IMG/VR virus record: IMGVR_UViG_3300037487_000559
Coordinates: 1-28,539 of that record
Reading direction: 5' to 3' (one strand)
Source of the DNA: a virus
DNA length: 28,539 nt
Shown here: positions 1-28,539 of the stretch, piece after piece
Layout: the number at the start of each line of letters is the position of its first letter
Numbering within the stretch: position 1 is the stretch's first letter
Program-made: the position numbers and the translations under genes
Notes under the pieces: model-generated
What the model saw: the letters and a program-made list of their open reading frames with translations, nothing else
What the model was told of the DNA's origin: nothing
Database searches by the model: none

Positions 1-108
1 CTCGCCTGACCAGATGGTCAGCGCCCTGGGCGCGGCTCTCGCCTGACCAGATGGTCAGCGCCATGGGCGCGGCTCTCGCCTGACCAGATGGTCAGCGCCC
101 TGGGCGCG
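1..108. repeat. 37-bp tandem repeat array, three copies, two dyads per unit
   Basis: Three head-to-tail copies start at 1, 38 and 75 and are nearly identical; copy 2 differs by one base in its second dyad (ATG for CTG at 63-65) and copy 3 loses identity after about 108. Each unit holds a 7-bp inverted repeat, CTGACCA-GA-TGGTCAG (6-21 in copy 1), abutting a 5-bp one, GCGCC-CTG-GGCGC (21-33). The array may continue left of the window. It lies just upstream of two putative DNA-binding proteins and the terminase genes, so a protein-binding, packaging or partition site is possible. That role is inferred from position only. The 110-204 stretch that follows holds no gene I can support. Confidence 0.85.
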
Positions 109-204
109 ACGCATGACGGCATACCATTTCAGCGACACCGAACGCGGGCCTGGCTTCCAGCCCCTCCAAACATCCCGGCCACTCATCAAACTTTCTAATA
201 CACC

Positions 205-233
205 TTGACCTAACGCACTATGACATCTATAGT
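205..233 (+). promoter_or_regulatory. sigma70-like promoter for the 265 gene
   Basis: TTGACC at 205-210 and TATAGT at 228-233 are separated by exactly 17 bp, matching the bacterial consensus at 5 of 6 positions in each box. Transcription would start near 240. This decides the start of the next gene: the ATG at 220 would lie upstream of the transcript, while the ATG at 265 would have a leader of about 25 nt. Confidence 0.6.
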
Positions 234-264
234 AAATGCTCATAACAGCTACTGGAACAATGAA

Positions 265-642
265 ATGTCAACTCTGCTCACCATCCGCCCGTATGACGAA
301 GACCTGTCGCGCATCAGAGGCAACCTGAATATCTCTGCGACTGTTCGCAAGGCTTTGATGAACGTCGAAAAAGACCTACCAGCAGCCGTGCAGTCGGCCA
401 TGCAGTCGCAACCGCCCGAGTTCCCTGACCAACTGGCCATGAGCACTGTGACTGTGAATCAGGGGTGCATCGATAATTTAAACGCTGCTGCGCTAAAGAC
501 CGGGTTGCCGAAGGATGCGATTGTCAGGCTCCTGTTGCGGCGCGTTGCTAAGATCATGCCTGCGATGAGAACACTATTGGATGTACCTGCAATGGGTAGC
601 GATATTGCTACAGTACAAAATCCTGACAATCCAATAACCTAA
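265..642 (+). CDS. Putative ribbon-helix-helix DNA-binding protein
   Basis: This 125-residue protein is not one I recognise by name. Residues about 60-95 (STVTVNQ, then an amphipathic helix, a LPKD turn and a basic helix ending LLLRRVAK) have the strand-helix-helix layout of Arc/CopG-type ribbon-helix-helix domains, which bind operators as dimers. The first 35 residues (TLLTIRP, then NLNISATVRKAL) vaguely repeat this pattern. I chose the ATG at 265 because a good promoter at 205-233 would start RNA near 240, and GGA precedes this ATG at a normal distance; an in-frame ATG at 220 has no Shine-Dalgarno. Lying between a dyad-rich repeat array and the terminase genes, it could be a regulator or could bind the repeats. 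That function is inferred. Confidence 0.55.
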   Translation: MSTLLTIRPYDEDLSRIRGNLNISATVRKALMNVEKDLPAAVQSAMQSQPPEFPDQLAMSTVTVNQGCIDNLNAAALKTGLPKDAIVRLLLRRVAKIMPAMRTLLDVPAMGSDIATVQNPDNPIT

Positions 643-692
643 CCAAACCCATATTACTTTAGCTATACTAAAAAAAATCTAAGGGAAATCAC

Positions 693-1760
693 ATGAAACT
701 AACTAATCCGCATGATCTAGTCCAAGTCGCCTTCTACCATATCGGGAGTTATGAGAAGGTGGCTGAACTCACAGGTACTAAGCTGAGCACCGTCAAGCAG
801 TGGCGGTACAGTCACAACATACCGGGTGAGCACATTGGTGTGATTGCTCAAGCGGCCAAGCTCAATGCATTTGAGCTATACGGCTACGTCAAGTCGAACA
901 AGAATCTGTCTCCGCAGAACCAGAAGCGACCCTATGCCATCCTTGATGCGCTCTTCAACGGTACACCCACCGGCTTGCCACCGCGTACCGAGGCCATTCT
1001 GAGAAAGCGCTACCCGAAGGACAAGATCGAATTGCTCCGCTCGGTGTTCCAACGCTTGCAGCAGCGCTTCGAGTCTCAGGCTGAGTACACTTGTGCCATT
1101 GATACCAGTGCCCAGATGCTTGGCATCCAGCGTGGCAGCATGTTCCGGCTGATGGGTCAGTTCTTTGTGGAACGGCAGAAGTTCGCGACTCAGGCCAATG
1201 AAGAAGCCGCGAAAGCGGCCACGGCCGAGCGCAGAACCCGGCAAAAGGAGTATGCACTGGCCGTGATCAGGGGAACCCTGACTGGCAAAGAGGCCGCGAA
1301 AGCGATCGGCCAGAACTATTGGCAGATGCTGCGGATTGTGGAGGCCCACCTTGTCAAATACCCAGGCTACACACCAGGCAACTTGCGTAAGAGCCCAGTC
1401 TTATTCAAAGCGGCTGTGGCCAATGAGATTGCTGCGGACACGAACAGTACCGAGCCCGGTGCCGCGCCCCTGTCCCTGAAGCTGAAGGCGCTATATGACG
1501 AGTACCATAGCGCGGCCGTGGCCTACAGGAAGCCACCCGAGATCGTCCATGCGCCATTCAAAGACAAGTTGATTGCGGTGCTGGACGGGGAGATTGATCT
1601 GGTGGCGCTCAGCAGTGCTACAAACATAAAACAGTACGCTCTGCGTGAGTTCTTCGACGGCCAGTTGGCGATGTTTGGTGTGTCTTTTAACCAGTTGGCC
1701 GCGAGTTCACTGTCACATCAGTATTTCATGGCCGAGATACTCAAGCACTGTAAAGTGTAG
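693..1760 (+). CDS. Multi-HTH DNA-binding protein, function unknown
   Basis: This 355-residue protein opens with a helix-turn-helix (residues about 18-50: GSYEKVAELTGTKLSTVKQW) of the Cro/YdaS-like kind. At least three later stretches have similar helix-turn-helix spacing: around 137-160 (TSAQMLGIQRGSMFRLMG), 190-222 (GTLTGKEAAKAIGQNYWQML) and 290-320 (GEIDLVALSSATNIKQYALR). A basic, charged segment follows residue 160. The start is supported by AAGGGAA about 8 nt upstream. A TATACT -10 box lies at 664-669, but no convincing -35 is visible. It sits just before the terminase pair. A regulator, or a protein that bridges repeated DNA sites such as the array at 1-108, would fit. Neither is shown; the family is unknown to me. 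Confidence 0.6.
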   Translation: MKLTNPHDLVQVAFYHIGSYEKVAELTGTKLSTVKQWRYSHNIPGEHIGVIAQAAKLNAFELYGYVKSNKNLSPQNQKRPYAILDALFNGTPTGLPPRTEAILRKRYPKDKIELLRSVFQRLQQRFESQAEYTCAIDTSAQMLGIQRGSMFRLMGQFFVERQKFATQANEEAAKAATAERRTRQKEYALAVIRGTLTGKEAAKAIGQNYWQMLRIVEAHLVKYPGYTPGNLRKSPVLFKAAVANEIAADTNSTEPGAAPLSLKLKALYDEYHSAAVAYRKPPEIVHAPFKDKLIAVLDGEIDLVALSSATNIKQYALREFFDGQLAMFGVSFNQLAASSLSHQYFMAEILKHCKV

Positions 1761-1772
1761 TGAAACCACTAC
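1757..1772. repeat. 6-bp inverted repeat at the stop of the 693 gene
   Basis: GTAGTG-AAAC-CACTAC spans the stop codon of the upstream gene. No T-run follows, so it is not a typical terminator. It could be an operator or a weak RNA hairpin ahead of the terminase genes. Confidence 0.35.
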
Positions 1773-1815
1773 GCTAGTAGACATTAACCTGACATATTTA
1801 CTATTAGGAAAAGCT

Positions 1816-2226
1816 ATGGATGGTCTGACAAAGAATGTGAATTTCACCACGATGGAGAAGCAGGGTGTGCCGCTGCAGCACATGAGTGTTGTAGAACTCC
1901 TTGAGTTAAAGCATCAAATTGATGGGTATTTGCCTGCTTTGAGCTTGAAAGATGTGAATTTGGAGGCTGAATTACTTCAACAATTTGCTCTGGTTAAGGA
2001 TTTACAAACAGGGGTGCTCACTGATGACATGATTCCTGCTAACCAAAAAGCGCAAGTAGCAGGCCAAGTGGCGTCAACATTACAGCAGTTGGTCAAGATG
2101 CAGACGGACTATTACAACGCTGAAAGGTTCAAAAGTGTTGAAAACATCATGATTTCGGCGTTAAAAAAGCTACCGTTGGACGCTGCCAATGAATTTTTGA
2201 AGGAGTACGAGAACCTTGGCCAATGA
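1816..2226 (+). CDS. Putative terminase small subunit
   Basis: The 136-residue protein is assigned mainly by position: its end overlaps the large terminase start by 11 nt. Its helical, charged character also fits, with a conserved-looking core (SLKDVNLEAELLQQF, then IPANQKAQVAGQVASTLQQL). Small terminase subunits recognise phage DNA and load it onto the large subunit. This core resembles sequences I associate with phage small terminases, though no classical HTH is obvious. The start at 1816 has AGGA at 1806-1809; the reading frame is open upstream to 1645, but that part overlaps the previous gene in another frame and has no ribosome site. Confidence 0.6.
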   Translation: MDGLTKNVNFTTMEKQGVPLQHMSVVELLELKHQIDGYLPALSLKDVNLEAELLQQFALVKDLQTGVLTDDMIPANQKAQVAGQVASTLQQLVKMQTDYYNAERFKSVENIMISALKKLPLDAANEFLKEYENLGQ

Positions 2227-3913
2227 TCTATTTGATAGACATGTATCAAGGCTGAAAGCGAGTCTTTCAGCGCATTCTGCGGACACAATTGTTGATTTTA
2301 TTGTTAACCACACGAAGTTAAACGGTAAACCTTTTACGTTTGAGGGTCATGAGTACCAAAAGCGTATTCTTGAAGACAAAGCCCAAAATATTGTGATTAT
2401 GAAGTCTGCGCAGATCGGTATATCCGAGATGTCCGCACGCCTTGCCCTTGCAAAATGTGCGCTGATAGATGGATTCTCCACAATTTACACATTACCCAGT
2501 GCATCGGCCGCGGCCAACTTTATGAAGACGCGGATTGATCCAATCATCACCAATTCTGAGTATTTGAAGGACTTGATTTCCTCAGAAGTGGATAACGTGG
2601 CGGTGAAACAACTTGGTAATTCGTGGTTGTATATGAGAGGGTGCCAGGTTGATAGGCAGGCGATCTCGATTCCTGCTGACTGCTTGATTACTGACGAGGT
2701 TGACAACTCAGATATTTCTGTGATGACGCTGTACAACTCGCGTCTTATCCACTCCAAATACGCGAATACTGTGGCGTTATCAACACCGACTGTTCCTGGT
2801 TATGGGATTAGTCTCATGTTCGCGCAAAGCAAGAGAAAACTTAACCTCTGCAAATGCGAGCATTGTGCAACATGGTTCGCACCTGACTATTTTGAGCACG
2901 TTGTTATCCCAGGTTTTGATGATCGACTTGATAAAGTAACAAAACTACACTTTGCAGACCCGAAATTTAGATGGGGCGAGGCATATCTTGCATGTCCGAA
3001 GTGTGGCAAACCTGCAAACCTGCAACCTGAACATCGAGAGTGGGTTGAGGAAAACCCCGATGATGCTTTTGTGAACTCAGGCTATCGAGTCACGCCATTC
3101 GACTGCCCAACGATCATCAAAATGCCCACCTTGGTCAAGTCGAGCACCGAATATGAAAGGTTTTCTGACTTCGCCAACCAAAGACTTGGTATTGCGATGG
3201 AAGATGCTGAAATTTCGCTGACTCGCGAAGACATCGTGCGCTCAATCATTACCCAGGTTCCTGAAGGTGGGTACTCGTATTGTGCAGGTATCGACGTGGG
3301 CAACACCTGCTGGATAAGCATTGGGCAAGTTTACAATGACAACTCTATTGTGGTTGTGCATGTTGAGCCTGTGCCTTTTCAGAAGATGTTTGAGAGATAC
3401 GCTGAACTTTCGGCAAAGTATCGACTGCGGAGCGCTGTGATCGACGCAGGCCCACTTAGCGAGCTTGTTTTCAGACTTCAACAAACGCACCGCAACATGT
3501 TTGCATCGGTGTATGTGCAAAGTAAGACGGTGGAGTTGTTTGTGGTGAAAGATCGCGAGGAGTCTGTGGGTAAGATGGATGTGAGGCAGGTTAATGTGCA
3601 TCGAAACAATGCGCTCAGCTTGTCTGCGGACATGGTAAAGGCAGGTTACATTCAAAAGGTCAGTGATGAGCATGACAACGTGTGGATTTCACACATGATG
3701 AGCCAAAAGCGCATTAAGCAGTTTGTGAACAACGAGCTAACGCTCAACTGGGTCAAGACGAACGGGCAGGATCACTTGCATCATTCTGTGACATACCTAC
3801 TCATTGCATCAAGGTTGCTCGGCTTGCGTAGTGGTTTCGGCGGCACCTTGCCGCTGTTCAACACCATGACGTTGAAACCTCAAGATGTTGACATGCGGGG
3901 GGTTCGTGTCTAA
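2216..3913 (+). CDS. terL: Terminase large subunit, GpA-like
   Basis: The 565-residue packaging motor combines an ATPase and a headful or cos nuclease. A Walker A-type loop lies at about 63-71 (KSAQIGISE, the GpA-type variant), Walker B at 156-161 (CLITDE) and a coupling-like motif at 189-192 (STPT). A zinc-ribbon-like pair follows (C212, C214, C217 and CPKC at 260-263), typical of lambda GpA relatives. The nuclease domain starts near 355, with candidate metal-binding aspartates in GIDVG (D360) and VIDAG (D410). The start codon is TTG at 2216, inside the small subunit gene, with AGGAG at 2201-2205. No in-frame ATG occurs before Walker A, so a rare start is forced and expression is probably coupled to the small subunit. 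Confidence 0.92.
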   Translation: MANDLFDRHVSRLKASLSAHSADTIVDFIVNHTKLNGKPFTFEGHEYQKRILEDKAQNIVIMKSAQIGISEMSARLALAKCALIDGFSTIYTLPSASAAANFMKTRIDPIITNSEYLKDLISSEVDNVAVKQLGNSWLYMRGCQVDRQAISIPADCLITDEVDNSDISVMTLYNSRLIHSKYANTVALSTPTVPGYGISLMFAQSKRKLNLCKCEHCATWFAPDYFEHVVIPGFDDRLDKVTKLHFADPKFRWGEAYLACPKCGKPANLQPEHREWVEENPDDAFVNSGYRVTPFDCPTIIKMPTLVKSSTEYERFSDFANQRLGIAMEDAEISLTREDIVRSIITQVPEGGYSYCAGIDVGNTCWISIGQVYNDNSIVVVHVEPVPFQKMFERYAELSAKYRLRSAVIDAGPLSELVFRLQQTHRNMFASVYVQSKTVELFVVKDREESVGKMDVRQVNVHRNNALSLSADMVKAGYIQKVSDEHDNVWISHMMSQKRIKQFVNNELTLNWVKTNGQDHLHHSVTYLLIASRLLGLRSGFGGTLPLFNTMTLKPQDVDMRGVRV

Positions 3914-3923
3914 TATGACGGCT

Positions 3924-3954
3924 GCGATTCGGGAGCTGGAACCTGCCGAATCGC
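3924..3954. repeat. 9-bp perfect inverted repeat after terL
   Basis: GCGATTCGG at 3924-3932 pairs with CCGAATCGC at 3946-3954 across a 13-nt loop. It begins 11 nt after the terL stop. There is no T-run, so it is not a standard terminator. Confidence 0.7.
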
Positions 3955-3985
3955 ATGTAACACATCCGAGGAGTTCTTTGAGTCA

Positions 3986-4044
3986 TTCGACATGCACGGT
4001 CGCGGGCCACCTCAGCCCCTTCCAGCGCGAACGTGCATGTCGAA
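3986..4044. repeat. Long hairpin upstream of the HNH gene
   Basis: TTCGACATGCACG (3986-3998) and CGTGCATGTCGAA (4032-4044) form a perfect 13-bp stem. After one mismatch, TCGCG (4000-4004) and CGCGA (4026-4030) extend it by 5 bp, leaving a 21-nt loop. The 3' arm ends 7 nt before the Shine-Dalgarno of the HNH gene (AGGAG at 4051-4055). Possible roles are an mRNA processing or translation-control element, or a relic of the inserted element. Confidence 0.75.
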
Positions 4045-4060
4045 GGGCTTAGGAGAATAA

Positions 4061-4696
4061 ATGCCCACATTTATTGATATTTCCGACCAGAGGTTTGGGC
4101 GGTTGGTGGTAAAAGCCGTCGCCTTTAGAGACACGCAGGGCGCACATTGGGTGTGTGATTGCGAGTGTGGTGCAACACACATTGCTCGTGGTAACACACT
4201 AAGGAGTGGTGTAACCAAGAGTTGCGGTTGTCTAAATGTGGAGATAATTACCAAGCACGGTGCAACCGTTGCCGGGATTAACGTTCCAGAATACAAAGTG
4301 TGGGACGCTATTAAGCAGCGATGTTTAAACGAAAAAGATTGTAATTTCTATAGATACGGCGGACGCGGGATCACTATCTGCGATCGCTGGAAAGACTCGT
4401 TTGAGAATTTTCTAGCTGATATGGGGCCGCGGCCGAGTCCGAAGCATTCCATCGACAGGATTGACAACGACGGAAACTACGAGCCTGAGAACTGTAGGTG
4501 GGCAACGGCTAAGGAACAGGCTGACAATCGTAGAAGCAACGTCTTCTATGCGTTCAACGGTGAAAATCTGCAACTTGAACAATGGGCTGAGCGAACTGGA
4601 ATCAAGCGCGAGACGCTTTACAGTAGGCTTCACATACGAGGCTGGTCGATCGAAAAAGCCCTGACAACGCCATCAAATAAATCTATGGTTGCATAA
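4061..4696 (+). CDS. Free-standing HNH homing endonuclease
   Basis: The 211-residue protein has the layout of phage HNH homing endonucleases. The N-terminal part has a cysteine cluster (C32, C34, C36 with C55 and C57) resembling a zinc-binding or AP2-like DNA-binding fold. The core at about 97-160 contains YRYGGRGI and then H129-SIDRIDNDGNYEPENCRWAT, the signature of the HNH nuclease family. A C-terminal segment (172-200, LEQWAERTGIKRETLYSRL) looks like a helix-turn-helix specificity domain. Such enzymes cut an allele lacking the gene and spread by repair. It sits between terL and portal and is not inside either gene, so it is intergenic. AGGAG lies at 4051-4055. Its last codons overlap a promoter-like element that would serve the portal. 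Confidence 0.88.
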   Translation: MPTFIDISDQRFGRLVVKAVAFRDTQGAHWVCDCECGATHIARGNTLRSGVTKSCGCLNVEIITKHGATVAGINVPEYKVWDAIKQRCLNEKDCNFYRYGGRGITICDRWKDSFENFLADMGPRPSPKHSIDRIDNDGNYEPENCRWATAKEQADNRRSNVFYAFNGENLQLEQWAERTGIKRETLYSRLHIRGWSIEKALTTPSNKSMVA

Positions 4697-4717
4697 AATA
4701 TAGTGATGGCGTATGGT
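4684..4717 (+). promoter_or_regulatory. Repeated promoter-like element ahead of portal
   Basis: TATGGTTGCAT (4684-4694) is followed by 17 nt and TATGGT (4712-4717). The same arrangement occurs at 21729-21762 ahead of the tail tube gene, with 27 of 34 positions identical. Read as a promoter, TTGCAT is the -35 and TATGGT the -10; the start would be near 4724 and the leader to the portal GTG about 24 nt. The first half overlaps the end of the HNH gene. Confidence 0.5.
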
Positions 4718-4747
4718 CGCGCCTAAACCCAATACCAAGGCGCTGCC

Positions 4748-6283
4748 GTGCTCGACAAATTCAAGACATTTTTCGGAGTCAGCCCAGAGGCCGCCAAGGC
4801 GCTGCCGCCGCCTGCTCCAATCAAGACGAAGAGTAAGCAAGTATCGCTACCGTCTTTCTTTACCAGTGCAACTCCGTCAAAGACCTCGGCAATACCAAGG
4901 AGCGATAATGCTCTGCTAAATGCAGACATCACGGCGCTGCGCTCTACAAGTCGCAACAGCCGGGAGGCTGTGCGGAATTTTGTCGCCGCAAGCCCAGACC
5001 TGAGCGCAGCGGTTTTTGCGTATATCAGGATGGCTGTAAGCCAAACATATACAGCAGTTGCCTATTCAAGCGATGGTCGTATCGACGTTGACGCAACGAA
5101 ACTTGTTCAACAAATACTAAGTAGGATGGAGCATGTCGGAGATTACACAGCAGGCTTCTCTCAAAACCCGTCGATCCGCTCAAGTTCTGAGAGCCTTGCT
5201 AAAGAGTTGATGCTCTACGGGTCAGCAAGCCTTGAAGTCATCTTCGACAAAGCACTCACACCAAGTAAGTTGCAGCCAATATCGGTAACGAATATCGACT
5301 TCATTGCAGACGGCCTTGGCGTCCGCCCAGTGCAGATTATCGGCAGTGAGACTCGCGATCTGGACACCCCAGCATTCATCTATACATCGCTCGATCAAGA
5401 CCTACTCTCAGCGTATTCAACATCACCGCTGGAGCCTGCGCTGCAGCCTACTCTGTTCGGTCATGAGCTACTCAACGACATTCGCCGCATTGTCCGACGT
5501 GTTTTGTTCCCACGCCTGAAGGCGGTGGTTGACGAAGATAAGTTCCGCGCCAACCTGCCGGCTGAAATCCAGTTCGACCCGGAAAAGCTGAACGAATACA
5601 TGACCTCGTTCATTCTTGACCTTGAGACTCGTCTGAACAACCTCGCGCCTGAAGAGGCATTGATCTATTTTGACACGCTCGATCTAACCCTTGAGTCTCG
5701 CGGGAATGACTCGCTGGGCGATGAGCTCAAAGTATTGCAGAGCTTGATCGACGGTAAAACTGCGTCAGGTTCAAAAGCACTTGGCGCAATACTCGGCCAC
5801 GGCGCTGCAAGCTCAAATATTGCATCTACGGAAGCTGCGCTGTTCCTGAAGAGTGTGCAAGGTGCTGTACAAGCCAAACTCAATGAGTTGTACTCCAGAG
5901 CACTTACGGTCGCCGTGCGTGTGATGGGTGTCGATGTGAGTGTCCAATTCAAGTATGCGGACATCGACTTGCGCCCTGCGGCCGAGCTCGTGGCCTTTCA
6001 TCAGACCAAGCAGGCGATGGTTCTTGAGCAGTTGAGCCTTGGCCTGATCACCGACGAAGAGGCTTCGATTCAGTTGACGGGTCATTTGCCACCTGAAGGC
6101 TACAAGCCTTTGTCTGGCACGATGTTCAAGAGCAAACAGGAAGCTCAGCCGACTGATCAGTCGAGCAACAACGGTAGCACGCTGAACCAGAACCTGAATT
6201 CCGATGCGCCGGCACAGGGTCGGGGTGGGAATACCAAGAGAAATCCGGTAAAAGCGGTTGACAATATTGTGCAAATTGCCTGA
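4748..6283 (+). CDS. Portal protein
   Basis: The 511-residue protein would form the dodecameric ring at the head vertex through which DNA enters. Evidence is position directly after terminase, size, and portal-like features: an early helical segment (NSREAVRNFVAASPDLSAAV), a middle region with SSSESLAKELMLYGSASLEV, then a long helical stem and clip region and a low-complexity polar C-terminus (from about 465, rich in Gln, Asn and Ser). The start is GTG at 4748 with AAGG 7 nt upstream; no nearby in-frame ATG matches this spacing. It probably has its own promoter (4684-4717). I cannot assign it to a particular portal subfamily. Confidence 0.8.
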   Translation: MLDKFKTFFGVSPEAAKALPPPAPIKTKSKQVSLPSFFTSATPSKTSAIPRSDNALLNADITALRSTSRNSREAVRNFVAASPDLSAAVFAYIRMAVSQTYTAVAYSSDGRIDVDATKLVQQILSRMEHVGDYTAGFSQNPSIRSSSESLAKELMLYGSASLEVIFDKALTPSKLQPISVTNIDFIADGLGVRPVQIIGSETRDLDTPAFIYTSLDQDLLSAYSTSPLEPALQPTLFGHELLNDIRRIVRRVLFPRLKAVVDEDKFRANLPAEIQFDPEKLNEYMTSFILDLETRLNNLAPEEALIYFDTLDLTLESRGNDSLGDELKVLQSLIDGKTASGSKALGAILGHGAASSNIASTEAALFLKSVQGAVQAKLNELYSRALTVAVRVMGVDVSVQFKYADIDLRPAAELVAFHQTKQAMVLEQLSLGLITDEEASIQLTGHLPPEGYKPLSGTMFKSKQEAQPTDQSSNNGSTLNQNLNSDAPAQGRGGNTKRNPVKAVDNIVQIA

Positions 6284-6301
6284 TATGGATAGAGTGTAGA
6301 T

Positions 6302-6475
6302 ATGTCAAATGTTCAAACCTTCGGCTGGTGCAGTGTTCGCGATCTGACCAATCAGTGCGCGGGCTGCGATTGGCTATTGATCCAGCACAAGCTGGCCTGC
6401 TGCGAGTTCGACAAACCCGGCTTCCCGCATGCACAGCAGTGCGAGAAGTTTGAAAAGGCTGACGAATCGGCATGA
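6302..6475 (+). CDS. 57-residue cysteine-rich protein
   Basis: This small gene has six cysteines (10, 19, 22, 33, 34, 47), with CAGC and CC pairs and nearby histidines at 29 and 43, suggesting a zinc-binding or disulfide-rich mini-protein. It has no signal peptide. Its stop overlaps the endolysin start by 4 nt (ATGA at 6472-6475), so the two are translationally coupled. A TTGACA at 6258-6263, 17 bp from a weak TGATAT (6281-6286), may be a promoter, but the leader would be only about 8 nt. I do not recognise the family. Coupling suggests a role tied to lysis or endolysin control, which is inference. Confidence 0.6.
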   Translation: MSNVQTFGWCSVRDLTNQCAGCDWLLIQHKLACCEFDKPGFPHAQQCEKFEKADESA

Positions 6476-7827
6476 TTACCTCACGCCAAGCCCTTGCTCG
6501 CTACGGTTCGCCGTTGCACGAGAAGAACATGATCTTGTGGGATGTTCCGTCCGTGATGGAGCGTTCGTGTATTCCCGGCCGCATCTACGTCAACGCGGAC
6601 ATGCAGCCGGCATTGGCGCAAGCCATCGTGAATCTTATTACTCGCGGATTCATTGGTGAACTGAAGACGTGGGACGGGTGTGTATCGGGCGACACTGAGT
6701 ATTTTAACGGCGTTGGTTGGTCTCCAATAGCGTCGTATCAATCTGGCAAAGTTGGTCAGGTAGATGAGGATGGAGTTCTGTCAATGGTGACGCCAGAAAG
6801 GTTTATAGCTACACCTTGTGATGCGTTTGTACGGGTACAGAGTGCGCAGGGCGTTAGTCAGGTAGTGTCATATGATCACCGGGTTATATACATCGACGGG
6901 CGCGGCAATGAGCAAATTGTTTTTGCCGGAGACATTCTGGCGGAATACAAAAAACACCCACACAAGAAAATAAAAATACCTACGACATACATTACAAATG
7001 CGTCAGGTATTGACTACTCTGACGCGTATATCCGGCTAAAAACTGCTGTTTTTGCAGACGGTTGCTTCCCCCATAAGCACCGGGAAACGAAGATAAACTA
7101 CTGTAAGGTTTTGCTTCGTAAGCAACGAAAGATAGATCGATTAGGGCGATTACTTGTAGAAGCTGATGTAGCGTTCAAAAGAAGTGTTAATTGCCGTGGA
7201 GAGACGACATTCTATTTCTACATGGACAATAAGGATAAACACTTTGACGCTACTTGGTACGCCTGTTCGTCTGAACAATTGCGAGCCGTATGTGATGAAG
7301 TTAAATACTGGGATAGTTCAGTAGACAACGGTCGGTTTTTTTCTACTGATAGTAGGGACGTAGATTTCATACAGTACGCACGCGGCGCATGCGGGGTGCG
7401 ATCTAAGGTCGTTCAGACACGCGAAGGCTCTGGCGTTCAGAAAACATGTTATGCCGCCACGCTATCTCTTAACACAACACCGGCAGTAGCCACGGACGGC
7501 GCTGGAATAACGCATATCACAGTCCCTGGCGGGATGAAGTATTGCTTTACTGTCCCAACAGGAAGGCTTCTTCTGCGTCATAACGGGCATGTTTTCATAA
7601 CCGGAAACTGTTTTAACATCCGTTCAAGCCGGGGTGGCGCTTCTGCCAGCCTGCACTCATGGGGTCTGGCGGTTGACGTGAATGCAGCATGGAACAGCTA
7701 TGGTCAGCGAGCAACGCTGTCAGAAGGCTTCGTCCAATGCTGGAAAGACGCGGGCTTTGACTGGGGTGGTGACTGGGAAACTTGTCCTGATGGAATGCAC
7801 TTCCAACTGGCTAGGTGGCCAGAATGA
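6472..7827 (+). CDS. M15 peptidase endolysin interrupted by an intein
   Basis: The 451-residue precursor contains two extein parts, residues 1-69 and 380-451, that join into a 141-residue L-alanyl-D-glutamate (VanY/M15-type) peptidase, a normal size for such endolysins. The C-extein has the zinc signature SLHSWGLAVDVN (H395 and D402) and the third ligand near the end in DGMHFQL (H443). This enzyme class cuts the peptide stem of peptidoglycan during lysis. The intein occupies residues 70-379 and would separate the N-terminal part from all zinc ligands, so the unspliced protein should be inactive. There is no signal peptide, so release would depend on a holin. The gene opens the lysis cassette and is coupled by ATGA overlaps on both sides. 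Confidence 0.88.
   Translation: MITSRQALARYGSPLHEKNMILWDVPSVMERSCIPGRIYVNADMQPALAQAIVNLITRGFIGELKTWDGCVSGDTEYFNGVGWSPIASYQSGKVGQVDEDGVLSMVTPERFIATPCDAFVRVQSAQGVSQVVSYDHRVIYIDGRGNEQIVFAGDILAEYKKHPHKKIKIPTTYITNASGIDYSDAYIRLKTAVFADGCFPHKHRETKINYCKVLLRKQRKIDRLGRLLVEADVAFKRSVNCRGETTFYFYMDNKDKHFDATWYACSSEQLRAVCDEVKYWDSSVDNGRFFSTDSRDVDFIQYARGACGVRSKVVQTREGSGVQKTCYAATLSLNTTPAVATDGAGITHITVPGGMKYCFTVPTGRLLLRHNGHVFITGNCFNIRSSRGGASASLHSWGLAVDVNAAWNSYGQRATLSEGFVQCWKDAGFDWGGDWETCPDGMHFQLARWPE
6679..7608 (+). mobile_element. Intein (310 residues) with LAGLIDADG-like endonuclease
   Basis: The intein starts at Cys codon 6679 with the block A motif CVSGDTEYF. Block B is visible as VVSYDHRVI (His at intein residue 67). 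The C-terminal blocks read KYCFTVPTG and HVFITGN, followed by the +1 cysteine of the extein at 7609. The residue before the terminal Asn is Gly rather than the usual His. Between these lies a homing endonuclease domain: IRLKTAVFADGCF (about 118-130) is a degenerate LAGLIDADG helix and DVDFIQYARGACGVRS (about 227-242) resembles the conserved second half of phage DOD-type endonucleases. Base use is more AT-rich than the flanking exteins, consistent with recent arrival. Confidence 0.88.
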
Positions 7828-8147
7828 ATTCACGGAACTATCCCGCAAAAATCGTTCGCGTTGTTGATGGCGACACCGTTGCACTTGATGTTGATACAGG
7901 TTTTCACAATCGTTTCGCCTATAACTTTCGCCTCAACGGTATAAACGCGCCGGAAGGTAAGAGTCTTGCTGGTGTGCGGTTGAGCGAGATGCTTTACCCA
8001 GGCCGCGAAGTCACAGTTACCACATGGAAGGCTGACAAATACGGTAGATGGCTTGCTGACATCACCATCCCAAACCTATGCCCATCTGTGTGTCGCCTGC
8101 TGCTGGATGAGGGACTTGCCGTTCCTTATGCTGGAGGTGCGCGATGA
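7824..8147 (+). CDS. Small SNase-fold (thermonuclease-like) nuclease
   Basis: The 107-residue protein matches staphylococcal-nuclease-like proteins: VVDGDTV (D17), RLNGINAPE (R36 and E44) and DKYGRW (R75) line up with the catalytic Asp21, Arg35, Glu43 and Arg87 of the family. The residue matching Asp40 is Asn41. The order and length suggest a minimal but probably active calcium-dependent nuclease. No signal peptide is visible. The ATG at 7824 overlaps the endolysin stop (ATGA), with AGGTGG just upstream; a GTG at 7815 in the same frame is an alternative. Its place between endolysin and holin candidate is unusual. It could degrade host or leftover DNA at lysis. Confidence 0.8.
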   Translation: MNSRNYPAKIVRVVDGDTVALDVDTGFHNRFAYNFRLNGINAPEGKSLAGVRLSEMLYPGREVTVTTWKADKYGRWLADITIPNLCPSVCRLLLDEGLAVPYAGGAR

Positions 8148-8401
8148 CCGAGATGCTTACCAATTCATTCACCCAGTTCTGGGACTTCATCGACCAGCGC
8201 GGCGTGATCAGGCGAGCCGTCCTCGGTGTCTCAATCTGGATGTTGTGTGTGCAAGCGAATTGGGCTTACGAGTACAGCCTTGCCGCTCTGGCATTGGGCA
8301 AAGCAGATGTAGGTGTAGCCGCAATCGTTACTGCGCTATCCGCCCCGGCGACCCTGCTGGTCGTTTCAGTGTTCAAAAATTACGTTGAGAGTCGTCCATG
8401 A
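8144..8401 (+). CDS. Putative holin, two membrane segments
   Basis: The 85-residue protein has two hydrophobic stretches, about 25-45 (AVLGVSIWMLCVQANWAYEY) and 55-78 (VGVAAIVTALSAPATLLVVS), separated by a short polar turn with an acidic residue, and charged ends. That is the form of a class II holin, which would let the signal-less endolysin reach the cell wall. Assignment rests on topology and on position between endolysin/nuclease and the spanins. It overlaps both neighbours by 4 nt. Confidence 0.65.
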   Translation: MTEMLTNSFTQFWDFIDQRGVIRRAVLGVSIWMLCVQANWAYEYSLAALALGKADVGVAAIVTALSAPATLLVVSVFKNYVESRP

Positions 8402-8511
8402 TCGAATACACAACCATCGCGCTCTGCGCCATCTTTTTCATGATCCCGGTCCTGGTGATCGGCATCGTGGCACTCGCAGCCGCACGCGACTTTTTAGGGT
8501 TGGACGAATGA
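8398..8511 (+). CDS. 37-residue single-membrane-span protein
   Basis: A tiny gene with ATGA overlap to the putative holin. After five residues it is one continuous hydrophobic segment (about 6-29) with an acidic end (RDFLGLDE). It could be a second holin, antiholin or pinholin partner. The coupling makes it credible despite its size. No family is recognised. Confidence 0.5.
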   Translation: MIEYTTIALCAIFFMIPVLVIGIVALAAARDFLGLDE

Positions 8512-8512
8512 T

Positions 8513-9007
8513 ATGGGCTTCCTTTCACTCATTCCGTTACGCACTTGGGTGGTTGGGCTATCTGGCGCTATCGCTGTTGCTGGCATTGCTTGGGCTGTTT
8601 TGGCTATTCGCAACGATGCTGTTAACGAGTGCAACATCGAGCATCAATTGGTTGCTGCAGCGCAGGCAGAGGAGGCGCATCAGCAATATCTTGCTGGCAT
8701 CGAGGCGGGCGAGCGGATCAGCAAAGAACTCTTAGATACGGAGCGCAAATATGCCGACCTCAAACGCGAATACCTTACTTATGCCAACGCTATTACTGGC
8801 AACTGTTCTAGGGCTATCGGCGTGTTGTCCAACGCCGCCATTGCAGGCACCCAAGTTCCCGCACCCACCGGCAAACCTGATGACGCCACCGCGCCCATTA
8901 GTGCCGCTGATCTTGCCGGGAACATCGCCCAAAACTACGCAATCGCCAACTCAAACGCCGCCCAACTCAACGGATTACAACGCTGGATTGAAGAGGTTTT
9001 GAAGTGA
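8513..9007 (+). CDS. Rz: i-spanin, Rz-like
   Basis: The 164-residue protein has an N-terminal membrane anchor (about 11-32) followed by a long alpha-helical periplasmic part (VAAAQAEEAHQQYLAGIEAG, then RISKELLDTERKYADLKREY), the shape of Rz-type inner-membrane spanins. These pair with an outer-membrane lipoprotein to fuse the membranes in the last step of lysis of Gram-negative hosts. The assignment is strengthened by the lipoprotein gene embedded in the +1 frame. The start follows the preceding stop by 1 nt. Confidence 0.85.
   Translation: MGFLSLIPLRTWVVGLSGAIAVAGIAWAVLAIRNDAVNECNIEHQLVAAAQAEEAHQQYLAGIEAGERISKELLDTERKYADLKREYLTYANAITGNCSRAIGVLSNAAIAGTQVPAPTGKPDDATAPISAADLAGNIAQNYAIANSNAAQLNGLQRWIEEVLK
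8751..9002 (+). CDS. Rz1: o-spanin, Rz1-like lipoprotein
   Basis: Entirely inside the Rz gene in the +1 frame, this 83-residue protein has a short hydrophobic leader and the lipobox LSAC (lipidated Cys at 25), then a proline-rich tail (PTPPLQAPKFPHPP), the hallmark of Rz1 outer-membrane spanins. The ATG at 8751 gives a leader without a basic residue; the ATG at 8781 would shorten it further. Full embedding is one of the known spanin arrangements. Confidence 0.85.
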   Translation: MPTSNANTLLMPTLLLATVLGLSACCPTPPLQAPKFPHPPANLMTPPRPLVPLILPGTSPKTTQSPTQTPPNSTDYNAGLKRF

Positions 9008-9420
9008 ACCGGCGCAAGAGTGACCACGAGGATGCAGCGATGGCTGACGAGATCATGCGGGCGATTGCGGAGTGCGAAGACCAGTCGATGAAGGCTGTGC
9101 TGCTGATCATACACAGTGGCTTTGGCCGTCTTTCGATGAAGATCGACGCAGTTCTGCAGGATGAATCCGCCATCAAAAGCATTGTACTGAACGGTCACAC
9201 CGCAACATTCCACGACGACATGGACTGGTTGCACAATTTCCGCACCAATCGGCCCAATGGCAAGTGCCCTTTTGTGTTGAAGGCAGAGGCAGAAGCCCTT
9301 GCCGCTGCAAACTCAAAGAGAAAGATCAGCGAGAACATCATGGAGAAGCTGATCGTTGCAACGATCACTGCCCTCCTGACAATGCTCGGGATCGGTATGC
9401 ACCAGACGGGGTTTTTCTGA
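9004..9420 (+). CDS. Hypothetical C-terminally membrane-anchored protein
   Basis: The 138-residue protein starts at GTG overlapping the Rz stop. It is charged and helical for most of its length, with a final hydrophobic segment (about 113-136, EKLIVATITALLTMLGIG). That is a tail-anchored layout reminiscent of small lysis-associated proteins such as XhlA-type accessories, but no motif proves it. It closes the tightly coupled lysis cluster. Function is unknown. Confidence 0.55.
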   Translation: MNRRKSDHEDAAMADEIMRAIAECEDQSMKAVLLIIHSGFGRLSMKIDAVLQDESAIKSIVLNGHTATFHDDMDWLHNFRTNRPNGKCPFVLKAEAEALAAANSKRKISENIMEKLIVATITALLTMLGIGMHQTGFF

Positions 9421-9671
9421 TGATCGTCGTGCGCCCCAAATACCTCGTGCGTCTGTTTGACGCAGTAAGCCAGCTTGTTAACGTGCTGCTGCTAAATGGA
9501 GATGCAAATGAGTCGATCTCAGGTCGCGCATATAGAAGTGAGTGGTCTGCACAGAAATGGATTAACAAAATTGTGTTCTGGGAACCAGATCACTGTTACT
9601 GGGCGTACCTAACTGACCTCGAACGCGCTCGTGAGCTTATCAAGGGCATAAACCAACTAAAGGAGCAGTAA
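9420..9671 (+). CDS. Conserved phage protein of unknown function
   Basis: The 83-residue protein begins MIVVRPKYLVRLF with an ATGA overlap to the previous gene; the frame is open further upstream but only as a shadow. The pattern LVNVLLLNGDANESISGRAY, followed by FWEPDHCYWAY, resembles a small protein seen near lysis genes in many phages. I cannot name its function. It has no signal or membrane segment. Confidence 0.6.
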   Translation: MIVVRPKYLVRLFDAVSQLVNVLLLNGDANESISGRAYRSEWSAQKWINKIVFWEPDHCYWAYLTDLERARELIKGINQLKEQ

Positions 9672-9674
9672 AAA

Positions 9675-10091
9675 ATGACTATCCAATTTGATGCAACAAC
9701 TCGAAATGCCAGACTCGACACGATTGAGTCTACCAACGGCGCATCCTGTTCTTGCGAGATTCGCAGCGGTGGCGCACCGGCTAACTGTGCAGCCGCTTCA
9801 ACCGGAACGATCCTAGCTACCATCAACCTTCCGTCTGACTGGATGGGCGCAGCCGCTGCTGGTGCCAAGGCTATCGCTGGTGGCCCGTGGACTGATGCCA
9901 GTGCAGATAACGCCGGCACTGCTGCACATTTCCGTATGTACAAGTCTCAGGCGACCAAGGACGGCAGCACTTGCTTCATGCAGGGAACGGCTGGACTTTC
10001 TGGTACTGACATGATTCTGGACAGCGTTACCTTTACGGCTGGTCAGCAGTTCAGCGTTACCGCCTTTACCTTGACTGATGGGAATCCATAA
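9675..10091 (+). CDS. Conserved phage protein, probably virion-associated
   Basis: The 138-residue protein is Ala, Gly, Ser and Thr-rich with beta-strand character (TIQFDATTRNARLDTIES, ATINLPSDWM, QQFSVTAFTLTDGNP). It resembles a family of small proteins that sit just upstream of tail fibre genes in many phages. A good AGGAG lies about 10 nt before the ATG. It begins a run of coupled genes leading to the fibre-like protein at 10914, so a structural role is likely but unproven. Confidence 0.6.
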   Translation: MTIQFDATTRNARLDTIESTNGASCSCEIRSGGAPANCAAASTGTILATINLPSDWMGAAAAGAKAIAGGPWTDASADNAGTAAHFRMYKSQATKDGSTCFMQGTAGLSGTDMILDSVTFTAGQQFSVTAFTLTDGNP

Positions 10092-10513
10092 TGACACCCA
10101 TTGAAATCAAAGACGCAGTTGCAGCATCCCCAGAGCTAACCGCGCTCATTCCGGACACGCAGGCCATCGCTGATGCTCTGTCAGTTGGTCGTGTCAGGGT
10201 TGCCCAGAAGATCGGTGGCGTAGGTCTGGTGCTTGAAACACTCGGCCCCGACGCTGGCAGCGCACTACTCGACGGACTGGACGCGCTCAAGGCTGTCTCG
10301 TCCCCAGTGAAATGGGCATGGGTGCTGATTGATCGCGGCGAACTGGACTTCGGCAGTCCCGCTACTCGCGGCATGATTCAGCAACTCGCAGTCGGTGGGG
10401 CTATCCCTGAAGAAGCTGCTGCCGCGCTGTTGGCGATTGCCGAAGTTCCCGATCCAATCAGCGAGCGTGACGTGGTAATCGCACTCTACAACGATGATGG
10501 GAGCCTCAAATGA
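10091..10513 (+). CDS. Conserved hypothetical phage protein
   Basis: The 140-residue, mostly helical protein (MTPIEIKDAVAASPELTALI, then DTQAIADALS) shares one base with the preceding stop. The middle reads VKWAWVLIDRGELDFGSPAT, and the end is EVPDPISERDVVIALYNDDG. I associate this pattern with a conserved phage protein found between other small virion genes. Its role is unknown. Confidence 0.55.
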   Translation: MTPIEIKDAVAASPELTALIPDTQAIADALSVGRVRVAQKIGGVGLVLETLGPDAGSALLDGLDALKAVSSPVKWAWVLIDRGELDFGSPATRGMIQQLAVGGAIPEEAAAALLAIAEVPDPISERDVVIALYNDDGSLK

Positions 10514-10914
10514 GTACAACGACAGTCACCAATGCAGCAGTCACGCTGGTAGCAGCAGGAACCAGTAACGCTGCCGCCGGCACCACACGCAGCACTCCGT
10601 ACAGCTTGGTTGGAAAGCTCGGCGGCATCGTCACGATGAAGATTATCAACGGAGGCACTGGCCCAACTTTGCAGTGCGAAGGTCGCGTGTTGATTGCACA
10701 CAACGCAACCACGCCGTCTGCTGGCAGTGCTGGTGCTGACTGGAAAACCTTGTGGGTGTTTGGTGGTGGCACGACTTTGAATGCCATTACTGAGCAATCT
10801 TGGGAATTCGGCCCCGGCGTGATGCAACTGGAAATCGAGTTCACAGGTAACACGGTTCAACCAGTAACGGTCGAAGCCTACCTGTCAGAAGTCACCAACA
10901 GCGTGACTGCCTAA
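10510..10914 (+). CDS. Hypothetical beta-rich protein, probably structural
   Basis: The 134-residue protein is rich in Thr, Gly and Val with alternating hydrophobic strands (LGGIVTMKIINGGTGPTL, VMQLEIEFTGNTVQPVTVEA). It is coupled to both neighbours (4-nt overlap upstream, 1-nt downstream). No motif identifies it. The setting before a fibre-like gene suggests a small tail or collar component. Confidence 0.5.
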   Translation: MSTTTVTNAAVTLVAAGTSNAAAGTTRSTPYSLVGKLGGIVTMKIINGGTGPTLQCEGRVLIAHNATTPSAGSAGADWKTLWVFGGGTTLNAITEQSWEFGPGVMQLEIEFTGNTVQPVTVEAYLSEVTNSVTA

Positions 10915-13403
10915 TGTCGTCTTTACTGCTCCCTCGGAGGTTTTATAGCCAGTCGCAGGGGGCTGTGACGTTAGCAAGCGAGTACAAAAATGCAGAAATA
11001 TGTATCGTTGGTAATCTTAGGAATCTAGGAATTTCCGGCGGAGAATTAGCTAAAGGGACGGTGCGTGGAACCATTGCTAAATCAATTAATATAATCGGAG
11101 ACTCTTACGGGCCTACATCAAGTGACGGTGGTTATATAAGCTTTAATAACACAGCATCTATGAAGGAAAGAGTACATAGTGGGGTTATTGTAGGTGTAGT
11201 ACCTGTATTAATTAACAACTGTACTTTGCTATGCACTGGATACTCAGTTATTAATGGAGGTTTTAGGGTTGGTTTTACATCATCTGGGGCTGTTTATCTT
11301 GTTAACAATAATATTATTGTCATAGCCCAAACCCCAGATGCTAGGGTGATATCAGGCGTCCCATTCAGAGTCGCATACTCGTATAATGGTTTTACTGGCG
11401 CGGCCATTATTGTAGTGAATGGTAAAGTAACTACGGCTAATAGGGCTCTTGATATAAGCACCTCGTCAACAATTACCGCTATTGGTAGCTATTATTCTCA
11501 TACAAATGTTGATCCTGGAAAGAAAGATTTTAACCTAGTCGCTCACTGGACAGTTAGTAAATCAGTAACCGAGTTGGTATCCCTCTCAGCCAACCCCTGG
11601 CAAATCTTCAAGCAACAACCCTCGCGCATCCCCTTCAGCACACTGGCGTCAACGGCTAACCTAAATATTTCCGGCGCTGTCTCTCAGACCCTGGCGAATA
11701 CAACAGGTTCAGCGGCAGCAAATCTGAAGGTCGTAGGCTCAGTCTCTCAGACACTGGCAAACGCCACACTTGCGTCTGCAGCCAGCCTGAAGGTCGTTGG
11801 CTCTGTCTCGCAAACACTGGCCGATGCCACACTTGCATCCGCAGCCAACCTGAAGATTGCAGGCTCTGTCTCAGCAACGCTGGCCGATACCACAGGCACA
11901 GCCACAGCCAACCTGAACATCGTTGGCTCTGTCTCGCAAACACTGGCCGATGCCACACTGGCGTCTTCCGGTATTCAAATCTCCGTTGGTAGCGGTCAGG
12001 TTGTTCAACAACTGGCCGATGCCACACTTGCGTCCGCAGCCAACCTGAAGATCGTCGGCTCGGTCTCTCAGACACTGGCCGATGCCACAGGTACAGCCGC
12101 AGCCAATCTGAAGGTCGTAGGCTCAGTCTCTCAGACACTGGCAAACGCCACGCTATCGGCAGCAGCCAATCTGAAGATCGCGGCGAGTGTCTCAGCAACA
12201 CTGGCCGATGCCACAGGTACATCCTCAGCCAATCTGAAGGTTGCTGGCTCTGTCACTCAGACACTGGCCGATGCCACACTATCGGCAGCAGCCAACCTGA
12301 AGATCGCGGCGACAGTCTCGCAGACGCTGGCCGATGCCACACTGGTGGCAACGGGTGCGCACCAGACGCAGGGTAGCGGTCAGGTCGTTCAACAACTGGC
12401 CGATGCCACACTTGCGTCTGCAGCCAATCTGAAGATCGCTGCGACAGTCTCGCAAACGCTGACCAATGTCACGCTATCTGCAGCAGCCAATCTGAAGATC
12501 GCTGCGACAGTCTCGGCAGCGCTGGCTGATGCCACAGGCACGTCAACAGCCAACTTGAAGGTAGCGGGTTCGGTCACTCAAACCCTGGCCGATGCCACGC
12601 TATCGGCAACAGCCAACCTGAAGATCGTTGGTTCGGTCACAAAAACCCTATCCGACACAACGCTATCGGCTTCAGGTGCCCTTCAGGGAATGGCTGCCGG
12701 TCAAGTTGTTCGGCAACTGGCTGATACCACCCTTGAATCAACAGCCAACCTGAAGATCGTTGGTTCTGTCTCGCAAACTCTGGCCAATGCGACAGCCGCA
12801 GCCGCAGCCGAGATAAAACTCACAGGCTCGCTAAATCAAACGCTCAACGACGCAGCGCTGGTCGCACACGGAAACCTAATAGTTTCAGGCGCGTCAACGG
12901 CCAACCTTGAAAACGCCACGCTCGCAAGTGCGGGTGCATTGCGAATCGGTGCGTCGGTCTCTGTTGTGCTGGCCGGCGTGCAGGCTTCAGGTGCAGCGCA
13001 GATAAAACTGAGCGGCTCTTTAACGCAAGCGTTGCAGAACGTAACACTGGCTGCAGTTGGGGACGCTTCGGCCGGCACGATCATATCGGCGTCACAGGTT
13101 CAGATGATTGCTGACATTTGGCGCAGATTCGGCCTCGATGCAACTCGGCCGCTGACTGAGACTGAAACAGAGGTCTCCTTCGGCGGAATCATGTTGTCGA
13201 AGTCAGGCACAACGGCGGTGACGACACAGCGTAGTGGTGCCGATATATCTGGCAATGCGACTCTGATGTTGACAGAATTGTGGCAGCGCTTCGGCCTTGA
13301 CAGTGCCAATCCGATGAGTGTGTCGGATCATGAAATTGTCTTCGGTGGAGTCATCCAGACGGTGGCACAAGTTGGAGATGCTTTTGTGGTGACTAGACAA
13401 TGA
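10914..13403 (+). CDS. Fibre-like virion protein with LamG-like head and long repeats
   Basis: The 829-residue protein has three parts. Residues 1-240 resemble a LamG/concanavalin-like domain ending in SLSANPWQIF, a signature common at the end of such domains in phage tail proteins. Residues 250-717 are 22 copies of a 21-residue repeat. Residues about 725-829 carry two related copies of a motif: IWRRFGLDATRPLT...FGGIML and LWQRFGLDSANPMS...FGGVIQ. The first part is visibly more AT-rich than the repeats. The protein is probably a virion adhesin or tail-associated fibre. It starts with a 1-nt overlap with the previous stop. Which end faces the virion is unknown; the repeats could act as a variable-length shaft. 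Confidence 0.7.
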   Translation: MSSLLLPRRFYSQSQGAVTLASEYKNAEICIVGNLRNLGISGGELAKGTVRGTIAKSINIIGDSYGPTSSDGGYISFNNTASMKERVHSGVIVGVVPVLINNCTLLCTGYSVINGGFRVGFTSSGAVYLVNNNIIVIAQTPDARVISGVPFRVAYSYNGFTGAAIIVVNGKVTTANRALDISTSSTITAIGSYYSHTNVDPGKKDFNLVAHWTVSKSVTELVSLSANPWQIFKQQPSRIPFSTLASTANLNISGAVSQTLANTTGSAAANLKVVGSVSQTLANATLASAASLKVVGSVSQTLADATLASAANLKIAGSVSATLADTTGTATANLNIVGSVSQTLADATLASSGIQISVGSGQVVQQLADATLASAANLKIVGSVSQTLADATGTAAANLKVVGSVSQTLANATLSAAANLKIAASVSATLADATGTSSANLKVAGSVTQTLADATLSAAANLKIAATVSQTLADATLVATGAHQTQGSGQVVQQLADATLASAANLKIAATVSQTLTNVTLSAAANLKIAATVSAALADATGTSTANLKVAGSVTQTLADATLSATANLKIVGSVTKTLSDTTLSASGALQGMAAGQVVRQLADTTLESTANLKIVGSVSQTLANATAAAAAEIKLTGSLNQTLNDAALVAHGNLIVSGASTANLENATLASAGALRIGASVSVVLAGVQASGAAQIKLSGSLTQALQNVTLAAVGDASAGTIISASQVQMIADIWRRFGLDATRPLTETETEVSFGGIMLSKSGTTAVTTQRSGADISGNATLMLTELWQRFGLDSANPMSVSDHEIVFGGVIQTVAQVGDAFVVTRQ
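11661..13064 (+). repeat. 22 in-frame 63-bp repeats encoding 21-residue units
   Basis: Consensus unit: LKIVGSVSQTLADATLASAAN. Sixteen units are 21 residues. Three units (5, 11, 16) are 20 residues, and each is followed by a 24-residue variant containing GQVVQQLAD or GQVVRQLAD (units 6, 12, 17). This gives a higher-order period of about 5-6 units. Early units are highly similar in DNA; the last five diverge. Confidence 0.9.
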
Positions 13404-13705
13404 TTAACCCAAGATCAATAGCTTCATGCGGCTTTGGCTTTGGCGCACTTGCTATTGCCAGTATCGGACTGCTGCAAACGCAGATCGAGGTTGGTCAATG
13501 GCTGTCTGATGTTCATTACAGAGTAGTTGTTACAAATGTTGATGCCAGACTTGAGATACCACAAACAATACGCAGAACTGTATCTGGAGAAGTGCCTAGT
13601 GAAATTACGTTGCGTACTGCGACTATGCTCACAGTTTCACAAGCTGAACCCAGGCTTGCCACAATCAACACGGAGAGGTCAGTTACATTGACCGTGAAAA
13701 TCTAA
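13400..13705 (+). CDS. Small conserved phage protein, unknown
   Basis: The 101-residue protein overlaps the fibre gene by 4 nt. Its start, MINPRSIASCGFGFGALAIASIGLL, resembles small phage proteins that open with a Gly-rich LGFG-type motif beside Ig-like virion proteins. The rest is beta-prone and Thr-rich. It may be a structural or assembly partner of its neighbours. No catalytic motif is seen. Confidence 0.5.
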   Translation: MINPRSIASCGFGFGALAIASIGLLQTQIEVGQWLSDVHYRVVVTNVDARLEIPQTIRRTVSGEVPSEITLRTATMLTVSQAEPRLATINTERSVTLTVKI

Positions 13706-14005
13706 ATGTCGAACTACTCATCAAAAGACCCATCTGAAATAATTTTCTACGGTTTGAATTTTGGCCTGCTTCTTTCAGAAGGAGAGACGATAACTGCAGC
13801 CACTGTGGCTTGTATCGCAGTGCTCGGAACTGACGCTGCGGCAGCTTCAATGCCTACTGGCAGTGTCGGGATCAACGGCTCGGTTGTCCGCTCGCTGATA
13901 TGTGGTGGTGTGCATGGGGTGACATACAAAGTGACCTTCACGATCAATACCAGCAGCGGTCAGAAGTTGAAGGATTTCGGCACGTTTGATGTGCGAAAAC
14001 AGTGA
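13706..14005 (+). CDS. Small Ig-like virion protein candidate
   Basis: The 99-residue protein starts directly after the preceding stop. KDPSEIIFYGLNF, LSEGETITAATV and GVTYKVTFTINTSSGQ form the pattern of a small beta-sandwich protein often found in phage head-tail or fibre adaptor positions. It has no signal peptide. It is assigned as structural from pattern and context only. Confidence 0.55.
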   Translation: MSNYSSKDPSEIIFYGLNFGLLLSEGETITAATVACIAVLGTDAAAASMPTGSVGINGSVVRSLICGGVHGVTYKVTFTINTSSGQKLKDFGTFDVRKQ

Positions 14006-14040
14006 TATGCTGTTGACATTAAAGCAATAAAGGAACTGTT

Positions 14041-15474
14041 ATGAAAATCGAAGGATTGTGGGCTGGAACAGAAACGAGCCTGAAGGCTTACCAGGACGCG
14101 GAAGCGAATATGGAAGCGCGCATGGCGTCTGGCGCTGTCGAGGAAGAAGATGACGAGCGGCCGTATGACATCGTGAACGGCGTTGCTGTCGTCCAGATCA
14201 AAGGCTCGCTGACCAATCGCGATTCCTGGTTCAACGCCTTTATGGGTGTGACCAGCTACAACACGATCCGCGACAGCTTGATTCAGGCTGCTGAAGACCC
14301 TGAAGTTGCGCAGATTCTGCTGGATGTTGACTCGGGTGGCGGCAGCGTTGCTGGCGTTGCCGATACGGCCAATCTGATCCGCATGGTCAACAAGAACATG
14401 AAACCTGTGACCTCGTTCACTGGCGGCGCGATGTACTCGGCTGCTTACTGGCTAGCTTCTGCGGCCGGCACTGTGTACGCAGACAAAACTGCCGGTGTTG
14501 GCAGCATTGGCGTGATTGCCACGCACATGAGCTACGCCGAGCAGTTGAAGAAAGAAGGTATTGATGCAACGGTAATTCGCGCCGGCAAATACAAAGCACT
14601 TGCTTCCAGTGTTGAACCGCTTACTGATGAGGCGCGGGCGCAAATCCAGAAACAATTGGATTCTGTTTACAAAGTCTTTGTCGGGCATGTTGCCGATATG
14701 CGTGGCAAGTCTTACGACTACGCAGACGATGTTATGGCCAACGGGCGAGAGTTCATTGGGCAGTCTGCAATGGACGCTGGACTGGTTGACGGCATCAAAT
14801 CGTTTGACGAAGTTCTTGCAACATTAAAAAATTCTATTGACACATCAAATAAATTTATTGACAATCGCGCAAACTCTCACCTTGGAGACCCCATGAAACG
14901 ACGTGCCCTGTCTGAAGCGGTAATTGCCGCGATGGCTGAAGGTGTTTTACCGGCAGCTTCTGCTGATCCGGTCATTGAAACGCCCGCCGAACCCGCTGCT
15001 GACGCTAATGCACTGACCGAGATTGTGGTCTCTGCCGAAGTTGTCGAAGCTGCCCCTGCTGCTGAAGTCGCTGCTGAAGTCGCTGCTGAAGCTGCCCCGT
15101 CTGCCGATCTTGTCAGCTTCCTGCAAGCTCAGATCAAGGAAAAGGACGCAGCCCTGCTCGCCGCCAATATTCAGATCAGCGATCTGACCAAGCAAGGTGC
15201 CGAAGCTTCTGCAACTCACGATGGCTTGCTGGCCATTGCAAAGAAATCTACGACCAACATGCGAGTCGCCTTGGGCGGTTCTGCGGTTGATCTCGAAGGC
15301 GCAAACGCCGTGGCAGTGCTTGCTGAACACAAGAGCTTGTCCGAGCAGTTCGCCGGTAAATTCAAAGCTGGCGGCGTTGCGGCAGTTGACGCAAGCCAGG
15401 TTGAAGCTGACGCGAAGCCTCCGCAAGATGCATTCGCCCAGCGTCTCCAAAACGCCGTTCGTTTTTCCAAATAA
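14041..15474 (+). CDS. S49-family capsid maturation protease with fused scaffold domain
   Basis: The 477-residue protein has an SppA/ClpP-like protease in residues about 45-260: DVDSGGGSVAG, then GGAMYSAAYWLASAA with candidate nucleophile S133, and RAGKYKALAS with the candidate general-base lysine (K185, or K183). The region from 285 on is Ala and Glu-rich, with a coiled-coil-like stretch (SFLQAQIKEKDAALLAANIQ), as expected of scaffold. This matches the lambda C/Nu3 arrangement, in which protease and scaffold share one frame. AAAGGA lies just before the ATG. It precedes the decoration and capsid genes and would cleave scaffold and itself during head maturation. Three 12-bp direct repeats (15058-15093) encode AAEV-type units in the linker. 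Confidence 0.88.
   Translation: MKIEGLWAGTETSLKAYQDAEANMEARMASGAVEEEDDERPYDIVNGVAVVQIKGSLTNRDSWFNAFMGVTSYNTIRDSLIQAAEDPEVAQILLDVDSGGGSVAGVADTANLIRMVNKNMKPVTSFTGGAMYSAAYWLASAAGTVYADKTAGVGSIGVIATHMSYAEQLKKEGIDATVIRAGKYKALASSVEPLTDEARAQIQKQLDSVYKVFVGHVADMRGKSYDYADDVMANGREFIGQSAMDAGLVDGIKSFDEVLATLKNSIDTSNKFIDNRANSHLGDPMKRRALSEAVIAAMAEGVLPAASADPVIETPAEPAADANALTEIVVSAEVVEAAPAAEVAAEVAAEAAPSADLVSFLQAQIKEKDAALLAANIQISDLTKQGAEASATHDGLLAIAKKSTTNMRVALGGSAVDLEGANAVAVLAEHKSLSEQFAGKFKAGGVAAVDASQVEADAKPPQDAFAQRLQNAVRFSK
14893..15474 (+). CDS. Nested scaffold protein, internal start of the protease gene
   Basis: An in-frame ATG at codon 285 is preceded by GGAG at 14884-14887 with 5-nt spacing. It would give a 193-residue Ala/Glu-rich, coiled-coil-containing scaffold, as Nu3 is made from lambda gene C. 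The region just upstream (14821-14880) is unusually AT-rich and holds TTGACA (14837-14842), 17 bp from GACAAT (14860-14865), a possible internal promoter. Confidence 0.6.
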   Translation: MKRRALSEAVIAAMAEGVLPAASADPVIETPAEPAADANALTEIVVSAEVVEAAPAAEVAAEVAAEAAPSADLVSFLQAQIKEKDAALLAANIQISDLTKQGAEASATHDGLLAIAKKSTTNMRVALGGSAVDLEGANAVAVLAEHKSLSEQFAGKFKAGGVAAVDASQVEADAKPPQDAFAQRLQNAVRFSK

Positions 15475-15488
15475 AAGGAGTTTGAAAA

Positions 15489-15965
15489 ATGGCCAAGTTC
15501 CAAATTGTTGAAACCATTCATACCGAAAAGGTTAGTACCGTCCGTCTTGGTACTAACACCATCGCCCTTGGTGGCGGTTATACCGACAAGGAAGTGGGTA
15601 AGCTGGTAAAGCTGACCGCTGAGTCTCGCTACGCGGCTGTCGCTCAAGGTGACAAGATCGAAGGCGTGATCAGTTCCGTAAACGGCGGTTCGTTCGACGG
15701 CTTCTCGATCGGCGGCATCGTTGCTACCGGCCTGAAGTCTGTGACCTTTGACGGTCTGCAAGCCACCGCAGGTACTGGCGTAGTTGCTCTGGGCGACTTC
15801 GTGGTTGCAGGTACGGTTGTTGCTGCTGGCACCGCGCTGACCGCGCCGGTAAAAGTCTGCAAAGCGACCACCCAAACCAACACTGGTTTTGCATGGCGAG
15901 TTGTTTCCCTGGGTACTGCTGGAACCGGCGCTGTCGGTACTACCGGCGTGATCGAACGCGTTTAA
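15489..15965 (+). CDS. Head decoration protein
   Basis: The 158-residue protein is Gly, Val, Thr and Ala-rich and beta-prone, with the pattern YTDKEVGKLVKLTAESRYAA and DKIEGVISSV typical of small capsid-stabilising proteins. It lies between scaffold and major capsid genes, the gpD position of lambda. A strong AAAGGAG lies upstream. The function is assigned by position and composition. Confidence 0.7.
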   Translation: MAKFQIVETIHTEKVSTVRLGTNTIALGGGYTDKEVGKLVKLTAESRYAAVAQGDKIEGVISSVNGGSFDGFSIGGIVATGLKSVTFDGLQATAGTGVVALGDFVVAGTVVAAGTALTAPVKVCKATTQTNTGFAWRVVSLGTAGTGAVGTTGVIERV

Positions 15966-15977
15966 GGAGAAGAAAGC

Positions 15978-17159
15978 ATGGCTAGTTATATCGACATCAA
16001 TGGTGCTACCCAGCAGGTTGCTCTGGACGCTTCGATCTACCGTCAGGCCGGCGAAGCCGGCTTGTCCGTCGAGCAGTTCATCAATCGTCAGTATTCCACC
16101 AAGGCAGACGGCCTGAGTGCTTTCGAGCAACTGTGCGCCTCTGAAGGCATGGTTATCGGCAAAGACAACCAGTACGGCATCCGCCCCGCCAGCATGGACA
16201 CCATCCTGAATGGCCCGCGCATGCAAGCCGGCACCATCGTTCGCGATGCTGTTCCGACCAGCCGTATTCTGTTCCCGGCGTTTACCATGTCCGCGATCGA
16301 AGACAAGCTGCGTTCCAACGACTACGGCGTTGTGGCTCAGTTCAACGCGATGGCTGCAACTGTTGACACGATCGCCAACGATCGTTTCGAGCGTCCGATC
16401 CTGAACTTCGACAAGCCTGAAGCGGCTCGCGGTAAAGCGATCGCCCAGTTGTCCGAGCCGGCCTCGATGCTGTCGATCACTTCGAGCGACAAATCGTGGC
16501 GTATCACCGGCAAATCGATCGGTCTCGAAATTTCCGATCAGGCTGTCCGTAACACCCCGCTGGACTTGGTGACCTTGGCCATGACCCGTCAGTACGAAAC
16601 CGAAATGGTGGAAGAAGTTGAAGCCTCCATCCTTGGCTTCGTTAATGGTGATGCAGACATCGACATGGCCGCGCTCTCCACCGTTGCTGGTGCCGTGGTG
16701 ACTGCCGAGTCTCTCGACTCCACGCTGTCTGCCAACGGTACGTTGTCGCAGAAAGCCTGGGTATCTTGGCTGTTCGCTGGCAACCGTAAGCGTACTATCA
16801 AGTACATCATCACCGACATCGCCGGCGCTCTGGCTATCGAGAACCGCAGCGGCCGTCCGACTGTGCAGGGTGACAATGCGACTTCTAAGCGCATCGACAC
16901 CGGCATGACCGTGGTGAACCCAGCTTGGCCTGATCAAGTCAAAATCTTCATCAGCCAGGATAGTAATTGGCCGAGCAACACTGTCGTTGGCTTCGATAAC
17001 TCCTATGGGTTCGCCGTAGTTAATAGTTCTGTGCTGGCTTACGAGGCTGCTGAAGCATACGCCATGCGTCGTAGCACCAAGTTCCGCATCGATCGAGGCT
17101 CCATTTCTTACCGACTTTTTGACAGCGCATGGTCGTGTTTACAATTAACGGCATCGTAA
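15978..17159 (+). CDS. Major capsid protein
   Basis: The 393-residue protein follows the protease, scaffold and decoration genes, with a strong AAGGAG upstream and a strong terminator 19 nt downstream, as expected for an abundant structural protein. The N-terminal helix-rich part (1-70) could serve as a delta-like domain. The central region, SDKSWRITGKSIGLEISDQA, and the C-terminal AAEAYAMRRSTKFRIDRGS fit HK97-fold capsid proteins. Codon use is notably biased toward strong codons compared with neighbouring homing genes. A long open frame on the opposite strand (15216-16937) is a shadow of this bias. Confidence 0.85.
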   Translation: MASYIDINGATQQVALDASIYRQAGEAGLSVEQFINRQYSTKADGLSAFEQLCASEGMVIGKDNQYGIRPASMDTILNGPRMQAGTIVRDAVPTSRILFPAFTMSAIEDKLRSNDYGVVAQFNAMAATVDTIANDRFERPILNFDKPEAARGKAIAQLSEPASMLSITSSDKSWRITGKSIGLEISDQAVRNTPLDLVTLAMTRQYETEMVEEVEASILGFVNGDADIDMAALSTVAGAVVTAESLDSTLSANGTLSQKAWVSWLFAGNRKRTIKYIITDIAGALAIENRSGRPTVQGDNATSKRIDTGMTVVNPAWPDQVKIFISQDSNWPSNTVVGFDNSYGFAVVNSSVLAYEAAEAYAMRRSTKFRIDRGSISYRLFDSAWSCLQLTAS

Positions 17160-17177
17160 CCCTTAGTGGTTTATATT

Positions 17178-17205
17178 AAAAAGCCCCGCCTAGGCGGGGT
17201 TTTTT
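17178..17205 (+). terminator. Strong rho-independent terminator after the capsid gene
   Basis: CCCCGCC (17184-17190) and GGCGGGG (17193-17199) form a 7-bp GC stem with a two-base centre, extended by A-T pairs and followed by six Ts. An A-run on the other side makes it bidirectional in principle. It should end most transcripts of the head operon. Confidence 0.92.
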
Positions 17206-17279
17206 ATTGTCAAGTGAAACCAAAGCACAAGATATGCCTTATACTTACACAACGTCTTAGTGATATGTAAGGAGTTGCT

Positions 17280-19163
17280 ATGGTTGACCAGTCTGAATTT
17301 TTAAAAAGAATGAATGTCGTGTTTGCAGGACAATACGATTTTTCTAAATCAGTATATGTGAAGGCGTTGGAAAAACTTGAGGTTGTTTGTCCAACACACG
17401 GTTCTTTTTTTGCGAAACCGAACTCACTGTACAGAGGGTCAGGCTGTCCGAAATGCGCCGTCGATAAGGTTGGGAGGAAGTCCAGGTTGAGACTTGAAGA
17501 TGTTAAAAAAGACCTTCTACGCATACACGGAGATAAGATCACATTTCCAAAAATAGAAACGGAATTTGTAGACTCGCATAGCAAACTTACGGTGAACTGT
17601 AATGTGCATGGAGAGAGTGGTAAGGTTTCTGTGCAAGAACTTAAAAAAACGTCCGGTTGTCCTAAGTGTGGATACCTTGCGCGTTCTAATAACATCCGCA
17701 TCACGTCGGAAGGTTTTAAAAAAAGAGTCTCAGAAAAGCACGGGGTTAGTTTAATTCCACACATGCACACATATACATCTTTGAGCGCGGACGTGCGTGT
17801 TTCTTGTTTAAAACACGGCGCGTTTACAACCAAAGCGTCTTCTTTATATAGAGGTTATGGTTGTAAAAAATGCGCCAATGAAGCTAACGGTAAAAAGCGA
17901 TCTTTTTCTGAAGACGAAATAAGGCGTGCATTAGTCGGTAAGCCTGTTTCTCTAATAAGGCTATATAAAACAAAACGCGGGACACAAGCGTTGATGTTGT
18001 GCCAGGAGCACGGCGAATATAAAACACAAGCTGCTTCTATTATGGCAGGTAGGGGTTGTTTGAAATGTTCTGCCAAAATTAGAGGGTTGAAAACTGTTGT
18101 TTGTTTTGACGAGTTTATAAGCAGGGCAAAGGTTATACACGGCGACAAATACACATACTGTCGAGATCGCTATACAAGTATCAGCGAAGGTGTTGTTGTA
18201 ACATGTAAAGACCACGGGGAATTTACACAAAGAGGTTCCGATCACATCCATAAAGGCTCAGGTTGCCCAGCATGCGGCGTACTGAAAGACTCAAAACCTC
18301 AGATTGAAATTTCTAAGTTTATTGAACGATTTGGTTATGAGACTGTTAGAAACTATAAATTCTCTGACAGTAAGCATGAAATTGATGTTTTTATTCCTGA
18401 GTTAAAAATAGCCATAGAATACAACGGTATTTACTTTCATACGCAGCAGTTCCGCAAGTCTAGCGGCTATCATATTGAAAAAACAAAATTGGCTGCAAAA
18501 CACGGCATAAGACTCGTTCATCTGTTTAGTGACGAGTGGGAAAACAATCAACTCGCGTGCGAAAGCTACTTGATGAATCTTATCGGTGTGCGTTCACAGT
18601 TTTCTAAATACGCGAGGAAGTGTGAGATCGGTGATGTTACTCAGGATATAGCAAATGATTTTTACACTGCAAATCACATACAAGGTGCGTGCTGGCACGG
18701 TATTAATGTAGGTTTATTTGATAAAAACGTACTTATAGCACTCATGACATTTTCTAAGAAAGCAAGCGGTAGAAAGGTGCTAGGTTCTGGTGATTGGGAA
18801 TTGGTTAGGTTTGCATCATCAGAAAATGTGGTCGGAGGTGCTAGTAGATTGTTCAAAGCACTACTAAACAAAACGAGGGCAGATCGTGTAATTTCATTCT
18901 CAGACAATCGTTTGTTTTCTGGAGGTGTATATGAGCGCATGAGATTTACAAAAGACATTGTCTACCCGCCGAATTACGCATACGTTGATCGTAATGGATC
19001 GCAAAGACTTCACAAATCACGTTTTCAGCACAAGCATTTGAAAACCCTTCTCGGTGACGCCTACGACCCGACGAAAACGGAGAAAGAAAACTGCGAGTCT
19101 GCTGGGTACTACCGCATCTACGACTGCGGCCTGACGCGGTGGGTGTGGTCTAAGGGCGGCTAA
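17280..19163 (+). CDS. Zinc-ribbon, Vsr-like (EDxHD) homing endonuclease
   Basis: The 627-residue protein has five zinc-ribbon modules of about 60-65 residues, each with a CxxHG (or CxVHG) and a CxxC, within about 5-335; they resemble DUF723-type modules. A nuclease domain follows at 337-425: HEIDVFIP (D369), YFH (H387), YH (H398), FSDEW (D418). This is the layout of EDxHD/Vsr-like homing endonucleases such as I-Bth0305I. A further domain (about 440-625) contains NHIQGACWHG, FASSENVVGGASRLFK and SFSDNRLF, also common in such phage endonucleases. The gene is AT-rich compared with neighbours. AAGGAG lies 6 nt before the ATG, and TATACT at 17240-17245 is a candidate -10. It splits the capsid gene from the connector genes. 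Confidence 0.85.
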   Translation: MVDQSEFLKRMNVVFAGQYDFSKSVYVKALEKLEVVCPTHGSFFAKPNSLYRGSGCPKCAVDKVGRKSRLRLEDVKKDLLRIHGDKITFPKIETEFVDSHSKLTVNCNVHGESGKVSVQELKKTSGCPKCGYLARSNNIRITSEGFKKRVSEKHGVSLIPHMHTYTSLSADVRVSCLKHGAFTTKASSLYRGYGCKKCANEANGKKRSFSEDEIRRALVGKPVSLIRLYKTKRGTQALMLCQEHGEYKTQAASIMAGRGCLKCSAKIRGLKTVVCFDEFISRAKVIHGDKYTYCRDRYTSISEGVVVTCKDHGEFTQRGSDHIHKGSGCPACGVLKDSKPQIEISKFIERFGYETVRNYKFSDSKHEIDVFIPELKIAIEYNGIYFHTQQFRKSSGYHIEKTKLAAKHGIRLVHLFSDEWENNQLACESYLMNLIGVRSQFSKYARKCEIGDVTQDIANDFYTANHIQGACWHGINVGLFDKNVLIALMTFSKKASGRKVLGSGDWELVRFASSENVVGGASRLFKALLNKTRADRVISFSDNRLFSGGVYERMRFTKDIVYPPNYAYVDRNGSQRLHKSRFQHKHLKTLLGDAYDPTKTEKENCESAGYYRIYDCGLTRWVWSKGG

Positions 19164-19230
19164 TTCGCAACCTTTACACACATCAACATTTCTGATAGTG
19201 TCAAGAAAATATTTTATGGAGCATCAAGAC

Positions 19231-19425
19231 ATGGCCAACGCCAACGAAGTCAAGATCGAGCCGGCATCCAAAGCGACTCCTAAACAGATCACCGTTCGCA
19301 CCATTCACGGCGACATGCTCGATCTGATGAGCAACACTTGGTACAGCCAGAAGCCGACTGAGGTGCCCAAGATCACACCTTGGCTGCGCAGCCAGATCGA
19401 TGCTAAAAAAATGGAAATCGTCTAA
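19231..19425 (+). CDS. Small conserved protein after the capsid gene
   Basis: The 64-residue protein (MANANEVKIEPASKATPKQ...) has the pattern HGDMLDLMSNTWYSQ and WLRSQIDAKKM, similar to small proteins that follow the major capsid gene in siphophages. I chose the ATG at 19231 because GGAG lies 9 nt upstream; earlier in-frame starts at 19198 (GTG) and 19216 lack a ribosome site. Its stop abuts the next start. The 19164-19230 gap shows no clear promoter. Confidence 0.65.
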   Translation: MANANEVKIEPASKATPKQITVRTIHGDMLDLMSNTWYSQKPTEVPKITPWLRSQIDAKKMEIV

Positions 19426-19914
19426 ATGGCCCTGACCACGTTTACCAGCTATGCAGAAGTCCGCGCCATTCTTGGTGTGTCTGATGAAGAGATCGAGGAT
19501 GAAACCCTTGGACTCCCGATGTATGAAGACATGTTGCGGATGGAACTGGACTCGGTGAATGTGGGCATTTACGGCAAGTTTGTTGAGGTGTCTGCGATCG
19601 ACACATTGACGGACACACAGACTACGTTCATGCGGTACTTCCGCTTGTTCTGTGCATACGCCGTGGCCAAGTCGTTGACCTCCGCGCTTCCCATGTTCGG
19701 CCCTAAGTCTATCGGTGACGGCAAAGCCAACATGGCCCGCTTTTCGGACAGTCCCTACAAGGTCACGGTGGCTAAGGTTGACGCCGAATTCGGTCGCATG
19801 TCGAATCTGCTCCAAGCCACTTACGATACCCTTGCTTCAACATCGAGCTCTGCCTTCTCACGCCCCTGGTTGTCGGCCGTGGGCTTGGTTGTTGACCCGG
19901 TGACCGGCGCATGA
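19426..19914 (+). CDS. Head-tail connector protein candidate
   Basis: The 162-residue mostly helical protein (TSYAEVRAILGVSDEEIEDE, later RYFRLFCAYAVAKSLTSALP) has the size and position of adaptor proteins that dock on the portal (HK97 gp6 or lambda FII class). It starts directly after the preceding stop and overlaps the next gene by 4 nt. It is assigned by order and helical pattern. Confidence 0.6.
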   Translation: MALTTFTSYAEVRAILGVSDEEIEDETLGLPMYEDMLRMELDSVNVGIYGKFVEVSAIDTLTDTQTTFMRYFRLFCAYAVAKSLTSALPMFGPKSIGDGKANMARFSDSPYKVTVAKVDAEFGRMSNLLQATYDTLASTSSSAFSRPWLSAVGLVVDPVTGA

Positions 19915-20750
19915 AGCTGTCCAAAGCAGCAACGGCTTTTGACAATCTGGTCTGTACTGACGCCTATACGGCTGCGGGTTCGTTCAAAGCTCAACTCGAC
20001 CTTTATGACGACTCGAAGCGCGACGGTTATTCTGTGGTGCGTCGAGTATTGTCCACAGCACCTTCGGTGGTTATTCCAACCCGGCGCGTGGTTGATGTTC
20101 AGGGCGATAAGTGGATAGTTGGTCAGGTTGCCAAAGATTACTTCGGTAATGCCGCAATTCGACACAAACACCTGTTGCACAGGGCCAATGGCTTGGCCGA
20201 GTCCTATTCAGTTGCCGCAATGCTGGCAGCAAGCCCTGTTGCAACAGCGACGTTTTATGCTGCTGAATCGTGGGTCAAGGGTGGGCGCGAGATCGATGAG
20301 TCTTCGGATGTGACTGACGTGCTGACCATGTATTACTCCAGTTCCGAGTCAGTCCTGACCCGCACAATCTTCAAGCTGGGTGGAAACCTGCACTTGGTCA
20401 GAAATGTACATCTCACGTCTTCAGGCTACATGGCTGCAGATGTGGACATTCTGGATACACCCAACCTTGAGACGGTCAGCTTTGCGTCGAAGGTTTACGA
20501 CCCCGTTAGCGCCAGCTACACGACGACGACGACTGCTGCGAAAGTTTTACGCCTGCGCTGGCAGTCGAAGTTCAACTACTTCTCGATGAGTACGAAGACT
20601 TACGAGACTGGTGACGATGTGATCATGGTGTTGAAGTCGGCAGTGACACCAAAGAGCGGCGACACCTTGCCACTGTCTGACGGTGTGCGAGTTGTGCTGT
20701 CAGTCACATCTGATGGTGGTTGTTGGCATTTGCATGTGCGGCGGGTCTGA
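19911..20750 (+). CDS. Head-tail joining protein candidate
   Basis: The 279-residue protein has a beta-rich N-terminal part (RRVLSTAPSVVIPTRRVVDV, GDKWIVGQVAKDYFG) and a beta-rich C-terminal domain. Position between connector and gp10-like genes suggests a stopper or joining role. It is larger than most stoppers. No catalytic motif is visible. It is coupled on both sides by short overlaps. Confidence 0.5.
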   Translation: MKLSKAATAFDNLVCTDAYTAAGSFKAQLDLYDDSKRDGYSVVRRVLSTAPSVVIPTRRVVDVQGDKWIVGQVAKDYFGNAAIRHKHLLHRANGLAESYSVAAMLAASPVATATFYAAESWVKGGREIDESSDVTDVLTMYYSSSESVLTRTIFKLGGNLHLVRNVHLTSSGYMAADVDILDTPNLETVSFASKVYDPVSASYTTTTTAAKVLRLRWQSKFNYFSMSTKTYETGDDVIMVLKSAVTPKSGDTLPLSDGVRVVLSVTSDGGCWHLHVRRV

Positions 20751-21316
20751 TGCTGCAAGCCAAGAACCTTGATGCATTTTTCAAGCAAGTCAAAGACTGG
20801 TCTGCACAGCAGAAGGTGGTGGTGGGTGAGGTTGGGCGCGGTTTGAGTGCTTATGCATTCAACCATCTGCCGCCGATAAGCGCCCAGTATTCGGGAGATT
20901 TCGCTGCGAACTGGAAGTACAAGGTTGGCTCTGTTGATCCGAATTTCACAGAAAATGTTTTACCTGATATTGCCAAGGTTGGCAGGCATTCTGGAGGGCT
21001 CAGCGATAGCGCAGTAGCACACTACACAAGTGCTCGTATCAAAGGTCACCCTGATGCAATCAACTACGCGTACAGCGCGAACGCTGGGAAAGAGGGTGAG
21101 TTTACGTTTGGTTCCACTGCTTACATTTCAAACTCAGCAAATCACGACGAACACTATGCGTGGAAGATAGAAAACGGTTCGATCAAATTCCGTCCAGGCA
21201 ATATAGGACATCCTGTTGCCTACACCGTGCTGAAAATGAGCGCGAGGTTTTCTGGACAACTCAGCCCATTCAATATCGAAGCGCTTAGAAAGATGCGGAT
21301 CGGAACCGGCGTATGA
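20750..21316 (+). CDS. HK97 gp10-like tail completion protein candidate
   Basis: The 188-residue protein starts at the ATG overlapping the previous stop (TGATG at 20748-20752); an upstream TTG frame extension is a shadow. Features include a first helix (LDAFFKQVKDWSAQQKVVVG), HLPPISAQYSGDFAANW, the internal AYISNSANHDEHYAWKIENG and a C-terminal helix. This is the pattern of HK97 gp10-like proteins that help complete the neck. The next gene is a tail terminator, the usual partner. Confidence 0.65.
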   Translation: MLQAKNLDAFFKQVKDWSAQQKVVVGEVGRGLSAYAFNHLPPISAQYSGDFAANWKYKVGSVDPNFTENVLPDIAKVGRHSGGLSDSAVAHYTSARIKGHPDAINYAYSANAGKEGEFTFGSTAYISNSANHDEHYAWKIENGSIKFRPGNIGHPVAYTVLKMSARFSGQLSPFNIEALRKMRIGTGV

Positions 21317-21720
21317 CCACCAATATTCAAGCACGCGATGCAATTATCACTGAGGTGATCGTGCAATGGGCCGCGTCCGCGTATGCGGCCGTGCCTTTGT
21401 TCTGGGAAGCCGGCCCATCGCCAGAACTCGACAGCCTGAGCGAGTTCGTCTATGGCGCGGTGAGCACGCTTCACGCAGAGCAGGCTTCCATTTCAGAGAC
21501 ACCGTTGACCCGCGTGCATGGGGTTCTGCGGTTGACATTTCTTGGGAAAGAACCTAATGGGGACAGACGGCCGAATCAGATGGCTGAAACCCTATGCGAT
21601 CTGTTGAAGCACCGGAATCTTTCTGGTGTGCAAACCACAACACCAACCCCTGATGGACGCGAGGCACATGACGGATGGTACTCGACCACCTGGACTGTGC
21701 CGTTCTGGCACCACAAATAA
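21313..21720 (+). CDS. Tail terminator-like protein
   Basis: The 135-residue protein (LFWEAGPSPELDSLSEFVY, then RVHGVLRLTFLGKEPNG, then AHDGWYSTTWTVPFWH) has the alpha/beta layout of phage tail terminators, which cap the tail tube and join it to the head. It overlaps the gp10-like gene by 4 nt and lies just before the tail tube gene, which is the standard order. Confidence 0.7.
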   Translation: MTTNIQARDAIITEVIVQWAASAYAAVPLFWEAGPSPELDSLSEFVYGAVSTLHAEQASISETPLTRVHGVLRLTFLGKEPNGDRRPNQMAETLCDLLKHRNLSGVQTTTPTPDGREAHDGWYSTTWTVPFWHHK

Positions 21721-21723
21721 ATA

Positions 21724-21762
21724 TTACTTATGGTTGCATCATATTTACTTATGGTATATGGT
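21724..21762 (+). promoter_or_regulatory. Repeated promoter-like element ahead of the tail tube gene
   Basis: TATGGTTGCAT (21729-21739), 17 nt, then TATGGT (21757-21762) duplicates the element at 4684-4717. Read as a promoter it would start near 21769, giving a leader of about 30 nt. In addition, TTACTTATGGT occurs twice, at 21724-21734 and 21745-21755, exactly 21 bp apart (two helical turns), which could be an activator site. Confidence 0.55.
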
Positions 21763-21798
21763 GCAGCCACTCTCCCGCCCACTCTTCTGGAGTAAAAA

Positions 21799-22989
21799 AT
21801 GCCTTTAGCCTCATCCAATCTGTACGGTCTTCGCTACGCTGTCGAACCTTCTTTCGGCGGCACCACGCCCACTACCGGCCTTGCTCTGCGTAACACTGGC
21901 GAGTCTCTGACTTACAGTCTGCAGACCACCACGTCGCAGGAAATTCGCTCGGATCGTCAAGTCACCGACTTGGTGCAAACCAGCGCTTCCGCTTCCGGTG
22001 GCTACAACTTTGAACTGAGCTTCAACGAGCACGATGCCCTGTTGGAAGGCGCTCTGCAAAGCACTTGGTTGGTCTACGGCACCTTGGGCGTTGGCGCGAC
22101 GTTTAGCGCGACCACCATGTCCGCTACCGCAATTAACGGCACGGGTCTGCCTATCACCAACCTTGCAGTTGGTCAGTGGTTTAAGCTGGTTGCGCCGACT
22201 ACTGCTAACGATGGTAAGTGGTTCCGTATCAGCGAGACTGTTGCACCGACTTCTACCGTAATCACGGTGAGCGCGGCCACGCCGCTGGCTGTTGTCGGCA
22301 CCAGTACCGCAAGCTGCACCATCTCTACCTCGCGCCTGAGCAACGGCGTTACACAGAAGTATTTCTCTCTGGAACGCGCTCACACGGACATCGCTCAGTT
22401 CTTCTTGTTCAAGGGTATGACGGCCAACAAGCTGTCGTTCAACTTCGCCACCGGCTCGATCGCCACCGGCACCTTGGACTTCATGGGCAAGATCGCAACT
22501 CGCACGGCCACCACTGCATTCAGTACGGCAGTGACTGCTTCTACCGCGTATGACGTGATGAATGCGGTGTCTGGTGTTGGTTACGTTCTAGAAAACAACA
22601 CTGCACTGACGGGCACCTACGTGAAGTCGATTTCTCTGGACATCGACAACGCCATGCGCGGCCAAAACGGGATCGGCTCTCTCGGCAACGTCGGTGTTGG
22701 TGCAGGCACCCTGACTGTCAGCGGCACGATGGAAGTCTATCTGGCCGATGGCGTGTTGTACGACAAGTTCCTGAACAACACCGCGACCTCGCTGACCTGG
22801 AACATTAAGGACGGCAACGGTAACGGTTACGCCTTCACGCTGCCGAAGGTCAAGTTCGGTGATGCCAAGGTTAACGCTGGCGGCTTGAACCAAGACTTGA
22901 TGTTGTCCATCCCGTTCACCGCACTGATGGATGCTGCCACCCAGAAGACGATCTTCATCGATCGGGCAGGAGTTGCAACCACGCGATAA
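21799..22989 (+). CDS. Major tail tube protein
   Basis: The 396-residue protein resembles siphophage tail tube proteins: PSFGGTTPTTGLALRNTGES near the start, IRSDRQVTDLVQTSASASGG, and repeated strands such as AQFFLFKGMTANKLSFNFAT and ending LMLSIPFTALMD. Middle residues (about 90-180) look like an inserted Ig-like or decoration domain. It has a good GGAG ribosome site, a promoter-like element upstream and a terminator downstream. It follows the tail terminator, as expected for the main tail structural protein. Confidence 0.82.
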   Translation: MPLASSNLYGLRYAVEPSFGGTTPTTGLALRNTGESLTYSLQTTTSQEIRSDRQVTDLVQTSASASGGYNFELSFNEHDALLEGALQSTWLVYGTLGVGATFSATTMSATAINGTGLPITNLAVGQWFKLVAPTTANDGKWFRISETVAPTSTVITVSAATPLAVVGTSTASCTISTSRLSNGVTQKYFSLERAHTDIAQFFLFKGMTANKLSFNFATGSIATGTLDFMGKIATRTATTAFSTAVTASTAYDVMNAVSGVGYVLENNTALTGTYVKSISLDIDNAMRGQNGIGSLGNVGVGAGTLTVSGTMEVYLADGVLYDKFLNNTATSLTWNIKDGNGNGYAFTLPKVKFGDAKVNAGGLNQDLMLSIPFTALMDAATQKTIFIDRAGVATTR

Positions 22990-23004
22990 GCGCGGCTGCG
23001 AACA

Positions 23005-24897
23005 TCAAACGGCACCTTCGGGTGCCGTTTTGTTTTCCCACACCCATTTGGTTAGGCCACAGTCATACACACGGTAATAACCGTTGGCTTCACAGTTCTC
23101 TCGTTCTGTTTTTGTCGCATCGTAGTTATCGCCAAACATCACCTTCAAGTCTTTGTGTTGAAACTTGGACTTGTGCAGGCGACATCGGGCTGCTTTATCA
23201 ACATAGCTGTAATTTGGCCCGTATACTTTGGACTTGGTAAACCCGAGATGTATATACGTTGACCCCGTAAACAATCGGTTATCTGAGAAAGACACAACCC
23301 GTTTTGCCCCAGTAACAACAATAAGTTTTTTGAAAAGTCTGCTCGCTCCACCCACCACATTCTCACAAGAAGCAAAGCGTGCTAGTTCAAAATCAGCGCC
23401 GATCAGCGCCGATCTTGCACTACCTCGTTTTGAAAATGTCATACATGCAATCAATACGTTATTGGAAAACAGACCGTAGTTTGTACCTGATCGATACGCA
23501 CCTTGAATATGATGAGTATCGTAAAATTCGTCGGCAGCAGATTGAGCAACTTCGTCAATTTCACACTTGCGAGCAAAGACTCGAAATGGTCGTTTGACAC
23601 CGATCAGGTTCATAAGAAAGCTATCGACAGCACACCATCTCGATTCAATCTCATCAGAAAAGAATTGAATTAGTCGTATGCCGTTTTTTTCAGCAAGCTG
23701 CGCTTTGTCGAGATGAACACTGCTGTTTTTGCGGTATCTTTGTGAGTGATAAAATAAACCGTTATATTCAATACCGATGTTGTAATCAGGTAAAAACACA
23801 TCAATCTCATGTCTGGTGTTCCCAAGCTTATAGTTACGCTCAGTTCTTACACAAAATCTTTCTAAGAACTCGCTGATTTTGATCTGTGGTTTTGAGTCTT
23901 TAAGTGTGCCGCATGTTGGACAACCATCACCCCTACTCACATGACCAATCGCCAACTGCGAAAAGACGCCATGAGTCTGACAAACTATAGATACCTTACC
24001 TTTCATTTGAGTATATGACAAACTATCGTATGAATACACCATACCGTGTGTCTGACGAGCCCGTTTTTCAAATTCATCAAATCTGATAACCTGATTTAAA
24101 GTTCGACGTTTTAATGAACACTTCGGACATTCTGTATTTATACTTAACGTAAATTTGTTGGTTGTAAATTCGCCATGTTCAGAACAATTCAGAGCAACTC
24201 GTCGATCACTCGTACTTACATATGTTAAGTTTGATGGGACTCTTTCGAGTATCTGGTCCTCGGTTAGTTTTCTATAATTGTTCTTTTCATTATTCGCACA
24301 CTTAGGACAACCACTACCTTGTAGATGAGTTATCGCCGTCTGTAAAAACGAACCGTGGACCTTACATACAATTTCGATATGTTCAGTAGAACTACTATAA
24401 GTTGCGCGTGAGTAATCATAACGATCACCGTGGGTGGACGTTGCACGAGCGACAAATTCAGACGTGTCCATCTTGTGCGCACCTGCACGCGCATCAATAC
24501 CGCATTTTGCACAAGCGTATTTTGATGCGTTGATGAGGCTATTGGTTTTGACCGAGCCATCTCCGTGCTTTTCACAACGCACAGTAATCATGGAGTTTGC
24601 GTTTTTATATTCGCGCTCGATGTGTGGATATGTTATGTGGTCAAAAGCGGGTAGACGGAGGCGAATGTCATCCAGCGAAAGCACGCGCTCCTTGGACAAC
24701 TTCTCATTGGTGCAAAACCTGCATCCACCATTTAAATAAAGGGACGCGGGTGCGATCTCAAAGAATCCATGTGTCAGACACCGCACCCGGACCTTTGACG
24801 TGGCTCCCCGGTAGACCGACTCGCTCAGGTCATAGCGAGAGCCGTGTACGGCATTAACCTTGGCGACAAATTCGGATTGTGTCAGCTTTTTACTCAT
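23005..24897 (-). CDS. Second zinc-ribbon, Vsr-like homing endonuclease (paralogue)
   Basis: The 630-residue protein has the same architecture as the 17280 gene: five zinc-ribbon modules (CxxHG and CxxC pairs between residues 8 and 330), then an EDxHD-type nuclease domain (HEIDVFLP with D366, H384, H395, FSDE with D415) and a shared C-terminal domain (HHIQGAYRSG, FASCENVVGGASRLFK, SFSDNRLF). The spacing from first to last catalytic Asp is 49 residues in both proteins. The C-terminal half is more conserved than the recognition modules. The start at 24897 (MSKKL) is chosen over an upstream ATG at 24954 because the intervening residues do not match the paralogue and a promoter lies between. The last residues run through the terminator at 23007-23035. 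Confidence 0.85.
   Translation of the reverse strand: MSKKLTQSEFVAKVNAVHGSRYDLSESVYRGATSKVRVRCLTHGFFEIAPASLYLNGGCRFCTNEKLSKERVLSLDDIRLRLPAFDHITYPHIEREYKNANSMITVRCEKHGDGSVKTNSLINASKYACAKCGIDARAGAHKMDTSEFVARATSTHGDRYDYSRATYSSSTEHIEIVCKVHGSFLQTAITHLQGSGCPKCANNEKNNYRKLTEDQILERVPSNLTYVSTSDRRVALNCSEHGEFTTNKFTLSINTECPKCSLKRRTLNQVIRFDEFEKRARQTHGMVYSYDSLSYTQMKGKVSIVCQTHGVFSQLAIGHVSRGDGCPTCGTLKDSKPQIKISEFLERFCVRTERNYKLGNTRHEIDVFLPDYNIGIEYNGLFYHSQRYRKNSSVHLDKAQLAEKNGIRLIQFFSDEIESRWCAVDSFLMNLIGVKRPFRVFARKCEIDEVAQSAADEFYDTHHIQGAYRSGTNYGLFSNNVLIACMTFSKRGSARSALIGADFELARFASCENVVGGASRLFKKLIVVTGAKRVVSFSDNRLFTGSTYIHLGFTKSKVYGPNYSYVDKAARCRLHKSKFQHKDLKVMFGDNYDATKTERENCEANGYYRVYDCGLTKWVWENKTAPEGAV
23007..23035. 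terminator. Bidirectional terminator between tail tube and minus-strand gene
   Basis: AAACGGCACC (23007-23016), a TTCG loop and GGTGCCGTTT (23021-23030) form a 10-bp stem followed by T-rich sequence. On the minus strand, the last codons of the convergent homing gene run through this hairpin. Confidence 0.9.
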
Positions 24898-24928
24898 CGT
24901 CAATATCCATGTGAATGTGTTTGACACA

Positions 24929-24956
24929 AGTGTACCACAACAAAAATGTTGCACAA
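24929..24956 (-). promoter_or_regulatory. Minus-strand promoter for the second homing endonuclease
   Basis: On the minus strand, TTGTGC (24951-24956) and TACACT (24929-24934) are 16 bp apart. The transcript would begin near 24922, about 24 nt before the start codon. The ribosome site is weak. Confidence 0.4.
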
Positions 24957-24970
24957 TGTTTGCGCAACAT
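24946..24970. repeat. 7-bp inverted repeat in the divergent intergenic region
   Basis: ATGTTGC (24946-24952) and GCAACAT (24964-24970) are perfect inverted repeats separated by 11 bp. One arm overlaps the minus-strand -35. The rest of the 24898-25061 gap holds no gene I can support. Forward transcription must resume somewhere here, but no convincing plus-strand promoter is visible. Confidence 0.45.
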
Positions 24971-25061
24971 AAAAAAATGTGATACCGTCATAAGCACAAT
25001 CTATCCAAGATTGGTAGTTGATGTTCCACCACCTTAGACACTGTTATGAGAGGATGTAAAA

Positions 25062-25463
25062 ATGGGCCTGAATGTATTCACTGAGTATGCAACCAATGAG
25101 AAAGCCGAAATTGAAGGCACGATCATGGAGGTTGGCGAAGCAAAGTTGACGATCGCTCGTATCGGCAACAAGAAGTATTCCCGCAAGCTGTCCAAACTGT
25201 ATGAACGCAATCGGAAGTTGCTTGAGCGCAAAGACGACTCTGCCGATGCTCTGTCTGACAAGATCATGATTGAAGTTCTGTCGGAAACGATCCTGCTGGG
25301 TTGGGAAGGCATTGACGACGAAGACGGCAAGCCGATGCCTTACAGCAAAGAGAACGCAGTCAAGTTGCTTGGCCTGAAGGATTTCCGCAAGGTGATCATG
25401 GAACTGGCCGGCGATGATGCTGAGTTCAAAGCCCACAAGGATGTGGAAGTGGGAAACGACTAA
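25062..25463 (+). CDS. Tail assembly chaperone, G-like
   Basis: The 133-residue acidic, helical protein (VFTEYATNEKAEIEGTIMEV, then LSETILLGWEGIDDEDGKPM) has the size, position and features of lambda gpG-type chaperones, which hold the tape measure protein during tail assembly. AGAGGA lies upstream. Three codons before its stop is a -1 slippery heptamer (25451-25457), which leads into the next frame. The motif LGWEGIDDEDGKPMPYS is typical of these chaperones. Confidence 0.85.
   Translation: MGLNVFTEYATNEKAEIEGTIMEVGEAKLTIARIGNKKYSRKLSKLYERNRKLLERKDDSADALSDKIMIEVLSETILLGWEGIDDEDGKPMPYSKENAVKLLGLKDFRKVIMELAGDDAEFKAHKDVEVGND
25451..25457 (+). other. -1 ribosomal frameshift site GGGAAAC
   Basis: The heptamer is in the correct X XXY YYZ register for the upstream frame (G-GGA-AAC). 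After slippage the ribosome reads CGA CTA ACG GAG TAC ATG, entering the downstream frame with no stop between. The fusion would be 132 upstream residues plus 112 downstream ones, 244 in all. Lambda uses GGGAAAG for its G/GT pair. A stimulatory structure was not identified. Confidence 0.8.
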
Positions 25464-25471
25464 CGGAGTAC

Positions 25472-25795
25472 ATGGCGTGGCGCCTGGAGTGGGGATCACG
25501 GTTGGAGTTTCTGAACGAGATTGAAGAGAACACAGGTATCACGCCTTCCGGTCTGACAAACAGACCAGAGTTACAGAGTGAAGATGTTGAATATGTGAAC
25601 ATCTTCTGGACACTGCACGCAGGGCGCAGTTACGGGATGGCAGGAGCACTACCATTACAAATATCGGAGATCGATGCGTACTACCGATTGACCGATGAAG
25701 TGGATTCAGAAGAACGTACAAGAGGCTTGATGTTTATGCAGCGCATGGATCAGGTGTATTTGGAACACGCGAATAAAAAGGCGGACAAGCCATGA
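25472..25795 (+). CDS. T-like extension of the tail assembly chaperone
   Basis: This 107-residue frame is open upstream to the slippery site and most likely is translated only as the C-terminal part of the frameshift fusion. Its own ATG has GGAG just 3 nt away, too close for efficient initiation. The sequence (WGSRLEFLNEIEENTGITPS, then YVNIFWTLHAGRSYGMAGAL) resembles C-terminal chaperone extensions that recruit tail tube subunits. Its end overlaps the tape measure start by 4 nt. Confidence 0.75.
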   Translation: MAWRLEWGSRLEFLNEIEENTGITPSGLTNRPELQSEDVEYVNIFWTLHAGRSYGMAGALPLQISEIDAYYRLTDEVDSEERTRGLMFMQRMDQVYLEHANKKADKP

Positions 25796-28539
25796 GTGAA
25801 ACTGCGTCAACTCTTGTATTAGCGGTAGACAGTGGGCCTGCAATAGTTTCACTGGAGAAGTTTGAAACTAAGATTGTTGCAGTCAAATCAAACCTAGAAA
25901 GCCTTCTTGCGCTAGTTGACCAGAACAAGAAGGTCACCGGGTTTGACAAACTTGAGGCCGAACTGAAACGCGTTCAGGCACAACTCAAAGCTTCTGAATC
26001 AAGCGCAACCGCACTGAAAGCTGAACTTGATGCCGTCACCCATGCTGGTTCTAGCATGGGTGACGGCATCAAGAAGGGTGCGGCTGAAGCCAATGCTGCA
26101 ATGACGCAGATGGTGGCCGGTACGAAAGCCGCAGAAGCTTCGTTGTCTGCCGACGTGATCGCGATGCGCAAAGCACAGTCTGCAAACGTAGCGTCAGAGA
26201 GCGCAAAGCAATTAAAGATTGTGCAGGACAGAATCGCTGCCCAACGAGCGGCCGAGGTCGCTGCCGTTTCCGATCGCGAGGCTATTCTCAAGGCTCAGAC
26301 TGCGGCGCTTGCAACTGAAAGCGCCAAGCAGTTAAAGACTGTGCAGGAGAAGCTGATTGCCCAACGAGCGGCCGAGGCCGCTGCCGTTTCCGATCGCGAG
26401 GCTATTCTCAAGGCTCAGACTGCGGCGCTTGCAACTGAAAGCGCCAAGCAGTTAAAGACGATTCAGGACAGGATCGCTGCAGAACGTGCGGCTGAAGCCT
26501 CTTTGGCTGCTGACAGACTCGCCAAGATGCGCGAACAATCCGCCGCACTTGCGACTGAAAGCGCCAGACAGTTGAAGATAACGCAAGACAGAATTGCTGC
26601 TCAACGTGCGGCTGAAGCTGCGGTACAGGCTGACAGAGCGGCAATCCAGCAGGCGCGTGATGTTGAAATACATCAGATGGCATCTGCAAAGCGCATTGCT
26701 ATTCAGGAGCAGGAGTACGCAATTTGGAAGAAGCTACAAGATAAGAGAATTGCGGATTCAGCAGCCACAGAAGCAGCCCTTTGGAAGAATGCCTCATTCG
26801 CAGCGGCCTCACCAGCATCGCGCCTGACCACTGGCCGCGCCGCTGCTGCTGCGTCCAGTGTTGGTCTTTCCGACGCAGCGATTGTTGAGAAATATGGCAC
26901 CGCAGCACTGGTTGCCAGCAAGAACCTGACTGCACTTGAGGCAGCAGCAATTGCTCACGCCAAAGCGCAGGCGGCTGGGACAGCAACTACAAATACCGCA
27001 ACATCAGCCCTACATAGGTGGATTGCAGCGCAACGCGATGCTCACGATGCTGCTCGCGGATTGTCTGGCGCCCTCGGTGGACTGTGGATGACATACGGCC
27101 AGATGATTCCGATGATGGCTGGTTTTGCTATTGCGTCTTCGATGAAATCGGCAGTTATTGAAGGTAAGAACTTCGAGTATCAGATGAAGTTCGTCCAGGT
27201 TGTGACTGGTGAGACTGACGCTGAGATGCGCAAATTGTCAACGTCGCTCACCCATCTGGCCACTAGCAGTATGTTTAGCCCGTTGGAGATGGCATCTGGT
27301 CTACGAATCCTTTCACAAGCAGGTTTGGACGCTCAGAAATCTCTTGCTGTGCTTCCTACGGTAATGGCTCTGGCAACTCTTGGTGAAACGGATATGACCA
27401 CCGCTGCTGAGACAGCTACTGGTGCGATGTACGCATTCGGATTACAAATATCTGACGTGTCACACATTGGGGACGTTATCGCCAAGGCTGCTGCCATATC
27501 TATAACAAGTGTCGATTCAATGGCACAGTCTATGAAGCAGGCTAGCACTGTAGCGCAGCAATACGACGTTTCACTTGGCGAAACTGCTGCTGCACTTGTA
27601 GCTTTGGCAGAACGTAATATTAAAGGTCAGTCTGCAGGTACGGCTTTTAGAAACATGATGAACGAGTTGTCAAGTCCGACGCAAAAGGCTCAGCGTGCAA
27701 TGGATAAACTCGGCCTATCTATGTACGACAGCTCCGGTAACGCAAAGAATCTATCGTTAGTAATGAATGAGCTTAGAGTAAAACTCGCTGCTTACGATAA
27801 AGAATCGCAAAATCTTTTAACTTCTCAAATATTCGGAGAACGTGGTAACAAGGCTGCGCAAGCTGTGCTTTCAAGAAACGCAGAAGCATGGAAAGCTTTG
27901 ATGAAAGACATTGAGGATTCAAATGGGTTCCTCACTAAAGGTATGATTGAGCTTAGTAATACTGTAGAAGGTAGATTCAAAAATCTATGGAGCACTATAC
28001 ACGCATCAATACATGAGGCTTATAAGGGAAGTGAGCAAGGTTTATTAGACCTGGCAAAAGCGTTAAAAGGTGCATTTACATCAGACGCTTTTGTAAGCGG
28101 GATAAAAGCTTTAGCGTCTTGGCTAATGACGCTAACTAAGCTATTAGTGGAAAACTTCGATGTTATTGTTTTACTAACTAAAGCGTACTTAGGTTTTCAC
28201 ATCGGTAGAGCAGCCCTTGCTCTGTTGATTCCTGTTGTTACTAATGTGGCATCAGCTTTTGTATATTTGAGGACGGTTACTTTAGCCGCAATGGCAACGC
28301 AGGCTGGATGGCAAGGATTTACATTCTTATTAACTCAGTATGGTGCGGCAGGAGCAATTGCTTCTTCCGCACTACTTGGGCTAACTGGTGCTGTTACAGG
28401 AGTTAGGGCAGCAGCCATTGCACTCAACGCTGCATTACTTGCAAACCCAATCGGTTGGATTACCGTTCTAATCGGAGCAATGTCAACTGCATTGATATTT
28501 CTTAAAAATAAACATACAGAATTACATGTTGAAGTTAGG
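25792..28539 (+). CDS. Tape measure protein, C-terminus cut by window end
   Basis: At least 916 residues are encoded with no stop before the right edge. Residues about 30-300 are helical and coiled-coil-like, including four 40-residue repeats (136-295). The region from about 420 contains the TP901-type tape measure core (EGKNFEYQMKFVQVVTG, then ALAERNIKGQSAGTAFRNMM, then SQIFGERGNKAAQAVLSRNA). Hydrophobic segments follow (about 785-910), as expected for a protein that can insert into the host membrane. It determines tail length and is chaperoned by the two upstream products. Base use becomes more AT-rich after about 27580. An inverted repeat at 26026-26073 lies within it. Confidence 0.9.
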   Translation, partial: MSETASTLVLAVDSGPAIVSLEKFETKIVAVKSNLESLLALVDQNKKVTGFDKLEAELKRVQAQLKASESSATALKAELDAVTHAGSSMGDGIKKGAAEANAAMTQMVAGTKAAEASLSADVIAMRKAQSANVASESAKQLKIVQDRIAAQRAAEVAAVSDREAILKAQTAALATESAKQLKTVQEKLIAQRAAEAAAVSDREAILKAQTAALATESAKQLKTIQDRIAAERAAEASLAADRLAKMREQSAALATESARQLKITQDRIAAQRAAEAAVQADRAAIQQARDVEIHQMASAKRIAIQEQEYAIWKKLQDKRIADSAATEAALWKNASFAAASPASRLTTGRAAAAASSVGLSDAAIVEKYGTAALVASKNLTALEAAAIAHAKAQAAGTATTNTATSALHRWIAAQRDAHDAARGLSGALGGLWMTYGQMIPMMAGFAIASSMKSAVIEGKNFEYQMKFVQVVTGETDAEMRKLSTSLTHLATSSMFSPLEMASGLRILSQAGLDAQKSLAVLPTVMALATLGETDMTTAAETATGAMYAFGLQISDVSHIGDVIAKAAAISITSVDSMAQSMKQASTVAQQYDVSLGETAAALVALAERNIKGQSAGTAFRNMMNELSSPTQKAQRAMDKLGLSMYDSSGNAKNLSLVMNELRVKLAAYDKESQNLLTSQIFGERGNKAAQAVLSRNAEAWKALMKDIEDSNGFLTKGMIELSNTVEGRFKNLWSTIHASIHEAYKGSEQGLLDLAKALKGAFTSDAFVSGIKALASWLMTLTKLLVENFDVIVLLTKAYLGFHIGRAALALLIPVVTNVASAFVYLRTVTLAAMATQAGWQGFTFLLTQYGAAGAIASSALLGLTGAVTGVRAAAIALNAALLANPIGWITVLIGAMSTALIFLKNKHTELHVEVR
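26026..26073. repeat. Perfect 21-bp inverted repeat in the tape measure gene
   Basis: The arms at 26026-26046 and 26053-26073 are exact reverse complements (beginning CTTGATGCCGTCACC and ending GGTGACGGCATCAAG), with a 6-nt loop (GGTTCT). It lies in codons 79-94. There is no T-run after it. Confidence 0.95.
26197..26676 (+). repeat. Four tandem 120-bp repeats (40 residues each) in tape measure
   Basis: Units begin at 26197, 26317, 26437 and 26557. Each starts ESAKQLK or ESARQLK, then (V/I/T)Q and (R/K)(I/L)(A/I)A(Q/E)RAAE. The second halves of units 1 and 2 are almost identical in DNA (about 78 bp with one difference), indicating a recent duplication. Unit 4 diverges at its end. The helical, heptad-like units would lengthen the tail in fixed steps. 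Confidence 0.9.

Follow-up and report, generated by a model that had tools for sequence, protein, structure and literature searches.

Phage inteins have been described mainly in DNA-handling proteins, and the list of intein hosts in PMC5050341 includes no lysis protein. Likewise, none of the 224 mycobacteriophage endolysins surveyed in PMC3314691 was interrupted by introns or inteins, and no endolysin intein was reported in the literature that we searched. Introns are known from the endolysin genes of the staphylococcal phages K, G1, ISP and A5W (PMC5526547). With regard to the splicing chemistry, Kelley and colleagues demonstrated that the intein in the recombination directionality factor (RDF) of mycobacteriophage Bethlehem, which natively has Gly as its penultimate residue, spliced completely, whereas the Gly-to-His mutant needed over 5 h for about 50% splicing (PMC5050341). 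We here describe a predicted cell-wall hydrolase as an intein host. In the viral record IMGVR_UViG_3300037487_000559, analysed over its positions 1 to 28,539 (the window, 28,539 nucleotides), the gene of a probable M15-type endolysin is interrupted by an intein within a lysis cassette, as follows.

6472-7827, plus strand: ORF of the probable M15 endolysin precursor, 451 aa
6472..6678, plus strand: N-extein, residues 1-69, C-terminal GELKTWDG, aligned with uninterrupted relatives
6679-7608, plus strand: intein, 310 aa, precursor C70-N379, aligned end to end with phage inteins
7021..7059, plus strand: first LAGLIDADG-type helix (predicted), precursor 184-196, ending A-D196-G, with the D in 60 of 61 relatives
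7270..7314, plus strand: second LAGLIDADG-type helix with acidic residue, precursor 267-281, ending VKYWD281 (helix predicted at 267-277)
7609..7824, plus strand: C-extein, residues 380-451, starting from the +1 Cys, where relatives continue CFNIR, with PF13539 at 388-446
7815..8147, plus strand: SNase-like nuclease ORF overlapping the endolysin 3' end (PF00565, E 2.3e-4; phrog_452, E 5.4e-18)
8144..8401, plus strand: holin-like small hydrophobic protein, found beside the endolysin position also in the sister contigs L147, L155 and L259
8513..9007, plus strand: Rz-like inner-membrane spanin (phrog_1403, E 3.4e-5)
8751..9002, plus strand: Rz1-like outer-membrane spanin, nested in Rz in another frame, with the lipobox LSAC (phrog_3198, E 2.7e-5)

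The boundaries of the insert are fixed by two independent lines of evidence, namely uninterrupted relatives of the enzyme that span the site and alignments with other inteins whose ends coincide with the residues given above. The insert begins CVSGDTEYFNGVGW and ends GHVFITGN, followed by Cys380. A PHROG intein-bearing family matched precursor residues 67-380 (E 6.5e-35), and in tblastn the 310-residue segment aligned over 1-310 with inteins in phage PhoH, RtcB, RecD-like, primase/helicase and other genes. For the 141-residue protein composed of residues 1-69 and 380-451, one search yielded uninterrupted relatives in 43 viral contigs, and a search with the profile of the uninterrupted family gave matches in viral contigs (the best 80 of 579 being considered) and 30 in bacterial genome contigs. 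Of 151 M15 relatives checked, 138 were found to span the insertion site in one piece, the remaining 13 being distant M15 proteins whose match begins later. Partial M15 matches that break off near residue 70 also proved on inspection to be ordinary distant M15 proteins. An alignment of 16 rows places the site between the invariant G69 and C70 of the uninterrupted protein, four residues upstream of the invariant R74, and Y39 of the N-extein is invariant as well; the motif TWDG/CFNIR (the slash marks the insertion point) is strongly conserved. At the DNA level, AAGACGTGGGACGGG precedes the intein and TGTTTTAACATCCGT follows it, and the intein-free site of a related contig (L148) reads straight through as AAGACGTGGGACGGA and TGTTTTAACATTCGT. 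The insertion is thus in frame and matches the empty site of the relatives to the codon, with no host sequence lost, so that it cannot credibly be put down to chance or to an artefact of assembly. The 310 intein codons are free of stop codons and frameshifts. The GC content of the intein is 46.5%, compared with 55.6% and 56.0% for the exteins, which is consistent with acquisition. A preliminary description, made from the sequence alone, had called an intein here, and its call was borne out by the relatives, the intein alignments and the structure model described below, down to the coordinates, the lengths (insert 310, product 141) and the numbering of the zinc ligands. Uninterrupted homologues, which it had suggested seeking in related phage genomes, are indeed present in the 138 relatives, and the sister contig L147 has an intein-free endolysin.

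The host gene probably encodes an M15-type endolysin, acting as a peptidoglycan L-Ala-D-Glu or related endopeptidase. Peptidase_M15_4 (PF13539) was detected by Pfam at precursor residues 388-446 (E 1.3e-14), and the whole domain lies within the C-extein. The predicted spliced enzyme has the HxxxxxxD...H zinc pattern together with the catalytic Asp, and the ligands H85, D92 and H133 (spliced numbering) as well as D130 are all located in the C-extein; the intein therefore interrupts the enzyme upstream of every zinc ligand, as the preliminary description had stated. Furthermore, the profile of the uninterrupted family aligned over the HxxxxxxD and WGGDW...DxxHF motifs with 2vo9 and 8q2g, two solved L-Ala-D-Glu peptidases that are M15 relatives. 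No signal peptide is evident by eye at the N-terminus.

The genomic context agrees with this assignment. Holin-like, Rz and Rz1 genes follow the endolysin gene, and those of L147 are 86-87% identical to the genes of the window, while the L147 endolysin shows 74% and 63% identity to the two halves of the interrupted one. The holin-like protein had no match in the family searches, and its sequence and position suggest that it is a holin. L155 shows the order TerL, portal, endolysin and holin-like gene, without the intein, an HNH gene or the SNase-like gene. In L259, whose TerL and portal proteins are 97% and 86% identical to those of the window, the endolysin slot (L259:5462-6010) is occupied by a GH108 lysozyme (PF05838, E 7.6e-30), which is an apparent endolysin exchange within one lysis cassette. 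Such a conserved slot with exchangeable enzymes supports the endolysin role of the interrupted gene. The SNase-like ORF, between the endolysin and holin-like genes, is a neighbour outside the intein and had no match in L155 and L259.

The intein itself was modelled by AlphaFold2 with a 42-row alignment, and the mean pLDDT was mostly >90 across precursor residues 70-380; the extein parts were poor because the alignment covered the intein only, and a prediction without an alignment gave a pLDDT of 32. The best Foldseek matches in the PDB were homing-endonuclease inteins, namely TliVMA (E 2.8e-12), PhoVMA, PI-SceI and PI-PfuI, followed by the LAGLIDADG enzyme I-DmoI. The model and these matches thus reveal a HINT splicing fold together with a LAGLIDADG fold that retains both acidic residues. 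In comparison with 61 non-redundant viral-contig relatives, the conserved residues (intein numbering) include C1, T6, W14, H67 of block B, K151, K187, Y288-C289 of block F, G309 and N310, as well as D127 and D212, each of which is conserved in 60 of the 61, and W211, conserved in all of them. As in LAGLIDADG enzymes, the two aspartates are positioned at or just past the ends of predicted helices, here 184-196 and 267-277. The second motif reads WDS in the window, as opposed to WDG in most relatives. Pfam LAGLIDADG_3 (PF14528) had no match in the window protein and matched 4 of 46 relatives. The LAGLIDADG domain claimed in the preliminary description is accordingly upheld by the I-DmoI match, by these four relatives and by the conservation of D127 and D212.

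Splicing calls for Cys, Ser or Thr at positions 1 and +1, a His in block B and a C-terminal Asn, and the corresponding C1, +1 Cys, H67 and N310 are all present. Class 3 inteins have a non-nucleophilic residue 1 and a Trp(B:12)-Cys(F:4)-Thr(G:5) triplet. The present intein has Cys at residue 1 and Val69 at what we take to be block B position 12, and of the triplet it has just the Cys and the Thr. We therefore assigned it to class 1, on the basis of the first Cys and the Val in place of the class 3 Trp. As the intein retains all of the splicing residues together with both LAGLIDADG aspartates, the best reading of the sequence is a splicing-competent and probably homing class 1 intein. Two relatives in terminase-like genes (L104 and L110) have Pro in place of the first Cys, so that some members of this mostly class 1 clade may begin in the manner of class 3.

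The intein ends in Gly-Asn and lacks the typical, though not obligatory, penultimate His. The preliminary description had noted this Gly correctly and had proposed from it that splicing might be slow or conditional. That proposal is not supported. The Gly-Asn ending is the norm of the clade, occurring in all of the 80 viral-contig relatives considered (the best 80 of 250), whatever the host gene, and in all 17 other inteins of the alignment. The Turj99 RDF intein, which belongs to the Bethlehem RDF group, scored 42.5 bits against the profile of this clade and shares the block F Cys and a TGN end. Because penultimate-Gly inteins splice, as in the Bethlehem case, His is not defining (PMC5050341), and since that intein spliced completely and was slowed by the Gly-to-His change, the Gly provides no evidence for a delay; its use as a sign of slow splicing is rejected.

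The related inteins reside in very different proteins. Directly after the intein, 65 of the best 80 of 250 relatives resume with the xGK of a P-loop, and most of the remaining 15 exteins look like P-loop variants when counted by eye. Pfam assigned the exteins of 46 representatives to SNF2 and DEAD helicases, RecD, terminase, SpoVR, RecA, DnaB and others, and the M15 profile detected no M15 protein among the 80 exteins. Neither the intein profile (best 80 of 250) nor the endolysin profile (viral best 80 of 579, and genome contigs) revealed a second intein-bearing endolysin, and a DNA pattern for TGN/CFNIR gave 0 matches outside the window's own record. The distribution, with no second endolysin-intein allele found in these searches, therefore does not demonstrate homing at TWDG/CFNIR. 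Some matches seemed to extend into the C-extein, namely those in Proteus phage RS8pmA, MT835481 and Enterocloster phages, but none was M15-like, and that of MT835481 reads as RtcB. The earlier remark that an endolysin host is uncommon agrees well with these counts (0 of the best 80 of 250 related inteins) and with the mycobacteriophage survey (0 of 224; PMC3314691). In an intein tree in which a donor was sought, the window copy formed a long branch with no close or supported sister. TWDG/CFN resembles the P-loop sites in having Gly before and Cys, Ser or Thr after the insertion point, and the intein may have jumped from a P-loop site to the endolysin site. A small group of related inteins (L109, L112, L113, L140 and L141) has no P-loop at the junction (e.g. 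SHA/CQGHSHFF) and thus likewise deviates from the usual site. An insert of >100 residues, unrelated to inteins as far as it was read, lies inside the peptidase domain of a Streptomyces griseoruber M15 protein (L252:3698-4753).

The reading that we strongly favour is that the M15 endolysin gene was invaded by a self-excising, homing class 1 intein, a selfish passenger that leaves lysis timing largely unaffected. The gene, the boundaries, the empty site, the domain folds and the intact residues form its basis, and splicing, homing and the small effect on lysis timing would follow the scheme given below. The WDS variant of the second LAGLIDADG motif weighs against it, as does the failure of our searches to turn up a second endolysin-intein allele. 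Among the other readings, that of an ordinary accessory domain or an assembly chimera has next to no probability. M15 domains can hold inserts, as the Streptomyces protein does elsewhere in its domain, but the present segment lies codon-exactly at an empty site, has intein ends on both sides and an intein fold, and recurs in none of the relatives of the enzyme that were considered; the intein homology and the empty site refute this reading. It is very unlikely that the insert is a splicing-defective relic, or an intein that cleaves and releases a C-terminal fragment with all of the zinc ligands. C-terminal cleavage alone might free a partial enzyme, because PF13539 lies wholly in the C-extein. 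However, every splicing residue conserved in the clade and the +1 Cys are intact, the reading frame is open throughout, and the invariant Y39 and G69 indicate that the N-terminal part is probably needed.

A lysis timer, in which slow or conditional splicing keeps the endolysin inactive until late infection, was put forward in the preliminary description, but it finds no support here and is improbable in our judgement. With the insertion a few residues before R74 and upstream of all zinc ligands, an inactive precursor is plausible, and conditional splicing has been described for other inteins (PMC5790916, PMC6195587). Against a timer, the Gly-Asn end accompanies the clade in any host gene, a phage intein with a penultimate Gly went to completion and was slowed by His (PMC5050341), and 138 relatives manage without an intein. 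Moreover, a holin-like gene and spanins adjoin the endolysin, and lysis timing in such cassettes is normally set by the holin. Nor need the precursor be inactive, as the termini of inteins are close together in known HINT folds, so that the exteins might still fold around the intein. Improbable, too, is the related view that the intein has been retained to act as a post-translational clock or sensor, its slow or conditional splicing adding a layer of control to holin timing; for example, a redox response of Cys70 or Cys380 could set the readiness of the enzyme, with an inactive precursor in the cytoplasm.

In the favoured model of a selfish passenger, a mobile class 1 intein would have invaded the endolysin gene at TWDG/CFNIR. 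After translation, Cys70 would form the first thioester, Cys380, the conserved Cys of the endolysin itself, would accept the N-extein, and cyclization of Asn379 would free the intein, with a peptide bond restoring the 141-residue enzyme. The LAGLIDADG domain of the free intein or the precursor would cut intein-free alleles, into which the intein would then be copied. As no signal peptide is evident and the endolysin would remain in the cytoplasm until the holin acts, splicing would have time to finish before the holin-triggered release.

The window contains further elements.

1-108: 37-bp tandem repeat, about three copies, at the contig start
4061-4696: HNH homing-endonuclease-like ORF between TerL and portal (phrog_374, E 6e-71)
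10914-13403: 829-aa protein with 63-bp tandem repeats (VSQTLADATL..ANLKIVG), without a family match
17280-19163, plus strand, and 23005-24954, minus strand: large ORFs (627 and 649 aa) with DUF723-type units (phrog_559, phrog_3339)

In the gap occupied by the HNH ORF, L259 has a 50% identical ORF and L155 has none. The DUF723-type ORFs match homing endonuclease families and lie, one per strand, among head and tail genes. Only the C-terminal part of the 829-aa repeat protein was matched in L259. Rfam and tRNA scans of the window found nothing.

These results suggest that this intein clade is not confined to its usual P-loop sites and that a conserved Gly/Cys site in a lysis gene can also receive it. 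The host, predicted to be muralytic, is only 141 residues long and easily assayed, and its precursor and spliced product are directly comparable, so that the effect of the intein on lysis timing becomes testable. For annotation, the case is a warning, as an automatic pipeline could label the ORF as a hypothetical protein of 451 aa or as an enzyme with two domains. Neither the element nor its chemistry is out of the ordinary for a known phage clade; its endolysin address is new as far as our searches reach.

Finally, the locus can be compared with the known systems. The zinc pattern and the WGGDW...DxxHF motif are common to the M15 endolysins 2vo9 and 8q2g and the window enzyme, but such relatives are uninterrupted, whereas the latter carries an intein. 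The introns of the staphylococcal phages K, G1, ISP and A5W are also mobile intervening sequences in endolysin genes (PMC5526547), but they leave at the RNA level, while the present element is a protein intein in a lysis cassette of the Gram-negative type. The intein of Bethlehem gp51, like that of the window, is of class 1 with a penultimate Gly (PMC5050341); it is, however, distant, its host is an RDF, and splicing was shown there, whereas the window intein is known from its sequence. The most similar elements are the phrog_32482-type LAGLIDADG inteins, such as those in the PhoH of Acinetobacter phage AM24, in a RecD-like protein of an Enterocloster phage and in Tenacibaculum phage PTm1. These and the window intein are 306-331 aa long and share equal conserved residues and the Gly-Asn end at 25-39% full-length identity, but the exteins of the former are helicases, terminases, PhoH, RecA-like proteins, RtcB and the like, whereas the host in the window is a cell-wall peptidase, entered at WDG/CFNIR.
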